Of a DNA stretch of 64,000 nucleotides, positions 1 to 64,000 are shown piece after piece. Positions within the stretch are counted from its first letter, which is position 1, and every line of letters begins with the position of its first letter. The notes beneath the pieces were generated by a model. That model did not search any database. It was given only the letters and a program-made list of their open reading frames with translations, and was not told where the DNA came from. A program made the translations under genes and the position numbers. This DNA comes from Lawsonibacter celer (GTDB lineage Bacteria; Bacillota; Clostridia; Oscillospirales; Oscillospiraceae), in NCBI RefSeq assembly GCF_014281125.1, contig NZ_JACOEA010000006.1:92521-156520 (forward strand). The letters run 5' to 3'.

Positions 1-1879
1 GGTACTGGAGGGGCTGGAGGCGGTGCGCAAGCGCCCCGGCATGTATATCGGTTCCACCAGCGAGAGCGGCCTGCACCACCTGGTGTATGAGATCGTGGAC
101 AACGCCATTGACGAGGCGCTGGCCGGCTACTGTGACGAGATTACGGTGCAGATATCCCAGGGGGATATCATCACTGTGGTGGACAACGGCCGGGGCATCC
201 CGGTGGACATCCAGCAGCAGACCGGAAAGCCCGCCTTGGAGGTGGTATTCACCATCCTCCACGCCGGCGGTAAGTTCGGCGGCGGCGGATACAAGGTGTC
301 CGGCGGCCTGCACGGCGTGGGCGCCAGCGTGGTCAACGCCTTGAGCGAGTGGCTGGAGGTACGGGTCCACAAGGACGGCAGGATCTATGAGATGAAGTTC
401 TCCCGGGGCCATGTGACCCAGGAGATGAAGGTGGTAGGGGAGACCGACCGCCACGGCACCGAGGTGGTCTTCAAGCCCGACCCGGAGATGTTTGAGGTCA
501 CCGAGTACAGCTATGAGACGCTCCACACCCGCATGCGGGAGGAGGCCTTCCTCAACGCAGGCGTGCGCATCCGCACCATCGATGCCCGGCCGGGGAAAGA
601 GCAGGAGGACGAGATGCACTACGCCGGCGGCATCCGGGAGTTTGTCAGCTGGCTCAACCGGGGCAGGACCCCCATCCACCAGGATGTAGTCTATATGTCC
701 GGCATGCGGGGGGACTCCATGGCGGAGGTGGCCTTCCAGTACAACGACGGTTACAGCGAGTCCATCATCTCCTTCGCCAACAATGTCCACACCCCGGAGG
801 GCGGTATGCACGAGGAGGGCTTCAAGCGGGCCCTGACCACGGTGCTCAACGCCTACGGGAAAAAGATCAAGCTGCTCAAGGACGAGGAGAAGGTCTCCGG
901 CGAGGACTGCCGGGAGGGGCTGACGTGCGTCATCTCCGTCAAGCTCACCGACGCCCAGTTTGAAGGCCAGACCAAGGCCAAGCTGGGCAACTCCGAGATC
1001 CGCACCCTGGTGGCGGGGCTGGTGAGCGAGAAATTCAGTGAATTTCTGGAGGAAAACCCCGGGGTGGGCAAGGCTATCCTGGATAAGGCCCTCATGGCCA
1101 ACCGCGCCCGGGAGGCGGCCCGCAAGGCCCGGGAATCCATCCGCCGCAAGACCGCCCTGGGTGGTGCGGCCATGCCAGACAAGCTGCGGGACTGCAATGA
1201 AAACAACCCGGAGCTGACAGAGATCTACATCGTCGAGGGCGATTCCGCCGGCGGCTCGGCCACCCAGGGCCGGGACTCCCGCTTCCAGGCGATTCTTCCC
1301 CTGTGGGGCAAGATGCTCAATGTGGAAAAGGCCCGGGCGGACAAGGTGTACGGCAACGACAAGCTTCAGCCCGTCATTACCGCGCTGGGCGCGGGGATCG
1401 GGGACGAGTTTGATGCGACCAAGCTGCGCTATCACAAGGTTATTATCATGGCCGATGCGGACGTGGACGGCTCCCATATCCGCACTCTGCTGCTGACTTT
1501 CTTTTTCCGCTTCATGCGCCCGCTGATCGAGCAGGGGTATGTCTACTCCGCGGTGCCCCCCCTCTTTAAACTCAGTAGGGGCAAGACCACCCGGCTGGCC
1601 TTCTCTGAGGAGGAGCGGGACCAGATCTCCGCTGAGCTGCGGGGGGATAACCCCAACGCTAAGGTGGACATCAGCCGGTTTAAGGGTCTGGGTGAGATGA
1701 ACCCCCATGAGCTGTGGGAGACCACCATGGACCCGGAGCGGCGCACCCTGCGGCGCATTGAGCTGGACGACGCGGTGAAGGCGGACGCCACCTTTTCCGT
1801 GCTCATGGGCGAGAAGGTGGAGCCCCGCAAGGAGTTCATTGAGCGCAACGCCAAGTACGCGGTGAATCTGGATTATTAA
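1..1879 (+). CDS. gyrB: DNA gyrase subunit B (5' end outside window)
   Basis: ATPase subunit of DNA gyrase, which introduces negative supercoils as a GyrA2GyrB2 complex. The open frame continues to the first base of the window, reading [19 protein letters not shown], so about 10-15 N-terminal residues are missing; the GTG at 23 is an internal valine and not a start. Visible are the GHKL ATPase motifs [20 protein letters not shown] and [15 protein letters not shown], the TOPRIM motifs [10 protein letters not shown] and [19 protein letters not shown], and the C-terminal [11 protein letters not shown]. The loop after the EGDSAGG motif reads [12 protein letters not shown], with Trp where E. coli GyrB has Lys447. 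gyrA follows after 576 bp of repeat-bearing spacer. Confidence 0.97.
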
Positions 1880-1996
1880 AGCTGAGGATTTGTGCCCCGC
1901 AGGGAACAGAGAGTTTTGCGCTCCCGCGCAGCCGTTGGCGGCTTTGCCGCTTAGGAGTGCGGCGTGCCCCCTGTGGGGTTCGGCTCCCGTCGGGGG

Positions 1997-2034
1997 CCCA
2001 GACCATTTCTTTTTCGAAAAAGAAATGGTCTGGG
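1997..2034. repeat. 38-bp perfect palindrome downstream of gyrB
   Basis: A perfect inverted repeat centred on TTCGAA, with arms reading CCCAGACCATTTCTTTTTC and its complement. As RNA it would make a long stem with almost no loop. No T-run follows on the plus strand, so it is not a textbook terminator. Its right half overlaps the start of the dispersed intergenic repeat. Confidence 0.8.
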
Positions 2035-2405
2035 ATTCCAAAGAAAAGGCCCGTTTATCTAGAACCGTGACTTCTATTGTTCGGCGCGCCGTCAGGGCGG
2101 CCGCGGCGGTTCCTTTGGCGGCTCGGCCGCCTTCCCTGGCGGTAAACCAGCTTGGCACACCCTGGTAACGCGCGCCTCGCATCATGGCCGCGCGGCTGGG
2201 CGGCAAAGTCGTTCAAGCCGCAGGGTTAAACACGGCGCATGGCACACCGGCGGCAGCCGGACTTACAACAAGTACCGGACCGATACGAACCCTGAGCGGT
2301 ATAGGTTTTGTAAGCTGATGAAACCCCACCGCCGCCTGAACCCCGGGGGCTAGGGGTCAAAATCCCTGGTTGTTTTTCCCGGCTTTTGCAGCCAAAAGCC
2401 GGGCC
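2015..2405 (+). repeat. Intergenic dispersed repeat, copy 1 (gyrB-gyrA spacer)
   Basis: About 390 bp clearly homologous by eye to 10471-10920. Shared blocks include GTCGTTCAAGCCGCAGGGTT, GGCGGCTCGGCCGCCTTCCC, ACCGGACCGATACGA, and a closing hairpin with arms CCCGGCTTTTG and CAAAAGCCGGG (2379-2404). It contains no convincing reading frame. It fills most of the 1880-2455 gyrB-gyrA spacer and ends about 50 bp before the gyrA start. Its role is unknown; it could be a non-coding RNA, a decayed element or a structured leader. Confidence 0.75.
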
Positions 2406-2455
2406 CTGCGCGGGAGCGGCCCATCTGAAACCCTTTTTAAGGAAGGAAAAATAAC

Positions 2456-4957
2456 ATGAGTAAGAAACCCCAATACGACCCGGAGGAGATACGTTTCCCC
2501 GATCAAAAAATTATAACCTCCCCGCTGGTGCCGGAAATGGAGCAGTCCTACATCGAGTACGCCATGAGCGTCATTGTGGGCCGTGCCCTGCCCGATGTGC
2601 GGGACGGCCTCAAGCCGGTGCACCGGCGCATTCTCTATGCCATGTATGAGGACAATCTCACCCATGACAAGCCCTTCAAGAAGTCGGCCACCTGCGTGGG
2701 CGACGTGCTGGGCCGCTACCACCCCCACGGCGACGCCAGCGTGTACGACGCCCTGGTCCGCCTGGCTCAGGACTTTTCCATGCGCTACCCCCTGGTGGAC
2801 GGACACGGAAACTTTGGCTCTGTGGATGGCGACCCTCCGGCCGCCTACCGGTATACCGAGGCCCGTCTGGACAAGATCGCCCAGGAGATGCTGCGGGACA
2901 TTGAGAAGGACACCGTGGACTGGGACCCCAACTTTGACGAGTCCCGGAAGGAGCCCCGGGTGCTCCCCTCCCGGTTTCCCAATCTGCTGGTCAACGGCTC
3001 CAGCGGCATTGCCGTGGGCATGGCCACCAATATTCCGCCCCACAACCTGCGGGAGGTCATCGACGCGGCCATCTGCGTGCTGGATCATCCGGAGGCTACC
3101 CTGGACGACCTGATGGAGTATGTGAAGGGCCCGGATTTCCCCACACGGGGCGTGATTATGGGCCGTGCCGGCATCCGCCAGGCCTACGCCACCGGCCGGG
3201 GCCATATCCGGGTGCGGGCGCGTACGGAGTTTGAGGAGTTCGGCAAGGACCGCATCCGCATTATCGTTACCGAGATCCCCTACCAGGTCAACAAGCGCAT
3301 GCTTATTAAAAATATGGCGGAACAGGTGGAGGACAAGCGCCTGGAGGGCATCTCCGACATCCGGGACGAGTCCGACCGCAACGGTATGCGCATCGTCATC
3401 GAGCTGAAGAAGGACGCCAATTCCCAGGTGGTGCTCAACCGCCTGTTTGCCCAGACCCAGCTGCAGACCACCTTTGCCATCAACATGCTGGCCCTGGTCA
3501 ACAACCAGTCCCAGCCGAGGATTCTGTCCCTGCGGCATATTCTGGACGAGTACCTGGCCTTCCAGGAGGAGGTCATCCTCCGGCGTACCAGGTACGACCT
3601 GCGCAAGGCCCAGGAGCGGGCTCATCTGCTGGAGGGTCTGCTGGTCGCCCAGGACAACATTGACGAGGTCATTCGCATCATCCGCTCCCGCTATGACGAC
3701 GCCAAAGAGGCCCTGATGACCCGATTTGACCTGGACGAGGTCCAGGCCCAGGCCATCCTTGATATGCGCCTGAAGGCCCTCCAGGGCCTTGACCGGGAGA
3801 AGCTGGAGGCCGAGTACAAGGAGCTGGAGGAGCGCATTGCCTACTTCAACCGCCTGCTCTCCGACGAGGGGCTGCTCCGGCAGGTGCTCAAGGAGGAACT
3901 TACCGAGATCCGCAACAAGTTCGGCGACGACCGGGTGACCGAGATCGCCTTTGCCGAGGACGACCTGGACATTGAGGACCTGATTGAGGAAGAGGAGTGC
4001 GTCTTTACTCTCACCGAGGCGGGCTACCTCAAGCGCACCCCCGTGTCGGTCTACAAGGCCCAGCGCCGGGGCGGAAAGGGCATCACAGCCCAGAGCCTGA
4101 AGGAGGAGGACTGCGTGGTGGACGTGTTTACCGCCTCCACCCATGACTATGTGCTCTTTTTCACCAACAAGGGCCGGGTCCACCGGAAGAAGGGCTACCA
4201 GATCGCCGAGGCGGGCCGTACCGCCAAGGGCACCTATATCGGCAACGTGCTGCCGGTGGAGCAGGACGAGAAGGTCACCGCCATGATTCACCTGCGGGAA
4301 TTCCCGGAGGATCGGTATCTGGTCATGGTCACCCGCAACGGCACGGTCAAGCGCATCCAGCTTTCCTCCATCAATACTGCCCGCAAAGCTGGCATCCGCT
4401 GCATCACCCTGGACGAGGGGGACGACCTGATCTGCGTGCGGGAGACCGACGGAGAGCAGTGCATCCTCATCGCCACCCACGACGGCATGGCCATCGCGTT
4501 CCTGGAGACTGACGTGCGCTGCATGGGACGGGACGCCTATGGCGTGCGGGGCATCAACCTGCGCCCCGGCGACTATGTGGTGGGCGCGGCCCGGGCCAAA
4601 TATGACCACCAGGTGCTGATGATTACGGAGAATGGCTACGGCAAGCGCACCCCCATGGACGACTATATCCGCGCCGACGGTCCCCAGAAGCGGGGCGGCT
4701 ACGGCCTGAAGGGCTATCAGGTCACGGAAAAGACCGGCCCGGTGGTGGGCGTGAAGGTGGTCAATGACGAGGATGACATTCTGGTCATCAGCGACGCCGG
4801 CGTCATCATCCGAATGGCGGTCTCCGGCATCTCCACCTACGGCCGCGCGGCCCAGGGCGTAAAGATCATGAATCTGGAAGAGGGCGTCAAGGTCATCTCC
4901 TTCGCCCGCACGGAGCACGAGGAGGAAGAACAGGCCGAGCCCGGCCAGGAGGAGTAA
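2456..4957 (+). CDS. gyrA: DNA gyrase subunit A
   Basis: DNA breakage-reunion subunit of gyrase (833 aa, usual length). The ATG is preceded by AAGGAAGGAAAAATAAC. The catalytic tyrosine is Tyr133 in [10 protein letters not shown]. The C-terminal pinwheel carries the GyrA box QRRGGKG at about residues 536-542, which separates it from ParC. The quinolone-determining segment reads [12 protein letters not shown], with Ala94 at the position of E. coli Ser83 and Ser95 at Ala84. This is the arrangement found in naturally less fluoroquinolone-sensitive gyrases such as that of Mycobacterium tuberculosis. The C-terminus is acidic. The next gene starts one base after the stop. Confidence 0.98.
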
Positions 4958-4958
4958 G

Positions 4959-5312
4959 ATGAGAAAAAACCGGCGGGTCACCTATCGTCCCAGCAAAAGC
5001 CAGGCCGTCTTCGGCGGTGTGGTAGGGATTATTTTTGTCTGTATCGGTCTGTTTGTGGCCATTCCCACCTTTGGGGCGTTTGGAATCCTGTGGACCCTGA
5101 TCGCGGTGGGCATTACGGGAATGAACTTCTACCAGGCCTTCGGCAAGGGCTATGTGGGCCCGGAAATCCGGATTGAGGACGAAGCGGCGGAGCAGGAGAA
5201 TGCCGGTGACCCGCAGCTGCGTCTGGAACGGTTGCGTACGCTCTATGACCAGCGCCTCATCACTCAGGAGGAGTATGAGACCAAGCGCCAGGAAATTTTA
5301 AAGGAACTTTGA
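4959..5312 (+). CDS. Two-TM protein with C-terminal SHOCT domain
   Basis: A 117-aa membrane protein. A basic N-terminus is followed by two hydrophobic segments (about residues 14-34 and 37-57), an acidic linker, and a C-terminal SHOCT-type helix pair (RLERLRTLYDQRLITQEEYE, then KRQEILKEL). SHOCT is a short oligomerisation domain often at the end of membrane proteins of unknown role. The ATG lies one base after the gyrA stop and uses GGAGGAG at the gyrA 3' end as ribosome site, so it is probably co-transcribed with gyrA. Function unknown. Confidence 0.8.
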   Translation: MRKNRRVTYRPSKSQAVFGGVVGIIFVCIGLFVAIPTFGAFGILWTLIAVGITGMNFYQAFGKGYVGPEIRIEDEAAEQENAGDPQLRLERLRTLYDQRLITQEEYETKRQEILKEL

Positions 5313-5315
5313 CGT

Positions 5316-5759
5316 ATGCCGCAGAAAATTGTGACAATCTATACCGACGGGGCCTGCTCCGGCAACCCCGGCCCGGGCGGGTGGGGCGCGATTCTCCAAT
5401 ATGGAGGGGTTCAGAAGGAGCTCTCCGGCGGGGAGGGGCACACCACCAACAACCGTATGGAGCTGACCGGCGTGATTACCGCCCTGGAGGCGCTGAAGGA
5501 GCCCTGCGTGGTGGAGCTCTACTCGGACTCCAAGTACGTGATTGACGGCCTGGGGAAGGGCTGGGCCAAGGGCTGGCGGGCCAGGGGCTGGGTAAAAAGC
5601 GACAAGAAGCCCGCCCTGAACCCGGACTTGTGGGGCCGGCTGTTGGACCTGTGTGAGTATCACACCGTCCGCCTCCACTGGGTCAAGGGTCACGGGTCGA
5701 ACCCCTATAACAACCGGTGCGATGAGTTGGCGGTACTGGAGAGCCGAAAATTTAAGTGA
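5316..5759 (+). CDS. rnhA: Ribonuclease HI
   Basis: Degrades the RNA strand of RNA-DNA hybrids in the cytoplasm. The 147-aa length matches bacterial RNase HI. The metal-binding acidic residues are visible in order: Asp in [12 protein letters not shown], Glu in [10 protein letters not shown], Asp in [11 protein letters not shown], and the late Asp in NNRCDELA. The basic handle region [14 protein letters not shown] is present. It begins four bases after the SHOCT gene and probably belongs to the same transcript. Confidence 0.96.
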
Positions 5760-5822
5760 CCGGGTCTCCGGGCAGCCCCATGGAAGGCCATTTTTTAAAG
5801 TTACAGACAGCGGAGTGAGAAT

Positions 5823-6302
5823 ATGAGGATCAGACCCTGTGAGCCGGGCGACCTGCCCGGGATGACTCGCATTTGGAACCAGGTGGTGGAGGAGGGGACA
5901 GCCTTCCCACAGGAGGAGTGCTTGGACGACCGGACGGCCGCTTCCTTTTTTGCCGGGCAGACCCTGACTGCCGTGGCGGAGGAGGAGGGCAGGCTTTTGG
6001 GCCTGTATATCCTTCATCCCAACAATGTGGGCCGCTGCGGCCACAGCGCCAACGCCTCCTATGCGGTGGACCGGGTCCTGCGGGGAAGGGGGGTGGGCCG
6101 GGCGCTGGTGGAGGACTGCCTGGCCCGGGCGGGTGCCCTCGGCTACCGGCTGCTCCAGTTCAACGCGGTGGTGGCCTCCAATACTTTTGCCATCCGGCTG
6201 TATGAGTCGCTGGGGTTTCAGCGGCTGGGCGTGCTGCCCGGCGGCTTCCGGGATCAGAGCGGGACGTATCAGGATACGATCTTGTTCTATCACACGCTAT
6301 AG
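5823..6302 (+). CDS. GNAT family N-acetyltransferase
   Basis: A 159-aa single-domain acetyl-CoA dependent acetyltransferase. The acetyl-CoA binding motif A reads VLRGRGVGRALVEDCLARA (about residues 88-106), followed by NTFAIRLYESLGF, the usual motif B. Overall pattern resembles the phosphinothricin/L-amino-acid N-acetyltransferase group, but the substrate cannot be told from sequence. GGAGTGA precedes the ATG. It ends just before a strong bidirectional terminator facing ricT. Confidence 0.85.
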   Translation: MRIRPCEPGDLPGMTRIWNQVVEEGTAFPQEECLDDRTAASFFAGQTLTAVAEEEGRLLGLYILHPNNVGRCGHSANASYAVDRVLRGRGVGRALVEDCLARAGALGYRLLQFNAVVASNTFAIRLYESLGFQRLGVLPGGFRDQSGTYQDTILFYHTL

Positions 6303-6310
6303 AGCAGAAG

Positions 6311-6360
6311 AAAAAAGCAGGAGCCCGGGGACATGCGTCCCGGGGCTCCTGCTTTTTATT
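6311..6360. terminator. Bidirectional terminator between GNAT gene and ricT
   Basis: Hairpin 6317-6352 with arms GCAGGAGCCCGGGGAC and its near complement around ATGC. A-run on the left and T-run on the right, so it can end transcripts from both convergent genes. It overlaps the last codon of ricT. Confidence 0.9.
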
Positions 6361-7603
6361 CACTCTTAGGGGGCTGCCTGGTTCCTCCGTCCACCTTGGG
6401 GCGGGGCCGGTAACGGCGGCGGCGGTGGGGCTTCTTCTCCCCCTCGGGGCTTTGCCCCTCTCTGGGGGCGATGGGCTTTGGCTTGGACGGGGATTGCTCC
6501 CGGGCCTGCCGGGCGGCCTCTGTCTGAGGCGCCTTGCCGCCCTCTCCGCTCTTTCCTCGGCCATGGCCCCTGCTGCGGCGGGGGCGTCCGCCCCCTTCTC
6601 TGGAGGCGGTTTCTGCCGGCTCCGCTTCGGCCTTGGGCGCCCCGGTTCGGGCGGACAGGCCCATGCCGGCCAGGGTCTGATCCAGGGCGGCGGACAGACG
6701 GTCCGCCGGGCGATCCTCCACAGGGGTGACCTTGCGCAGCTTGGCCAGCTCCTCGGGGGGCGGGGCCACATAGCCCTCGGGCCGCTTGCCCTTTCCGTTG
6801 CGTACCACACAGATTTCACAGTTGTGATAGCACTTGGGGGCGTCCGGCTGATCGTCCAGGCGCACCTTCACCTGCTCCCTCAGGAGGTTGACCTGGCTGA
6901 CCGTGCCCACGCCGTCCGGGGTCTCCACAAAGGACTCGTTTTTGGGCATTCGTTTCACCGCGTCCTCATAGGCCTCCTGCTCGTACTTCAGGCAGCACAT
7001 AAGCCGGCCGCAGGTGCCGGAGATCTTGGTGGGGTTGAGGGAGAGATTCTGGGTTTTGGCCATCTTGATGGACACGGGCTGAAAGTCCTCCAAAAAGGTG
7101 GCGCAGCAGAAGGGCTTGCCGCAGATGCCCAGGCCGCCCAGCATTTTGGCCTCGTCCCGCACCCCGATCTGCCGCAGTTCAATGCGGGCGTGAAATACGC
7201 CGGCCAGATCCTTGACCAGGGCACGGAAATCTACCCGGCCCTCGCTGGTGAAAAAGAAGAGGATCTTGTTCCCCTCGAAGCTGTACTCCACCTCCACCAG
7301 CTTCATGTCCAGGCCGTGCTCCGCAATCTTCTCCTGACAGACCTGAAAGGCCTTCTCTTCCCGCTCCTGGTTGCGCCGCACAGTCTCCAGGTCCTGGGCG
7401 GTGGCAATGCGCACCAGGGGCCGCAGGGGCTGGACCACGTCGCTGTCCTCCACCATGGAGTTGCCCAGGATGCACTCGCCGTATTCCAGGCCGCGGGACG
7501 TTTCAATAATGACCCCCTGGCCGGGCGCTACGGCCGTGCCCTTGGGGTCAAAGTAGTATTGCTTGCCTCCGCTTTTAAAGCGGACGCCGATAATTTCGGT
7601 CAT
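6356..7603 (-). CDS. ricT: PSP1-domain protein RicT (YaaT)
   Basis: Homolog of B. subtilis YaaT/RicT, part of the Fe-S RicAFT complex that supports RNase Y mRNA processing, sporulation and competence. The PSP1 core (about residues 1-270) carries the cysteine signatures GICGKPFCCATF and CGRLMCCLKY typical of the family. Residues from about 300 to 415 form a basic low-complexity tail (RRSRGHGRGK, PHRRRRYRPRPK) that varies between species. Start chosen at the ATG with GGAGGAACTGTC just upstream; a longer frame has no ribosome site. Gene order ricT-holB-darA matches B. subtilis yaaT-holB-yaaQ. Confidence 0.93.
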   Translation of the reverse strand: MTEIIGVRFKSGGKQYYFDPKGTAVAPGQGVIIETSRGLEYGECILGNSMVEDSDVVQPLRPLVRIATAQDLETVRRNQEREEKAFQVCQEKIAEHGLDMKLVEVEYSFEGNKILFFFTSEGRVDFRALVKDLAGVFHARIELRQIGVRDEAKMLGGLGICGKPFCCATFLEDFQPVSIKMAKTQNLSLNPTKISGTCGRLMCCLKYEQEAYEDAVKRMPKNESFVETPDGVGTVSQVNLLREQVKVRLDDQPDAPKCYHNCEICVVRNGKGKRPEGYVAPPPEELAKLRKVTPVEDRPADRLSAALDQTLAGMGLSARTGAPKAEAEPAETASREGGGRPRRSRGHGRGKSGEGGKAPQTEAARQAREQSPSKPKPIAPREGQSPEGEKKPHRRRRYRPRPKVDGGTRQPPKSE

Positions 7604-7623
7604 GACAGTTCCTCCGGGTAATG

Positions 7624-8643
7624 TTATGGGACTGGATGGAGCAGGCCGGCGCACAGCCAGCCCGCCAGATGACCCGCACCTATATTGAAGGCGCAGGCGG
7701 AACGCAGCCGCTTCAGATGGGCCGCAGCGGCCAGCAGACGGCGCGGGGAGAGGGCGCTGGCCTGCCGGGCGGCCTCTTCGCGGAGTGGGTCGGCCTCATC
7801 CAAAGCCCCTGCGGCACAGAGCAGGGCGTCCCGCAGGAGCAGAATGGCCTCGTCCAACAGGGCGCTGAGCCGGTCTCTGTCCCATTTTTCCAGGGAAATG
7901 CACAGCTCCATAAGGCCACGCTCATCCTCCGCCGCCAGCAGGGAGAGCAGACGCCTGGCGGTATCTCCCGCCTGGCGGTCCGCCTCGCCCCCCTCCAGGG
8001 CGGCGGCGGCCCGGCCCAGCAGGCCCTCGCAGGAATCCGCCAGGGCGTGGAGCTGCGGGACGGGCTTGTCCGGGTACGCGGCCCGCAGCCAGGCCTCCGC
8101 CTGATCCGGGGTCACCGGGGAGAGGGCCAGGGCCTCGCATCGGGAGCGGACGGTGGGCAGAAGGGCGGCGGCATTGTCGGTGATGAGCAGAAAGGCCGCG
8201 TAGGCGGGGCCCTCCTCCAGCAGCTTAAGCATGGCGTTTTGCGCGCTGGCGTTCATGCTCTGGGCGTTGGAGAGCACATACACCTTCCGCTCTGCCTCGT
8301 TGGGGCGGATATAGGCGTCGGTGCGCATCTGGCGTACCTGGGTCACAGAGAGGTCCTTCCCGTCGTCCCCAACAGGGATGATGTCCGGGTGGACGCCCGC
8401 CCGGGCCTTTCGGCAGGCGGCGCACCGGCCGCAGGGGAGCCTGTCCCCCTGCCCGGCGCACACCAGGGCGGCGGAGAGAAGCTTTGCCAGCGTGTGGCGG
8501 CCTGAGCCGGGAGGGCCGCTGATGATGTAAGCGTGGGAGAGGCCTCTGTGGGCGGTCTGCAGCTCCAGCTGCCGCTTCAGGGGCGCGTTTCCGGCCAGAG
8601 CGGACAGGTCCAGCCCCAGGTCAGACCCGCTCAAAGCGCTCAA
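7624..8643 (-). CDS. holB: DNA polymerase III subunit delta'
   Basis: Clamp-loader subunit. AAA+ domain with P-loop GPPGSGRHTL, in which the usual Lys is Arg, and the zinc-type cysteine cluster in VCAGQGDRLPCGRCAACRK. The sensor region shows NAMLKLLEEGP and TVRSRCEAL. About 339 aa. The likely start is TTG at 8643, inside the 3' end of darA (23-bp overlap) with GGTGGA upstream; nearby alternative starts are possible. It lies between darA and ricT as in other Firmicutes. Confidence 0.92.
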   Translation of the reverse strand: MSALSGSDLGLDLSALAGNAPLKRQLELQTAHRGLSHAYIISGPPGSGRHTLAKLLSAALVCAGQGDRLPCGRCAACRKARAGVHPDIIPVGDDGKDLSVTQVRQMRTDAYIRPNEAERKVYVLSNAQSMNASAQNAMLKLLEEGPAYAAFLLITDNAAALLPTVRSRCEALALSPVTPDQAEAWLRAAYPDKPVPQLHALADSCEGLLGRAAAALEGGEADRQAGDTARRLLSLLAAEDERGLMELCISLEKWDRDRLSALLDEAILLLRDALLCAAGALDEADPLREEAARQASALSPRRLLAAAAHLKRLRSACAFNIGAGHLAGWLCAGLLHPVP

Positions 8644-8944
8644 TATCCACCACGAAGATGGTGGCGCCGCCCACGACCACCTCTACCGGCATGCTGGGAT
8701 AGTAGCCATAGCTCATCTCAGAGGTGGTGGGGATCATCTGCTTACGGGAGTGGGACTGTTCTTTGATAATGTCAATCACGGTCTGGACCTTTTCTTCGTC
8801 CACACCGATGAGCACGGTGACGTTGCCGGCCATAAGAAAGCCGCCGGTGGTGGCCAGCTTGGTGGACGAAAAGCCGCGTTTCGTGAGCGCCTGGGTGACG
8901 GCGTTGGCGTCGTCGCGGTTGATAATGGCAAGGACAAGTTTCAT
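8621..8944 (-). CDS. darA: Cyclic-di-AMP receptor DarA (PstA-like)
   Basis: A 107-aa PII-like protein of the DarA/PstA family, which binds cyclic di-AMP as a trimer. Seen: N-terminal MKLVLAIINRDDANAVTQAL, the T-loop region TKLATTGGFLMAGN, and the C-terminal strand VVGGATIFVVDIERF, all typical. ATG preceded by GAGGAGGGTCTGTT. Its downstream effector partner is not known for most species. Known genomic partners holB and ricT follow directly. Confidence 0.93.
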   Translation of the reverse strand: MKLVLAIINRDDANAVTQALTKRGFSSTKLATTGGFLMAGNVTVLIGVDEEKVQTVIDIIKEQSHSRKQMIPTTSEMSYGYYPSMPVEVVVGGATIFVVDIERFERV

Positions 8945-8956
8945 AACAGACCCTCC

Positions 8957-10309
8957 TCAGGTAAAACCGGGGCGGCCCTCCGCGGAACACACCGATCCGC
9001 GGACGACCTGTACCTCTTCTCTCATATTATAACCGATGTCGTTCAAATATGCGACAGTTTTTTTCTCCAGCCGTTCCCCGGGCGCGGCGACGGGAATCCC
9101 GGGGGGGTAGGGGGCCACCTGCTGGGCCAGGATCCGGCCGACGCACTGGGAGAGGGCCAGGGCCTCCGCCGGGGCAAACAGGGCCTGGCGGGGGGAGAGG
9201 ACTGCCTGGGGCAGGGGGGGAGGCGGCGGAAAGGCGCACTCCCCCCGGGGCAGGGCGTCCAGACCGGCGCGCAGCCGGGCAAATTCCGACGGGCCGTCGG
9301 CGCAGGACAGGATAAACACCACATGCCCCCGGTCGGCCATCTCCGGGTAGATCCCCTGGGCGGCAAGGCGGTCCTGGTCGGCAAAGCCGTCCGGAGAGCG
9401 GAGCACAAAGCGGGTTGGGTCCAGGGGGGCGTCGACCGGAGTCAGGGCGGGGTAGTAGGCCCGCAGGGAAGCGGTGCGCTCCGCCGCGCGGCGGTAAGCG
9501 GCGCCCCCCTCCTCCTCCATCCAGGCCCGGGTGGCGTCCAGGGCGGCCAGGAAGGGGAAGGAGGGGCTGGAGGTGCCAAAGAGGGCGGCAGTCCGACGCA
9601 CCCGGGCCGGGTCAAAGGCCGCCGAGGAAAAGAGCAGGGCGGTCTGCCCCGGCGCAGGGAGGGTTTTATGGGCGGACACTACGGCCAGGTCGGCGGCAGA
9701 GAGGGCATAATCCCCCAAAAAAGGGAGATGGGCCCCGTGGGCCGCGTCCACAGCCAGGACCGCGCCGTGGGCGTGGGCAATCCGGGCCAGGGTGGGAATA
9801 TCGGACAACACTCCGTAGTAAGTAGGCGAGGTAATACAGACCGTTTTGATGCCGGGGTGGAGGGACAGCTGCCGCTCCAGCTCCTCCGGGGCGATGGGGC
9901 CGGCCACGCCGGGGCCGCTCAGCCAGGGCCGCTCCAGAAAGACTGGGTACAGGTCCAGCAGCGCCAGGGCGTGGAACGCGGAGCGGTGGCATCCCCGGTC
10001 CAGGAGCACCTGCTCCCCCGGCCGGCAGGCCAGCGCCAGGGCAGTATGTACGCCCTGGGTGGAGCCCCCGGTGAGGAAAAAACAGTGGAAAAAGTGGAAA
10101 ACCCGGGCCCAGAGGGCCTCGGCGGCCTCAATGGGTCCGCCGCCGGCGTACAGATCGCCAGTGGGGGGCAGCTCGGTCACATCCAGGGCGGCGAACCCCG
10201 CCAGCTCCGGCAGGGGGAGGGGCTTGCCCTTGTGCCCCGGCATATGCATCCGCAGGGGCTCTGCTCCGGCAAAGGCCCGCAGAGCGTCATAGAGAGGGGT
10301 GGATGACAT
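8957..10309 (-). CDS. PLP-dependent Orn/Lys/Arg decarboxylase family protein
   Basis: A 450-aa fold-type I PLP enzyme of the YaaO/SpeA-like group of basic amino-acid decarboxylases. N-terminal MHMPGHKGK, phosphate-binding GGSTQGVHTA (about residues 81-90), PLP aspartate in AVDAAHGAHL and catalytic Lys215 in SAHKTLPAPGQ are visible. It is shorter than inducible decarboxylases and lacks their wing domain. Start has AAAGGAGGCGCCT upstream. It lies 12 bp before darA, as yaaO lies near yaaQ in B. subtilis. Substrate (arginine, lysine or ornithine) cannot be decided. Confidence 0.88.
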   Translation of the reverse strand: MSSTPLYDALRAFAGAEPLRMHMPGHKGKPLPLPELAGFAALDVTELPPTGDLYAGGGPIEAAEALWARVFHFFHCFFLTGGSTQGVHTALALACRPGEQVLLDRGCHRSAFHALALLDLYPVFLERPWLSGPGVAGPIAPEELERQLSLHPGIKTVCITSPTYYGVLSDIPTLARIAHAHGAVLAVDAAHGAHLPFLGDYALSAADLAVVSAHKTLPAPGQTALLFSSAAFDPARVRRTAALFGTSSPSFPFLAALDATRAWMEEEGGAAYRRAAERTASLRAYYPALTPVDAPLDPTRFVLRSPDGFADQDRLAAQGIYPEMADRGHVVFILSCADGPSEFARLRAGLDALPRGECAFPPPPPLPQAVLSPRQALFAPAEALALSQCVGRILAQQVAPYPPGIPVAAPGERLEKKTVAYLNDIGYNMREEVQVVRGSVCSAEGRPGFT

Positions 10310-10470
10310 AGGCGCCTCCTTTCGTGTGATTTGTTCCCGCGAGAGGTTTGTCGCCTCAGGGAGACGGAGGAATACGCTCCCGTGCGGGGGCCAAACCCAT
10401 TTTCACCGGCTGCGCCGGTATAAAGAGTTTCTAAGCGGCCGAGCCGCTAAGAAGCCCTAAATTTTGACAG

Positions 10471-10920
10471 ACCAAAAGAAACGGTTTTGGATGCCAAAGA
10501 GAAAGCCTGACGTTCATCTGATGTCATTGGCTTCTATGGCCGGCGCGCCCGTCAGGGCGACCTAGGAGCTTCCTTCGGCGGCTCGGCCGCCTTCCCTGGC
10601 ATGGCAGACTCCCGTGAAGAGCGCTTCGCATAGTGTCCGCGCAACTGGGCTGTAAGGTCGTTCAAGCCGCAGGGTTGGACACAACGCATGGCACCTGTGG
10701 CGGCTCGTCTGCACTACGCAGAAGCAGCTGCTCACAGGTTTTGCGGTTTACATGCCGAGGGGCGGCAGCCGGATTTACAGCGGGCGCCGGACCGATACGA
10801 GCCCTGAGGGGTATAGGGTTTGCGGGCCGATTCAGCGGCACCGCCGCCCGACTCCCGGGGTCCAGGGGTCAAAACCCCTGGTTGTTTTCCCCCGGCTTTT
10901 GCAACTCAAAAGCCGGGCCC
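10471..10920 (+). repeat. Intergenic dispersed repeat, copy 2 (decarboxylase-lepA spacer)
   Basis: Diverged copy of 2015-2405 in the same orientation. The main difference is an extra stretch of about 62 bp (roughly 10700-10762). It ends in the same CCCGGCTTTTG hairpin (10890-10917). It occupies most of the 10310-10988 spacer, which otherwise holds only the decarboxylase upstream region and the lepA 3' flank. No convincing coding capacity on either strand. Confidence 0.75.
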
Positions 10921-10988
10921 CCGGAGGGAGCCTCCCCACACGGGAGCGCAAACCTCCGTCTCCTTCGGGGAAGAGGCCCGATAGAACC

Positions 10989-12797
10989 TTACTCCTCGTC
11001 TAGTTTAAGCACTGCCATAAACGCCTCGGTGGGGATCTGAACAGAACCGAGGGAGCGCATCTTCTTTTTGCCCTCCTTCTGCTTTTCCAGCAGCTTTTTC
11101 TTGCGGGTGATGTCGCCGCCGTAGCACTTGGCCAGCACGTCCTTGCGCATGGCCCTGACCGTTTCCCGGGCAATGACCTTGCCGCCGATAGCAGCCTGAA
11201 CGGGCACCTCGAAGAGTTGGCGGGGAATGTTCTCCTTGAGCTTTTCGCACAGCCGGCGGGCCCGGGGATAGGCCTTATCCTTGTGGGCGATAAAGGACAG
11301 GGCGTCCACCTGGTCGCCGTTGAGGAGCATATCCACCTTCACCAGCTCGGAGGGCTCATAGCGGTCCAGCTCGTAGTCCAGGGAGGCGTAGCCCTTGGTG
11401 CGGGCCTTCAGGGTGTCGAAGAAGTCGTAGATGATCTCGCCGATGGGCATGGAGTAGTGCAGCTCGGCCAGGTTGGTGTCCAGGTACTGCATATCCTTAA
11501 AGACGCCCCGGCGCTCCTGACACATGGGCATAATGTTGCCCACATAGTCCGGCGGGGTGACGATGGAGACCTTGGCATAGGGCTCCTCCGCGCTGGCGAT
11601 CACCGCCGGATCCGGGTAGCTGTGGGGATTGTCCACCAGGACCACCGTGCCGTCGGTCTTGGTGATCTTGTAGATGACCGAGGGCAGGGTGGTGATCAGG
11701 TCCAGGTCGAATTCCCGCTCCAGCCGCTCCTGAATGATCTCCATGTGGAGCATGCCCAAAAAGCCGCAGCGGAAGCCGAAGCCCAGGGCGGCGGAGGACT
11801 CGGGCTCAAAGGACAGGGAGGCGTCGTTGAGCTGGAGCTTCTCCAGCGCGTCCCGCAGGTCGGGGTATTTGGAGCCGTCCTCGGTGTAGATGCCGCAGTA
11901 TACCATGGCCCGGGCGGGGCGGTAGCCGGGCAGGGGCTCCGCCGCCGGGGCGGCGGAGCCGGTAACCGTGTCGCCCACCTGGGTGTCCTTCACGTTCTTG
12001 ATGGAGGCGGTAAAGTAGCCCACCTCCCCGGCAATCAGCTCCTCACAGGGATCCAGCCCCAGGGGGAGCAGGTGGCCGCACTCCAGCACCTCGTACTGGG
12101 CGCCCGAGGCCATCATCTTCACCTTCATACCGGTTCGGATAGCGCCCTCCATAACACGGAAGTACACGATTACCCCCCGGTAGGCGTCGTACTGGCTGTC
12201 AAAAATCAGGGCCTTCAGGGGGGCGGAGGGGTCCCCCTTTGGGGCGGGGATGTGGCGGACAATATCCTCCAGGACCGCGTCGATGTTGATCCCCTGCTTG
12301 GCGGAGATTTCAGGGGCGTCCTGGGCGGGCAGGCCGATGATGTTCTCGATCTCATCCTTCACCCGCTGGGGGTCGGCGGCGGGGAGGTCAATCTTGTTGA
12401 TGACCGGACGGATCTCCAGGTCGTGCTCCAGGGCCAGATAGGTGTTGGCCAGGGTCTGGGCCTCAATGCCCTGGGCGGCGTCCACAATGAGCACTGCCCC
12501 CTCACAGGCGGCCAGGGAGCGGCTGACCTCATAGTTGAAGTCCACATGGCCCGGGGTGTCGATGAGGTTGAGCTCATAGACATTACCGTCCTGGGCCTTG
12601 TAGTTGAGCCGGACAGCCCGGGCCTTGATGGTAATGCCCCGCTCTCGCTCCAGGTCCATGTTGTCCAGCAGCTGGGACTCCATTTCCCGCTGGGACACAG
12701 CGTCGCATTTCTCAATCAGCCGGTCAGACAGCGTGGATTTGCCGTGATCAATGTGGGCGATAATGGAAAAGTTGCGGATTTTGGATTGGTCGGTCAT
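10989..12797 (-). CDS. lepA: Elongation factor 4 (LepA)
   Basis: Translational GTPase that back-translocates or remodels stalled ribosomes. 602 aa with G1 [15 protein letters not shown]2 [11 protein letters not shown]3 DTPGHVDF and G4 NKIDLP, the EF4 C-terminal domain and the [10 protein letters not shown] tail. The start is the ATG at 12797, because [13 protein letters not shown] matches the family N-terminus and GGAGGTGCCGACGT precedes it. A truncated copy of its own 5' end lies upstream (12974-13036), and that frame stops in an ATGA overlap with this start. Confidence 0.97.
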
Positions 12798-13036
12798 ACG
12801 TCGGCACCTCCATAGGCAAAGCCACGCTGGGGCCCCGCAAGGCGGGGCGCGGCGAAAAGCCGAGTACAAGTATTTTGGCCGCCGGCCAAAATTTTGGCGC
12901 AGGCGGAATTCACTTCCGCCGAGCAGATGAAATCAAAAGGGGCCCCCGCGCGGCCGGCCGGCCGCGTGGGGAAGGATTTGCCATGATCGATGTGGGCGAT
13001 AATGGAAAAGTTGCGGATTTTGGATTGGTCGGTCAT
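12794..13036 (-). pseudogene. Truncated duplicate of the lepA 5' end
   Basis: Positions 13036-12974 repeat the first 63 bp of lepA with two mismatches, including its own GGAGGTACTCATTT ribosome site. The peptide begins [20 protein letters not shown] and then runs into element A, ending 80 codons later at a TGA that overlaps the real lepA ATG as ATGA. It is probably a by-product of element insertion. The upstream ribosome site is likely the ancestral one, so translation of this leader may feed ribosomes to lepA. Confidence 0.7.
12812..12973 (+). mobile_element. Short structured element A between lepA and its duplicated 5' end
   Basis: About 162 bp with no conserved gene. It holds several hairpins: GCCCCGC/GCGGGGC, TTTTGGCC/GGCCAAAA, CGGAA/TTCCG around TTCAC, and a terminal stem from CCCCCGCGCGGCC to GGCCGCGTGGGG. 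The core near 12904-12955 (CGGAATTCACTTCCG, then AAATCAAAA and GGGGCCCCCG) matches element B at 19346-19468. Both sides are bordered by a 77-bp direct repeat of the lepA start region (12735-12811 and 12974-13050). No transposase is present. The mobility assignment is an inference. Confidence 0.6.
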
Positions 13037-13132
13037 AAATGAGTACCTCCATCGAGTATGAAAGCCCAGTCGGAGCCCGGCGGCGGAGCCAGCTGGGCGA
13101 GGACGGGCGGCGAACGAAGTGAGCCTGCCCGT

Positions 13133-13834
13133 TTACCGCTGGGCATTATGGGAGGAGAGCTGACGGTTCACCCGCTCTCCAGTGTTGTGGATGATCTGCA
13201 GAAGAGACTGGTACAGCCCGGGATAGCTCTCCATCAGCGCGTCGTTGTTCATGGTGGGGAAGCTCCCCTTTTCCTTCACATGGGCGGCCAGAGCGTCCAC
13301 ATATTCGGCCTCGGAGCAGATCATATCCGCAGTGGTGACGCCGGTGAGAAACTGCCGGGTGGGGACGGAGAAGAAGTCCTCATTCTGGGAGCCGTCCGCC
13401 CGATAGAGGTGGCGAAACAGCTTATAGACAGCGGTGCCCAGATACTGGGCGGCCGCCGTGATCGCGTCCTTCCGCCCGGTTTTGCCCAGCAGGTCAAAGA
13501 GCACTCCCACGGAGTTGACCAGCAGCTTTTTGTTCAGGGTTGCCATAATGGAACCGTGGAGCACATTATCCTTCTCGGTGGAATAGTCGTAGAGCTCGTC
13601 CGGAGAGACGATGGTAGTGCCGTCCCGGGAGAGGGTGCGGCCCAGCAGAAAGTCCGCCGATACATTATAGTAGTCACAGGCGCGGATCACAAAGGCGAGA
13701 CCCGGCTCCCGCACGCCGTTTTCATAGTGGGAGAGCAGCGCCTGGCTGATGCCCAGGTCCTTGGCCGCCGCCCGCTGGGAAATCCCCTTTTCCTGGCGGA
13801 GGAGAGAGAGACAGCGGGAAAAATCAGAAGACAT
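13133..13834 (-). CDS. XRE-family transcriptional regulator
   Basis: A 233-aa protein with an N-terminal Cro/CI helix-turn-helix (ISQRAAAKDLGISQALLSHY, about residues 18-37) followed by a uncharacterised C-terminal half of about 170 residues. The start was chosen at the ATG after GAGGTGTGTTCT; the open frame runs far upstream but only as a shadow of pta. It is divergent from pta. The shared 200-bp spacer carries a TTTACT-N17-TATACT promoter for this gene and inverted ATGGCAAAA/TTTTGCCAT motifs (13875-13883 and 13929-13937) that could be its operators. Target genes unknown. Confidence 0.85.
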   Translation of the reverse strand: MSSDFSRCLSLLRQEKGISQRAAAKDLGISQALLSHYENGVREPGLAFVIRACDYYNVSADFLLGRTLSRDGTTIVSPDELYDYSTEKDNVLHGSIMATLNKKLLVNSVGVLFDLLGKTGRKDAITAAAQYLGTAVYKLFRHLYRADGSQNEDFFSVPTRQFLTGVTTADMICSEAEYVDALAAHVKEKGSFPTMNNDALMESYPGLYQSLLQIIHNTGERVNRQLSSHNAQR

Positions 13835-13867
13835 AGAACACACCTCAAATATCAAAACAGTGAGTAT

Positions 13868-13896
13868 AGTATAGATGGCAAAATACCAAAAGTAAA
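13868..13896 (-). promoter_or_regulatory. Promoter of the XRE regulator
   Basis: On the minus strand: TTTACT (13896-13891), a 17-bp spacer, TATACT (13873-13868), about 34 bp before the ATG. An ATGGCAAAA half-site lies in the spacer, which fits autoregulation. Confidence 0.5.
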
Positions 13897-14035
13897 GCAT
13901 AAAATTTTCACGATTTTTTGTCTTTTGCCATTGTGGAATCTGGAAAGGGTGTTGTATAATGAATACATCATCAAGTGTTGTGAGAAAGCGAGAAGAAAGG
14001 GTAACTTTAATTTTTTTATGGAGGCGTAATTTTCC

Positions 14036-15013
14036 ATGCATATGTTTCAAAAGCTGATCGAAACCCTGAAGGCCAGCCCCAAGCGGATTGTATTTACCGA
14101 GGGAACCGACCCCCGCATTCTGGAGGCCAGCGCCCGGCTGCTCTCCGGTACCTTCCTGAGCCCCATCCTGGTGGGCAATGTGGAGGAGGTCCACAAGGCA
14201 GCTGAGGAGGCCGGCTTCAATATCCGCGGCGCCCAGATCCTCGACCCCGCTACTTATGAGGGTATGGACAAGATGGTGGAGGCCATGATGGAGCTGCGCA
14301 AGGGCAAGATGACCGCCGAGGAGTGCCGCGACGCGCTGATGAAGGGGAACTACTTCGGCACCATGCTGGTCAAAATGGGCGAGGCGGACTGCCTTCTGGG
14401 CGGCGCCACCTACTCCACCGCCGACACGGTGCGCCCCGCGCTGCAGCTGATTAAAACCAAGCCCGACAACAAGATTGTCTCCTCCTGTTTTATTATGGTG
14501 CGTGAGGGCGTGGGCGATAACACCGTGCTGGCCATGGGCGACTGCGCCATTAACATCAAGCCCACCGAGGACGAGCTGGTGGAGATCGCCCTGGAGACCG
14601 CCAAGTGCGCCAAGATCTTCGGCATCGCCCCCAAGGTCGCCTTCCTGAGTTACTCCACTAAGGGCTCCGGCAAGGGCGAGGATGTGGACAAGATGCGCAA
14701 CGCCTGTGCCAAAGCCAAGGCGGCCGCGCCCGATCTGGCCATCGACGGTGAGATGCAGTTTGACGCGGCCGTGTCCCCAAAGGTGGGCCAGCTGAAATTC
14801 CCCGGCTCCACGGTGGCGGGCTATGCCAACACCTTTATCTTCCCCGACATCAACGCTGGCAACATCGGCTACAAAATTGCCCAACGACTGGGCAATTTTG
14901 ACGCCTACGGCCCCATCCTGCTGGGCCTGAACGCCCCCATCAACGACCTCTCCCGCGGCTGCAACGCCATGGAGGTCTATTCCATGGCCATCATCACCGC
15001 CGCGCTGGCGTAA
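14036..15013 (+). CDS. pta: Phosphate acetyltransferase
   Basis: Interconverts acetyl-CoA and acetyl phosphate, the step before acetate kinase in acetate and ATP formation. 325 aa, the compact Pta type. Conserved segments include FTEGTDPRILEA, GADCLLGGA-like EADCLLGGATYSTADTVRPA, GEMQFDAA and GYKIAQRLG near the C-terminus. GGAGGCG lies about 10 bp before the ATG at 14036; the ATG at 14042 is an alternative. ackA is not adjacent. Terminated at 15082-15109. Confidence 0.95.
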   Translation: MHMFQKLIETLKASPKRIVFTEGTDPRILEASARLLSGTFLSPILVGNVEEVHKAAEEAGFNIRGAQILDPATYEGMDKMVEAMMELRKGKMTAEECRDALMKGNYFGTMLVKMGEADCLLGGATYSTADTVRPALQLIKTKPDNKIVSSCFIMVREGVGDNTVLAMGDCAINIKPTEDELVEIALETAKCAKIFGIAPKVAFLSYSTKGSGKGEDVDKMRNACAKAKAAAPDLAIDGEMQFDAAVSPKVGQLKFPGSTVAGYANTFIFPDINAGNIGYKIAQRLGNFDAYGPILLGLNAPINDLSRGCNAMEVYSMAIITAALA

Positions 15014-15081
15014 AAGAAGCGCGGAGAAGCCGCCCGTCGCCGGAGGCTTCGCAGCGTGACAGCATTCGTATACACGAGAAG

Positions 15082-15109
15082 GGAGCGCCCTGCTGGGCGC
15101 TCCTTTTTT
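15082..15109 (+). terminator. pta terminator
   Basis: Stem GGAGCGCCC, loop TGCT, GGGCGCTCC, followed by TTTTTT. Confidence 0.9.
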
Positions 15110-15301
15110 GTACTTCGATCGCCGGAGGCTATTCATTTTAAATATGGGCAAATATACCAAAAAATGTTTGACAAAAAAGGGGATTCCCTCTTTGCCAACA
15201 GCCCAGATAGGGGATTTAAAAACAGTGGAGCAGGAAGGGGCACAACATATCGTGTTGACGCAGTAGAAGCTGAGGATCATAGAGGGGTGGGAGGCCAGGG
15301 C

Positions 15302-15330
15302 TTGACTTAAAGCAGAAAAAAGTGTATCAT
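15302..15330 (+). promoter_or_regulatory. Promoter upstream of the M23 peptidase gene
   Basis: TTGACT, 17-bp spacer, TATCAT. Just downstream are three TTTGT(AA) motifs about 10 bp apart (15334-15360), which could bind a regulator. The rest of the 15110-15425 spacer shows nothing recognisable. Confidence 0.7.
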
Positions 15331-15425
15331 TGCGTTTGTAACCATTTGTAATTATTTGTTTCCAGCCTATACGGCTTTGGTGGGCTGCGGGCGATGGAAC
15401 AGAGGAAATGAGGAGGGATTTCGAT

Positions 15426-16886
15426 ATGGAAGAAATCCTGCATGCCCCGCAGCGTGGGGCGAGGTCGGAGGGCACGGCGCGGGGCGCTGCTGCGGATCTG
15501 CTCCGACGCCTGCGCTGCGGTATAGAGAACCAGGCGGCCAATGGATGGAAAATGGTCAATCCGGGCAGCTTTCTGGCTGTGGCCGCCGCGGTGGGGATCC
15601 TTTCGGTTCTGACGTCGGTGTATGCCACCGGCTGTGTGGTCTCCGTGGACGGGGTGCGCTTGGGCGCGGTAGCCAGCCAGGCGGACTTTGAGAAGGTTGT
15701 GGAGCGGGTAGAGGACCGGGCCACGCGGATCTTGGGCCATGACTACACGCTGGACCAGGAGATCACGTACGATACCGCCCTGCTGGAGCGGGATGAGATC
15801 GGACCGGCCAGCCGGTTTGAGACCGTTCTGTTTGACCAGATCGGCGAGGTGATGAAGAGCTATGTGCTCAAGGTGGACGGGCAGGTGATCGGCGCAGTGG
15901 AGGACGAGGCGGAGGTCACGGCCCTGCTGGACACCATCAAGGCCCCCTATATCAATGACGCCACCACCTCGGTGGAATTTACCTCCAATGTGGTGGTCAG
16001 CCACGAATACACCTCATCGGACGTCAATCAGGATGTAGCCGCTATGGAGGAGATCCTCACCGCCAACACCAATGGAGAGACGGTATATGAGGTCCAGGCG
16101 GGCGACACCTTTATGCAGATCGCCATTGACAACGGCATGACCATGCGGGAGCTGGAGGCGCTTAATCCCGATGTGGACGTGGACCGGATTTATATTGGAC
16201 AGCTGCTGACGGTAAAGGAGGAGATCCCCTTCCTGTCGGTGCGCACGGTGGACCGGCTGACCTATGAGCAGGCCATTGAGTGCCCGGTGGAGCAGGTGGA
16301 GGACAGCTCGATGTATCAGGGTGACAGCAAGGTGCTGGACCCCGGTGTGGAGGGGCAGAGCCTGGTGACCGCTGATGTGATCTATGTCAACGGCAAGGAG
16401 CAGGAGCGGGATGTGGTGGAGACCACAGTCCTTTCCGAGCCCACGGCAAAGGTGATCGCGGTGGGCACCAAGGAGCGGCCCAGCTGGATGCCCAAGGGCT
16501 ACTTCATCTGGCCGGTGTACGGCAACATCACCTCCTACTTCGGATACCGCTCCATCTTTGGCTCCTACAGCTACCACGGCGGGCTGGACATCGCGGCGCC
16601 CTACGGCACCGGGATTGCCGCCGCGGACGGCGGCACGGTGGTGTTTGCTGGAACGGCCAGCGGCTCCAACTGGAGCTACGGCAAGCTGGTAATTGTGGAC
16701 CACGGGAACGGCAAGCAGTCCTATTACGGCCACTGTTCCAGTATCTTGGTTTCCGCCGGGGATCACGTCTACCAGGGGCAGACCATTGCCCGGGTCGGCT
16801 CCACGGGCCGCTCCACCGGGAACCACTGCCACTTTGAGGTGCGGATCAATGGCACCCGGGTCAACCCCCTGTCCTATCTGAACTGA
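15426..16886 (+). CDS. M23 metallopeptidase with LysM and G5 domains
   Basis: Cell-wall endopeptidase acting outside the membrane. 486 aa: a cytoplasmic N-terminus, one TM/signal anchor (about residues 45-65), a linker, LysM (VYEVQAGDTFMQIAIDNGMT to YIGQLLTV), a G5 domain (SVRTVDRLTYEQAIE onward), and a C-terminal peptidase M23 domain with YHGGLDIAA and HCHFEVRING as zinc and catalytic residues. Start chosen at 15426 because GAGGAGGG sits 9 bp upstream; 15408 is an alternative. It resembles sporulation or cell-separation hydrolases, but a precise role is not shown. Confidence 0.92.
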   Translation: MEEILHAPQRGARSEGTARGAAADLLRRLRCGIENQAANGWKMVNPGSFLAVAAAVGILSVLTSVYATGCVVSVDGVRLGAVASQADFEKVVERVEDRATRILGHDYTLDQEITYDTALLERDEIGPASRFETVLFDQIGEVMKSYVLKVDGQVIGAVEDEAEVTALLDTIKAPYINDATTSVEFTSNVVVSHEYTSSDVNQDVAAMEEILTANTNGETVYEVQAGDTFMQIAIDNGMTMRELEALNPDVDVDRIYIGQLLTVKEEIPFLSVRTVDRLTYEQAIECPVEQVEDSSMYQGDSKVLDPGVEGQSLVTADVIYVNGKEQERDVVETTVLSEPTAKVIAVGTKERPSWMPKGYFIWPVYGNITSYFGYRSIFGSYSYHGGLDIAAPYGTGIAAADGGTVVFAGTASGSNWSYGKLVIVDHGNGKQSYYGHCSSILVSAGDHVYQGQTIARVGSTGRSTGNHCHFEVRINGTRVNPLSYLN

Positions 16887-16890
16887 TAAG

Positions 16891-16923
16891 AAACGGACGC
16901 GCGGCTGCGCGTCCGTTTTTTTA
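16891..16923 (+). terminator. Terminator of the M23 peptidase gene
   Basis: Stem ACGGACGCGC, loop GGCT, GCGCGTCCGT, then TTTTTTT. It abuts the end of the convergent yihY-family gene and probably serves both. Confidence 0.88.
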
Positions 16924-17802
16924 TTGCTCCGGGGGCTCGCTGCTCCGACGGTACATCTGCTGAAGATAGACCAGCTTTCTCCGCCGGTACCACACACAGT
17001 TGAACACATTGCCGAGGATCAGGATATTTCCGCAGAGATAAAGCCATACCAGCAGGATAATGATGGAGGTCAGGGACCCGTATACCAGGGAGTAACGGGA
17101 GGACATCCCCATAAACCAGGAGAACAGGACTGAGGCCGCCACCAGGGACACGGCGGCAATGGCTGCGCCGGCAAATACGGGAGGCCGGGGCCGCCCTCTG
17201 GGGGCGGACATCCTGTAGACCACCAGCACAAAGAAAAGCACCAGACAGAACAGGATGGGGAAGCGCAGCCACCGCCAGACGGAGAGCAGGGCACCAGTGT
17301 CCAGCCGGAGCAGGCGCTCCGCCATCTGGAGCAGCCATTCACCGGTAAACAGAACCACGATGGACAGGTAGATGGTGATGAGAAACAGAATGGAAAAGGC
17401 CACGCTGGCCAGAATCTGCCCGATGCCGTGGTAGCTCCTGCGCTCGTAAATATCCCCCATAATGTTCATCAGGGCCCGAAAAGCGGCGGAGGCGGAAAAG
17501 AGGATCATGACCACACCGGCCGCCAGCAGGGCGGAGGACTGATTGGTGGAAATATATTGAATATACTCCCCCAGAATGTCCAGCGTGCTCCGGGGCAGAA
17601 AGGGGGAGGCGGCGGAGAGGACCGCAGCAATGTCCAGATTCAGCAGACCGATAAAGGCGTTGATGCAGATGAGAAAGGGAAAAAAGGAGAGAATCAGAAA
17701 ATAGGCCAGCTCAGCGGCGGAGCGGGCCACATGCTTGGAAAAATAGAGATCGGCAATCTCCAGTGCGAATTTTACCGGGGCGCGCCGCAGAAAGTCCTTC
17801 AT
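16921..17802 (-). CDS. YihY/BrkB family inner-membrane protein
   Basis: A 293-aa polytopic membrane protein of the YihY/virulence factor BrkB family, once mis-assigned as RNase BN. Six hydrophobic segments are visible. Family signature residues AAELAYFLILSFFPFLI occur near the N-terminus and GSLTSIIILLVWLYLCGNIL near the C-terminus. No transported substrate is established for the family. It stands alone between two convergent or divergent units. Confidence 0.9.
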   Translation of the reverse strand: MKDFLRRAPVKFALEIADLYFSKHVARSAAELAYFLILSFFPFLICINAFIGLLNLDIAAVLSAASPFLPRSTLDILGEYIQYISTNQSSALLAAGVVMILFSASAAFRALMNIMGDIYERRSYHGIGQILASVAFSILFLITIYLSIVVLFTGEWLLQMAERLLRLDTGALLSVWRWLRFPILFCLVLFFVLVVYRMSAPRGRPRPPVFAGAAIAAVSLVAASVLFSWFMGMSSRYSLVYGSLTSIIILLVWLYLCGNILILGNVFNCVWYRRRKLVYLQQMYRRSSEPPEQ

Positions 17803-17920
17803 ACCCTCACCTCAGGAAAAGAATGGAAACAGTATACGACAGTTTGGCGGGCAATGCAAGAAGAAATGTCCGAAACGGGCCGGCAGGGGCGGCCCCCTGC
17901 TGAAAACAGCGGGAAAAAGC

Positions 17921-17948
17921 AAAAACCGCCTGCATATGCAGACGGTTT
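17921..17948 (-). terminator. rpsT terminator
   Basis: Minus-strand hairpin AACCGTCTGCATATGCAGGCGGTT followed by TTTG, 23 bp after the rpsT stop. Confidence 0.75.
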
Positions 17949-17970
17949 CATGTTGCCTCAGACGTTTTGC

Positions 17971-18234
17971 TTAGGCCAGCTTGTTCAGCTTAATGGTCAT
18001 GCTGCTCTTCTTGTTCGCGGCGTTGTTCTTGTGCAGAAGCCCGTGACCCACAGCCTTATCGACCGCCTTGACGGCCACCTTGTAAGCGCCCTCGGCCTCG
18101 CTGCGGTTGCCTTCGGCCAGAGCGGCCTCAAACTTCTTGATGTCGGTCTTCAGCGCGGACTTTGCGGCCTTGTTCTGCATGGCCTTGGTCTTGTTCACCA
18201 GGACACGCTTCTTGGCAGACTTAATATTCGGCAA
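17971..18234 (-). CDS. rpsT: Small ribosomal subunit protein S20
   Basis: Basic 16S rRNA-binding protein of 87 aa, standard length. The N-terminus MPNIKSAKKRVLVNKTK and the C-terminus HKNNAANKKSSMTIKLN are typical. The start is a TTG at 18234 with the strong site GGAGGAGGTG 6 bp upstream; a longer in-frame ATG has no ribosome site. A non-ATG start is known for rpsT in other bacteria, where it takes part in autogenous translational control. Single-gene transcript, divergent from gpr. Confidence 0.96.
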   Translation of the reverse strand: MPNIKSAKKRVLVNKTKAMQNKAAKSALKTDIKKFEAALAEGNRSEAEGAYKVAVKAVDKAVGHGLLHKNNAANKKSSMTIKLNKLA

Positions 18235-18438
18235 ACCAAACACCTCCTCCGATGACGAAATCACTTCAATCATTGATAGTTTGCCCGTGCAGATTACTAT
18301 TTTAACAGCCAAATGGTAAAAATGCAACTATTATTTTTGATTTTTTCCGTTTTTTTTTGCATAGGACGGCTGCTTGCGCAAAAAATAGCGGAAATAGCTC
18401 CAGGCAACACCACATATTGGGGTAGGGAGGCAGAACAA

Positions 18439-19344
18439 ATGCTGAAACGGAGAACCGATCTGGCCGTGGAGGCCACGCAGTTATGGCGGGAGTCCGCCGG
18501 GGAAGAGACCAAGCTGGAGGGGGTGGAGGCCTGGGACGGGGAGCGGGAGGGCTTCCCCACCACTACGGTGCGCATTCTGGACGGCCGGGGCGTGGAGGCC
18601 CTGGGTAAGCCGGAGGGAACCTATGTGACCCTGGACCTGGCGGGGCTGGCCCGGCGGGAGGAGGACGCCTTTGGCCGGGCGGCCCGGGCTCTGGCCGCGG
18701 AGCTGCAGGCTTTGCTGGGACTGCCCGAGGGGGCCAGCGCGCTGGTGGTTGGGCTGGGCAACCGGGCCATTACGCCGGATGCGGTGGGACCGGGCGCGGT
18801 GGACCACACCCTGGTGACCCGGCATCTGGTGGAACAGGTGCCGGAGCACTTTGGACACTTCCGCCCGGTGGCCGCTCTGGCTGCCGGGGTGCTGGGCACC
18901 ACAGGCATGGAGAGCGGGGAGCTGATTGCCGCTGTGGTGGAAAAGATCCGCCCCGCCTGCGTGATTGCGGTGGATGCCCTGGCCTCCCGGAGCCTGAAAC
19001 GGCTGTGTTCCACCGTGCAGCTGACCGACACGGGCATTGTGCCCGGATCCGGGGTGGGCAACGCCCGGGCGGCCCTGAACCGGGAGACCCTGGGGGTGCC
19101 GGTGGCCGCCATCGGGGTGCCCACGGTGGTAGACGCGGCCACCCTGGCCGCCGACGTGCTGGCCGAGGCCGGGCGGGACGACCTGGACCCGGAGGCGCTG
19201 CAGGGGGCGGGAAAGGGGTTGATCGTTACCCCCAAGGACATTGATGCCCGCACCGCCGACATGGCCAAGGTCATCGGCTTTGGGGTAAATCTAGCCCTCC
19301 AGACCGGGCTGACGGCGGAGGACGTGGAGATGCTGCTCAGCTGA
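18439..19344 (+). CDS. gpr: Germination protease (GPR endopeptidase)
   Basis: Spore protease that degrades small acid-soluble proteins during germination, which marks the host as an endospore former. 301 aa, slightly shorter than the usual 320-370. Seen: the propeptide-proximal RTDLAVEA, VGLGNRAITPDAVGP, ALAAGVLGTTGMES, the aspartate-containing VIAVDALASR, and the C-terminal DAATLAADVL. GGGAGG precedes the ATG at 18439. In B. subtilis the gene is expressed in the forespore. Its last 74 bp are duplicated downstream at 19469-19542 across element B. Confidence 0.95.
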   Translation: MLKRRTDLAVEATQLWRESAGEETKLEGVEAWDGEREGFPTTTVRILDGRGVEALGKPEGTYVTLDLAGLARREEDAFGRAARALAAELQALLGLPEGASALVVGLGNRAITPDAVGPGAVDHTLVTRHLVEQVPEHFGHFRPVAALAAGVLGTTGMESGELIAAVVEKIRPACVIAVDALASRSLKRLCSTVQLTDTGIVPGSGVGNARAALNRETLGVPVAAIGVPTVVDAATLAADVLAEAGRDDLDPEALQGAGKGLIVTPKDIDARTADMAKVIGFGVNLALQTGLTAEDVEMLLS

Positions 19345-19345
19345 G

Positions 19346-19468
19346 GCGATGACCTGCGCGTCAGCGCTTCGCCGCGATAAGCGGCGGAGCCCGACGGAAT
19401 TCATTTCCGGCGGGCGATCAAATAAAAGGAGACGGGGCCCCCGTGGAATACGCAGTATTTCATGGGGA
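19346..19468 (+). mobile_element. Short structured element B after gpr
   Basis: About 123 bp between two copies of the gpr 3' end. The core (CGGAATTCATTTCCG, AAATAAAAGG, GGGGCCCCCG) matches element A at 12812-12973. It is followed by a terminal stem that runs from CCCCCGTGGAATAC over GCA to GTATTTCATGGGG. That stem occupies the same position as in element A but has a different sequence, so the structure is conserved rather than the bases. A TTCGCCGC/GCGGCGG hairpin lies near its left end. No coding sequence. Mobility is inferred. Confidence 0.6.
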
Positions 19469-19542
19469 CATCGGCTTTGGGGTAAATCTAGCCCTCCAGA
19501 CCGGGCTGACGGCGGAGGACCTGGAGATGCTGCTCAGCTGAG
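19469..19542 (+). pseudogene. Duplicated 3' end of gpr
   Basis: 73 of 74 bp identical to 19272-19345, the last 24 codons and stop of gpr; the one change is GTG to CTG. It has no start or ribosome site and cannot be expressed as a protein. It abuts the glyS promoter. Confidence 0.85.
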
Positions 19543-19554
19543 CGGGCCGGGGGC

Positions 19555-19583
19555 TTGACGGCCATGGAAAAAGATGATAGAAT
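19555..19583 (+). promoter_or_regulatory. Promoter of the T-box/glyS transcript
   Basis: TTGACG, 17-bp spacer, TAGAAT, leading directly into the T-box leader. Confidence 0.8.
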
Positions 19584-19589
19584 ACTCCA

Positions 19590-19836
19590 CAGTATCAGCG
19601 ATGACCGGGAGGAGTAGGCGCCCACACCCAGCGGCAGAGAGGAATCGGACGGTGAGAGATTCCCTGGGGAGACGCCCAAGGCGCCTGTGAGCTGCGGGGC
19701 GGAAATGCCCCGCCGGCGTCCCGCCGTTAGGGGGAGAAGAGTGCGCGGCAGCCAGCCGCGAATTCAGGTGGAACCACGGACAATTTTGTTCGCCCTGAGC
19801 CGAAAACCGGCTCAGGGCGTTTTTTGCGCGCTGAGC
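19590..19836 (+). promoter_or_regulatory. T-box riboswitch controlling glyS
   Basis: The T-box core AGGTGGAACCACGG lies at 19766-19779, followed by a terminator hairpin (19791-19820, arms CGCCCTGAGCCG and CGGCTCAGGGCG) and a T-run. Stem I is seen upstream with the AGAGAG bulge (near 19644) and a long closing stem (GGCGCC near 19618 with GGCGCC near 19681). Uncharged tRNA-Gly would stabilise the antiterminator. tRNA identity is inferred from the downstream gene. Confidence 0.9.
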
Positions 19837-19862
19837 CAACCATTTGGAAGGAGTGCATCCCT

Positions 19863-21281
19863 ATGAAGAACACGGAAAAGACCATGGACAAAATCGTTGC
19901 CCTGTGCAAGGGCCGCGGCTTTGTCTACCCCGGCAGCGAGATCTACGGCGGCCTGGCCAACTCCTGGGATTACGGCCCCCTGGGTGTGGAGCTGAAGAAC
20001 AATGTCAAGCGGGCCTGGTGGAAGAAGTTTGTGCAGGAGTCCGCCTACAACGTGGGCCTGGACGCGGCCATTTTGATGAACCCCGAGGTGTGGGTGGCCT
20101 CCGGCCATGTGTCCACCTTCAACGACCCGCTGATCGACTGCAAGGCCTGCAAGATGCGCCACCGTGCCGACAAGCTCATTGAGAACTGGTGCGCCGAGCA
20201 GGAGCGCACCGACGTGAACGTGGAGGCCATGACCAACGACGAGCTGGTGGCCTTCATCCGGGACAACGGCGTCACCTGCCCCGGCTGCGGCAAGGCCGAT
20301 TTCACCGACATCCGCAAATTCAACCTGATGTTTAAGACCCACCAGGGTGTCACCGAGGACTCCTCCACCGAGGTGTACCTGCGGCCCGAGACCGCCCAGG
20401 GCATCTTTGTCAACTTCCCCGCCATCCAGCGCACCACCCGCAAGAAGCTGCCCTTCGGCGTGTGCCAGGTGGGCAAGAGCTTCCGCAACGAGATCACCCC
20501 GGGCAACTTCATCTTCCGCATCCGGGAGTTTGAGCAGATGGAGCTGGAGTTCTTCTGCCAGCCGGGCACCGACCTGGAGTGGTTTGAGTACTGGCGCAAT
20601 TTCTGCCATGAGTGGCTGCTGAGCCTGAACATCAAGGACGAGAACCTGCGCCTGCGCGACCATGAGAAGGAGGAGCTGGCCTTCTACTCTAAGGCCACCA
20701 CGGACTTCGAGTTCATGTTCCCCTTCGGCTGGGGTGAGCTGTGGGGTGTGGCCGACCGGACCGACTACGATCTCAAGCAGCACCAGGAGCACTCGGGCAA
20801 GGACCTGACCTATTTTGACCAGGAGAAGAACGAGCACTATATCCCCTATGTCATCGAGCCCTCCCTGGGCGCGGACCGGGTGACCCTGGCCTTCCTGGTG
20901 GAGGCCTATGACGAGGAGGTAGTGGACGCGGAGAAGAACGACGTGCGCACCGTCATGCGCTTCCACCCCGCTCTGGCCCCCTTCAAGTGCGCGGTGCTCC
21001 CCCTGTCCAAGAAGCTGGGCGGCAAGGCCCTGGAGCTGCGCGACGCCCTGGCCAGGGACTTTATGGTGGACTATGACGACGCGGGCAGCATCGGCAAGCG
21101 CTACCGCCGCCAGGACGAGATCGGAACCCCCTTCTGCATCACCGTGGACTTCCAGACCGTGGGCAGCGAGAGCGAGGAGGCCGACCACTGTGTCACCATC
21201 CGCGACCGGGACACCATGGAGCAGGTGCGCGTGCCCATTGACCAGGTAAAGGCCTGGCTTACGGAGAGGATCGCGTTTTAA
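19863..21281 (+). CDS. glyS: Glycyl-tRNA synthetase (dimeric type)
   Basis: Class II aminoacyl-tRNA synthetase of the single-chain alpha2 type (472 aa). Seen: [20 protein letters not shown], a zinc-like CKAC...CPGCG insertion, motif 2 [20 protein letters not shown], motif 3 region [12 protein letters not shown], and the anticodon-binding domain from about residue 375. GGAAGGAG lies before the ATG at 19863. It is controlled by the T-box leader immediately upstream. Confidence 0.97.
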
Positions 21282-21284
21282 GCC

Positions 21285-21965
21285 GTGAAATTGCAGGACC
21301 CCGTGCTCCCCACTGTCCCGGCGGGGGGCGCAGATCTTCTGACCTGCCTGCGCGCCGCCCGGGAAGAGGAGGACGAGGTGCGGGGAACCCTGTTTGAAGG
21401 AGCCGTGCTCACCGGTGGGGACCTGTACGCCGCAGCCCTGCGGGGCTGCATTCTGCGCCGGTGCCGCTTGGTGGAGTGCGACCTGCGCCGGTGTCAGTTT
21501 GAGGACGTGCTGTTGGAGGAGTGCGATTTTTCCGGCAGCCGCCTGGATGAATGCCGGTGGAGCCGCTGCGTCTTTCAGGGCGGCAAGGCGGTGGGCGCCT
21601 CCTTCCAGGGGGCCGGGCTGTGGCATGTGCGCTTTGCGGACAGCGCCCTGGGGTACGCAAATTTTTCCGGCGCCGGCCTGAGATGGGCGAGGGTGACGGA
21701 CTGCGACCTGTCGGCGGCGGTGCTCAGCGGGTGCCGCTGGAAGGGGCTGTCCCTGGAGCGCTGCCGCCTGACCGGGGCCAACCTCTTCCGCACCAGCCTG
21801 GGCGGGCTGGACCTGTCCTCCTGTCAGCTGGAGGGGCTGATCCTCTCAGAGCGTGGGGATGAGCTGCGGGGCGCGGTGGTGGGTCTGGCCCAGGCGGCCC
21901 AGCTGGCCAAGCGGCTGGGGATCATCATCAAGGAAGAACAGGAAAGACCGCCGGAGCGGCCCTAA
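21285..21965 (+). CDS. Pentapeptide-repeat protein
   Basis: 226 aa, almost entirely built of degenerate A(D/N)LXX-type pentapeptides (for example GTLFEGAVLTGGDLYAAALR, CQFEDVLLEECDFSGSRLDE), which fold as a right-handed quadrilateral beta-helix. A charged C-terminal tail ends KEEQERPPERP. Some family members mimic DNA and protect gyrase, but nothing here proves that. The start is a GTG at 21285, four bases after glyS, with a weak ribosome site, so expression likely depends on coupling to glyS. Confidence 0.85.
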   Translation: MKLQDPVLPTVPAGGADLLTCLRAAREEEDEVRGTLFEGAVLTGGDLYAAALRGCILRRCRLVECDLRRCQFEDVLLEECDFSGSRLDECRWSRCVFQGGKAVGASFQGAGLWHVRFADSALGYANFSGAGLRWARVTDCDLSAAVLSGCRWKGLSLERCRLTGANLFRTSLGGLDLSSCQLEGLILSERGDELRGAVVGLAQAAQLAKRLGIIIKEEQERPPERP

Positions 21966-21986
21966 GCGGGGCCGCCGGCGGTCTTT
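21943..21986 (+). terminator. Terminator after the pentapeptide gene
   Basis: Hairpin with arms AAAGACCGCCGG and CCGGCGGTCTTT, interrupted by a small internal loop. The T-run is short. It overlaps the 3' end of the convergent ribbon-helix-helix gene. Confidence 0.65.
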
Positions 21987-22140
21987 AGCGTTTCTCTTGG
22001 TCCAGCTGTTCCAGATGGGCTTTGAGAACTTGATTGATATAACTGGAGAGAGGTCGATCATCCTGCTCAGCCAGCTGTCGGATTCGCTCGAGCGTTGGCT
22101 CATCCAACGTAATACTGACTTTTACTTTGAGCGGTTTCAT
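21985..22140 (-). CDS. Short ribbon-helix-helix (Arc/CopG-type) regulator
   Basis: A 51-aa protein: an N-terminal strand LKVKVSITLDEPTLERIRQL followed by two helices (AEQDDRPLSSYINQVLKAHL), the classic ribbon-helix-helix pattern. GGTGAGGTAA precedes the ATG at 22140. It is divergent from the 66-aa gene at 22230. The spacer holds GTAGGAT-AAA-ATCCTAC, a palindrome of the size such dimers bind. Probably a small DNA-binding repressor or an antitoxin-like partner; no toxin fold is recognised in the neighbour. Confidence 0.75.
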   Translation of the reverse strand: MKPLKVKVSITLDEPTLERIRQLAEQDDRPLSSYINQVLKAHLEQLDQEKR

Positions 22141-22200
22141 TTACCTCACCCCAAGTCAATATACCATTTTGTAGGACGGAATATTAATGAATCGCCTTAA

Positions 22201-22217
22201 GTAGGATAAAATCCTAC
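22201..22217. promoter_or_regulatory. Palindromic operator candidate
   Basis: GTAGGAT AAA ATCCTAC, a perfect 7-bp inverted repeat 13 bp before the 66-aa gene. A GTAGGA half-site recurs at 22171. It may bind the divergent ribbon-helix-helix protein. Confidence 0.55.
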
Positions 22218-22229
22218 TGAGGTGGGAGT

Positions 22230-22430
22230 ATGTATACCAACGAATTTGAGGAGGCCTTCTCCAGCTTTCTGGAGCGGCACGAGTACGACGAGGCGGAGAA
22301 TTACCTCTTTTTAATGGTCCGGCTGGCCTTTTCCGCCGGGTGGCAGGCCGCCGGGGGCGCGCCGCCCAAGGCCGAGCGCCTGTTTGAACTGATCCGGCCC
22401 CCCAAAGAGAAAGAACCCGCGGAGCAATAG
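22230..22430 (+). CDS. Hypothetical protein, 66 aa
   Basis: A small acidic, alpha-helical protein (MYTNEFEEAFSSFLERHEYD, then AENYLFLMVRLAFSAGWQAA) with a proline-rich end. No signal peptide or TM segment. GAGGTGGG lies just before the ATG, and a good terminator follows at 22414. Function not recognised. The divergent ribbon-helix-helix gene and shared operator suggest joint control. Confidence 0.6.
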   Translation: MYTNEFEEAFSSFLERHEYDEAENYLFLMVRLAFSAGWQAAGGAPPKAERLFELIRPPKEKEPAEQ

Positions 22431-22443
22431 CTCCGCGGGTTTT
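22414..22443 (+). terminator. Terminator of the 66-aa gene
   Basis: Stem AACCCGCGGAGC, loop AATA, GCTCCGCGGGTT, then TT. Confidence 0.75.
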
Positions 22444-22469
22444 GTCTGCAAAAGAGCGGGGGTCCGAGC

Positions 22470-24260
22470 TTACTCCTCTTCCCTGGCGGTGACCTGGATG
22501 TTCAGCTCGTCCAGCTGGGCCTGGGTGACGAAGGACGGCGCGCCCATCATCAGATCCTGGGCGTTCTTGTTCATGGGGAAGGGGATAATCTCCCGGATGG
22601 ACTCCTCCCCGGCCAGGAGCATGACCATGCGGTCCACGCCGGGGGCGATGCCCGCGTGAGGGGGCGCGCCGTAGGTGAAGGCGTTATACATGGCCGGGAA
22701 CTTGGCCCTCACGTCGTCCTCGCCCAGGCCCACCAGCTGGAAGGCCTCCACCATGATCTCCGGGTCGTGGTTGCGCACCGCGCCGGAGGAGAGCTCCACG
22801 CCGTTGCACACCAGGTCGTACTGGTCGGCGGTGATGGTGAGGGGGTCCACCTGGCCCGCGGCGGCCTGCTTGAGCACCTCCAGCCCGCCGGCGGGCATGG
22901 AGAAGGGGTTGTGACAGAACTCCAGCTTGCCGGACTCCTCCCCGATCTCGTACATGGGGAAGTCCACAATCCAGCAGAACTCGTAGCGCTCCCTGTCCAT
23001 ATGGTGGGGGCAGAAGGCGCCCAGCTTGGCGCGCAGCACGCCCGCGGTCTTTTGGGCGGTGAGCAGCCTGCCCGCGGCGAGGCCCACAAAGGTGTTGGGC
23101 TGCAGGCCCAGGGCGGCGATCACCTGCTCCTTGATGGGCTGGACAAACTTGGAGATGCCGCCCACCAGCTCGCCGTTCTCGTCCAGGCGGAACCAGTAGG
23201 CCTTTTCCCCGGTCTGGACCTCCACCTCGGCACACAGCTTGTCAATCTGCTTGCGGGTGCCCTCAAAGCCGGAGACCACCACGGCTTTGACCACATTGCC
23301 CTCAAAGGGGCCGAAGCCGCAGCCGCCCAGCAGCTCGGTGGCGTCGGTAAGGGTCAGGTCAATACGCAGGTCGGGCTTGTCCGAGCCGTACTTGTCCATG
23401 GCTTCCAGGTAGGGGATGCGCCGGAAGGGGGCGGTGGAGGCGGTATGGTACAGGCCGTACTGGGCAAAAATGGGGGGGAACACGTCCTCAATGACGGCGA
23501 ACACGTCGTCCTGACCGGCAAAGGCCATCTCCATGTCCAGCTGATAGAACTCGCCGGGGGAGCGGTCGCCCCGGGCGTCCTCATCCCGGAAACAGGGGGC
23601 GATCTGGAAGTACTTGTCAAAGCCGGAGGCCATCAGCAGCTGCTTGAACTGCTGGGGGGCCTGGGGCAGGGCATAGAACTTGCCCGGATGCTTGCGGCTG
23701 GGCACCAGGTAGTCCCGGGCCCCCTCGGGGGAGGAGGCGGTGAGGATGGGGGTGGTAATGTCCAGGAAGCCGTGCTCGATCATGGACCGGCGCAGGGCGG
23801 CGATGACGTTGCAGCGCAGGACGATGTTCTTCTTCAGCTCCGGGTTGCGCAGGTCCAGGTAGCGGTGCTTCAGCCGGACGGACTCGTCCGCCTCCCGGCT
23901 GCGGTTGATCTGGAAGGGCAGCTCATTGTGGCGGCAGTGGCCCAACACCTCCACGGCGGAGGGGACCACCTCAATGTCGCCGGTGGGCAGCTTGGGGTTC
24001 TTGGAGTCCCGCTCCCGCACCACGCCGGTGACCTGGACCGTGGACTCCCGGTTGAGGGCCTTGAAGCTGCGCACCTGCGCCTCGCTCTCGCACACCACCT
24101 GGGTGGTGCCGTAAAAGTCCCGCAGGATCACAAAAGCCAGGGAGCCGGACACCTCCCGGATATTCTCCAGAAAGCCCGCCAGGGTGACGGTCTGCCCCAC
24201 ATGCTCCATGCGCAGCTCCCCACAGGTGTGGGTGCGGTAGAGCGTGTTCTCATTCGCCAT
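22470..24260 (-). CDS. aspS: Aspartyl-tRNA synthetase
   Basis: Class II synthetase of the bacterial type (596 aa). An N-terminal OB-fold anticodon domain (THTCGELRMEHVGQTVTLAG) is followed by the catalytic core with YLVPSRKHPGKFYALPQAPQ, motif 2 FRDEDARGDRSPGEFYQLD, the GAD insertion domain and motif 3 GIAPGVDRMVMLLAG. The length and the GAD insertion separate it from archaeal-type AspRS and AsnRS. Whether it also charges tRNA-Asn depends on gatCAB, which is not in the window. Confidence 0.97.
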   Translation of the reverse strand: MANENTLYRTHTCGELRMEHVGQTVTLAGFLENIREVSGSLAFVILRDFYGTTQVVCESEAQVRSFKALNRESTVQVTGVVRERDSKNPKLPTGDIEVVPSAVEVLGHCRHNELPFQINRSREADESVRLKHRYLDLRNPELKKNIVLRCNVIAALRRSMIEHGFLDITTPILTASSPEGARDYLVPSRKHPGKFYALPQAPQQFKQLLMASGFDKYFQIAPCFRDEDARGDRSPGEFYQLDMEMAFAGQDDVFAVIEDVFPPIFAQYGLYHTASTAPFRRIPYLEAMDKYGSDKPDLRIDLTLTDATELLGGCGFGPFEGNVVKAVVVSGFEGTRKQIDKLCAEVEVQTGEKAYWFRLDENGELVGGISKFVQPIKEQVIAALGLQPNTFVGLAAGRLLTAQKTAGVLRAKLGAFCPHHMDRERYEFCWIVDFPMYEIGEESGKLEFCHNPFSMPAGGLEVLKQAAAGQVDPLTITADQYDLVCNGVELSSGAVRNHDPEIMVEAFQLVGLGEDDVRAKFPAMYNAFTYGAPPHAGIAPGVDRMVMLLAGEESIREIIPFPMNKNAQDLMMGAPSFVTQAQLDELNIQVTAREEE

Positions 24261-24296
24261 AAAATCAACTCCAATTAGTATAATTAAAATAAAATA

Positions 24297-25235
24297 TTAC
24301 AAAATCGCTGGGGCCTGCAGGTCGATCAGCCGGCTGTAGAACACCTGTACGTCAAAATTCTGATACAGCTGGGTGCCCATGGCACGGGTGACCCCCAGGG
24401 AGGAGAGAGCGCTCTTCTTCACATAGTCCAGGAAGGTCTGCTCCCCATAGGTGTGGAACCAATTGAACTCCACGCCTTCAGCGGCACAGGCGGCCTCCAG
24501 CTCCCCGATCCGCTCCATCACCACGGGGAGGTACTGCTGGGCGGTCACGCCGTTGGTGAAGAGCACGTCGGCGGGTTTCAGGCCCGCGGCGGCAAAGGGT
24601 GCGTAGTCGGCGGGCACAAAGCTCTGCCGCAGGGCGGGCCTGGCAATGCGGGCCGCCATGGCGGCGGTTTCCGCCCGGGTGAGGGTCTTGTCCCCAGCGA
24701 AGGTGCCCCACCGGTCCACGCCGGTCAGAATGCCCGCGTTGTAGAAGGCCAGCACAGCGGCGTCAGCGGTGTCGGGCAGGGCGGTGACGGCGTTGATGGG
24801 GGAGAGCATGTCCTCCGGCGTCACGGCGGAGAGCATGGACATAAATTCCTGCCGGGTGGCGTTCTTTTCCGGGTCGGAGACGTTCACGCCCCGTTTGGTC
24901 AGGTAGTCCACATAGTGCTGATACCAGGGGATGTAGGGATTGGGGATGGGCGCGGGGATGGCCTCCCCAGTGATGGCCTCATTCATACGGGCGGCGATGG
25001 CAGCCACCTCACCCACGGTGAGGATCTTGTCGGGGGAGAAACCGGCGTTGGTGCCGGTCATGAGGCCCACCTCATAGCAGACCTGTGCGGCGGAGGCGAA
25101 CCAGTCGCCCGCCTGCACGTCCCCATAGCCGGGATAGGCGTTTTTATCGGGAAAGGCCTCCTCCGGGGTAAGGGCGGCGGCGGAGCCCAGCAGCAGGGCG
25201 GCCGAGAGGGTCAGAGCAATCAGCTTTTTCATCAT
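24297..25235 (-). CDS. Secreted SLH-domain protein
   Basis: About 312 aa. A signal peptide (MMKKLIALTLSAALLLGSAAA) is followed by degenerate S-layer homology repeats: FPDKNAYPGYGDVQAGDWFA, then ILTVGEVAAIAARMNEA, and later AVLAFYNAGILTGVD, with KTLTRAETAAMAARIARP. These would bind secondary cell-wall polymer. The C-terminal 100 residues (VVMERIGELEAACAAEGVEF and beyond) resemble no enzyme I can name with confidence. AGGAGG precedes the start. Function unknown beyond surface attachment. Confidence 0.8.
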   Translation of the reverse strand: MMKKLIALTLSAALLLGSAAALTPEEAFPDKNAYPGYGDVQAGDWFASAAQVCYEVGLMTGTNAGFSPDKILTVGEVAAIAARMNEAITGEAIPAPIPNPYIPWYQHYVDYLTKRGVNVSDPEKNATRQEFMSMLSAVTPEDMLSPINAVTALPDTADAAVLAFYNAGILTGVDRWGTFAGDKTLTRAETAAMAARIARPALRQSFVPADYAPFAAAGLKPADVLFTNGVTAQQYLPVVMERIGELEAACAAEGVEFNWFHTYGEQTFLDYVKKSALSSLGVTRAMGTQLYQNFDVQVFYSRLIDLQAPAIL

Positions 25236-25300
25236 GAAATTTCCTCCTGACACAAAAATTCGTCGCATCTTTAGACGGCGGGAAAGGGGGAAAGTTCCAT

Positions 25301-26668
25301 TCAGGCCTCCGGCTCCTGGATGGGCGCGCCGTCGGTCAGGCCGGCCAGCTCGTCCCGGATGAACTGCAGGGCGGAATCCAGGTTGCTCTGGCCCTCGATC
25401 ATGGCCAGCATGCGGCCGGAACGCATGTTTTTGGGGCAGATGCTGCGGCTCTCCCGCTCCTTGTCACCGATACAGATGGTGATGGGGATATTCAGCCGGT
25501 TGGCGTACTGCAGCCGGGCTTTGAATTTCTTCGGCTCCGTGTACAGCTGGGTGCGGATGCCGCTCTGCCGCAGAAGGGTGGCCACCTCAATGGCAAAGGT
25601 CAGGTCCTCCTCCATGGGGATCACCAGCACGTCCGCCGGGGCGGTGATCAGAGCGTCGTTCAGGTAGCCCTGGTCCTCCAGGACGAAGAACAGCCGGGTC
25701 AGGCCGATGGAAATGCCAACTCCGGGGAGTTGTTTATCAGTGTAATATTCCGCTAGGTTATCGTATCGGCCGCCGGAGCAGATGGAACCGATCTCCGGAT
25801 GGTCCAGCATCACGGTCTCGTACACTGTACCGGTGTAATAGTCCAGGCCTCTGGCGATGGTCAGGTCCACCATAAAATGGTCGGCGGGCACGCCGAAGGC
25901 GGACATATACCGGACCACCGTGTGCAGCTCCTCCACCCCCTGGTCGAAGAGGGCGTTTTGACCCTTCAGGGCCTCCAGGGCTTCCAGGGGGTCAGCGGTG
26001 GCCAGCAGCGTCAGCAGCTGGTCGGCCGCCCCGGCGGGGACCGCAAAGTCGTCCGTCAAAATGGCCTTCACCTTTTCCGGGCCGATCTTCTCCAGCTTGT
26101 CAATGGTGCGCATTACGTCTCCCGCCTGCGCCTCCAGGCCCAGAATGGCAAACAGGCCGTTGAGCACCTTGCGGTTGTTCAGTCGGATCTTGAAGCGGCG
26201 CAGCCCCAGGGCCGTGAAGGTTTTGTAGATAATGGAGGGAATCTCTGCCTCGTTGGTGATGTCCAGGCTGCCGTCGCCGATGATGTCGATGTCCGCCTGG
26301 TAGAATTCCCGGAAGCGGCCCCGCTGGGCCCGCTCTCCCCGGTAGACCTTGCCGATCTGAAACCGGCGGAAGGGAAAGACCAGCTCATTGTGGTGCAGGG
26401 CCACGTATTTGGCCAGAGGGACGGTCAGGTCAAAGCGCAGTGACAGGTCGGTGTCCCCCTTGGTGAAGCGGTAGATCTGCTTCTCGGTCTCGCCGCCGCC
26501 TTTGGCCAGCAGTACCTCGGAGGCCTCAATCAGCGGGGTGTCCAGGGGGGTAAAGCCATAGAGGGAATAGGATTTGCGCAGAATTTCCACCATCCGGTCG
26601 AACTGCACCTGCCTGGCGGGCAACAGCTCCATGAATCCGGAGAGGGTGCGGGGCTTGATCTGGGCCAT
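25301..26668 (-). CDS. hisS: Histidyl-tRNA synthetase
   Basis: Class II synthetase, 455 aa. Seen: motif 1 region LIEASEVLLAKGGGE, motif 2 RRFQIGKVYRGERAQRGRFR, histidine A box ARGLDYYTGTVYE, motif 3 GGRYDNLAEYY, and a C-terminal anticodon domain. Start at 26668 (MAQIKPRTLSGFMELLP) with AAAGGAGCGTCACT upstream. Expression is governed by the T-box leader at 26852-27088. Confidence 0.97.
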   Translation of the reverse strand: MAQIKPRTLSGFMELLPARQVQFDRMVEILRKSYSLYGFTPLDTPLIEASEVLLAKGGGETEKQIYRFTKGDTDLSLRFDLTVPLAKYVALHHNELVFPFRRFQIGKVYRGERAQRGRFREFYQADIDIIGDGSLDITNEAEIPSIIYKTFTALGLRRFKIRLNNRKVLNGLFAILGLEAQAGDVMRTIDKLEKIGPEKVKAILTDDFAVPAGAADQLLTLLATADPLEALEALKGQNALFDQGVEELHTVVRYMSAFGVPADHFMVDLTIARGLDYYTGTVYETVMLDHPEIGSICSGGRYDNLAEYYTDKQLPGVGISIGLTRLFFVLEDQGYLNDALITAPADVLVIPMEEDLTFAIEVATLLRQSGIRTQLYTEPKKFKARLQYANRLNIPITICIGDKERESRSICPKNMRSGRMLAMIEGQSNLDSALQFIRDELAGLTDGAPIQEPEA

Positions 26669-26851
26669 AGTGACGCTCCTTTGTCTGATAAAAATAGAGG
26701 CTGCTGCCCGCCGCCGCAGGCGCGGCGCCAGGCGCGGCGCCAGGCGGTTTGCGCAGCAGAGAGTTGGAACAGGGCCGGTTTGCGCCCGGTCTGTCTGAAT
26801 GGAATTCCCGGGGGTCCGGCGGGCAGGCCGATCTCCCTCTGGAGGAGGACG

Positions 26852-27088
26852 AAAAAACACTCTCATCCCGTACTCACGGGACGAGAGCGCAAGGCTTTCG
26901 TGGTGCCACCCATGTTCAGCGGAGCGTCGCTCCGCCCTCAGGCCTTCTGGTGCGGGAAGGGGACCGCGCCCGTCTCCGGGCCCGCTGGTGGAACCGTCTC
27001 CCGTCCTCCTTGCCGTCAGGCGCTTCCAGCCAATGGCGCCTTTCTCTGTCCGGCGGTGTGGGCGGTACCTGCCCCGTCATTGCGGTGC
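26852..27088 (-). promoter_or_regulatory. T-box riboswitch controlling hisS
   Basis: Minus strand: T-box core GGGTGGCACCACG (26910-26898), then a terminator hairpin (26887-26860, arms CTCTCGTCCCGTGAG and its near complement) and TTTTTT. Stem I with AGAGAAAGGCGCC and the distal loop CTGGAAG is recognisable upstream. tRNA-His specificity is inferred from the gene. The 26669-26851 stretch after the terminator is GC-rich untranslated leader with a short tandem CAGGCGCGGCGC duplication and nothing else recognised. Confidence 0.88.
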
Positions 27089-27094
27089 GTTGAG

Positions 27095-27123
27095 ATACTA
27101 TCGCAAAACTGCAGAAAAGTCAA
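27095..27123 (-). promoter_or_regulatory. Promoter of the hisS T-box transcript
   Basis: Minus strand TTGACT (27123-27118), 17-bp spacer, TAGTAT (27100-27095), directly before the leader. Confidence 0.8.
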
Positions 27124-27133
27124 GTGCCGCCGC

Positions 27134-27574
27134 TTACGCGGTAAAGGGCTTGGTTTTGGGATTGACGATATCCTGCCAGTCCAGATCGCCCCGCTCCAGG
27201 CCGTGGATGAGGATCTCAGCCGTGGCCACATTGGTGGCGTAGGGCACGCTGTTCTGATCGCACAGACGGGTAATGTAGCTCAGGTCCGCGTCCAGGTCGT
27301 TGGACTGGGGGTCGGAAAAAAAGAGCACCATGTCGATCTCATTATAGGCAATCCGCGCGCCGATCTGCTGACTGCCCCCGTGCTCATGGGAGAGAAACAG
27401 AGAGACGGGCAGACCGGTGGCCTCCGCGACCAGACGGCCGGTGGTGTTGGTGGCACAGACGGTATGCTTGGACAAAATGCCACAGTAGGCGATGCAGAAC
27501 TGCACCATCAATTCTTTTTTCCGGTCGTGGCTCATTAGCGCAATATTCGTGATAAACACCCTCTCTTGTTTCAA
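27134..27574 (-). CDS. mgsA: Methylglyoxal synthase
   Basis: Converts dihydroxyacetone phosphate to methylglyoxal and phosphate, a glycolytic overflow bypass. Family motifs are present: NIALMSHDRKKELMVQF, ATNTTGRLVAEATGLPV, GGSQQIGARIAYNEIDMVLF (catalytic Asp region), DPQSNDLDADLSYITRLCD and ATNVATAEILIHGL. The start is uncertain. The frame opens at a TTG (27574) with no clear ribosome site, and a GTG at 27559 or an ATT-type start near NIAL would fit the family N-terminus better. Confidence 0.92.
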   Translation of the reverse strand: MKQERVFITNIALMSHDRKKELMVQFCIAYCGILSKHTVCATNTTGRLVAEATGLPVSLFLSHEHGGSQQIGARIAYNEIDMVLFFSDPQSNDLDADLSYITRLCDQNSVPYATNVATAEILIHGLERGDLDWQDIVNPKTKPFTA

Positions 27575-27590
27575 AATAGTGGTTTTTCTC

Positions 27591-28331
27591 TTAACGCAGT
27601 TTCATCAGGGGGACCCGCTGGCCGAGCAGCCGCCTTGCAATGTTTAAGTAGGCCAGCGCAGCCCCCTTGTTGGTGGACAGGATCAGCAGCTGCTCCTGAT
27701 TGGCGGAGAGCATCACCTGGGGGTCCTCAGGCACGACGCCCAGCAGGGGGAGCCCCGCCTCATCCATGGCGTCGTCAATGGTGGCGTGCAGTCTGCGAAG
27801 CAGTTTGGGCTGGACCCGGTTGACCACCAGATGGATCCGCTCCAGGCTGTTTCGGAGAAGCGTGACGGTCCGCTGGGCATCCCGCAGGGCGGAGGCGTCG
27901 GTTGTGGACACCACAATGGCCCGGTCAGCCGCGCACACGGCCAGCTCAAAACCGGCGCCCAGGCCGGCGGGAGAGTCCATCAAAACATAGTCGTACTGGG
28001 CTTTGGCCTGCTGCACCAGCGCGCGCATCTGCGGGAAAGTAATGGCCTGGCAGGGAAAGGTAACCGGGGCCGTGAGCAGGGAGAGGTTCTCCACTACGGG
28101 GTGGGGGACCGCCGCCCGCTCCAGGGTACAGCGTCCGGCCAGCACGTCGGTAAAATCCATCAGCGCCCGGTCGGACAGACCCAGGGCCAGGTCCAGATTG
28201 CGCAGGCCCACGTCCATATCAATGCACAGCACCCGGCTGCCCAGGGCGGCCAGACATGAGGATACGGCGGCAGTGAGAGAGGTTTTTCCGGTCCCGCCCT
28301 TGCCGGACGTGACCACAATTGCGGTTGACAT
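27591..28331 (-). CDS. minD: MinD/ParA-family ATPase
   Basis: 246-aa deviant Walker ATPase with GKGGTGKTS, switch I DMDVGLRNLDLALG and DSPAGLG, matching MinD, the membrane ATPase that directs MinC and blocks polar division. The C-terminal YLNIARRLLGQRVPLMKLR could be the amphipathic membrane helix. No minC or minE lies nearby, so the exact role (MinD or an orphan ParA-like protein) is inferred. AGGAGGGAGAAG precedes the ATG, and a TTGATT-N17-TATGCT promoter is at 28358-28386. Confidence 0.82.
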   Translation of the reverse strand: MSTAIVVTSGKGGTGKTSLTAAVSSCLAALGSRVLCIDMDVGLRNLDLALGLSDRALMDFTDVLAGRCTLERAAVPHPVVENLSLLTAPVTFPCQAITFPQMRALVQQAKAQYDYVLMDSPAGLGAGFELAVCAADRAIVVSTTDASALRDAQRTVTLLRNSLERIHLVVNRVQPKLLRRLHATIDDAMDEAGLPLLGVVPEDPQVMLSANQEQLLILSTNKGAALAYLNIARRLLGQRVPLMKLR

Positions 28332-28357
28332 CTTCTCCCTCCTGTCTTCTCTCTTTG

Positions 28358-28386
28358 AGCATATCACAAATTGACAATTGAATCAA
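28358..28386 (-). promoter_or_regulatory. Promoter of the minD-like gene
   Basis: Minus strand TTGATT, 17-bp spacer, TATGCT, 26 bp before the start codon. Confidence 0.6.
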
Positions 28387-28420
28387 TTGTTTTTTGTGCA
28401 AAACAGCAGAAAAATCCTTG

Positions 28421-29128
28421 TCATAGGGGTGCCTTCTGGATTTTTGCCCACCGCCGGGGATATCCCTTGGGGGTGGGAGCGCATTTTTCAATGGGAATGA
28501 CCCGGTGGACCACTTGGGTGCCGGGGATCCGGTAGTCGTAGGCGGGGAGCACCTGGCCGCCCAGAAGGCGGATCCCGTCCATGGCTTGGGACAGCTCCTC
28601 GCCGCTGTCCACCGCCTTCATGGCCAGGAACTGTCCTCCCACCTTGACATAGGGCAGGCACAGTTCACACAGAAGGCTGAGCGAGGCCACGGCCCGGGAG
28701 ACGGCAAAATCGTAGCTGTCCCGAAATTCGGGCAGGAGCGACTGCTCCTCGGCCCGGGCATGGAGGCATGCCACATCCTCTGTGCCAAGGGCCGCGCACA
28801 CCTGCTCCAGCCAGGTCACCCGCTTGCCCAGGCTGTCCAGCAGCGTCAGGCGGATGGAGGGCTCCAGGATGCGCAGGGGAAGGCCGGGAAAGCCGGCGCC
28901 AGTGCCCACGTCGATCACCCGCTTGCACCGGAAATCAGCCACGCCCAGCAGCGCCGCGGAGTCCAGAAAGTGCAGGCGGGCTACCTGGCAGGGATCGGTA
29001 ATCGCGGTCAGGTTCATTACCTGGTTCTGCTCCAGCAGCAGACGGCCATATTCAGCCAAGGCCTCGGCCCCACCCACCGGGGGCGTCAGCCCCAGCTCCG
29101 CCAGGCCTTGGGAAATTGCCTCTCTCAT
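28421..29128 (-). CDS. rsmG: 16S rRNA (guanine-N7)-methyltransferase RsmG
   Basis: SAM-dependent methyltransferase (GidB) that modifies G527 of 16S rRNA. 235 aa. SAM motif VIDVGTGAGFPGLPLRIL, motif LLDSLGKRVTWLEQV and RAVASL are visible. Start at the ATG at 29128, which overlaps the upstream membrane-protein stop as ATGA, so the two are probably translationally coupled. It is typically found near parAB close to the chromosome origin, as here. Confidence 0.95.
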   Translation of the reverse strand: MREAISQGLAELGLTPPVGGAEALAEYGRLLLEQNQVMNLTAITDPCQVARLHFLDSAALLGVADFRCKRVIDVGTGAGFPGLPLRILEPSIRLTLLDSLGKRVTWLEQVCAALGTEDVACLHARAEEQSLLPEFRDSYDFAVSRAVASLSLLCELCLPYVKVGGQFLAMKAVDSGEELSQAMDGIRLLGGQVLPAYDYRIPGTQVVHRVIPIEKCAPTPKGYPRRWAKIQKAPL

Positions 29129-29490
29129 TGGTGGCCGCCTCCCAGGCCCGCGATCAGGGCGGGCAGGCCGTCGGAAAGCCCCATAACAAAGAGGATAACA
29201 CACGCCGCGGCCAGCACGGCCATGGCGGCCTTGGCCCCGGCCGACACACCCTGCCGCAGACGATATACGGCTAAAATAAACAGGCCAACCGCGCCGGGGC
29301 ATACCATCAGGGGAAACACGCCATAGAGATTTTCTCCCTGATGAAAAAAGGGATAGACATTAAGCAGGACCAGAATGACCATGTAAACCACGGCAGTCCA
29401 GGCAATGATACGCTTGGCGGGGGAGGCGGGGATGTAAGGGCGTTGCTCCTCCTCCCAATCCTCACCGGGGGTCTTTTGGGGCTCTGACAT
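29125..29490 (-). CDS. Hypothetical three-TM membrane protein
   Basis: 121 aa: an acidic cytoplasmic N-terminus ([20 protein letters not shown]) followed by three hydrophobic stretches at about residues 28-46, 58-75 and 88-105. No known domain recognised. It begins at the last base of mscL (one-base overlap, TAATG) and its stop overlaps the rsmG ATG, so mscL, this gene and rsmG form a tight minus-strand operon. Confidence 0.65.
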   Translation of the reverse strand: MSEPQKTPGEDWEEEQRPYIPASPAKRIIAWTAVVYMVILVLLNVYPFFHQGENLYGVFPLMVCPGAVGLFILAVYRLRQGVSAGAKAAMAVLAAACVILFVMGLSDGLPALIAGLGGGHQ

Positions 29491-29942
29491 TACGGCTTCT
29501 CCTTCAGAAGGTCACGGATTTCGGTGAGCAGCAGCTCCTCCGCCGAGGGCTCGGGCGGAGCCGGAGGTGCGGCAGGGGCCTCCTCCTTTTTGCGGTGGAA
29601 GGAGTTGATGGCCTTTACCATGCAGAACACCGCGAAGGCGATAATAATGAAGTCCAAAATGGTGGACAGGAAGATGCCGAAGTTAATGGAAACCGCCGGG
29701 GTAATCTCCGCCCCCGCGGCGTCCAGCACAGCCTGTTTCATCACCAATTTCCACGCGCTGAAGTCCACGCCGCCCACAAGCATGGAGACCAGGGGCATGA
29801 TGATGTCGTTGACCAGAGAGGTGGAAATTTTGCCGAAGGCGCCGCCGATAATGACACCGACCGCCATGTCGACTACATTGCCTCTGGCAATAAACTGCTT
29901 GAATTCGCCAATGAAGCCTTTTCCCTTTTCCTTTGCAGACAT
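29490..29942 (-). CDS. mscL: Large-conductance mechanosensitive channel
   Basis: 150-aa pentameric tension-gated channel that releases solutes on osmotic downshock. The signature [20 protein letters not shown], the TM1 glycine-rich [20 protein letters not shown] and TM2 [19 protein letters not shown] are present, with a C-terminal helix bundle after a proline-alanine linker. AAAGGAGGTTGTTTTT precedes the ATG. The upstream 29943-30125 stretch is AT-rich and shows no gene. Confidence 0.96.
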
Positions 29943-30125
29943 AAAAACAACCTCCTTTTTCTAGTTCAGGGTATGCGGAAGACACAAATGGGCGCGCACT
30001 TTTGGGGCTGAAAAGGGGGCGGCTGTTTCAGGCGTCAGACGCCAGTGGAATCATAAATCTACAAAATTTAATAATTGTAAATAAATTCCAAAAAACAGAT
30101 AGCCCCTTTGACGAAGAGAGGGGAG

Positions 30126-31430
30126 TCACCGCTTGGGGATCAGTATCTCTTTGCCGCCCATATAGGGCTGCAGGACCTTGGGGATTTTTACGCTGCCGTC
30201 GGCCTGAAGGTTGTTTTCCAGCAGGGCGATCAGCATGCGGGGGGGCGCCACACAGGTATTGTTGAGGGTGTGGGCCAAATAGTTTTTGCCGTCCTCACCC
30301 CGGTAGCGGATCTTCAGGCGGCGGGCCTGGGCGTCGCCCAGGTTGGAGCAGGAGCAGACCTCAAAATACTTTTGCTGGCGGGGGGACCAGGCCTCAATAT
30401 CGCAGGACTTGACCTTCAGGTCCGCCAGGTCGCCGGAGCAGCACTCCAGCTGGCGCACCGGGATATCAAAGTTGCGGAAGAGCTCCACAGAATACTGCCA
30501 GAGCTTCTCATACCAGGCCTTGGAGTCCTCCGGCTTACAGACCACGATCATTTCCTGCTTTTCAAACTGGTGGATGCGGTACACGCCCCGCTCCTCAATG
30601 CCGTGGGAGCCCTTTTCCTTGCGGAAACAGGGGGAATAGGAGGTAAGGGTTTGGGGCAGCTTTTCACTGGGGATAATCTGGTCGATAAAGCGGCCGATCA
30701 TGGAGTGCTCAGAGGTGCCGATGAGGTAGAGATCCTCCCCCTCGATTTTGTACATCATGGCGTCCATGTCCGTCTGGCTCATGACTCCCTCCACCACATT
30801 GCCGTGGATCATAAAGGGGGGAATACAGTAGGTAAAGCCCTTGTCGATCATAAAGTCCCGGCCGTAGGCCAGCACGGCCTCGTGCAGCCTGGCAATGTCG
30901 CCCAGCAGGTAGTAGAAGCCGGAGCCGGACACCCGGCCGGCGGCGTCCATGTCGATGCCGTCAAAGGACTCCATGATTTCGGTGTGGTAGGGAATGGGGT
31001 AGTCGGGCACCAGGGGTTCGCCGAAACGCTGGACCTCCACATTGCAGGAGTCGTCGGGGCCGATGGGCACAGAGGGGTCGATGATATTGGGGATCACCAG
31101 CATAATCCTCCGGATCTCCTCCGCCAGATGGTCCTCCCTGGCCTCCAGCTCGGCCAGCCGGTCCGCATCCGCCTTGACCTGGGCCTTGACGGCCTCGGCC
31201 TCCTCCAGCTTGGAGGGGTCCTTTTTGGCCTGGCCCATGAGCATGCCTACCTTTTTGGACAGGGCGTTGCGGGCAGTACGCAGGTCCTGGGCCTCCTGAA
31301 TGGTGTTGCGGTTTTCCAGGTCCAGCGCCAGGACTTGATCCACCAGGGGCAGCTTTTCATCCTGGAACTTCTTCTTGATGTTTTCTTTGACCGCTTCGGG
31401 GTTTTCACGGATAAATTTCATGTCGAGCAT
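30126..31430 (-). CDS. serS: Seryl-tRNA synthetase
   Basis: Class II synthetase of 434 aa. An N-terminal long coiled-coil arm (about residues 30-105, QVLALDLENRNTIQEAQDLR and on) grips tRNA-Ser. The catalytic core shows motif 2 CFRKEKGSHGIEERGVYRIH and motif 3 NNTCVAPPRMLIALLENN. The start is at 31430 with GAGGTGAAACCC upstream. A longer frame is rejected because it runs into a parS site. No T-box leader is seen. Confidence 0.96.
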   Translation of the reverse strand: MLDMKFIRENPEAVKENIKKKFQDEKLPLVDQVLALDLENRNTIQEAQDLRTARNALSKKVGMLMGQAKKDPSKLEEAEAVKAQVKADADRLAELEAREDHLAEEIRRIMLVIPNIIDPSVPIGPDDSCNVEVQRFGEPLVPDYPIPYHTEIMESFDGIDMDAAGRVSGSGFYYLLGDIARLHEAVLAYGRDFMIDKGFTYCIPPFMIHGNVVEGVMSQTDMDAMMYKIEGEDLYLIGTSEHSMIGRFIDQIIPSEKLPQTLTSYSPCFRKEKGSHGIEERGVYRIHQFEKQEMIVVCKPEDSKAWYEKLWQYSVELFRNFDIPVRQLECCSGDLADLKVKSCDIEAWSPRQQKYFEVCSCSNLGDAQARRLKIRYRGEDGKNYLAHTLNNTCVAPPRMLIALLENNLQADGSVKIPKVLQPYMGGKEILIPKR

Positions 31431-31509
31431 GGGTTTCACCTCATAAATTGATGTTAATAGGATTGGGTGGGCTGCTAAGGAAGCCTGGCGAAGTGATGTG
31501 TCCCGGTCA

Positions 31510-31525
31510 CGTTTCACGTGAAACA
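31510..31525. promoter_or_regulatory. parS site 1
   Basis: CGTTTCACGTGAAACA, 15 of 16 bases of the parS consensus TGTTTCACGTGAAACA. It lies between serS and the coiled-coil gene. Confidence 0.88.
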
Positions 31526-31527
31526 AA

Positions 31528-32094
31528 TCAGACCAGCCAATCCACCAGGTTTTGATAGGCAGCCAGCGGGTCGTAGAGGGCCCGCTCCTCTTCAGTCAGG
31601 GCCTCGCTTGCTGTGGTTAGGGCGGCCTCCATGGCCCCCGGAGCCGCGGACTCCCACTCCTCCAGGAGGGTGCGCGCCTGGCTGTAGCGCCCTTTGTTAT
31701 AAAGGGTGCGCAGCTGATTGAGCTGATTCAGGGCTTTGACCTGTGCTTGGGTATCGGTCAGGGATTCCTCGGCCTCCTGGGCGGTGTGCTGGGCGCTGTC
31801 CCGGTCGTGCTCCAGCTGGCCGATCTGCGCGTTCAGCGCGGTGTTTTCCTCCTTCAGACTGTCCCGTTCATCAATAATGTTCTGGAGCGTTTGGGCCGCG
31901 GAGTTTGAAGTCTGCTGCAGATTATCAATGGCCTCGCGGTTGCTGCGCTGCTGGGCAAAGTAGGAATACAGCAGCAATAGAAAGGCCACGGCGAAGAGAA
32001 TCACCAGATATTTGAGGACGGCGTTCTTTTTCCGGGCACGCTTGCTCTCGCGGCGGCGGGCGGCCCAATCCTGCCGTTCGGGTTCGCTGCTCAC
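31528..32094 (-). CDS. Membrane-anchored coiled-coil protein in the parAB operon
   Basis: 188 aa. A basic N-terminus (RRRESKRARKKN) and one TM helix (about residues 28-46, LKYLVILFAVAFLLLLYSYF) are followed by a coiled coil (about 60-125) and a helical C-terminus that looks like a tetratricopeptide-like pair (LYNKGRYSQARTLLEEWESA). The outer part would face the cell exterior if the positive-inside rule holds. Its ATG overlaps the parB stop by 4 bp, so it is co-translated with the segregation genes. I do not recognise a named family. Confidence 0.7.
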   Translation of the reverse strand: MSSEPERQDWAARRRESKRARKKNAVLKYLVILFAVAFLLLLYSYFAQQRSNREAIDNLQQTSNSAAQTLQNIIDERDSLKEENTALNAQIGQLEHDRDSAQHTAQEAEESLTDTQAQVKALNQLNQLRTLYNKGRYSQARTLLEEWESAAPGAMEAALTTASEALTEEERALYDPLAAYQNLVDWLV

Positions 32095-32987
32095 AGGGCA
32101 GACCCTCCTTCCTGTTTCGGAGATATCTGCTCCAGCAGATCCAGCAGAGCGGTCAGGTCGTCGGTGTTGTAGAATTCCAGCTCCACCTTGCCTTTGCGCC
32201 TGCCGGAAATAATGTTCACTTTTCGTCCCAATCGGGCAGCCAGGCTTTTTTCCGCCTCCTTTAAATAAAGGGTGAGGTCAAGGGCGGAGGGGGAGGCGGG
32301 CGCGGCAGGCTCCTTTTCCCCGGCGGCCAGGCGCTTGGCCAGCGCCTCGGTCTGCCGGACCGACAGATCCTCGGCCACCACCTTTTGTGCCAGCTTCTTC
32401 TGCAGGTCGCCGCTGGGCACGGAGAGAATGGCTCGTGCGTGGCCGGCGGACAGCTTGCCCTCCTCCAGCATCAGATGCACTGCGTCCGGAAGGGCCAGCA
32501 GCCGCAGCGCGTTGGCGACGGTAGGCCGGGATTTGCCCACCCGCTGGGAGACCTCCTCCTGGGTCATGCCGTACTCGCTCATAAGCACCTTATATCCGTT
32601 GGCTTCCTCCACTGGATTCAGGTCCTCCCGCTGGAGGTTTTCAATCAGACCCAGTTCCATGACCTTGCGGTCGTCCGCCTCGATAATGACGGCGGGTACC
32701 TCGGTCAGCCCCGCCAGTTTGGCGGCCCGCCAGCGGCGCTCCCCGGCAATGATCTGATAATAGCCGGAGGAGAGGCGGCGCACTGTCAGGGGCTGAATGA
32801 CCCCGTGGGTGCGGATGGAGTCGGCCAGATCGGCCAGCGCCTCGTCGTCAAAGCGCTTGCGGGGCTGCTTCAGCCCCGGCTCCACCTGTGAAATGGGGAG
32901 AGAAAGGGAGCCGCCCTCCTGTGTCTGCAGGGCGGCGTCGCCCAAAAGTGCGCCCAGGCCCTTGCCCAGGCCGCGTTCTGATGCCAT
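32091..32987 (-). CDS. parB: Chromosome-partitioning protein ParB (Spo0J)
   Basis: 298-aa CTP-dependent DNA clamp that loads at parS and spreads. CTPase/arginine motif GERRWRAAKLAG, box LIENLQREDLNPVEEA, helix-turn-helix VSQRVGKSRPTVANALRLL, and a C-terminal dimer domain (VELEFYNTDDLTALLDLLEQ). The N-terminus GLGKGLGALLG is the ParA-stimulating segment. It lies 4 bp after parA in one operon. Confidence 0.97.
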   Translation of the reverse strand: MASERGLGKGLGALLGDAALQTQEGGSLSLPISQVEPGLKQPRKRFDDEALADLADSIRTHGVIQPLTVRRLSSGYYQIIAGERRWRAAKLAGLTEVPAVIIEADDRKVMELGLIENLQREDLNPVEEANGYKVLMSEYGMTQEEVSQRVGKSRPTVANALRLLALPDAVHLMLEEGKLSAGHARAILSVPSGDLQKKLAQKVVAEDLSVRQTEALAKRLAAGEKEPAAPASPSALDLTLYLKEAEKSLAARLGRKVNIISGRRKGKVELEFYNTDDLTALLDLLEQISPKQEGGSAL

Positions 32988-32991
32988 GCGC

Positions 32992-33756
32992 TTATCCGTC
33001 CTTTCTATTGTGCTCCTGAACCTCGTGAGCCAGCGCGTCGTAGGCCTCCGAGCCCCGGGAATAGCTGTCGTAAGCGGAAACCGGCTTTCCGTGGCTGGGG
33101 GCTTCGGAAAGCCGGACGTTGCGGGGAATGACCGTGGCGTACACCTGACCGGGAAAATGGCGCTTGACCTCCTCGGCTACCTGCATGGACAGGTTGGTGC
33201 GGCCGTCATACATGGTAAGTACCACGCCCTCCAGCGCGATTTGCGGATTGAGAGAGCGCTTTACAATGCGGATGGTGGAGAGCAGATCGCTGAGTCCCTC
33301 CAGCGCGTAATACTCACATTGGACCGGAACCAGGACCGTATCCGCCGCACAGAGGGCGTTTAAAGTCAGCAGCTCCAGGGAGGGGGGGCAGTCGATCAGG
33401 ATGTAGTCGTAATGGGAAGTCACCTGTGTCAGCGCGTTTTTCAGCAGATACTCCCGCTCTGCCAGAGCGATCATCTCAATTCCGGCGCCCGCTAAGGATT
33501 TGTGGGAAGGGAGCACGTCGCTGTAGGGGGTGCTCACCACCGCCTTGACCGGGTCGGCCCCGTTGATGAGCACATCATAGATGTTAGGGGAGGCGGTCTT
33601 GTCCACCCCAAAGCCAGAGGTGGTGTTGGCCTGAGGATCAAAGTCGCACACCAACACCCTGCATCCTAAATTTTTTAGGGCGGCGGCCAAGTTCACACAT
33701 GTGGTAGTCTTGCCCACTCCGCCCTTTTGATTCACAATTGCGATGGTTTTTGCCAT
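32992..33756 (-). CDS. parA: Chromosome-partitioning ATPase ParA (Soj)
   Basis: 254-aa deviant Walker ATPase. KGGVGKTTT P-loop, switch DFDPQANTTSG, and IDCPPSLELLTLNA. Start at 33756 (MAKTIAIVNQKGG) with AGGTGTGAT upstream. Works with ParB to move origins and, in spore formers, tunes DnaA. It is driven by a good promoter at 33796-33824, just next to a parS site. Confidence 0.97.
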   Translation of the reverse strand: MAKTIAIVNQKGGVGKTTTCVNLAAALKNLGCRVLVCDFDPQANTTSGFGVDKTASPNIYDVLINGADPVKAVVSTPYSDVLPSHKSLAGAGIEMIALAEREYLLKNALTQVTSHYDYILIDCPPSLELLTLNALCAADTVLVPVQCEYYALEGLSDLLSTIRIVKRSLNPQIALEGVVLTMYDGRTNLSMQVAEEVKRHFPGQVYATVIPRNVRLSEAPSHGKPVSAYDSYSRGSEAYDALAHEVQEHNRKDG

Positions 33757-33795
33757 ATCACACCTGCCTTTGTACAGACAATAGGGACAAGCCCT

Positions 33796-33824
33796 ATTAT
33801 AATCAAAGTGAATCGGTAATTCAA
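33796..33824 (-). promoter_or_regulatory. Promoter of parAB
   Basis: Minus strand TTGAAT, 17-bp spacer, TATAAT. The inverted repeat AATAGGG/CCCTATT at 33780-33798 spans the start-site region and overlaps the -10 edge. parS site 2 ends 12 bp upstream of the -35, so ParB binding could affect transcription. Confidence 0.8.
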
Positions 33825-33836
33825 TGGGTTTTCGCA

Positions 33837-33852
33837 TGTTTCACGTGAAACA
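33837..33852. promoter_or_regulatory. parS site 2
   Basis: TGTTTCACGTGAAACA, a perfect match to the parS consensus, just upstream of the parA promoter. Confidence 0.95.
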
Positions 33853-33861
33853 GACAGAAAA

Positions 33862-33899
33862 AATCCCGGGCGTGTTTCACGTGAAACACGCCCGGGATT
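33862..33899. promoter_or_regulatory. parS site 3 inside a 38-bp palindrome/terminator
   Basis: A perfect parS (33873-33888) sits at the centre of a 38-bp perfect palindrome with flanks AATCCCGGGCG and CGCCCGGGATT. AAAAA follows on the plus side and TTTTT on the minus side, so it also has the form of an intrinsic terminator for noc. The site is 15 bp from the noc stop. Confidence 0.9.
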
Positions 33900-33913
33900 A
33901 AAAAGGCAGAAAA

Positions 33914-34723
33914 TCAGGCCCGTGCCTGTTTGGGAATCCGAATGGTTAAAAGAATGGAATCCGATGTCTCCTGCCGCTTGCAGTCCGCGCTCACCCCGGC
34001 ATTTTTCATCATGGAGAGACCACGGGTAATGGTGTTCAGGAAGAGGCGGACGTCCTTAATGACAAAGGTAGGCCGCTTAGCAGGCTGCTCCGTCTGGTGG
34101 AGCAGCCGCTCCACATACTGCTCCGTTTTCGCCACAGTCAGCCCCTCGTCCACAATGTGGCGGGCGGCCAGCACCTGCTGCTCCGGCTCCTCCAGGCGGA
34201 GCAGCGCCCGAGCATGGCGCTCGGTAAAGCCGTGTTCCCGCAGCAGAGCAAGGGCGTCGGGAGGGAGGCGCAGCAGACGGAGCTTGTTGGCCACCGCGGA
34301 CTGCGATTTCCCAATTTTGCGGGCCGCCTCCTCCTGGGAGAGGTGATAGGTTCGGATCAGCTTGGCCAGAGCGGCGGCCTCCTCCACAAAATCCAAATCC
34401 CTGCGCTGCAGATTTTCAACCAGCGCCAGCAGGGAGGAGCCCTCGCTGTCCACACTCACCAGAATGCAGGGGACCTCCCGCAGACCGGCCATTCGGGCGG
34501 CACGCAGACGGCGCTCACCGGAGATCAGCTCATAGCCTGCGGCTGATTTCCGGACCGAAAGGGGCTGCAGGACGCCCACCTCCTGAATACTGGCGGCCAG
34601 CTCCTCCAGGCCCTCCCGGGAAAAGTTTCTACGGGGCTGGTCGGGGTTTGGAGAGATGACCGAGATGGGAAGAAACAAAACTCGCGTACTCTCAAAAAGT
34701 CCTCTTTTGTGATTGCGTACCAT
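33914..34723 (-). CDS. noc: ParB-family nucleoid occlusion protein (Noc-like)
   Basis: 269 aa. Like ParB it has the CTPase motif GERRLRAARMAG and VENLQRRDLDF, but the helix-turn-helix reads KIGKSQSAVANKLRLLRLP, close to the B. subtilis Noc version. The N-terminus (MVRNHKRGLFESTRVLFLPI) resembles the Noc amphipathic membrane helix region. Noc prevents septation over the nucleoid. The start has AAAGGAGGGCGTAAA upstream. The pairing of a Noc-type and a ParB-type protein is typical of Firmicutes. Confidence 0.88.
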   Translation of the reverse strand: MVRNHKRGLFESTRVLFLPISVISPNPDQPRRNFSREGLEELAASIQEVGVLQPLSVRKSAAGYELISGERRLRAARMAGLREVPCILVSVDSEGSSLLALVENLQRRDLDFVEEAAALAKLIRTYHLSQEEAARKIGKSQSAVANKLRLLRLPPDALALLREHGFTERHARALLRLEEPEQQVLAARHIVDEGLTVAKTEQYVERLLHQTEQPAKRPTFVIKDVRLFLNTITRGLSMMKNAGVSADCKRQETSDSILLTIRIPKQARA

Positions 34724-34735
34724 TTTACGCCCTCC

Positions 34736-34777
34736 TTTATGGTAAAAATCACTCGACTAACCATATTTTACCATAAA
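34736..34777. promoter_or_regulatory. Inverted repeat upstream of noc
   Basis: TTTATGGTAAAA (34736-34747) and TTTTACCATAAA (34766-34777), an exact 12-bp inverted repeat with an 18-bp spacer. It overlaps the likely noc promoter region and could be an operator. Otherwise the 34724-34868 spacer shows nothing. Confidence 0.55.
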
Positions 34778-34868
34778 CGGACGCAAAACAGAACGGATTT
34801 TGTCGCCTGGGAAATATTTTTTCCAGCGGCGGCCGGGGGTCGGTCCATGCCAGCCCCCGAACCTGCGC

Positions 34869-35726
34869 TCAGGCCCGGAGAAAGCCCTTCCCAAAGATCT
34901 CGCTGGAGTTGGCCACGATCATAAAGGCGTGGGGGTCCGAGGCCTTCAAGTGCCGGCGCAGCAGGACGGCCTGCCCCCGGGAGAGCACGGTGAGCACCAC
35001 CCAGTGCTCGGTGTGGGTATAAGCCCCCTGGGCATCCCATACGGTAGCGCTTCGGGCAAGGGTGTGGGTAATATATTGACACACCGGCTCTGGCTCCGTG
35101 GTGACCACAAAAAAGGCTTTGTGGCGGTTGAGGGACTCAATGACGCTGTCCACCAGGACGGATTTCAGGGCCAGGCCCAGCAGGGAGCACAGACCGGATT
35201 CAATATCAAAGACAAAGAGAGTGGCGGCGGAGATAACCACGTCGGTGCACAGCAGGGCGCGGCCCACATTCATACCGGAGCATTTTTTCAGGACCATGGC
35301 GGCAATATCCGTGCCGCCGGTGGAGGCGTTGATGTTGAACAAAATGGCGGAGCCCACCGCGGGCAGGATTACCGCAAAAAAGAGCTCCAGGAGCTTTTGG
35401 TCCGTCAGGGGCGCGGAGAGGGGGCAGACCCACTCGAAGATCTGAACCAGGGCGGAATAAAGCAGAGAACAATAGACGGTTCGGAAGCCGAAGCCTTTAT
35501 TCAGCGCAAAAAAGCCCAGGATCAGAAAAAAGACATTGATGATGCTGTTAAAGGTCGCGGGGGTCAGCCAGGAGGAGGAGACCAGCTCGCCCAGCAGCAG
35601 GGACAGACCGGACACCCCGCCGGTGGAGAAATGGTTGGGAAATTTGAAGAAATACACGCCCACAGCGACCAGCGCCGCGCCCAGGGTCATCAGGGCAAAA
35701 TCAGAAAGGCGATGCTTCCAGCTCAT
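34869..35726 (-). CDS. YitT family membrane protein
   Basis: 285 aa with a five-helix membrane domain (DUF161 type, from GAALVAVGVYFFKFPNHFST to GLALKSVLVDSVIE) and a C-terminal cytoplasmic DUF2179 domain (about 205-285: KAFFVVTTEPEPVCQYITHT, then SRGQAVLLRRHLKASDPHAF). The hallmark NHFSTGGVSGLSLLL and INASTGGTDIAAMVL repeats are visible. Transport substrate unknown; the family is abundant in Firmicutes. Confidence 0.9.
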   Translation of the reverse strand: MSWKHRLSDFALMTLGAALVAVGVYFFKFPNHFSTGGVSGLSLLLGELVSSSWLTPATFNSIINVFFLILGFFALNKGFGFRTVYCSLLYSALVQIFEWVCPLSAPLTDQKLLELFFAVILPAVGSAILFNINASTGGTDIAAMVLKKCSGMNVGRALLCTDVVISAATLFVFDIESGLCSLLGLALKSVLVDSVIESLNRHKAFFVVTTEPEPVCQYITHTLARSATVWDAQGAYTHTEHWVVLTVLSRGQAVLLRRHLKASDPHAFMIVANSSEIFGKGFLRA

Positions 35727-35741
35727 AAAACGGGTTCCTCC

Positions 35742-37397
35742 TCACCGTGTGGCGCATACCGCGCTCCACACATCATAGCCATCACAGGCGGGGATATTGC
35801 CCAGACGCCAGAGAGACACGCCGGTGATGCCGAACATCCGGGCCAGAGCCAGCTTGTCCGTCACGCTTCGGGCGTCCTCATACCACACCCGGTAGCGGCT
35901 GCCGTCCTCCGTGGTGTAGACCGCCGCAGGGTTGCGGTAGCGCTCGCTGTAAGTGACCTGTGTGCCCGGCTGGGCCAGCCGCTTTGCCAGTGTGGCCTGG
36001 GCTGGGTGGTAGATCGTGGTCTCCAGCAGCCGGCCCTCCTGGTCAATCCGGAAGCCGGCGGTGCCGAAGGAGATGGCCAAGGCCAGCTTGGAGCGGTTCG
36101 CCACGCCCGTCTGGGGGTCCGTAATGGCGCACAGTGCTTCGTAAATACGGGAAAAGGGGGTTACCGGAGAGTCGGTGTTGGCAGTGCCCACATAGCTTTC
36201 AGGCACAGAGGTCCACTGGTAGTCGTGTGCCATGAGAATCACTTTGTCGCAGACCTCTCCCAGCCCGTGATAGTCAAAGCCGTCGTACCAGGTGTCCGGC
36301 TGGACACAGACGTAAAGGGTCTTGCCGGATGGAAGCGCGGCGCGCAGGGCGGTCATAAAGGTCAGATAATCGGCCTTGAGGGCCTGGCCCTTGAGCCCTT
36401 CAAAGTCCATGGTCAGGCCGCTGTAATTCGCCGCCGACTCGGTCAGAGCGGCAACGGCGGCCGCGCGGGCCTCGGGTGTGGAGACCAGGGCCGAGACGGT
36501 GGAGGAGATGCTCCCGTCCGCCAGGGTGATGCGGTCGGCTGCGGAGGCATATACATTTAAATTGTAGGGCAGTCCCTGCTGTTCAAAGGCGTCCGTGGCC
36601 GGAGCGGGATCGGCCGGGCGCACCCAGTCGTTTCCGTTGGCAGAGGTGGAGTTGAGCCGGGGACCATCCTGGGGGTCATATTCCATTCTGGCCCAGCCCA
36701 CGCTTACCGCGTCCATCTGGGCGGTGAGGCCGATCTGGCTGTAAGAGGAAAAGGCGTAAAAGCCGTGAAGCCACTCAGTCCTGGAGGCAAAGCGTTCATA
36801 GACCCGCACCAGCATGGCCGCGGCTTCCTCCCGGGTGGCTGTGGCGGCGGGCAGAAACTTCAGCTGGCCGCCCTGCTCCACCCCCGTGGTCATGCCGATC
36901 TGATAGGCAACGTGGATATAACCACGGTTGGCGGTCACGTCGGAAAAGGGGAGCGCGGCATCGGCCAGGCCCTGGGCCAGTGTGCCATACCCCAGGGCGC
37001 GTACCAGCATAACCGCCATCTCCTCCCGGGTGATCGGGTCCGTCGGGCGGAAGGCGGCGCCGGCGTCCATGACCCCGTGGGCCAGCGCGGTCTCCACCTG
37101 GGCCCAGCACCAGTAAGTAAGGGGACAGTCGGAATAGGAGGGGACGTCCGGCGTCACCTCCGCCCAGGAAAACATGCGGCAGAGCACGGTGACAAATTCA
37201 CCGCGGGAGATGCTGCGGCCCACGCCGAAGCTGCCGTCGGGATAGCCGTTGAGCAGACCATATTCCCTGGCCTGCTCGATGACCGGCTCCGCCCAACTGC
37301 CCGCCGTGTCCGAATAGGCCCGGGCGGCAGGGAAGAGGGGGGCGGCGCCCAGAACCAGGGCGGCGGCCAGAAGTGCCGCGAGAAGCTGTCGTTTCAT
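35742..37397 (-). CDS. Secreted SLH-domain glycosyl hydrolase family 18 protein
   Basis: 551 aa. A signal peptide (MKRQLLAALLAAALVLGAAP) is followed by three S-layer homology repeats (about residues 30-215, with LLNGYPDGSFGVGRSISRGE and ITREEMAVMLVRALGYG) and a GH18 domain similar to YaaH-type cortex lytic glucosaminidases. The catalytic DxE is in SGLTMDFEGL; WYEDARSVTDKLALA and GVSLWRLGN are typical of the C-terminal half. It likely cleaves peptidoglycan glycan strands at the cell surface. The start has GGAGGTCCTCTTT upstream. Confidence 0.88.
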   Translation of the reverse strand: MKRQLLAALLAAALVLGAAPLFPAARAYSDTAGSWAEPVIEQAREYGLLNGYPDGSFGVGRSISRGEFVTVLCRMFSWAEVTPDVPSYSDCPLTYWCWAQVETALAHGVMDAGAAFRPTDPITREEMAVMLVRALGYGTLAQGLADAALPFSDVTANRGYIHVAYQIGMTTGVEQGGQLKFLPAATATREEAAAMLVRVYERFASRTEWLHGFYAFSSYSQIGLTAQMDAVSVGWARMEYDPQDGPRLNSTSANGNDWVRPADPAPATDAFEQQGLPYNLNVYASAADRITLADGSISSTVSALVSTPEARAAAVAALTESAANYSGLTMDFEGLKGQALKADYLTFMTALRAALPSGKTLYVCVQPDTWYDGFDYHGLGEVCDKVILMAHDYQWTSVPESYVGTANTDSPVTPFSRIYEALCAITDPQTGVANRSKLALAISFGTAGFRIDQEGRLLETTIYHPAQATLAKRLAQPGTQVTYSERYRNPAAVYTTEDGSRYRVWYEDARSVTDKLALARMFGITGVSLWRLGNIPACDGYDVWSAVCATR

Positions 37398-37440
37398 AAA
37401 GAGGACCTCCTTAAAACCGTGGAAAAACACATTCGCCCCT

Positions 37441-37469
37441 ATTGTAGCAGGAAGCGGTGCGCAGCTCAA
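37441..37469 (-). promoter_or_regulatory. Promoter of the SLH-glycosidase gene
   Basis: Minus strand TTGAGC, 17-bp spacer, TACAAT, 44 bp before the ATG. Confidence 0.65.
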
Positions 37470-37570
37470 TGGGGCAGGGAAAAAACTTAGAAAATGTGGA
37501 AGAATGGAGAATACACAAAATCTCCAAAAAGGGGTGACAGCAGACGGGTTTTTTGATAGAATATGTGCAG

Positions 37571-37599
37571 TTGAAGTTGGGGTCGGAATTTTGTACAAT
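37571..37599 (+). promoter_or_regulatory. Promoter of xpt
   Basis: TTGAAG, 17-bp spacer, TACAAT, 49 bp before the xpt start. The untranslated leader is too short for a purine aptamer. Confidence 0.8.
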
Positions 37600-37647
37600 A
37601 GAAGTGATTTTTCATTCCCAATTTTATAGAGAGAACGGAGAGAGGCA

Positions 37648-38220
37648 ATGAAGCTGCTGGAAGACCGGATCCGCAAGGACGGAAAGATCAGAAATGGCGA
37701 CGTGCTGAAGGTGGATAGCTTTCTCAACCACCAGATGGATATTGCGCTGTTTGACGAGATCGGCAAGGAGTTTTACCGCCTCTTCAGCGGGGACGGCGTG
37801 ACCAAGATCCTGACGATTGAGGCGTCCGGCATTGGCATTGCCTGCATTGCGGCTAGGCACTTCGGCGTACCCGTGATTTTTGCCAAGAAAAACAAGACCA
37901 AGAACATCGCGGGCGATGTGTACACATCCAAGGTGGAGTCCTTTACCCACGGCAAGGTGTATGACATTATTGTCTCCAGGGAATTTCTGCGTCCCGAGGA
38001 CCGGGTGCTGATTATCGACGATTTTCTGGCCAACGGCAGCGCTCTTCAGGGCCTGATTAAGCTGGTGGAGGACGCGGGGGCCACGCTGGTGGGCGCAGGG
38101 ATCTGCGTGGAGAAGGCTTTCCAGCCCGGTGGCGACCTGATTCGCTCCATGGGTGTGCGGGTGGAATCTCTGGCCCGGATCAAGAGTATGAGCGTCGAGG
38201 ATGGCGTGGAGTTCTGCTGA
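37648..38220 (+). CDS. xpt: Xanthine phosphoribosyltransferase
   Basis: Converts xanthine and PRPP to XMP for purine salvage. 190 aa, standard length. N-terminus MKLLEDRIRKDGKIRNGDVLKVDSF-like, with LTIEASGIGIACIAARHFGVPVIFAKK in the middle and the PRPP loop VLIIDDFLANGSALQGL. In B. subtilis xpt is under a guanine riboswitch; none is seen here. It lies directly upstream of a nucleoside-type ABC importer, which fits purine uptake and salvage. Confidence 0.95.
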   Translation: MKLLEDRIRKDGKIRNGDVLKVDSFLNHQMDIALFDEIGKEFYRLFSGDGVTKILTIEASGIGIACIAARHFGVPVIFAKKNKTKNIAGDVYTSKVESFTHGKVYDIIVSREFLRPEDRVLIIDDFLANGSALQGLIKLVEDAGATLVGAGICVEKAFQPGGDLIRSMGVRVESLARIKSMSVEDGVEFC

Positions 38221-38495
38221 GCTTATGGCCCCGCCGACTGGCGAGGCATAAGCGCAGATGGAAAACGGGCCGCGGCCCGTTTTCGTCTCCCCACGGGGAG
38301 ACATATATTCTGTTTTACAATCCCTTTGCTGCCGCAGGCAGGGCACGGCCCTGTGATGAGCGGATTCCAAGGATGGAAGCAACTTCCGCCCGGGCAGCCT
38401 GGCTCGCAGTCTGCCCGGGCGGAACTTTTCTTCCCGGGAATGCTGATAGAAGACTTCTCTTGTACGCATCCACCATATTGTAAGGAGGAAAAACA
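38221..38495 (+). promoter_or_regulatory. Hairpin-rich xpt-BMP intergenic region
   Basis: Four stems in 275 bp: GCTTATG/CATAAGC enclosing CGCC/GGCG (38221-38253), AAAACGGGCCGCGGCCCGTTTT (38262-38283), GTCTCCCC/GGGGAGAC (38285-38302), and a 14-bp stem TTCCGCCCGGGCAG/CTGCCCGGGCGGAA (38384-38424) followed by CTTTTCTT. The last looks like an attenuator ahead of the importer genes. No known riboswitch aptamer is recognised. Confidence 0.5.
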
Positions 38496-39749
38496 ATGAA
38501 GAAAAAGCTGATTTCCCTGCTCCTGGCCGGCGCCATGGTCTTTGCCCTGGCCGCCTGCGGCGGTACCCAGGGCGGAACTGCCCAGACGCCTGCCGGCGGG
38601 TCCGACTCTCCCGCGCCTGCCACCGATACCCCCGCAGCGTCCGGCGATGTGAAGGTGGGCGCCATCATGCTCCATGACGAGAACTCCGGCTACGACATGG
38701 CCCACATTGAGGGCATCACCACTGCCTGCGAGGAGCTGGGCCTGGATGTCGCCTCCCAGCTGGTCATAAAGTACAACATTCCCGAGGACGAGAGCTGCTA
38801 CGATGCCGCCGTGGATCTGGCGGAAGAGGGCTGCGACATCATTTTCTCCGACTCCTATGGCCATCAGACCTATATGCAGCAGGCCGCCGAGGAGTATGAG
38901 GACATTATTTTTGTCTCCTGCACCGGCGACCTGGCCGCCGCCTCCGGCCTGGCCAACTTCAAGAACATCTTCCCCTATACCTATGAGTCCCGCTATGTCT
39001 CCGGCGTGGTGGCCGGAATGAAGCTCAAGGAGCTCATGGACGCAGGCCAGGTCACGGACCCCTATGTCGGCTATGTGGGCGCCTACCCCTATGCCGAGGT
39101 GGTCTCCGGCTACACCGCCTTCTTCCTGGGCATCCGCTCCATCGTGCCCGAGGCCCACATGGACGTGCAGTACACCAACTCCTGGTATGATCTGACCAAG
39201 GAGGGCGAGGCCGCCAACGCCCTGATGAGCAAGGGCTGCGTCATCATCGGCCAGCACGCCGACTCCACCGGCGCCCCCTCCGCGGTGCAGAAGGCCCTGG
39301 ACAGCGGCAAGGTGGCCTACTCCGTGGGCTACAATGTGGATATGCTCTCCGTGGCCCCCACCGCGGCCCTGACCTCCGCGCAGAACGTATGGTCCGTGCT
39401 GTATAAGGCTACTCTGGAGAAGTTCATCAACGGGGAGGAGATCCCGGCCGACTACGCCTGCGGTTACGCCGAAGGGGCGCAGACCATCTCCGCCCTGGGC
39501 GAGAGCTGCGCCGAGGGCACTCAGGACAAGGTGGACGAGGTCTGGGCCGGTCTGAAGGATGGCTCCCTGAACATCTTCGACACCGCCAACTTCACTGTGG
39601 GCGGCGAGACCCTGAGTTCCTACACCGATAGCTACGGCATGAACGGCGCCGAGACCATCACCGACGGCGTGTTCCACGAATCCGTTATCCGTTCCGCTCC
39701 CTACTTCGACCTGCGTATCGATGGTATCACCGAGCTGAACAACGCCTGA
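38496..39749 (+). CDS. BMP-family nucleoside/purine-binding lipoprotein
   Basis: Substrate-binding lipoprotein of the basic membrane protein family, which binds nucleosides or purines outside the cell for an ABC importer. 417 aa. Lipobox LAAC (mature Cys21), a Gly/Pro/Thr linker, then the periplasmic-binding-type fold with VKVGAIMLHDENSGYDMAHI and SGVVAGMKL. TAAGGAGGAAAAACA precedes the ATG. It starts a four-gene importer operon with the ATPase and two permeases. Confidence 0.9.
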   Translation: MKKKLISLLLAGAMVFALAACGGTQGGTAQTPAGGSDSPAPATDTPAASGDVKVGAIMLHDENSGYDMAHIEGITTACEELGLDVASQLVIKYNIPEDESCYDAAVDLAEEGCDIIFSDSYGHQTYMQQAAEEYEDIIFVSCTGDLAAASGLANFKNIFPYTYESRYVSGVVAGMKLKELMDAGQVTDPYVGYVGAYPYAEVVSGYTAFFLGIRSIVPEAHMDVQYTNSWYDLTKEGEAANALMSKGCVIIGQHADSTGAPSAVQKALDSGKVAYSVGYNVDMLSVAPTAALTSAQNVWSVLYKATLEKFINGEEIPADYACGYAEGAQTISALGESCAEGTQDKVDEVWAGLKDGSLNIFDTANFTVGGETLSSYTDSYGMNGAETITDGVFHESVIRSAPYFDLRIDGITELNNA

Positions 39750-39871
39750 GGACCGCAAATATCTGGAAAAACCGCAATGGAGGGCTTGGCAGCAAGCCCT
39801 CCATTTTGGTACAATGAAAACGGACACAGTAAGCCCATGGCCTTGCGGCGCAGCGGGGCCACGGAGAAAGG

Positions 39872-41458
39872 GTGATTTGCTTGGCAGCTGAAAGTGCCGT
39901 CCAAATGCGCGGCATCACCAAGACCTTCGGCCCCATCGTGGCCAACCACAAAGTAGATCTGGAAATCCGCCGGGGAGAAATTCTCTCTCTGCTGGGGGAA
40001 AACGGAAGCGGGAAAACCACGCTGATGAATATGCTCTCGGGCATCTACTTCCCGGATGAGGGAGAGATTCTGGTGGGGGGCCAGAGCGTGGCCATCCGCT
40101 CCCCCAAGGATGCCTTTGACCTGAAAATCGGCATGATTCACCAGCATTTTAAGCTGGTGGACGTGCTGACGGCGGCGGAAAATATCGTTCTGGGGCTGCG
40201 GGAGCCGGGGGGCCTTAACCTGAAGGCGGCCGCGGCCCGGATCCGGGAGATCTGCGGCCGGTACGGTTTTCAGGTGGACCCGGAGCAGAAGGTCTACGAC
40301 ATGTCGGTCTCTCAAAAGCAGACGGTGGAGATCGTAAAGGTCCTCTACCGGGGGGCGGACATTCTGATCCTGGACGAACCTACCGCTGTGCTGACGCCCC
40401 AGGAGACGGAGAAGCTTTTTGACGTGCTGCGCAACATGAAGGCGGACGGCAAGGCCGTGGTCATCATCACCCATAAGCTCCACGAGGTCATGGAGATCTC
40501 CGACCGTGTAGCGGTGCTGCGCAAGGGCGAGTACATCGGCGATGTGGCTACCAGCGAAACCAGTCCCCAGGCCCTCACGGATATGATGGTGGGCCGTGCG
40601 GTTTCCCTGAACATTGAGCGCCCGCTGGTGGAGACGCGCAACCTGCGCCTGGAGGTAAAGGACCTGTCCGTGCGCACGGCGGAAGGGGTCCTGGCCCTGG
40701 ACAATGTGACCTTCCAGGCGTACGGCGGCGAGATCCTGGGCGTGGCGGGCATTTCCGGCAGCGGCCAGAAGGAGCTTCTGGAGGCCATTGCCGGGCTCCA
40801 GAGCGCGCTGCCCGGGGCGCATATCATCTACCACCCCCCCGCGCCGGACGAACCCGTGGCCGGGCGGCATGTGCCTGTGGACCGGGCGGGGGAGGAGCTG
40901 GTGGGCAAGGACCCGCTGCAGATCCGCAGAATCGGCGTATCCATGGCTTTTGTGCCGGAGGACCGGCTGGGCATGGGCCTGGTGGGGTCTATGGGCATGC
41001 CGGACAATATGATGCTGAAAAGCTACCGCGCCGGGCACGGCCCCCTGGCGGACCGCAGGCCGTCCCGGGCGCTGGCGCAGAAGGTGAAGGAGGAGCTGGA
41101 GGTGGTCACGCCCAGTCTGTCCACCCCGGTGCGCCGGCTCTCCGGCGGCAATGTGCAGAAGGTGCTGGTAGGTCGGGAGCTGGCCTCCAGCCCCACGCTG
41201 CTGATGACCGCCTACGCGGTGCGAGGGCTGGATATCAACACCTCCTACACCATTTACCGCCTGCTCAACGAGCAGAAGAAGCAGGGGGCGGCGGTCATTT
41301 TTGTAGGCGAGGACCTGGATGTGCTGCTGGAGCTGTGCGACCGAATTCTGGTGCTGTGCGCCGGCCATGTCAACGGCGTGGTGGACGCCCGCACGGCCAC
41401 GAAGGAAGAGGTGGGGCTGCTGATGACCAGGCTGAAGAAGGAGGGTGAGCAGGCATGA
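39872..41458 (+). CDS. Nucleoside-type ABC transporter ATP-binding protein (two NBDs)
   Basis: About 528 aa with two fused ATPase domains, as in YufO/NupA. NBD1 has Walker A GENGSGKTT, signature MSVSQKQ and Walker B ILILDEPTA. NBD2 has the family-typical degenerate Walker A GISGSGQKE and signature LSGGN, but its Walker B reads LLMTAYAVRGLDI where the family normally has QPTRGLD, so only site 1 looks complete. The start may be GTG 39872 or TTG 39881; GGAGAAAGGGTGA lies upstream. It overlaps the next permease by 4 bp. Confidence 0.92.
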   Translation: MICLAAESAVQMRGITKTFGPIVANHKVDLEIRRGEILSLLGENGSGKTTLMNMLSGIYFPDEGEILVGGQSVAIRSPKDAFDLKIGMIHQHFKLVDVLTAAENIVLGLREPGGLNLKAAAARIREICGRYGFQVDPEQKVYDMSVSQKQTVEIVKVLYRGADILILDEPTAVLTPQETEKLFDVLRNMKADGKAVVIITHKLHEVMEISDRVAVLRKGEYIGDVATSETSPQALTDMMVGRAVSLNIERPLVETRNLRLEVKDLSVRTAEGVLALDNVTFQAYGGEILGVAGISGSGQKELLEAIAGLQSALPGAHIIYHPPAPDEPVAGRHVPVDRAGEELVGKDPLQIRRIGVSMAFVPEDRLGMGLVGSMGMPDNMMLKSYRAGHGPLADRRPSRALAQKVKEELEVVTPSLSTPVRRLSGGNVQKVLVGRELASSPTLLMTAYAVRGLDINTSYTIYRLLNEQKKQGAAVIFVGEDLDVLLELCDRILVLCAGHVNGVVDARTATKEEVGLLMTRLKKEGEQA

Positions 41459-42564
41459 GCGTCCATGTATCCCATAAGGAGCCCCTGCTGCGCATCGCAA
41501 AGCGGGCCTCCATCCCCGCCTGGAAGGCGTGGCTGATCCGCATTCTCTCCGTGGTGCTGGCGCTGCTGCTCAGCGGTGCGTTTATTTACGCCATTACCGG
41601 GCTGAACCCGGTGGAGGTCTATAAGGCCATGGCACAGGGGGCGTTCGGCAGTGAGCGCCGCTCCTGGGTTACCATCCGGGACGCGATGATGCTCCTGTGC
41701 ATTGGGATCGGTCTGGCCCCCGCGTTTAAGATGCGCTTCTGGAACATCGGCGCCGAGGGGCAGATCCTGGTGGGCGGCTGCGCCACCGCGGGCTTTATGA
41801 TCTACTTCGGCGGTAAGCTCCCCACACCCGTGCTTTTGCTTCTCATGGCTGCGGTCAGCCTCATTGCCGGCGCGGTATGGGGGATTGTGCCCGCCATCTT
41901 CAAGGCCCGCTGGGGCACCAATGAGACCCTTTTTACCCTGATGATGAACTATGTGGCCATTCAGATCACCTCCTACTGTGTGGCCCTGTGGGAAAACCCC
42001 GTGGGGTCCAACACGGTGGGCGTCATCAATCAGAAGACCAAGGCGGGCTGGTTCCCGGAGCTCTTCGGCCAGGACTATGGCCTGAACGTGCTCATTGTGG
42101 CGGTACTCACGGTGGGGATGTTCCTCTACCTGAGGTACACCAAGCAGGGCTATGAGATCGCCGTGGTGGGGGAGAGCGAGAACACCGCCCGGTATGCGGG
42201 GATCAAGCTCTCCAAGGTCTTTATTCGCACCATGGCCATCTCGGGCGCCATCTGCGGCCTGGCGGGCTTTATCGCCGTGGCCGGCGCCAGCCACACCATC
42301 TCCACCTCCACCGCCGGCGGCCGCGGCTTTACCGCCATTATCGTGGCGTGGCTGGCCAAATTCAACACCTTTGTCATGGTGCTTATTTCCTTCCTGCTGG
42401 TGTTTCTGCAGAAGGGGGCCGTCCAGATCGCCACCCAGTTCAAGCTCAACGACTTTGCTTCCGAGGTCATTACCGGCATCATCCTGTTCTGTATTATCGG
42501 AAGCGAGTTCTTTATTCAGTACCGCCTGATCTTCCGCGGCAGAAAGGAGGCCGGCAAGGCATGA
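41455..42564 (+). CDS. Nucleoside-type ABC transporter permease 1
   Basis: 369-aa branched-chain/BMP-type permease (YufP/NupP-like) with about nine TM segments. The conserved cytoplasmic loop GESENTARYAGIKLSKVFIR contacts the ATPase, and AGAVWGIVPAIFKARWGTNE is typical. Its ATG overlaps the ATPase stop (ATGA) and its stop overlaps the next ATG, so the four genes are one translationally coupled operon. Confidence 0.92.
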   Translation: MSVHVSHKEPLLRIAKRASIPAWKAWLIRILSVVLALLLSGAFIYAITGLNPVEVYKAMAQGAFGSERRSWVTIRDAMMLLCIGIGLAPAFKMRFWNIGAEGQILVGGCATAGFMIYFGGKLPTPVLLLLMAAVSLIAGAVWGIVPAIFKARWGTNETLFTLMMNYVAIQITSYCVALWENPVGSNTVGVINQKTKAGWFPELFGQDYGLNVLIVAVLTVGMFLYLRYTKQGYEIAVVGESENTARYAGIKLSKVFIRTMAISGAICGLAGFIAVAGASHTISTSTAGGRGFTAIIVAWLAKFNTFVMVLISFLLVFLQKGAVQIATQFKLNDFASEVITGIILFCIIGSEFFIQYRLIFRGRKEAGKA

Positions 42565-43544
42565 CGCAGTTTATCGCACTGTTCCAGGCCGCCATTGTAT
42601 TCGGCACGGTCATCCTCTACGGGGCACTGGGGGAAATTCTCACGGAGAAGTCCGGCAACCTGAACCTGGGCGTGCCGGGCATTATGTACCTGGGCGGCAT
42701 CGCCGGCCTGGCCGGGGCCTTCTTCTATGAGCTGTCCACCCCTAACCCGGTGCCCGCCCTGTGTCTCATCATCTCCTTTGTATGCGCCTTTGCGGCCGCT
42801 GCAGCAGGCGGGCTCATTTACAGCTTTCTTACCATTACGCTGCGGGCCAACCAGAATGTTACAGGTCTGACCCTTACCATTTTCGGCGGCGGCGTGGCCA
42901 ACTTTTTCGGTGGGGCGCTCAACACCATGGCCGGCGGCGTGGGGCAGATCTCCGTGGCCGCCACCTCGGCGGTCTACCGGGTATCCATCCCCGGGCTGTC
43001 GGGCATTCCGGTGGCGGGCCCGCTGGTGTTCAGCTATGGCTTTATGGTCTATCTGGCCATCGCGGTAGCGGTGGTCATGCTGATGTTCCTGGGGCGCACC
43101 CGGGTGGGGCTCAATCTGCGGGCCGTAGGAGAAAATCCGGCTACGGCCGACGCGGCGGGCATTCCCGTCACCCGCTACAAGTACCTGGCCACCTGCGTCG
43201 GCGCGGGGATCTCCGGCTTAGGCGGGCTGTACTACACCATGGATTACGTCAAGGGCACCTGGGCCAGCGAGGGCACCATTGAAGCCCTGGGCTGGCTGGC
43301 GGTGGCGCTGGTCATCTTCGCCGTGTGGAAGAGCGTCCACGCCATCTGGGGCGCCTATCTGTTCGGCTTCCTAACTTGGCTGTACTTCTATATCCCCGGC
43401 CTGAGCCGCTCCAGCCAGGAGCTGTTCAAGGTCATCCCCTACGTGGTGACCATTGTGGTCCTGGTAGTCATGAGCACCAGGAAGAAGCGGGAGAATCAGC
43501 CCCCGGCCCACCTGGGGCTGCCCTACTTCCGGGAGGAGCGGTAA
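42561..43544 (+). CDS. Nucleoside-type ABC transporter permease 2
   Basis: 327-aa second permease (YufQ/NupQ-like), multi-TM, with the signature GALGEILTEKSGNLNLGVPG near the N-terminus and the coupling loop VGENPATADAAGIPVTRYKY. The start is the ATG at 42561 in an ATGA overlap with permease 1. The family imports nucleosides; here it could feed xpt or the Mo-hydroxylase route. A strong terminator follows at 43571. Confidence 0.92.
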   Translation: MTQFIALFQAAIVFGTVILYGALGEILTEKSGNLNLGVPGIMYLGGIAGLAGAFFYELSTPNPVPALCLIISFVCAFAAAAAGGLIYSFLTITLRANQNVTGLTLTIFGGGVANFFGGALNTMAGGVGQISVAATSAVYRVSIPGLSGIPVAGPLVFSYGFMVYLAIAVAVVMLMFLGRTRVGLNLRAVGENPATADAAGIPVTRYKYLATCVGAGISGLGGLYYTMDYVKGTWASEGTIEALGWLAVALVIFAVWKSVHAIWGAYLFGFLTWLYFYIPGLSRSSQELFKVIPYVVTIVVLVVMSTRKKRENQPPAHLGLPYFREER

Positions 43545-43570
43545 GAGAAAACAACAGGAAAAATGGAAGA

Positions 43571-43625
43571 AACAGCCCCCGCACCGGTCCACCCCTCGGG
43601 ACCGGTGCGGGGGCTGTTTTTGGGT
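43571..43625 (+). terminator. Terminator of the ABC importer operon
   Basis: Long stem AACAGCCCCCGCACCGGTCC/GGACCGGTGCGGGGGCTGTT with TTTTT. Confidence 0.92.
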
Positions 43626-43656
43626 GCTGGGGTGGGCGCGGAGCCGCCCCCAGCCT

Positions 43657-43976
43657 GCAGCAGGGGCCGGACGCCTGCTCCTGACGTCCGGCCCCTGCTG
43701 TAAGGAAAGAGGATACAATGAAATGAAAAGAAACTGTCTCTTGCAAGTCTTATGATAGCCGGAACTTGTTAAGAAAAAAACCGGGACTTGTTACGCAAAT
43801 TTTAAATCTTGCTTTTTTTGAGTAAAGACCTGGTAAGAAAGGGAACGGCAGCGGCTTTCCCGCTGCCGTTCCCTTTGAATGGAGGATAGAATGAAAAGAA
43901 AATCACGTCTCTTACAAAAAGAATCCTACCAAGCGTTTGTTACAAAAGGTAGAGACAGTTGTTAAAAGAGTATGAA
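43657..43976 (+). repeat. Two tandem hairpin plus mini-ORF units in the spacer before tadA
   Basis: Unit 1: stem CAGCAGGGGCCGGACG/CGTCCGGCCCCTGCTG (43658-43700), then GGATACAATGAAATGAAAAG and TTGTTA motifs. Unit 2: stem AAAGGGAACGGCAGCGG/CCGCTGCCGTTCCCTTT (43838-43876), then GGAGGATAGAATGAAAAGAA and TTGTTA motifs. Each holds a tiny frame after a ribosome-like site; the second encodes 24 aa (43891-43965, MKRKSRLLQKESYQAFVTKG plus four). AT-rich compared with its surroundings. Role unknown. Confidence 0.5.
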
Positions 43977-43981
43977 ATCCG

Positions 43982-44449
43982 CTAGAAAGGTCCCTCCGGC
44001 TGCCGCAGAGACCCGAAGAAAGCCTGTAAAAGTGCGCCGCACTCCGCCTCCCTTACCCCGCCGTAGATGCGAGGGTGGTGGTTAAAGCGCTCCTCAAACA
44101 GATTGAGCACCGATCCGCAGCAGCCGGCCTTGTCATCCCTGGCCCCGTAGCAAACCACCGGTATGCGGGCGTTAATGATGGCTCCGGCGCACATGGGACA
44201 GGGCTCCAGCGTGACGTACAGGCTGGCCTTGTGCAGCCGCCAGCCGCCCATGCGGCGGCAGGCCTGGGCAATGGCCTCCACCTCCGCGTGGCCCAGGGCG
44301 GTGCGCGCATGTTCCCTGCGGTTTCGGCCCTCGCCGATGATCCGATCCTCCCACACAATGACGCAGCCCACCGGCACCTCGCCCTCGGCCATCGCCTGGC
44401 GGGCCAGCTCAATGGCCCGGGCCATCCAGTCCTCATGGGTCAATTCCAC
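43982..44449 (-). CDS. tadA: tRNA adenosine(34) deaminase
   Basis: Zinc deaminase that makes inosine at the wobble position of tRNA-Arg. 155 aa. The HAEVEAIAQA (zinc His and catalytic Glu) and PCPMCAGAI (zinc cysteines) motifs are present. The start is a GTG (VELTHEDWMARAIELARQAM) behind AAAGGGGGCG. It stands alone between two plus-strand units. The deaminase fold could also suggest a guanine deaminase, but the length and N-terminus fit TadA. Confidence 0.92.
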   Translation of the reverse strand: MELTHEDWMARAIELARQAMAEGEVPVGCVIVWEDRIIGEGRNRREHARTALGHAEVEAIAQACRRMGGWRLHKASLYVTLEPCPMCAGAIINARIPVVCYGARDDKAGCCGSVLNLFEERFNHHPRIYGGVREAECGALLQAFFGSLRQPEGPF

Positions 44450-44565
44450 CGCCCCCTTTGAAAAAACGTACTAGAACTTGCACAGACATCATAGCATAAA
44501 CAAAACTCCTGTGCTATACTGATTCTTAAACCATCCAAAAATTTGCCTGTGCAGGTGACTTCTTT

Positions 44566-45126
44566 ATGGTAGAGATCCTTCTCATTGCGGTGAGCCTGGC
44601 CCTGGATGCCTTTGCGGTATCGGTCTCCAGCGGCATTTCGGTGCCCGGCTTCGGCTGGCGCCAGGCGGTTCGAATGGGCCTGTATTTCGGCCTGTTCCAG
44701 TTTGCCATGCCCCTCATCGGCTGGCTTTTGGGCAGCAGCGTCAGCCAGTATATTGAGGCAGTGGACCACTGGGTGGCCTTTGGCCTGCTGGCACTGATCG
44801 GGGGACGGATGATCTGGGGCTCCCTGCGGAAGGGCTGCGGGGAGGGAGAGGCCGCGCCGGCCGATCTCTCTGCCCGGCGGCTGGCGGTGCTGGCTGTGGC
44901 CACCAGCATCGACGCCCTGGCCGTGGGTGTGTCCATGGCCTTTATGCGGGTGGACATTCTGTTCTCCGCTGCGGTTATCGGAGTAGTGGCCTTCGGGCTC
45001 TCCGTCGTGGGCGGGCTGCTGGGGCGGAGGTTGGGCTGCCTGTTCCAGCGCCGGGCGGAGCTGGTGGGCGGTCTGGTGCTGGTGCTCATCGGCGTCAAGA
45101 TCCTGGCGGAGCACCTGGCGGGATAG
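44566..45126 (+). CDS. mntP: Manganese efflux pump MntP
   Basis: 186-aa membrane protein with two related three-helix halves. Each begins with an Asp motif, SLALDAFAVSVSSG and ATSIDALAVGVSMAF, as in MntP Mn2+ exporters. No yybP-ykoY Mn riboswitch is recognised in the 44450-44565 spacer; TATACT at 44514-44519 may be a -10. It lies 3 bp before yqeC, so it is probably transcribed with the hydroxylase accessory genes. Confidence 0.9.
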   Translation: MVEILLIAVSLALDAFAVSVSSGISVPGFGWRQAVRMGLYFGLFQFAMPLIGWLLGSSVSQYIEAVDHWVAFGLLALIGGRMIWGSLRKGCGEGEAAPADLSARRLAVLAVATSIDALAVGVSMAFMRVDILFSAAVIGVVAFGLSVVGGLLGRRLGCLFQRRAELVGGLVLVLIGVKILAEHLAG

Positions 45127-45129
45127 AGA

Positions 45130-45846
45130 ATGGATATCTGGGAGAAGCTGGGGGTGGATATGGGCCGCCACCGCTGCCTAGCCCTGGTGGGCGGCGGCGG
45201 CAAGACCACCCTGATGTATGCCCTGGCCCGGCAGGCCTGGGACGCGGGGCGCACCGTGGTGGTCACCACCACCACCCACATTATGCCCCATCCGGGCCTG
45301 TTTCTCGCCGGGAATGTGGACGAGCTGGCACATATTCTGGCGGTTGAGGGCATTGCCACCCTGGGGCGCTTTGACCGGCCGGACAAGCTCACCGGCGCCG
45401 GAGATCTGGCGGCGTGTCTGGCCCTGGCGGATGTGGTGCTGGCGGAGGCGGACGGGGCCCGGCTGCATCCCCTGAAGGCCCCGGCGGAGCATGAGCCGGT
45501 GATTCCGCCCTGTGCCAACGGGGTTATTGCCGTGGCCGGAATGGACTGCGTGGGCCGGCCCATTGAAGCGGTGTGCCACCGGCCCGAACGGGTGTGCGCC
45601 TTGTTGGACAAGGATCCGGGGGACCGGGTGACGCCTGCGGACGTGGCGGCATTGCTGGCCCACCCCCAGGGGGGCCGCAAGGGCGTGGGGGAGGGGCGGG
45701 CCTTCCGCTGCGCCCTTAACAAGGCGGATACGCCGGAGCGGGCCGCCTGGGCCGGGGAGATTGGGACACTGCTGGCCCGTCGGGGCATATGGGCGGCAGC
45801 CACTTATTTTACAGAAGAGGAGCAGGGCGGACAATGCTGGTTTTGA
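45130..45846 (+). CDS. yqeC: Selenium-dependent hydroxylase accessory protein YqeC
   Basis: 238 aa with a P-loop LVGGGGKTT (residues 19-27) and VVTTTTHIMPHP, the signature of the YqeC family found with selenium-dependent molybdenum hydroxylases. Also LAEADGARLHPLKAP and the NGVIAVAGMDCVGRP segment. The biochemical step is not established. It overlaps yqeB by 13 bp, so the maturation genes are tightly coupled. Confidence 0.9.
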   Translation: MDIWEKLGVDMGRHRCLALVGGGGKTTLMYALARQAWDAGRTVVVTTTTHIMPHPGLFLAGNVDELAHILAVEGIATLGRFDRPDKLTGAGDLAACLALADVVLAEADGARLHPLKAPAEHEPVIPPCANGVIAVAGMDCVGRPIEAVCHRPERVCALLDKDPGDRVTPADVAALLAHPQGGRKGVGEGRAFRCALNKADTPERAAWAGEIGTLLARRGIWAAATYFTEEEQGGQCWF

Positions 45847-46637
45847 TCAAGGGTGCCGGGGATCTGGCCACCGGCGTGGCGGCGCGGCTGTACCGGGCGG
45901 GCTTCCGGGTGGTGATGACCGATCTGCCCCAGCCCACCGCGGTGCGGCGGAGCGTGGCCTTCTCCCAGTGTATTTACGACGGGGCGACTCAGGTGGAGGG
46001 CATTACGGCCCGCCGGGCGGACGGGCCGGAGCAGGCAGACCGGATCCTGGCCGCCGGGGAGGTTCCCGTCCTGGCCGACCCGGCGGCGGACATTGGAAGG
46101 ATGCGGGCCTTTGACGCGGTGGTGGACGCCATCCTGGCCAAGCGCAACACCGGGACAAGCCTCACCGACGCCCCCGTGGTGCTGGCCCTGGGCCCCGGCT
46201 TTACCGCCGGCATAGACTGCCACGGAGTGGTTGAGACCAAGCGAGGCCACGACCTGGGGCGGCTCATCACCCAGGGCGCGGCCATTCCCAACACCGGGGT
46301 GCCCGGCGACGTTGGGGGCTACACGGTGGAGCGCATCATCCGCGCCCCGGCGGACGGGGTGTTTACCCCCCTGGTGGAGATTGGCCGGCGGGTGACCCAG
46401 GGCGAGGCGGTGGCCCGGGTGGGGGACGCGGTGGCGCGCGCCCAGCTGACCGGCGTGGTGCGGGGGATGCTCCAGGCCGGGCTGCCTGTCCGCCGCGGCA
46501 TGAAGGCCGGAGACATCGACCCCAGGTGTGAGGCGCGCCATTGCTTTACCATCTCGGACAAGGCGCGGGCCGTGGGCGGCGGTGTGCTGGAGGGCCTGCT
46601 ATACTTCGGAAGGGGGAAGAGCCTGTGGAACGGCTGA
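45834..46637 (+). CDS. yqeB: Selenium-dependent molybdenum hydroxylase maturation protein (YqeB/EF2563 family)
   Basis: 267 aa. LVLIKGAGDLATGVAARLYR is the Rossmann-like start typical of the EF2563/YqeB family, followed by HGVVETKRGHDLGRLI and GAAIPNTGVPGDVGG. The family is restricted to genomes with the selenium-dependent molybdenum hydroxylase trait and is thought to help place labile selenium in the cofactor. selD is not in this window, so selenium use is an inference. Overlaps yqeC at its start and the xdhC-like gene at its end, 13 bp each. Confidence 0.9.
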   Translation: MLVLIKGAGDLATGVAARLYRAGFRVVMTDLPQPTAVRRSVAFSQCIYDGATQVEGITARRADGPEQADRILAAGEVPVLADPAADIGRMRAFDAVVDAILAKRNTGTSLTDAPVVLALGPGFTAGIDCHGVVETKRGHDLGRLITQGAAIPNTGVPGDVGGYTVERIIRAPADGVFTPLVEIGRRVTQGEAVARVGDAVARAQLTGVVRGMLQAGLPVRRGMKAGDIDPRCEARHCFTISDKARAVGGGVLEGLLYFGRGKSLWNG

Positions 46638-47380
46638 TTCTGTGCGGGGGCGGCCATGTATCCCTGGAGGTGGCCCATATGGCCGCCCGGCTGGAATTTG
46701 AAGTGATCGTCCTGGACGACCGGGCGGAGTTCGCCAATGCGGCGCGCTTTCCCATGGCTGACCAGGTGCTGTGCATGCCCTTCCTGGAGGCGCTGGAGGC
46801 CCTGGGCAGCCGGGAGAGCGATTACTACGTCATCCTCACCCGGGGGCACGCCTTTGACCGGGAGTGCCTGGCCAAGGTGCTGGAGGGAAGCTATGCCTAT
46901 GTGGGGATGATCGGCAGTAAAACCAAGGTGGCCGCCGTGCGCAGGGCCCTGGAGGAGGCGGGCGTTTCCCGGGAAACCCTGGACCGGGTGCACGCCCCCA
47001 TCGGCCTGCCCATCGGGGGGCAGACCCCGGCGGAGATCGCCGTGTCCATCTGCGCCCAGCTGGTGCAGGAGCGGGCGCGGAGGGGCCCCGGCGCCGTCCT
47101 GCCCCCGGAGGAGCCGGGGGTGCTGTGTACCATTGTCAAAAAGAGCGGCTCCGCCCCCAGGGGCGTGGGGGCGTGGATGCACGTGCGGCCGGATGGGACC
47201 TGCGCGGGCACCATCGGCGGCGGTGCGGTGGAGCACCAGGCCACGCTGGACGCTCTGGCTTTTTGGCAGAATGAGAGCGGGGAGACGCGGAAAGACTATG
47301 ATCTGTCCCACGCAGCCGCTGAGCTGGGCATGGTGTGCGGTGGGCGGATACAAGTGGAATTTACCGTAAGGAGGTTCTGA
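46625..47380 (+). CDS. XdhC/CoxI-family molybdenum hydroxylase chaperone
   Basis: 251 aa. A C-terminal XdhC/CoxI region (CTIVKKSGSAPRGVGAWMHV, GTIGGGAVEH) is fused to an N-terminal Rossmann-like part (LILCGGGHVSLEVAHMAA with YVGMIGSKTKVAAVRRAL). Such proteins bind Mo-cofactor and sulfurate it before insertion into xanthine dehydrogenase-type enzymes. The start is a GTG at 46625 with GGAAGGGGGAAG upstream, overlapping yqeB by 13 bp. A palindrome GTTTCCCGGGAAAC (46964-46977) inside the gene resembles a Noc-binding site. Confidence 0.88.
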   Translation: MERLILCGGGHVSLEVAHMAARLEFEVIVLDDRAEFANAARFPMADQVLCMPFLEALEALGSRESDYYVILTRGHAFDRECLAKVLEGSYAYVGMIGSKTKVAAVRRALEEAGVSRETLDRVHAPIGLPIGGQTPAEIAVSICAQLVQERARRGPGAVLPPEEPGVLCTIVKKSGSAPRGVGAWMHVRPDGTCAGTIGGGAVEHQATLDALAFWQNESGETRKDYDLSHAAAELGMVCGGRIQVEFTVRRF

Positions 47381-47381
47381 G

Positions 47382-47657
47382 ATGAAACAAATACAGCTGT
47401 TTATCCAAAGGGGCTGCCCTCACTGCGCGCTTGCGCTGCGCCTGCAGGAGGAGCTTCTGGAGGAGCACCCCCAGTGGCGGGACATCCCGCTGGAGCTGGT
47501 GGACGAGCAGGCCCAGGCCGCCTATGCGGATACCTTTGACTACTGGTATGTGCCCTGCTACTTTGTGGATGGGCAGAAGCTTCATGAGGGCCATGCCGAG
47601 CGGGAGGACGTGGAAAAGGTGTTCCGCGCCGCCGCGGGCGAGACGGTCCAGGCCTGA
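47382..47657 (+). CDS. Glutaredoxin-like thiol protein
   Basis: 91 aa, thioredoxin fold with an N-terminal CPHC redox motif (LFIQRGCPHCALALRLQEEL), and the cis-proline loop region YVPCYFVDG. Glutaredoxin-like, but the partner is unknown. It lies one base after the XdhC-like gene, the last gene of the mntP-yqeC-yqeB operon. It may deliver reducing power or handle selenium or sulfur for cofactor maturation; this is inference. Confidence 0.78.
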   Translation: MKQIQLFIQRGCPHCALALRLQEELLEEHPQWRDIPLELVDEQAQAAYADTFDYWYVPCYFVDGQKLHEGHAEREDVEKVFRAAAGETVQA

Positions 47658-47663
47658 ACGGGA

Positions 47664-47701
47664 AAAAGATTGCGCCGGAAACTCCGGCGCAATCTTTTTT
47701 T
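47664..47701 (+). terminator. Terminator of the yqeC-yqeB operon
   Basis: Stem AGATTGCGCCGG, loop AAACT, CCGGCGCAATCT, then TTTTTT. Confidence 0.9.
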
Positions 47702-48047
47702 GGAGGGAATGAAACCATTTCAGGCCCTGCCGCGTATAAGGGGCAGAAGGGAGGGAAATGAACCAGCCGTGGAATGAGCCTGGGGAGCTGGCCAGGCGGT
47801 ACGCGCCGCCCTCACTTGGAGGAGGGCCGACGGCGGGCAGGGCCACCCCAGCCTCCAGGTCACCCTCCGGGACGGCAGCCAAGTCGCCCCCACCCCCAAT
47901 GGGGGATCCGGCGGGGAGAACTCTTATGACGTCTGGGTCTTTGGAGAGCCCCTTACCCCAGGGAGATGGTCTCCCTGGGGCAAGGGACTCTGTCGACCCG
48001 CCGCAGGCAAAGGGGAGCTAGCGCCAACGGCGCTAGCTCCCCTTTGC
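47702..48047. other. GC-rich spacer with two hairpins, no gene seen
   Basis: Between convergent operons. It holds an inverted repeat with arms CCCTTACCCCAGGGAGA and TCTCCCTGGGGCAAGGG (47950-47986) and a terminator-like stem AAAGGGGAGCTAGCGCC/GGCGCTAGCTCCCCTTT (48009-48045) at the mocA 3' end. The rest is low-complexity and Pro/Gly/Arg-rich in every frame. Confidence 0.6.
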
Positions 48048-48611
48048 TTATTGCTCCAAGTCCTCTGACGTATCCACGTCGGCCAGCTCTCTGGGGGACG
48101 CGGCCTCCACTAAGATCAATCGTTCGGGGAGGCGACGGATCACCGCGCCGCCTCCCACGTCCCCGGTGAGGGCGGCCAGTTCGGGAAACAGGTCGGCGGG
48201 AAACACCGCCGGATTGCCCCGCCGCCCCTGCCAGGACAGGGCACAGATGGCATTTTTCGATTCCTTGAAGGCATTTAAGAGGCGTTTTATACTTTCTGTG
48301 GTCAAAAAGGGCTGGTCACACACGGCGAAGAGGACCCCGTCCAAATCCTCCATGGCGGCCAGGCCCAGCCGCACGGAGGCGGAGATGCCCTCCTGCGCCC
48401 GGCCGTTGCGCAGGGCCAGATAGCCCCCGGCCTCCGCTAGGGCGAGGATCTGCGGATAGGGGGAGCACACCGCGGCCCGGGCAAAGAGGACGGGGGGGAC
48501 GGCCGCCATGGCCCGGCGGATCAGCGGCACGCCGTCCACCTGTGCCAGCAGCTTGTTGCCCCCAAAACGCCGCCCCGCGCCTGAGGCCAACAACACCGCG
48601 CCAACCCTCAT
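48048..48611 (-). CDS. mocA: Molybdenum cofactor cytidylyltransferase (MocA-like)
   Basis: 187-aa nucleotidyltransferase. The N-terminal LLASGAGRRFGGNKLLAQVD (about residues 7-26) is the nucleotide-binding signature, and FAVCDQPFLTTESIKRL carries the metal aspartate. MocA makes the cytosine dinucleotide form of Mo-cofactor used by xanthine dehydrogenase-type enzymes. Its ATG overlaps the dihydropyrimidinase stop (ATGA). The operon position supports cofactor maturation for XdhABC. Confidence 0.88.
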   Translation of the reverse strand: MRVGAVLLASGAGRRFGGNKLLAQVDGVPLIRRAMAAVPPVLFARAAVCSPYPQILALAEAGGYLALRNGRAQEGISASVRLGLAAMEDLDGVLFAVCDQPFLTTESIKRLLNAFKESKNAICALSWQGRRGNPAVFPADLFPELAALTGDVGGGAVIRRLPERLILVEAASPRELADVDTSEDLEQ

Positions 48612-49990
48612 CGCCAGAACTGGGCGGGGCCCCGGGAGACGTAGCGGCCCCGGTTCTCCAGCACCACCCGGCCGCTTTCCACCGCCGTCTCACCGGAGAG
48701 GAGGACCGTGTCTGCCCGGCCCGCCATCTCCATGCCCTCATAGGGGGTGTAGTCCACGTTCTGGTATTGGGTCTCCGCGGTAATACGCCATGTAGAATCG
48801 GGGTCAAAGATTACAATATCTGCATCGCTCCCCACGGCCAGCGCCCCCTTTTGGGGGAACATGCCAAAGAGCCTGGCGGGCTGCTCGGCCAGCAGGCGCA
48901 TCATCTGGTGGGGGGTGATACGGCCAGACTTCACGCCATAGGTGTACATCAGGGCGCTGCGGTGCTCGGTGCCCGGGATGCCGCCGGGGATGGCGGAGAA
49001 GTCGTCTCTGCCCAGCTCCTTGGTGGGGTGGAAGTTGAAGGAACAGTGGTCGGTGCCGACGGTGTCGATCTCGCCCCGCTCCACCGCCGCCCACAGGGCG
49101 TCCACATCGCTCCGGGGCCGCAGGGGGGGCGCGCAGACGTACTTGGCCCCCTCAAAGCCGGGCAGCTGATAGTTTTCCTCGGTGAGGGTCAGATACTGGG
49201 GACAGGTCTCCAGGTAGACCTTCTGGCCCCGGGCCCGGGCGGCCCGGGCGGCCTCCAGCCCCCTTGCGGTGGACAGGTGGACCACATTTACCGGCGCCCC
49301 AGCCTGCTCCGCCAGGGCCAGCCAGCGGGTGACCGCCTCGGCCTCCATCGCTGGGGTGTGGGAGAGGGGGTGGCTGGCGGGGGAGAGCCGCCCCGCATCC
49401 CTCAGCTCGGCGATGGCCCGGTCAATGAGGTCGCCGTTCTCACAGTGGCAGCCGATGACGCCCCCCTCCGCGCCCACAGCCTTGAGGGCCTCGTAGGCCA
49501 CGCCGTCGCTGACCCGGATGTTGGCGTAGGCCAGGTAGACCTTGTAGGAGGTCACCCCCTGGGCCGTCATCCGGGGGAGCTCGTCCAGAATGCGGGGATC
49601 CCAGTCCTTGATGGTCATGTGGAAGCCGTAGTGGCAGCTGGCGTGGCCATCGGCCCGGCGGTGCCACTCATCCAGGGCGGACTGGAGGGAGCAGCCCCGC
49701 CCCGGCTCGGCAAAGTCCAGCACGCAGGTGGTGCCCCCGGCCAGGGCGGCCCGGGTGCCGGTGGCCCAGTTATCGGCCGTCTCCCGCACGGTGCCCTTGT
49801 TCATCTCGAAGTGGGTGTGGGTGTCGATAAAGCCGGGGAACACCAGCTTGCCCGCGGCGTTGAGCACCCGGCTGTCCCCCACGGGGAGGTTGGGGCCGAG
49901 CTGAACAATTTTGTCCCCTTCCACCCGCAGGTCGGCCTGTACCGGCCCCTGGGGACAGATGAGCGTGCCGTTTTGAATAAGGATGGACAT
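48608..49990 (-). CDS. Dihydropyrimidinase / D-hydantoinase family amidohydrolase
   Basis: 460-aa cytosolic cyclic-amide hydrolase. The binuclear metal site is complete: His58 and His60 (DTHTH), carboxylated Lys150 (SYKVYLAY), His182 (CHCEN), His238 (VVHLS), Asp314 (GTDHCSF). These enzymes open dihydropyrimidines, hydantoins or related rings. Its neighbours (Mo-hydroxylase, mocA) are also found with hydantoinases in bacterial purine-degradation clusters, where the homolog is called hyuA. The substrate is therefore likely a purine-derived ring, by inference. Confidence 0.92.
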   Translation of the reverse strand: MSILIQNGTLICPQGPVQADLRVEGDKIVQLGPNLPVGDSRVLNAAGKLVFPGFIDTHTHFEMNKGTVRETADNWATGTRAALAGGTTCVLDFAEPGRGCSLQSALDEWHRRADGHASCHYGFHMTIKDWDPRILDELPRMTAQGVTSYKVYLAYANIRVSDGVAYEALKAVGAEGGVIGCHCENGDLIDRAIAELRDAGRLSPASHPLSHTPAMEAEAVTRWLALAEQAGAPVNVVHLSTARGLEAARAARARGQKVYLETCPQYLTLTEENYQLPGFEGAKYVCAPPLRPRSDVDALWAAVERGEIDTVGTDHCSFNFHPTKELGRDDFSAIPGGIPGTEHRSALMYTYGVKSGRITPHQMMRLLAEQPARLFGMFPQKGALAVGSDADIVIFDPDSTWRITAETQYQNVDYTPYEGMEMAGRADTVLLSGETAVESGRVVLENRGRYVSRGPAQFWR

Positions 49991-50021
49991 AAGAAAACCT
50001 CCTTTTGCCTTATCAAGAGCG

Positions 50022-50228
50022 TTATTCGTCGTCCTTTACATATTCAATAATATCGCTGACGTTACAGTCCAGAACGAAGCAAAGCGTATCCAAAGTTTTC
50101 ATAGTGATATTCTGACCATGCTTCATCCGATGCAGAATATTTGCGGAAATGCCGTGCTTAAAGATCAATTGATATTCCGTTATGTCCTTTTTGCACAGAG
50201 TACGGTAAAATGGCGTATAGCGAATCAA
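50022..50228 (-). CDS. Small XRE-type regulator
   Basis: 68-aa helix-turn-helix protein (IRYTPFYRTLCKKDITEYQL, then HGISANILHRMKHGQNITMK and CFVLDCNVSDIIEYV), close to the short Cro/CI type in Firmicutes. The start is inferred as TTG at 50228 because GAGGTG sits 7 bp upstream and homologs begin M(I)xYxPLW. Its divergent partner at 50315 shares an inverted-repeat operator that overlaps that gene's promoter. It lies 31 bp before the dihydropyrimidinase gene. Confidence 0.78.
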   Translation of the reverse strand: MIRYTPFYRTLCKKDITEYQLIFKHGISANILHRMKHGQNITMKTLDTLCFVLDCNVSDIIEYVKDDE

Positions 50229-50257
50229 TTTTTTCACCTCTGCACATAACATACCAC

Positions 50258-50296
50258 ACTCAAAATATTGACTATGACCAATATATTGAGTATAAT
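50258..50296. promoter_or_regulatory. Operator and promoter between XRE gene and Cys-rich gene
   Basis: Inverted repeat ACTCAAAATATTG (50258-50270) and CAATATATTGAGT (50279-50291) with one mismatch. The plus-strand promoter TTGACT (50268-50273), 17-bp spacer, TATAAT (50291-50296) lies on it, so binding should block transcription. Confidence 0.8.
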
Positions 50297-50314
50297 GCAA
50301 ATGAGGTGATAAAA

Positions 50315-50518
50315 ATGAAGCAGATCCGCTATGTGGTGGTGGAGCGGGAGTGCTGCGGCACCTGCCTCCATTACCATCAGCACTATGTCCTGGCGGAGCG
50401 GGGGCGGCCCTACCCCCTCTGGTACGGGCACTGCACCGCACCGCGCAGCAAGCGCCGCATGCCCGACGAGGTGTGTGAGTATTGGAAATGCGCGGATAAA
50501 GACGAGGACGGGGCGTGA
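50315..50518 (+). CDS. Small Cys/His-rich protein
   Basis: 67 aa with MKQIRYVVVERECCGTCLHY, a His pair, WYGHCTAPRSKR and EVCEYWKC. The paired cysteines suggest a zinc knuckle or similar metal site. GAGGTGATAAA precedes the ATG. It is driven by a strong promoter that overlaps the operator of the divergent XRE gene. No named family recognised; it could be a partner or target of the XRE protein. Confidence 0.65.
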   Translation: MKQIRYVVVERECCGTCLHYHQHYVLAERGRPYPLWYGHCTAPRSKRRMPDEVCEYWKCADKDEDGA

Positions 50519-50537
50519 CCCCGTCCTTGTCTTTGTG

Positions 50538-51776
50538 TTACGGCGTAATGCGGCGCTGGGCAAAGGCGGCAAGCAGAGCGTCCATATCCGGCTTGACCAG
50601 CATGGGCTCCCCGGCGGCCTTGATGCCGTTGGCCACATCCTTCAGACCGTTGCCGGTGACAATGCTCACCACCGTGCTGTCCGGGGAGATGAGCCCCAGC
50701 TCCAGGGCCTTCTTCACTCCAGCGGTGCCGGTCACCCCGGCGGGCTCCCCAAACACCCCCTGGGTACGGCCCAGCAGACGCATGGCGGCCAGGATCTCCT
50801 CGTCTGAGACGTTGACCACCACGCCGTTGGACGAGCGGATAGCGTTCAGGGCCTTGTCCGGGTTGCGGGGCACCCCCACGGCGATGGAGTCGGCCAGGGT
50901 GTTCTCCTCCATGGGTGTCCAGGGCCTGCCCGTCTGGATGGCCCGGTTCAGGGGGCAGCAGCCCTCCGCCTGGACGGAGATCAGCCGGGGCAGCCGGTCG
51001 ATAAACCCGGCGGCGTATAGGTCCTGGAAGCCCTTCCACACCCCGGCGATGGTACAGCCGTCCCCCACTGAGAGCGCCACGTAGTCGGGCATCTGCCAGC
51101 CCAGCTGCTCGGCGATCTCCAGGGAGACCGTCTTTTTGCCCTCGGACAGGTAGGGGTTGATGGCCGCGTTGCGGTTGTACCAGCCCCACTTTTCAATGGC
51201 GGCCTTGGACAGCTCAAAGGTGTCCTCATAGGAGCCGTCCACGCTGATGACGGTGGCGCCGAAGATGCGCAGCTGGGCCACCTTGCCCTTGGGGGCGCGG
51301 GCGGGGACGAAGATATAGGTCTGAAAGCCCGCCGCCGCGGCATTGCCCGCCAGGCTGGAGGCGGCGTTGCCGGTGGAGGAGCAGGCGATGGTGTCCGCCC
51401 CGGCTTCCCGGGCCTTGACCACTGCCATGGCGGAAGCCCGGTCCTTCAGGGAGGCGGTAGGGTTCTGCCCGTCGTCCTTGACGTATAGGGTCTTTAAGCC
51501 CAGCTCTTTGGCCAGCCGGTCGGCCTTGTACAGGGGGGACCAGCCCACCCGCAGGGGAGTGGGGGCGGAGGTCTCCTCCACCGGCAGGAAGGGGCGGTAG
51601 CGCCACATGGACCAGTCCCGGCTGCGTCCCAGATCAGCGGGGGAGAAGTCCCGCCGGATGGCGGCGTAGTCGTACTGTACATCCAGAATGCCGCCGCAGG
51701 AGCAGGTGGTGGTATTGGGGGTCAGGGTGTATTCCCTGCCGCATTTGACGCACTTGGCGCCCAGAACGTATTTCAT
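50538..51776 (-). CDS. Threonine synthase-like PLP enzyme
   Basis: 412-aa fold-type II PLP enzyme. An N-terminal zinc-ribbon-like part (CVKCGREYTLTPNTTTCSCGG) is followed by PLP lysine in NPTASLKDRASAM, the phosphate loop STGNAASSLAGNAAAAGF and SGNGLK-type VTGNGLKD. Resembles threonine synthase, but sits with catabolic genes and has no thrB or hom neighbour, so the natural substrate may be another beta- or gamma-substituted amino acid. The start is the ATG at 51776 with GAGGTGATTGTT upstream. It follows the next PLP gene by 41 bp in the same operon. Confidence 0.82.
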   Translation of the reverse strand: MKYVLGAKCVKCGREYTLTPNTTTCSCGGILDVQYDYAAIRRDFSPADLGRSRDWSMWRYRPFLPVEETSAPTPLRVGWSPLYKADRLAKELGLKTLYVKDDGQNPTASLKDRASAMAVVKAREAGADTIACSSTGNAASSLAGNAAAAGFQTYIFVPARAPKGKVAQLRIFGATVISVDGSYEDTFELSKAAIEKWGWYNRNAAINPYLSEGKKTVSLEIAEQLGWQMPDYVALSVGDGCTIAGVWKGFQDLYAAGFIDRLPRLISVQAEGCCPLNRAIQTGRPWTPMEENTLADSIAVGVPRNPDKALNAIRSSNGVVVNVSDEEILAAMRLLGRTQGVFGEPAGVTGTAGVKKALELGLISPDSTVVSIVTGNGLKDVANGIKAAGEPMLVKPDMDALLAAFAQRRITP

Positions 51777-51817
51777 AACAATCACCTCGGTGCTTGGCTT
51801 CGGCGGGGGAGCCGCAA

Positions 51818-53293
51818 TTACAGGCGCTTGAGCACGCCGGTAGCCTCGTTGAAGGCGTCGATCAGCTCATCCAGCTCCCTGGCCTGGGCGTGGACCGCGT
51901 CCCAGGTGCCCTCGGTGTCGTACCACAGGGCGTTGAGCTCCTCGGCGGTCTTGCCCTGCTGTTCCACCCAGGTATAGTACTTCAGGTTGTGCACCCGCTT
52001 GCGGTCGGCGTAGGTCAGCTCCATCATGCTGTCGGTCTTGAGGGCGAGCATGTGCAGGTTGTGGTCCAGCACCGCCTCCCGCACGCTGTAGGGGCCGTGC
52101 ATCTCGTTGAGCTCGGCGATGCGGCTGCCGTACATCACGGCGGAGTCGGTGAGCACGGTGCCCACTATGTCTTGCTCGGTAAACTCATAGTACTTGGCCA
52201 TCTTGATGCAGCACAGCAGGTTGGCGATGCCGCTGATGCCCAGCCAGGTCAGCTGCCTGATCAGCCCGTCGTCCAGACCCAGATCGTCTTTCAGATAGGC
52301 CTGACCCTCGGGGGTGTTGAACAGCCGCAGCAGGCGCTGGGAGTCCTCGTCGTCAATGTCGATGACCATGTCGGTGTTCTTTACGTTGTGGATCCAGGGG
52401 ATGTGCTTGTCGCCGATGCCCTCGATCCGGTGGCCGCCGAAGCCATTATTGAGAATGGTGGGGCACTGGAGGGCCTCGCCCACGCCCAGCTTCAGGCGGG
52501 GGTAGAGCTCCTTGAGCCGGTCGCCGGTGGACAGGGTGCCCGCCGAGCCGGAGGTAAAGCACGCACCGGAAAAGCGGTCGCCGGGGCGCTTGACCGCCTC
52601 AAACACGTCGGCCAGGGCGTTTCCGGTGACGTTGTAGTGCCACAGGGGGTTGCCCATCTCCTCAAACTGGTTGAAGATCATGTACTGGGGATCGGCCTTG
52701 AGCTCGTTGGTCTTGTCAAAGATCTCCTTCACGTTGGACTCACAGCCCGGGGTGGCGATTACCTCCGCGCCGATCTCGTGGAGCCAATCGAAGCGCTCCT
52801 GACTCATCTCCGCGGGCAGGATGGCCACGCCCTGGGCGCCCAGCAGGCGGGAGTTGAAGGCGCCGCCCCGGCAGTAGTTGCCCGTGGAGGGCCAGACGGC
52901 CTTATGCCTGCTCACGTCAAACTGGCCGGTGACCAGCCGGGGGGCCAGACATCCGAAAGAGGCCCCCACCTTGTGGCAGCCGGTGGGGAACCACTTGCCA
53001 ACCATGGCCACAATGCGGCAGGGCACGCCGGTGAGGGCGGAGGGGAACTCAATGTAATTGGGGACCTCCTGGAACAGGCCGCCGGCCTCCACCGGCTGGT
53101 TTTTCCAGGTAATGCGGAACAGGTTCAGGGGATTCACATCCCAGAGGCCCACGCCCTTCAGCCGGTCCTGGACCTTGCCGGGAATGGTCTGCGGGTGCTG
53201 CATCTGGGCAATGGTGGGAATGAGAATGCCGTTTTCCCTGGCCTTGGCGATGTTGTGGGCCAGCTGCTCCTGGTTGAGGGTGAAATCAATCAT
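51818..53293 (-). CDS. Fold-type II PLP-dependent lyase-like protein
   Basis: 491 aa, much longer than a typical tryptophan synthase beta-like enzyme. Lysine candidate in GCHKVGASFG, phosphate loop STGNYCRGGAFNSRLLG, and a glycine-rich CFTSGSAGTLSTGDRLKELY. An extra domain is present at both ends. It resembles proteins annotated only as PLP-dependent lyase/thiolase; it is not a clear YgeX (diaminopropionate ammonia-lyase) homolog. AAGGAGGCTTCCGCC precedes the ATG. First gene of a minus-strand operon divergent from xdhA. Confidence 0.72.
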   Translation of the reverse strand: MIDFTLNQEQLAHNIAKARENGILIPTIAQMQHPQTIPGKVQDRLKGVGLWDVNPLNLFRITWKNQPVEAGGLFQEVPNYIEFPSALTGVPCRIVAMVGKWFPTGCHKVGASFGCLAPRLVTGQFDVSRHKAVWPSTGNYCRGGAFNSRLLGAQGVAILPAEMSQERFDWLHEIGAEVIATPGCESNVKEIFDKTNELKADPQYMIFNQFEEMGNPLWHYNVTGNALADVFEAVKRPGDRFSGACFTSGSAGTLSTGDRLKELYPRLKLGVGEALQCPTILNNGFGGHRIEGIGDKHIPWIHNVKNTDMVIDIDDEDSQRLLRLFNTPEGQAYLKDDLGLDDGLIRQLTWLGISGIANLLCCIKMAKYYEFTEQDIVGTVLTDSAVMYGSRIAELNEMHGPYSVREAVLDHNLHMLALKTDSMMELTYADRKRVHNLKYYTWVEQQGKTAEELNALWYDTEGTWDAVHAQARELDELIDAFNEATGVLKRL

Positions 53294-53471
53294 GGCGGAA
53301 GCCTCCTTAAAAACTACGGAATACCATGAACTCATCATACCACACGGAGGGCAGAAATCAAGAAAAATCAAAAACGTTTCAGGGGAACTGACAAATTTTC
53401 AGGCGGCATGCTTTTTCCTTTCTTTTTCACGGATTCTGCGGTATACTGTGGGTATAGGGAGGTGTGTCTAT

Positions 53472-55775
53472 ATGGAAGTCGGCAGAGAGCTGTTCCGGGT
53501 GGACGCCGTGGACAAGGTGACCGGCCGGGCAAAATACACCGATGATATTCGAGATGGCCCCATGCTGAGCGCAAAGATTCTGCACAGCACCATTGCAAAC
53601 GGCTGGGTAAAGCGCATAGACACGTCCGCGGCCCAGGCGATGCCCGGCGTGGTAAAGGTGCTCACCTGCTTTGACGTGCCGGATATCCAGTACCCCACCC
53701 CCGGCCACCCCTGGTCGGTGGAAAAGGCCCATCAGGACGTGTGCGACCGCAAGCTGCTCAACCGGCGGGTGCGCATCTATGGGGACGACATCGCCGCCGT
53801 TGTGGCGGAGGACCCCATCACAGCCCAGCGGGCGCTGGAGCGGATCCGGGTGGAGTATGAGGAATATCCGCCGGTGCTCACGCCGGAGGCGGCCATGGCC
53901 CCCGGGACGGAGCCTATCCATACCGAGCACCCGGACAACATCCTGGCCCACATGGACCTGCGCACCCCCATGCCGGAGTCGGATTTCCAGTCCGTGGAGG
54001 ACGTGCTGGCCTGTCCGGCGTACCACCGCTTCCAGGGGCGCTACGCCACTCAGCAGGTGCAGCACTGCCACCTGGAAAACCCCATCTCCTACGCCTACAT
54101 GGAGGGCGGGCGCATCACGGTGGTCACCTCCACCCAGATTCCTCATATCGTCCGCCGGGTCATCGGCCAGGCCCTGGGCATCGGCTGGGGGCAGATCCGG
54201 GTGATCAAGCCCTATATCGGCGGCGGCTTCGGCAACAAGCAGGAGGTGCTCTACGAGCCCCTCAACGCCTGGCTCACCACTCAGGTGGGGGGCCGCTGCG
54301 TGAAGCTGGATATTTCCCGGGAGGAGACCTTCCAGAACACCCGCTCCCGCCACCCCATCGCCTTCGACGTGGAGGCCGCGGTGGATGGGGACGGCTTCCT
54401 CATGGCCCGCTCCTGCCGGGCGGTGTCCAACCAGGGGGGCTACGCCTCCCACGGCAACGCCATCGTGGCCAACGCCATCACCGGCTTCCGGCAGCTCTAT
54501 CTGGACCGGATCGGCCACCATTCGGAGGCCTTTACCGTCTACACCAACATCCCATCCCCCGGCGCCATGCGGGGGTACGGCATCCCCCAGGCCAATTTTG
54601 CCCTGGAGTGCATGATGGAGGACATTGCCCGGGAGATGGGGCTGGACCCCATTGAATTCCGGCTTCAGAACGCCATGCCCCTGGGCTATGTCGACCCCTT
54701 CAACGGCATTACATGCCAGTCCACCGGCTTGGCCGAGTGCGTGGCCAAGGGGCGGGAATTCATCCGCTGGGACGAGCTGCGGGCCCGCTATCAGGACCAG
54801 ACCGGCCCGGTGCGCCGGGGTGTGGGCATGGCCGTGTTCTCCTACAAGACAGGCGTGTACCCCATCTCCCTGGAGACCGCCTCCGCCCGGCTGATCCTCA
54901 ACCAGGACGGCACGGTGCAGCTCCAGCTGGGGGCCACCGAGATCGGCCAGGGGGGGGACACTGTGTTCTCCCAGATGGCCGCTCAGGCGGTGGGTATCCC
55001 CACGGAGGACGTACATATCGTCTCCACCCAGGACACCGATGTGGCCCCCTTTGACACAGGGGCCTACGCCTCCCGCCAGACCTACGTCACCGGCCACGCC
55101 ATCAAGCAGGCCGGGGAGCAGCTGCGGGGGCGCATCCTCTCCTATGCCCGGGAGATGCTCCCCGAGGCGGGGGCCCTGGACCTGCGGGGCCGGGACATTG
55201 TGGACGCCGACACCGGCGAGGCCCTGCTCCCCCTGAGCCAGCTGGCCATGACTGCCTTCTACTCTCTGGAGCACAGTGTACACATCACCGCCGAGGCCAC
55301 CAGCCATGTGAAGAACAACACCTTCTCCTTCGGCTGCTGCTTTGCCGAGGTGGAGGTGGATATTCCGGTGGGCAAGGTGAAGGTGCTGCGCATCGTCAAC
55401 GTCCACGACTCGGGCAGGCTCATCAACCCCAAGCTGGCCGAGGCACAGGTCCACGGGGGCATGAGCATGGGTATCGGCTACGCCCTGAGCGAGGAGATGA
55501 AGCTGGATCCCAAGACCGGACGGCTCCTCAACGGCAACCTGCTGGACTATAAGCTGCCCACCGCCATGGATCACCCGGAGCTGACCGCCCTCTTTGTGGA
55601 GACGGACGATCCCTCCGGCCCCTTCGGCAACAAAGCCCTGGGGGAGCCGCCAGCCATTCCGGTGGCGCCGGCCATCCGCAACGCTGTGCTCCACGCCACC
55701 GGCGTGGCGGTCAATGAGCTGCCCATGAACCCCCAGCGCCTGGTAGAGGCGTTCCAAAAAGGAGGGCTGATCTGA
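53472..55775 (+). CDS. xdhA: Xanthine dehydrogenase-type molybdenum-binding subunit XdhA
   Basis: 767-aa catalytic subunit, closely similar along its length to E. coli XdhA (ygeS). The N-terminus is VDKVTGRAKYTDDIRDG. Cofactor loops GGGFGNKQ, SNQGGYASHG, RGYGIPQ and GATEIGQGGDTVFSQMAAQ, and the active-site glutamate GEPP near the C-terminus, are all present. It hydroxylates purines or related N-heterocycles with FAD and 2Fe-2S partners. The start is the ATG at 53472 with GGGAGGTG upstream; a longer frame runs into the neighbouring gene. Overlaps xdhB by one base. Confidence 0.94.
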   Translation: MEVGRELFRVDAVDKVTGRAKYTDDIRDGPMLSAKILHSTIANGWVKRIDTSAAQAMPGVVKVLTCFDVPDIQYPTPGHPWSVEKAHQDVCDRKLLNRRVRIYGDDIAAVVAEDPITAQRALERIRVEYEEYPPVLTPEAAMAPGTEPIHTEHPDNILAHMDLRTPMPESDFQSVEDVLACPAYHRFQGRYATQQVQHCHLENPISYAYMEGGRITVVTSTQIPHIVRRVIGQALGIGWGQIRVIKPYIGGGFGNKQEVLYEPLNAWLTTQVGGRCVKLDISREETFQNTRSRHPIAFDVEAAVDGDGFLMARSCRAVSNQGGYASHGNAIVANAITGFRQLYLDRIGHHSEAFTVYTNIPSPGAMRGYGIPQANFALECMMEDIAREMGLDPIEFRLQNAMPLGYVDPFNGITCQSTGLAECVAKGREFIRWDELRARYQDQTGPVRRGVGMAVFSYKTGVYPISLETASARLILNQDGTVQLQLGATEIGQGGDTVFSQMAAQAVGIPTEDVHIVSTQDTDVAPFDTGAYASRQTYVTGHAIKQAGEQLRGRILSYAREMLPEAGALDLRGRDIVDADTGEALLPLSQLAMTAFYSLEHSVHITAEATSHVKNNTFSFGCCFAEVEVDIPVGKVKVLRIVNVHDSGRLINPKLAEAQVHGGMSMGIGYALSEEMKLDPKTGRLLNGNLLDYKLPTAMDHPELTALFVETDDPSGPFGNKALGEPPAIPVAPAIRNAVLHATGVAVNELPMNPQRLVEAFQKGGLI

Positions 55776-56656
55776 TGTACGATATTGCGTCCATTTATCA
55801 GGCCGTCAGCGTGGCCGACGCCATCCGGGCCCTGGAGGCGGACCCCTCCGCCCTGGTGATCGCCGGCGGCACCGACGTGCTGATCAAGATCCGGGAGGGC
55901 AAGCTGGCCGGGTGCCGGCTGGTGTCCATCCATGAGCTGGGGGAGGAGCTCTCCGGCGTGACCCAGGCCCCCAACGGGGACATTGAGATCGGGCCCCTGA
56001 CCACCTTCCGCGGCGTGACCTTCAGCAAGATCATCCGCGGCAACATCCCCGTGCTGGGGGAGGCCACAGACCAGGCGGGCGGGCCCCAGCTTCGGGCCGC
56101 GGGCACCATCGGCGGCAACGTGTGCAACGGCATCACCTCTGCCGACTCGGCTTCCACCCTCATGGCCCTGGATGCGGTGCTGCGGGTGCGTGGCCCCCGG
56201 GGAGAGCGGGAGGTGCCCATTTCCCAGTGGTACAAGGGGGTGGGGAAGGTGGACCTGGCCCCCTATGAGCTGCTGGTGAAGATCGTCATTCCCCGGGACA
56301 ACTACGAGGGATATGCCGGCCACTACATCAAATACGCCCAGCGCAGCGCCATGGACATCGCCACCCTGGGGGTGAGCTGCCTGGTAAAGCTCAGCGGGGA
56401 CAAAAAGGTGGTGGAGGACGCGGCCCTGGCCTTCGGCGTGGCTGGACCGGTGCCCATGCGCGCCACCTCGGCCGAGGCCGCCGTCCGCGGCCTGCCGGTG
56501 GAGCAGGCGGTCACCGCCATCGGGAAGGCTGCCTTGGAGGATGTGAATCCCCGCACCAGCTGGCGGGCGTCCAAGGAATTCCGCATCCAGCTGGTAGAGG
56601 AGCTGTCCGGCCGCGCCCTGGCCGAGGCGGCAAGAAGAGGAGGCGCGGCAATATGA
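55775..56656 (+). CDS. xdhB: Xanthine dehydrogenase FAD-binding subunit XdhB
   Basis: 293-aa FAD domain subunit (CO dehydrogenase medium-chain type). ALVIAGGTDVLIKIREGKLA and IGPLTTFRGVTFS bind FAD diphosphate, and RAAGTIGGNVCNGITSADSA is the second FAD signature. Passes electrons from the 2Fe-2S subunit to an acceptor. Its ATG overlaps the xdhA stop (TGATG), and its stop overlaps the next start. Confidence 0.94.
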   Translation: MYDIASIYQAVSVADAIRALEADPSALVIAGGTDVLIKIREGKLAGCRLVSIHELGEELSGVTQAPNGDIEIGPLTTFRGVTFSKIIRGNIPVLGEATDQAGGPQLRAAGTIGGNVCNGITSADSASTLMALDAVLRVRGPRGEREVPISQWYKGVGKVDLAPYELLVKIVIPRDNYEGYAGHYIKYAQRSAMDIATLGVSCLVKLSGDKKVVEDAALAFGVAGPVPMRATSAEAAVRGLPVEQAVTAIGKAALEDVNPRTSWRASKEFRIQLVEELSGRALAEAARRGGAAI

Positions 56657-57150
56657 TGGAGATTTTGTCCTGCACCGTTAACGGCAAGCCCGTTGAGGTG
56701 GGCGTCGATCCCCGGGAGTCCCTGGCGGACACCCTGCGGGAGCGGCTGGGGCTCACCAGCGTAAAGAAGGGCTGCGAGGTGGGGGAGTGCGGCGCCTGCA
56801 CCGTTCTGGTGGACGGAACAGCCATTGACTCGTGCATCTACCTGGCCGTTTGGGCCCAGGGAAAGACGATCCTCACCGTGGAGGGGCTTCAGAACGAGAA
56901 CGGGGAGCTCAACCCCATTCAGAGGGCCTTCGTGGAGGAGGCCGCCGTCCAGTGCGGCTTCTGCACACCGGGCATTATCATGTCCGCGGTGGAGATTGTG
57001 GGTTCGGGCCAGCAGTACACCCGGGAGGAGCTGCGCAAGCTCATCTCCGGCCATCTGTGCCGCTGCACGGGCTACCAGAACATCCTCAACGCCGTGGAGC
57101 GGGCCGTCAACGAGGCCCACAAATTTGTGGGGAAATCCACCGATGCATAG
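56653..57150 (+). CDS. xdhC: Xanthine dehydrogenase 2Fe-2S subunit XdhC
   Basis: 165-aa electron-transfer subunit with two clusters. Ferredoxin-like cysteines Cys41, Cys46, Cys49 and Cys61 (CEVGECGACTVLVDG) and the alpha-helical cluster Cys101, Cys104, Cys136 and Cys138 (CGFCTPG, CRCTGY). Completes the three-gene XdhABC operon. It is distinct from the XdhC/CoxI chaperone at 46625, which shares only the name. Confidence 0.95.
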   Translation: MMEILSCTVNGKPVEVGVDPRESLADTLRERLGLTSVKKGCEVGECGACTVLVDGTAIDSCIYLAVWAQGKTILTVEGLQNENGELNPIQRAFVEEAAVQCGFCTPGIIMSAVEIVGSGQQYTREELRKLISGHLCRCTGYQNILNAVERAVNEAHKFVGKSTDA

Positions 57151-57159
57151 GTAAGCGCC

Positions 57160-57287
57160 TCAGGCAGAGGAACAGCCTGCTGCTTGAGGAGGCGTATTGC
57201 ATACAGTCTGAGAAAAACGGAAGTTTGGAGGACGCGCTGGAGTGCCTGCGGGGCTATCAATGGCCGGATAATGTGCTGACCCTCTGA
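57160..57287 (+). pseudogene. Possible coding remnant after xdhC
   Basis: In one frame the peptide SLLLEEAYCIQSEKNGSLED and then ALECLRGYQWPDNVLTL looks protein-like. The YQWPDNV part recalls the YxWPGNVREL helix of sigma-54 activators. It has no start or ribosome site and lies between xdhC and a terminator. Probably a degenerate fragment; a weak call. Confidence 0.3.
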
Positions 57288-57339
57288 ATTCCTTTGATAT
57301 TGCTGGACTTTTACCAGGCTCAAAATGAACAATACTCTG

Positions 57340-57387
57340 CTTTCCCTTGTTTTAGCCCTTGTGGGCTAAAACAAGGGAAAGTTTTTT
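57340..57387 (+). terminator. Terminator after the xdhABC operon
   Basis: Stem CTTTCCCTTGTTTTAGCCC with loop TTGT and its complement, then TTTTTT. About 190 bp after the xdhC stop. Confidence 0.93.
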
Positions 57388-57504
57388 ATGTCTCGCCCAC
57401 CGCTCTATCCAGCAGTCTTGCGGATGGCTGCTTGGCCTACCGTGTAAATGGTATGGGCTGCGTGTAAGGATACTTGTCGGCACTGGTGACAGCCTTGTGC
57501 AATT

Positions 57505-57539
57505 TTTCAGATGTAAAACGAGATGTTTTACATCTGAAA
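57505..57539. promoter_or_regulatory. Long inverted repeat, candidate activator site for the sigma-54 promoter
   Basis: TTTCAGATGTAAAAC and GTTTTACATCTGAAA, perfect 15-bp arms with a 5-bp centre (GAGAT). It lies about 155 bp upstream of the sigma-54 promoter, a usual distance for an enhancer-binding protein. No T-run follows, so it is not a terminator. Confidence 0.55.
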
Positions 57540-57693
57540 CGAAATTGAGGAAATCAAACGGTAGTGACTAAGGAGCCGGCTGTTTCCAAAACAAAAATTA
57601 TTGTTCGAATTTTTTGATTTTTATTTTGGTTTATAATAAAAACAATTGAAATAAATACGAAATTTGTGCGGTGGAGAGATGGGGGAATTCCCA

Positions 57694-57710
57694 TTGGCAC
57701 TAATTTTGCA
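57694..57710 (+). promoter_or_regulatory. Sigma-54 (RpoN) promoter of the BKACE operon
   Basis: TTGGCAC TAATT TTGCA, with GG and GC exactly 10 bp apart, a near-ideal -24/-12 element. It lies about 55 bp before the BKACE start and downstream of the inverted repeat. A sigma-54 activator gene lies at 61369. Confidence 0.88.
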
Positions 57711-57762
57711 ACAGCAATTCAACAGGTGCAGTGCTTGGATTGCACACAAAGGAAAGGAGAGA

Positions 57763-58620
57763 ATGCTTATGTTCAATCTGAAGAACAAGCGGATTATCAC
57801 CGTGGCCACCACCGGCGCGTGGCCCAAGAAGAGGGACAATCCCAATGTCCCCATGACTCCGGCGGAGATTGCCGAGGATGTGTACGCCTGCTGGAAGGCC
57901 GGCGCCGCCATGGCCCACCTCCATATGCGGGACGATGAGGGCAACGGCACCATGGACATCAACAAGTTCCGTGAGACCATGAAACTGCTGCGGACCAACC
58001 ACCCCGACTGCGACATCATCATCAATATGACCACCTCCGGCGCCGCCAGCTTCCCTCGGGAAGAGGCCCGCTATGAGCACATCATTGAGCTCAAACCTGA
58101 ACTGGCCTCCTATGACTGCGGCTCCATGAACTGGCTGAATACCGGCCTGTTCCTCAATCCCCCCGCTTTCCTGGAGAAACTGGGCGGCATTATGCAGGAC
58201 AACGGTATCAAACCTGAGATTGAAGCTTTTGACCCCGGTATGATCGCCAACGCCGCCTATTATCTGAAGAAGGGTGTGTTGAAGGCCCCCCTCCACTTTC
58301 AGTTCTGTATGGGCTGCGCCAATGGCATCCCCGGCTCGATGAAGAATCTGATTTTTATGAAGGAGACTATGGAGCAGCTGTGCCCCGGTTCCACCTGGAG
58401 CTGCTTTGGCGTGGGGCACACCGCCCTGGAGATGCTCTACGGCGCCGTGGCCCTGGGCGGCGGCATCCGCGTGGGCATGGAGGATAACGTGATGTATACA
58501 AAGGGCGTGCTGGCGGACAGCAACGAGCAGTTTGTCCTGCGCGCCAAGCGGGTGATCGAGGAGTACGGCTGCCAGGCCGCCACCCCTGAAGAGGCCCGGG
58601 AGATCCTCAGCCTGAAATAA
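57763..58620 (+). CDS. Beta-keto acid cleavage enzyme (BKACE, Kce family)
   Basis: 285 aa, DUF849 TIM-barrel enzyme. Metal ligands His52 and His54 (AHLHMRD) and Glu240 (RVGMEDN) match Kce, plus the conserved TTSG and PEIEAFD residues. Kce condenses a beta-keto acid with acetyl-CoA and cleaves it to acetoacetate and a shorter acyl-CoA, as in lysine fermentation; other BKACEs use dehydrocarnitine or other substrates. GGAGAGA precedes ATG 57763 (ATG 57769 is an alternative). The sigma-54 promoter just upstream rules out a longer start. Substrate not determined. Confidence 0.9.
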   Translation: MLMFNLKNKRIITVATTGAWPKKRDNPNVPMTPAEIAEDVYACWKAGAAMAHLHMRDDEGNGTMDINKFRETMKLLRTNHPDCDIIINMTTSGAASFPREEARYEHIIELKPELASYDCGSMNWLNTGLFLNPPAFLEKLGGIMQDNGIKPEIEAFDPGMIANAAYYLKKGVLKAPLHFQFCMGCANGIPGSMKNLIFMKETMEQLCPGSTWSCFGVGHTALEMLYGAVALGGGIRVGMEDNVMYTKGVLADSNEQFVLRAKRVIEEYGCQAATPEEAREILSLK

Positions 58621-58674
58621 CCTTACTGTTTATACACCGAGAGCAACATAGAAAAATAATGGGAGGAATATTCC

Positions 58675-60051
58675 ATGTCTGGAGTTAAGGAAGAAAAAGG
58701 AAACTTCCTCTGGCGGTTTAGCCAGAAGTTCCAATTTGCCGCCGACAAAATTATCCCCGAATCCATGGTATTCTGTCTGATCCTGACGATCATCGTTTAC
58801 CTCGCCGCCCTGATCTTTACCAAGACTGGCCCCGTGGAGCTGGCGATGCAGTGGTTCGACGGTATGTGGACCCAGTTGGCCTTTGCCATGCAGATGTCCC
58901 TGATGGTGGTGGTCTGCGCCGCCACCGCAAACTCCCGCCAGGTCACCTTTGCCATGAACAAGCTGGCCAGTTACATTAACAGCCCTGCCGTGGCCATGTG
59001 CGTATTGATGGTCTGGGGCTATGTGGCCTCCTTTATCAACTGGGCTTTCTGCACCATGTCCTGCACTGTGCTGGCCGTAGCCATGTGCAAGCGCATTAAA
59101 GGTATCCACTTCCCCATGATGATCGTGGCCGGCTACTGCACCTCCTGCTTGGGCCAGACTCTGAGTCCCACCTGCGCCGTCTACGGCCAACTGGCCACCG
59201 AGGGCAACAACGTGTTCGAGTTCTTCGGCCGTACCCTCTCCCAGGCTGAGACCGTGTATAATCCTGCCAACATCGCCATGTTCCTGACGCTAGCCATCCT
59301 CACCATGGTGCTGGCCGTACTTACCCGTCCTCCAGTCTCCGCCGGCATCTCCTTCGCCGCCGATGATGCCGCTATGGAAAAGGAAGCTGAGTGGATGAAG
59401 ATTGACCGCTCCACCTTCGCCGGCAAGCTGAACGGCAGCCGCATCATCATGTGGCTTATTGGCATCTGCGGTATTATTGTCATCGTCCATGAGTTCGCCA
59501 CCAAGGGCTTTCTGGGCGCCCTGAGCCTGAACTTTATCATCACCTTCTTCCTGACCTGCAACTGCTTCCTGTACAGCAGCCCCTCCTCCTTCATCGGCGC
59601 CCACAAGGCGGCTATGCCTCTGGCCACCGAGGTTATGTTCCAGTTCCCCTTCTATGGAGGCATCTCCGGCATCATGTCCTCCTCCGGCCTGGCTGCCATG
59701 GTGGTGGCTGGCCTGGTCAAGATCTCCACCGCTACTACCCTGCCTGTGGTGGCCTATCTGTCCGCCGCCGTGGTCAACCTGTTCATCCCCTCTCAGGGCG
59801 GTCAGTTCATTATTCAGGGCCCCCTGCTGCTGGATGCCGCCCGGACTCTGAATGCCAATATGGTCACGGTTATCAACGGCTTTGTCTACGGCGACCAGGT
59901 TACCAATCTGATCCAGCCCCTGTACATCATCCCCGCTCTGGCTATGACCAATACCAAGCTCAAGGACGTGTGGGGATTCATGGCCTTCGTATGTGTGTTC
60001 TGGCTGGTCTTCACCTGCGCCGGGTTGATGATTTTCCCCGCGATATTCTAA
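58675..60051 (+). CDS. AtoE-type short-chain fatty acid transporter
   Basis: 458-aa polytopic membrane protein with about ten to twelve TM segments. Family features: AADKIIPESMVFCLILTIIV, FINWAFCTMSCTVLAVAM, and FIPSQGGQFIIQGPLLLDAA (AtoE motif PSGGGQWxxQGP). Homologs move short-chain fatty acids or acetoacetate. GGGAGGAATATTCC precedes the ATG. Directly after BKACE in the same sigma-54 transcript, so it may import a substrate or exchange acetoacetate or butyrate. Confidence 0.88.
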   Translation: MSGVKEEKGNFLWRFSQKFQFAADKIIPESMVFCLILTIIVYLAALIFTKTGPVELAMQWFDGMWTQLAFAMQMSLMVVVCAATANSRQVTFAMNKLASYINSPAVAMCVLMVWGYVASFINWAFCTMSCTVLAVAMCKRIKGIHFPMMIVAGYCTSCLGQTLSPTCAVYGQLATEGNNVFEFFGRTLSQAETVYNPANIAMFLTLAILTMVLAVLTRPPVSAGISFAADDAAMEKEAEWMKIDRSTFAGKLNGSRIIMWLIGICGIIVIVHEFATKGFLGALSLNFIITFFLTCNCFLYSSPSSFIGAHKAAMPLATEVMFQFPFYGGISGIMSSSGLAAMVVAGLVKISTATTLPVVAYLSAAVVNLFIPSQGGQFIIQGPLLLDAARTLNANMVTVINGFVYGDQVTNLIQPLYIIPALAMTNTKLKDVWGFMAFVCVFWLVFTCAGLMIFPAIF

Positions 60052-60076
60052 GAGCTCCTCTCTTCTCTTTATAAAA

Positions 60077-60114
60077 GCGAAGGGCTTTCCGAATAGGTTC
60101 GGAAAGCCCTTCGC
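60077..60114. repeat. Inverted repeat between the transporter and thiolase genes
   Basis: GCGAAGGGCTTTCCGAA, TAGG, TTCGGAAAGCCCTTCGC, perfect 17-bp arms, followed by AAAAAC on the plus strand. It lacks a T-run, so full termination is unlikely; it may act as a processing or attenuation stem within the operon. Confidence 0.6.
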
Positions 60115-60142
60115 AAAAACAGCAAAGAAGGTTACCAATACA

Positions 60143-61363
60143 ATGGAAGATATTGTTATTACCAGCGCTGTGCGCACCGCAGTGGGCGCCTATCTGGGCA
60201 GCCTGAAGACAGTGGAGGCACAGGACCTGGCCGCTGCGGTTATCAAGGAAGCTGTGCGACGCTCCGGGATCTCCGCAGACCAGCTGGATCAGGTGATTCT
60301 GGGAGACGTGTACGGCTACACCCCCAACGTGGCCCGCTGCGCCGCGCTCCTGGCCGGCGTGCCCGAGGCGGTCCCCGCATATTCCGTGGACCGTCAGTGT
60401 GCCTCTGCCATGCAGGCGGTGATGAGCGCCATGTGCGAGGTCATGTCCGGGGAGGCCGACATCATCTGCGCCGGCGGCGTGGAGACCATGTCCCGGATGA
60501 CCTATTATCTAGACCCCTCCGCCCGGTATGCCCCTCTGCGGGCCGGCGACAAGCCCCTTTACGACACCTTCGCCCACGGCGTGACCATTGTTCAGCCCAA
60601 GGCCCTCTATCCCGGACTGAACATGGGGCTTACCGCCGAAAATGTGGCGGAGAAATACCACATCACCCGTCAGGAGCAGGACGCCTTCGCCCTGGACAGC
60701 CAGCGCAAGGCCAAGAAGGCCATGGAGGAGGGCCGCTTCAAGGACGAGATACTCCCCTTTGAGGTCAAGGACCGGAAGGGGTCCTTCCTCTTTGATACCG
60801 ATGAACACCCCAAGCCGGACACCACCATGGAGTCCCTGGCCAAGCTGAAGCCCGCCTTTAAGAAAGAAGGCGGCACCGTCACCGCCGGCAACGCCTCGGG
60901 GATGAACGACGGCGCCTCCGCCGTGATCGTAATGTCCGCCCGCAAGGCTAAGGAGTTGGGCATCCAGCCCCTGGTGCGCATCAGGGCCATGTCCAGCGCC
61001 GGCTGCGACCCGGCACTGATGGGGCTGGGACCGGTCTACGCCATTGAGAAGGTGCTGAAAAAGACCGGTATGAAGCTGGAGGACATCGACCTGTTCGAGC
61101 TCAATGAGGCATTTGCAGCCCAGTCCCTGGGCTGCCTAAAGGAGCTGGGCATGGGCATGGGCACCCCTATGTACGAGCGGGTCAACGTCAACGGCGGCGC
61201 CGTGGCACTGGGCCATGCCCTGGGCAACAGCGGCACCCGTATCCTGACCACCCTTATCTATGAGATGAAGCGCAGACAGGCCCGCTATGGCATCGCCACC
61301 CTGTGTATCGGTGGCGGCCAAGGCATGGCCTGTCTGGTGGAAAATGTGTCGGAAAACGGCTGA
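60143..61363 (+). CDS. Thiolase family acetyl-CoA acetyltransferase
   Basis: 406 aa. Catalytic Cys86 (DRQCASAMQ), NEAFAAQ, His358 in GGAVALGHALGNSGTR (Ala replaces the usual Pro), and Cys388 in CIGGGQGMA. Condenses two acetyl-CoA or cleaves acetoacetyl-CoA or longer 3-ketoacyl-CoA. AGAAGG lies upstream of the ATG. In this setting it would process acetoacetyl-CoA formed from the BKACE product, or another 3-ketoacyl-CoA. Confidence 0.93.
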   Translation: MEDIVITSAVRTAVGAYLGSLKTVEAQDLAAAVIKEAVRRSGISADQLDQVILGDVYGYTPNVARCAALLAGVPEAVPAYSVDRQCASAMQAVMSAMCEVMSGEADIICAGGVETMSRMTYYLDPSARYAPLRAGDKPLYDTFAHGVTIVQPKALYPGLNMGLTAENVAEKYHITRQEQDAFALDSQRKAKKAMEEGRFKDEILPFEVKDRKGSFLFDTDEHPKPDTTMESLAKLKPAFKKEGGTVTAGNASGMNDGASAVIVMSARKAKELGIQPLVRIRAMSSAGCDPALMGLGPVYAIEKVLKKTGMKLEDIDLFELNEAFAAQSLGCLKELGMGMGTPMYERVNVNGGAVALGHALGNSGTRILTTLIYEMKRRQARYGIATLCIGGGQGMACLVENVSENG

Positions 61364-61368
61364 AGGAG

Positions 61369-62874
61369 CTATTTGCTCCGGGGATAGCTGATGTTGTACT
61401 GCTTGATCTTCCGGGAGAGGGTAGGGGCGCTGACCTTGAGCAGCCGCCCGGCCTCCTGGAGGCTCCTAGACTTGCTCAGGGCGTCTTCAATTAGGTGCTT
61501 TTCCAGGTTTTCCAGAGCACTGTACATACCCGTATCCCCAAGCTGAGTACTCCCCTCGGTGTCGGCATCCAGCAGGCTGCGGAGCATATGGTCGTCCGCT
61601 TTCTCAGTGCCAGTATGGCAGATGATGAAATACTCCATGACGTTTTCCAGCTCCCGCACGTTGCCGGGCCAGGAGTAATCCTCCAGCAGGGCCAGTTGGC
61701 TCTCGGTCAGCCGGCAGTCGGTACGGTAGCGCTCATTGTTACACTGGATAAAGTGCTGGCACAGGGGGACGATGTCGGCTCGCCGCTCCCGCAGAGGCGG
61801 GATGTTGACCGGGATGACTCGGAGCCTGTAATACAGGTCCTGCCGGAAAGTCCCCTCGGCCACACACTGCTTCAAATTGCGGTTGGTGGCGGCAATATAA
61901 CGGATGTCCAAGGGGATATCAGTGGTCCCGCCCACCCGGCGGATGCGCTTGTCCTGCAGGACCCGCAGCAGCTTGGCCTGCAGGTCCATGGACATTTCGC
62001 CGATCTCGTCCAGCAGCAGGGTTCCCTGGTTGGCAATCTCTAAAAGGCCCTTTTTCCCCTTGGTGTCGGCACCGGAGAAAGCCCCCTTTTCATAGCCGAA
62101 CAGCTCACTTTCCAGCAGGGAAGCCGGGATAGCGGCGCAGTTGACCTTGACAAAGGCCTTGTCCGCCCGGTCGCTGAGCCGGTAGAGCTCGTCGGCTACC
62201 ACCTCCTTGCCCACGCCGGACTCCCCGGTAAGGAGTACGGTGGCGTTGGTGGGGGCCGCCCGGATGATCAACTCATGCACCTGCTTCATCTCCCTGGAGT
62301 TCCAGAGCAGGCGTCGCTGGGCGCCGAAATCCGCGTCGGGGATAATCTTCACCTTGTCCTCAGCGTAGCTTTTGGCCTCCGACAGGAACTGGGAGTATCC
62401 ATCCAGCTGGGCCAGGGTCCGGATGGGCCGGGAGCTCACCACCACTTGCTTCAGGTCCCCGACCTCATCGAAAATGGGCACACCCACCGTGTAGCCCATC
62501 CGCGGCGGGTCGGAGCGGTAGGTGGTGGATAGGCGGTAGACCTTCTTCCTGCTCTGGAGCACCGGGACGGTAGCGCCGCCGGTAAAGACCCCGTCGGCGA
62601 TAATGTCCCGGACGTTGCGGTGCAGCACATCGCACTCCGGCACATCTGTATTTTTGGAATAGGACGGATTGACATAGAGCACATAGCCGTCCTTGTCCGC
62701 GATAAAGATGCTCTCGTCGATGCTGTCTACGATCTCCTTGAAGTCGATCTCGGGTTCTTTGAGCGTTTCCAGGTCCTGCAGCAGGGCCAGCACCTCCGAG
62801 GGAAGCCTTTTGGCCCGGTCCGCTTCCCGCAGTTCTCTGGCTCTGCGCTGAAGCTGGCGAAGCGAATGCTCCAT
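61369..62874 (-). CDS. PAS-domain sigma-54-dependent transcriptional activator
   Basis: 501 aa. An N-terminal helical part, a PAS sensor (about residues 46-150), the AAA+ domain with Walker A GESGVGKE (217-224), the sigma-54 contact loop GAFSGA (264-269; usually GAFTGA), Walker B LLLDEIGEM, and YSWPGNVREL. A Fis-type helix-turn-helix ends the protein (EAGRLLKVSAPTLSRKIKQY). It is convergent with the thiolase and divergent from the dehydrogenase gene. It most likely activates the sigma-54 promoter at 57694. A ligand sensed by PAS is unknown. Promoter at 62907-62935. Confidence 0.93.
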   Translation of the reverse strand: MEHSLRQLQRRARELREADRAKRLPSEVLALLQDLETLKEPEIDFKEIVDSIDESIFIADKDGYVLYVNPSYSKNTDVPECDVLHRNVRDIIADGVFTGGATVPVLQSRKKVYRLSTTYRSDPPRMGYTVGVPIFDEVGDLKQVVVSSRPIRTLAQLDGYSQFLSEAKSYAEDKVKIIPDADFGAQRRLLWNSREMKQVHELIIRAAPTNATVLLTGESGVGKEVVADELYRLSDRADKAFVKVNCAAIPASLLESELFGYEKGAFSGADTKGKKGLLEIANQGTLLLDEIGEMSMDLQAKLLRVLQDKRIRRVGGTTDIPLDIRYIAATNRNLKQCVAEGTFRQDLYYRLRVIPVNIPPLRERRADIVPLCQHFIQCNNERYRTDCRLTESQLALLEDYSWPGNVRELENVMEYFIICHTGTEKADDHMLRSLLDADTEGSTQLGDTGMYSALENLEKHLIEDALSKSRSLQEAGRLLKVSAPTLSRKIKQYNISYPRSK

Positions 62875-62906
62875 AAAACTCCCCCTTCACACATTGATAT
62901 TAAGTT

Positions 62907-62935
62907 ATTATATGACGTTTTTCACTGTTTTACAA
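62907..62935 (-). promoter_or_regulatory. Sigma-70 type promoter of the activator gene
   Basis: Minus strand TTGTAA, 17-bp spacer, TATAAT, 33 bp before the ATG. Confidence 0.85.
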
Positions 62936-63008
62936 CTATACTTGCGAAAAAATTTTGGTCAAATAATGCAATTTTGCCTCCTCAAAAAGAGGCGAAGGAA
63001 AGGCGGTT

Positions 63009-63956
63009 ATGATGATGAGTAATTGGAAAATCGGCGTCATTGGCGGCGGCAAGATGGGGGTGGGCATCGCCCAGCTGTTTGCCACCAAGGGATACTCCGT
63101 CACGGTGATTTATGTGGGCAACGACAAGGAGCGCAACGACTCTGCCAAGCGGATGGAGGAGAGCCTCAACTTCCTGGCTGAATATGATGTGGTCGCCCCC
63201 TCCGACATCGGCGCCATTATGTCCCGGGTGTCCTACAGCGAGGACCTCAACGCCGTGGCTGACGCCGATATCGTCTTTGAGTGCGTCATTGAGAAGTTGG
63301 AGGTCAAACAGGATTATTTCTGCCGGCTGGACGCTATCTGCGGGGAGAATACCGTTCTGGCCTCCAACACTTCGGCCATCAGCATCACCGAGATCGCCTC
63401 CAAGTGCCAGCATAAGGAGCGCATCATCGGCACCCACTACTGGAACCCCCCCTACCTCATCCCGCTGGTGGAGGTTATCCGCACCAAGGAGGTTTCCGAC
63501 GCCACCGTGGACAAGACGTTCCAGATCCTCAACGACGGCGGCAAGCACCCCGTGCTGGTGAAAAAAGATGTGCCCGGCTTTCTGGCCAACCGCCTGCAGC
63601 ACGCCCTGTTCCGAGAGGCCATTTCCATTGTGGAGAACGGCATCGCCGACCCCCGGGACGTGGATGAGGCGATTAAGTACGGCTTCGGCATGCGTGTAGG
63701 TATTTCCGCCCCCTTTGAGGTTATGGACATGGGCGGCCTGGACCTGACCTATAACATCCACTCCTACCTCTTCCCCTACATCGAGGATACCCATGAGGCG
63801 CAGCCCCTGCTGATGAAGCATATCCAGGAGGGACACCTGGGCTTCAAGACCGGCGGGCACGGCTTCGTGGACCGCACCCAGAAGGAAATGGATGAAGAGG
63901 TCAGGGACCTAAACATTCAGCTCATCAAGGTGGCTAAGGCTCTGGACCGGCTGTAA
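63009..63956 (+). CDS. 3-hydroxyacyl-CoA dehydrogenase family protein
   Basis: 315-aa NAD(P)-dependent enzyme. Rossmann motif GVIGGGKMGVGIAQ (residues 9-22), the ASNTSAISITEIA active-site region, then THYWNPPYLIPLVEVI and VPGFLANRLQHALFREA. Family members include 3-hydroxybutyryl-CoA dehydrogenase, carnitine 3-dehydrogenase and L-gulonate 3-dehydrogenase; the length suits the last two at least as well as the first. It could form the beta-keto acid cut by BKACE. It begins 134 bp from the divergent activator start. The 63957-64000 end shows nothing. Confidence 0.88.
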   Translation: MMMSNWKIGVIGGGKMGVGIAQLFATKGYSVTVIYVGNDKERNDSAKRMEESLNFLAEYDVVAPSDIGAIMSRVSYSEDLNAVADADIVFECVIEKLEVKQDYFCRLDAICGENTVLASNTSAISITEIASKCQHKERIIGTHYWNPPYLIPLVEVIRTKEVSDATVDKTFQILNDGGKHPVLVKKDVPGFLANRLQHALFREAISIVENGIADPRDVDEAIKYGFGMRVGISAPFEVMDMGGLDLTYNIHSYLFPYIEDTHEAQPLLMKHIQEGHLGFKTGGHGFVDRTQKEMDEEVRDLNIQLIKVAKALDRL

Positions 63957-64000
63957 GCATACTCCGGAGATCTAATTTACGTTTGAAGGGATGAAAAATC

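Follow-up and report, generated by a model that had tools for sequence, protein, structure and literature searches.

Small structured elements between duplicated gene ends in Lawsonibacter celer and related bacteria: a possibly self-guided, removable unit

The mORFs of fungal mitochondria (Allomyces and Glomus atp6, cox2) resemble the unit described here in that they insert at a gene end and bring a C-terminal coding copy which restores the gene, leaving the original end downstream, as far as the excerpted source describes them (PMC3630166). Group I introns carry an internal guide that pairs with the upstream exon (P1) and the downstream exon (P10); as in our unit, a short element sequence is complementary to both sides of the junction and removal would restore the gene (PMC3984707, in excerpt). 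IS608 picks its target by guide-target pairing and seals the donor precisely (PMC5934647, in excerpt). IS608 (IS200/IS605) and the REP/RAYT systems share with our unit the hairpins, a guide that lies 5' of a hairpin and pairs with the target, a single-strand logic and precise sealing (PMC5934647 and PMC8266576, both in excerpt). MITEs and other bacterial small repeats are, like the element studied here, short, dispersed and non-coding (PMC2229807 and PMC10969869, likewise excerpted).

Here we analyse an element, E, that occurs twice in a 64-kb stretch of Lawsonibacter celer DNA, which we call the window, and its relatives in other genomes. The unit that carries E, present in many gut bacteria, appears to be a mobile element of a kind not described before, harmless and removable.

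Two copies in the window

The original prediction described a duplication of the start of lepA around a hairpin-rich element. The direct copies are real (79 nt, 91% identity), and the 63-nt lepA coding part of the repeat holds 2 differences, both synonymous. The second site, after gpr, also exists, with a repeat of 77 nt (19269-19345 and 19466-19542) that is 97% identical. At both sites the intact gene lies on the left and a truncated copy on the right, as had been claimed. The window contains exactly two occurrences of the core CGGAATTCAYTTCCG, against a chance mean of 0.15 with 2 mismatches allowed; the motif GGGGCCCCCG by itself is without significance there (2 seen, 1.95 expected).

An inverted copy of the target (X', 12-15 nt), which had been overlooked, lies between the left repeat and the element at both sites. 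Its score at lepA is 12.5, whereas none of 100 shuffles exceeds 8.5. At gpr the score of 9.5 equals the maximum of 100 shuffles, and this X' is therefore convincing only jointly with the other copies. The features of the two copies are as follows; T_L and T_R are the left and right gene-end copies.

First copy, at lepA
10989..12797, minus strand: lepA, host gene of the first copy, reading away from the element (ORF and sequence reading; name from the original prediction)
12729..12743, plus strand: X, CAGCGTGGATTTGCC, spanning the junction x1/x2 (between 12734 and 12735)
12735..12813, no strand assigned: T_L, left copy, continuous with the intact gene and including start codon and ribosome-binding site
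12815..12829, plus strand: X', inverted copy of X, GGCAAAGCCACGCTG, 14/15 complementary, 80 nt from the junction
12830..12973, plus strand: E, first copy (covariance model, 136.2 bits; among the 14 copies from which the model was built)
12904..12918, plus strand: core hairpin of E, CGGAATTCACTTCCG
12944..12971, plus strand: terminal hairpin of E, ending in GTGGGG
12974..13052, no strand assigned: T_R, right copy with its own start codon and ribosome-binding site

Second copy, at gpr
18439..19344, plus strand: gpr, host gene of the second copy, reading toward the element (name from the original prediction)
19268..19279, plus strand: X, AGGTCATCGGCT
19269..19345, plus strand: T_L, 3' end with stop codon
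19344..19355, plus strand: X', inverted copy, AGGCGATGACCT, 11/12, marginal taken alone
19356..19465, plus strand: E, second copy, a divergent subtype with one hairpin fewer (model match 19351-19469, 41.5 bits)
19466..19542, plus strand: T_R, second 3'-end copy, stop codon retained

Directly 3' of the element at gpr, and upstream of an apparent glycyl-tRNA synthetase gene, lies a T-box leader (19592-19800, 98.3 bits), the only RNA-family match in the window at gathering threshold. A separate repeat pair of about 330 nt (2089-2422 and 10549-10936, blocks 78-88% identical) is unrelated to E. Similarity searches returned one phage-collection record and one plasmid record, the search with the gpr copy matched no record, and a scan of viral contigs for the pattern gave 0 matches. 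MT838853.1 (L001), filed unverified as 'Bacteriophage sp.', is most likely a bacterial chromosome contig, judging by its lepA start and E copy. NZ_AP023416.1 (L026) is an 861-kb Vescimonas 'plasmid' with two E copies in the fetched stretch, at truB and infB; because infB, rbfA, truB and ribF are on it, it looks like a second chromosome.

Anatomy of the family, the ruler and the gene ends

Scanning for the core plus tail in one genome per species found 24 loci under the labels Flavonifractor, Pseudoflavonifractor, Oscillibacter, Intestinimonas, Dysosmobacter, Papillibacter, unclassified Oscillospiraceae, Clostridia(les) or 'uncultured bacterium'; Pseudoflavonifractor capillosus An827 and Oscillibacter valericigenes An860 are among the carriers. 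We built a covariance model of E (about 140 nt) from 14 copies, that at lepA included; 19 of the 38 pairs show two-sided compensatory change in this 14-copy alignment. The model matches all 17 source genomes, which are of the Oscillospiraceae type, with 7-45 matches each. Under stricter filters and with at most 21 candidates per genome, it matches 63 of 150 genomes from the family of one source genome, several of them once; a gpr relative is encoded in 117/150. Matches are mostly 100-165 nt long; G187 has 69 and G093 has 56, and the complete genome G171 has none. On the top strand, where the core is read, G-U outnumbers A-C by 146 to 47 in structure-fitted alignments; this bias suggests a single-stranded role for that strand of E.

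For reading with flanks, 100 regions were taken from the match list ranked by score; in these and the earlier loci the matches of the model numbered 110 and 71. We kept 154 copies, leaving out matches shorter than 100 nt, redundant instances of a copy and those too close to an end, and well-kept copies are favoured among them because the picks came from the top of the ranked list.

The copies follow the plan W-x1/x2-T_L-f-X'-E-x2-T_R-R, the slash marking the junction. The idea that a flank duplication of defined length is part of the element is borne out in relatives: 129 of the 154 copies have one (direct repeat score at least 18), compared with 2/154 when flanks are swapped, so that cores lacking it are the minority (25/154). 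The right repeat begins within 1 nt of the modelled end of E in 83/129. Directly 5' of E, between it and the left repeat, X' is an inverted copy of 9-21 nt of host sequence across the left boundary and is complementary to the junction; X typically spans -6 to +9 around it. X' reaches a score of at least 9 in 98/129, with 4/129 in the swapped-junction null, and the remaining 31/129 fall below that score; some of the copies lacking duplication or X' are degraded, and others are possibly a different subtype near tRNA genes. Among 77 distinct targets, 74% have G at -3 of the left copy.

The copies at L021-L023, L291, L298 and L299 end in a GGGTG...AACCC hairpin or terminator-like sequence, some lie beside apparent tRNA genes (by eye), and the duplication is weak or absent in several; they are possibly a separate subtype. 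L003 and L008 hold E copies without convincing duplication in an apparent ParA-type or conjugative module.

X' keeps its distance from the junction. Of 97 unique loops with an X' score of at least 9, 69 place the start of X' at 70-88 nt from the junction, 6 below 66 nt, 2 at 90-91 nt and 20 at 93 nt or more, and most of the longest loops contain terminator-like hairpins. Where the loop holds a hairpin of -20 kcal/mol or stronger, X' lies at 98 nt or beyond in 15 of 16 cases (98-116 nt), the sixteenth being at 82; without such a hairpin this happens in 1 of 81, namely L011, which has an imperfect X'. Once the hairpin is subtracted, the spread among the 92 loops of at least 60 nt falls to 7.2 nt, from 11.2 nt. 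Since strong hairpins push X' outward, the ruler is a single-strand length with hairpins left out. In minimum-energy folds of 80 loops, X' pairs with X in 62, with the right-hand x2 in 9 and elsewhere in 9.

The presence of X' and the hairpin-lengthened distance rule out a simple insertion with a duplicated target of about 75 bp, and the duplication does differ from ordinary target-site duplications, as first suggested. The accompanying idea of fixed-distance copying fits in part: the distance is fixed, but as about 70-80 nt of single strand minus hairpins and not as about 75 bp of duplex.

For 52 of 103 elements the set includes a second genome with the orthologous site. At 99 element-positions where the targets differ, X' is complementary to its own target in 79, to the other's in 8 and to neither in 12; X' thus follows its own host's sequence between species.

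Gene direction was called by codon usage trained on the window, replacing an earlier call by open-frame length that was unreliable. Among the 129 copies, the gene reads toward E in 99 and away from it in 14, with 16 unassigned. Of the repeats in these 99, 51 end no more than 3 nt from the stop codon, where shuffled stops predict 10; 28 run past it by more than 6 nt, and 8 fall short by more than 6 nt. Forty-seven copies have at least 12 nt from stop to X'. An ungapped comparison found 11 of them duplicated through to X', 29 alike in the coding part only (of which 4, with coding identity below 0.4, are unreliable because they are out of register; L120, for example, has a 113-nt repeat), 4 intermediate and 3 arrays. 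The 11 copies with duplication all the way to X' make it probable that the duplication originally extended that far, its untranslated part having diverged afterwards. Copying that recognises the stop codon, which the sharp repeat end had brought to mind, was rejected on account of the later divergence that these 11 copies indicate.

T_L and T_R, compared over 1740 codons in 88 elements, show 250 synonymous and 57 non-synonymous differences. The share of synonymous differences is 81%, compared with 21% expected from random changes of the same codons, which rules out a plain decaying duplication. Because the differences are mainly synonymous, both copies are, as judged from this pattern, under selection as coding sequence. 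The stop is retained in T_R in 76/88, and 12/88 have none at the same place. Among the 14 elements whose gene reads away from E, 13 were compared and give 31/19 synonymous/non-synonymous differences, or 30/5 in 12 elements once L005:968, judged misframed, is removed. Since selection on both copies holds in both gene directions, splicing of the host mRNA alone is not the whole reason. T_R is not always needed, as some copies have decayed (typA in L217, the copy in L262, and the 12 without stop). At 1 of 6 sites compared (L340/L317), the T_L and T_R of one genome change together, so recombination shapes them as well. The original account was incomplete in that it contained neither X' nor selection on both gene-end copies; that selection would not follow from a mere copying scar by itself.

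Recurrent sites, gain and loss, and orientation

Several species share the position of E in lepA, and infB carries it repeatedly; a further recurrent host gene is presumably glutamate dehydrogenase. Host genes other than lepA and gpr, among them those we take to be efp, infB and typA, are tentatively named from their protein ends.

G006 (Pseudoflavonifractor capillosus An827) and G187 are mostly 94-98% identical at shared loci. Out of 42 G006 loci, not all of them distinct sites or individually checked, 32 have a counterpart among the E loci of G187 (90% or better over 200 bp or longer) and 10 do not, among the part of the G187 matches that was fetched. At two shared sites the repeating unit, U, is single in one genome and tandem in the other (L278 vs L253/L258; L284 vs L267/L268). 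Across six shared sites, T_L shows 19 synonymous and 3 non-synonymous changes and T_R 14 and 12, 9 of these 12 at one site.

Empty sites in relatives, which the original prediction had raised, exist in one precise case. At efp, G187 carries E, with 40 nt of T identical; G006, a genome about 97% identical, has T once, followed by G187's post-T_R sequence with few changes, and neither X' nor E. The X' of G187, GCGGGTGTCGAT, is the exact inverse of the empty-site sequence in G006. G178 retains at efp the apparent first hairpin of E. At infB, T_L of G187 ends in EEVER and a degraded copy in G174 in EEIER, whereas T_R and the E-free G006 and G178 have EQIEV; the T_L tail, X' and E therefore form one lineage. 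The front of T_L matches T_R of its own genome. Among 27 typA loci read by eye, G006 and G178 have E, G187 has it half replaced and most lack it, and the apparent E remnants in several relatives (by eye) are imprecise losses. In G187 (L216, typA start), half of E is swapped for repeat-like sequence, and the first hairpins and X' remain beside the gene.

E follows the direction of the gene in 99 of 113 assigned copies. In four complete genomes it does so in 11 of 13 replication-opposed and 24 of 26 co-directional assigned copies; this set covers 47 of 98 listed matches, 8 of them without assignment, deliberately includes the opposed ones of two genomes, and assumes the replication terminus at the opposite pole. 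Because E follows the gene even where this opposes replication, replication direction is not decisive, and lagging-strand targeting was rejected as the cause of orientation.

Capture by a cognate enzyme, considered in the original prediction, is not confirmed. Among 26 genomes, many of them drafts (25 with E plus the E-free G171), Y1_Tnp (PF01797) has no match in 12, which include G006 (45 E matches) and G001, G104 and G148 (each at least 20), and RVT_1 (PF00078) has none in 10, which include G002, G006 and G016 (22-45 each). Both are matched in G171. Neither a reverse transcriptase nor a Y1 transposase is thus supported as an obligatory partner. E is found in 1 of 8 fetched Y1-bearing regions of 2-3 kb, the single case being L449 (G017), where a RAYT-like Y1 ORF lies about 75 bp from an E. 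The Y1 matches at L449-L454 are weak or divergent, in ORFs of 94-183 aa that look like REP-associated transposases by eye; some of these proteins have apparent in-frame palindromic repeats that encode stretches like RRGDPCGRP (by eye).

A proposed unit, its rivals and the known systems

The anatomy, the ruler, the tracking by X', selection on both copies, the precise empty site and the tandem U are the observations from which our proposal starts. We give a nearly even chance to the reading that the copies form a family of small non-coding mobile elements, each within a precisely removable unit guided by X'. This unit, U, would be the segment x2-T_L-f-X'-E, lying between the junction x1/x2 and the original gene end x2-T_R. 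E would be a conserved structure working single-stranded, with the top strand as sense. X' would pair in cis with the junction across a single-stranded loop of about 70 nt, bring the hairpins of E to the junction, and act as a guide or splint that sets where U is cut in and out. T_L would be a spare gene end with which the host gene works while U is present, and T_R would serve once U is lost. A new site would be born by duplication from the junction up to X', most simply via fold-back copying of a single strand, a step read from a minority of copies, given that 29 of the 47 are alike in the coding part only and 4 are intermediate. Later, the untranslated part, f, would diverge, and loss, active regain and selection would maintain both coding copies and X'.

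More tentatively, and somewhat short of an even chance, the family may be a new class of self-guided mobile element without a gene of its own, which writes its guide X' from the site it has entered, places it by measuring off some 75 nt along a single strand, and brings a spare gene end with it, so that important genes such as lepA, infB and efp stay intact both when it enters and when it leaves. A keyword search of the open literature, over titles and abstract openings, found no such element described. If the proposal is true, some 140 nt and no protein would suffice for a harmless parasite of important genes, with the gene restored, the target kept and a guide copied from the target carried along; a target-templated guide would be of interest for programmable insertion. 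The site-tracking X' and the single-strand ruler make the mechanism directly testable.

The strongest rival, which we consider less likely than our own reading, is a passive scar: fold-back replication with template switching at birth, then ordinary DNA processes, with X' lacking any guide function. Recombination between T_L and T_R would delete or multiply the unit, and deletions would expose T_R to selection; such deletions between the repeats could indeed account by themselves for the selection on T_R. Frequent recombination is expected of direct repeats 40-85 nt long that lie about 150-240 nt apart, and both the arrays that differ from single copies between close genomes and the concerted change in L340/L317 agree with this. 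Template-switch correction of the imperfect inverted repeat would keep X' complementary, so that the tracking could arise from it instead of from guide use; homogenisation of inverted repeats via template switching is described (PMC8604942 and PMC8794818, in excerpt). However, a passive scar gives no account of a single-stranded loop length that is kept while f diverges, nor of a conserved structured E dispersed to tens of sites. Loops of about 70 nt are also long for quasi-palindrome correction. Even on this reading, both gene-end copies would be selected and single-strand copying with a fixed loop would recur.

The other rivals are weaker candidates. Were U a self-splicing type of intron removed from mRNA, X' would be the internal guide pairing both exons (P1/P10 of group I) and T_L would guard against failed splicing. 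The complementarity of X' to the ligated exon junction is an internal-guide layout (PMC3984707, in excerpt), and selection on T_R, stop codon included, the G-U bias and an orientation that follows the gene (99/113, and 11/13 of those opposing replication) point the same way. This reading is nevertheless improbable: copies of E that lie antisense to the gene have a T_R just as conserved (30/5), 13 of 14 antisense copies also have X' 75-85 nt from the junction, the direction bias is explicable by selection alone, E is short, some U have a terminator-like hairpin before E, and the five matches that four E+ loci gave at E<=1 include no group I/II model. We rate as equally improbable a single-strand DNA transposition by Y1 (TnpA or REP-associated), with the hairpins of E as recognised ends and X' as an extended guide. 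IS608 sets a precedent in its guide-target pairing and precise donor sealing (PMC5934647, in excerpt), X' lies directly 5' of the hairpins as a guide should, the single-strand ruler fits, and the weak Y1 matches include the one beside E at L449; against these stand the 12/26 genomes without a Y1_Tnp match, E-rich ones included (many drafts), the presence of E in just 1/8 Y1 regions, and an orientation that follows the gene and not replication. Movement of a retro-element by a reverse transcriptase is very improbable. It would explain the RNA-like covariation and the G-U bias, and a single-strand template would explain the ruler, but no RVT_1 match was found in 10/26 genomes, E-rich drafts among them. 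Least probable by our estimate is an ordinary MITE whose transposase leaves long target-site duplications. Some insertion sequences do make long duplications (IS1549/IS1634), and E is short, dispersed, without room for an enzyme gene and flanked by a long duplication; yet no inverted pair of at least 12 nt joins the ends of E in the two window copies, the ruler reads a single-stranded length, and the inverted segment X' is target-derived and different at each site, which contradicts a MITE.

Set beside the known systems, the proposed unit U agrees with the full definition of none of the tested families. As in fungal mORFs, the element-borne C-terminal copy is in phase with the gene and the native end lies downstream. 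The fungal mORFs encode an endonuclease, for which E is too short, and their inserted and native ends differ strongly, whereas T_L is mostly close to T_R of the same genome (PMC3630166, in excerpt, for the fungal cases); the inverted target copy X' and the single-strand ruler belong to the E family. A guide complementary across the junction, as in group I introns, is present in 98/129, with X at about -6 to +9, and a catalytic core (P3-P9) has no counterpart among the five matches at the four E+ loci; here, moreover, the unspliced form already encodes the gene end, copies also lie antisense to the gene and E has only about 140 nt.

X' provides by its complementarity the guide 5' of a hairpin that is typical of Y1 elements. 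The IS608 guide has 4 nt and is owned by the element, whereas X' has 9-21 nt and is derived from the target (PMC5934647, in excerpt, for IS608). A spare gene end is carried here, and Y1 enzymes went undetected in 12/26 genomes (many drafts). IS200/IS605 and REP elements insert without target duplication, whereas 129/154 copies of E lie between direct repeats, a test that is weaker if T_L is counted as part of the unit. Unlike MITEs, E showed no terminal inverted repeats of its own at the two window copies (pairs of at least 12 nt). It shares with them a target-site duplication (129/154), which is far longer than usual, is measured as single strand, and consists of a long piece of a host gene, both copies of which are under selection as judged from their differences.
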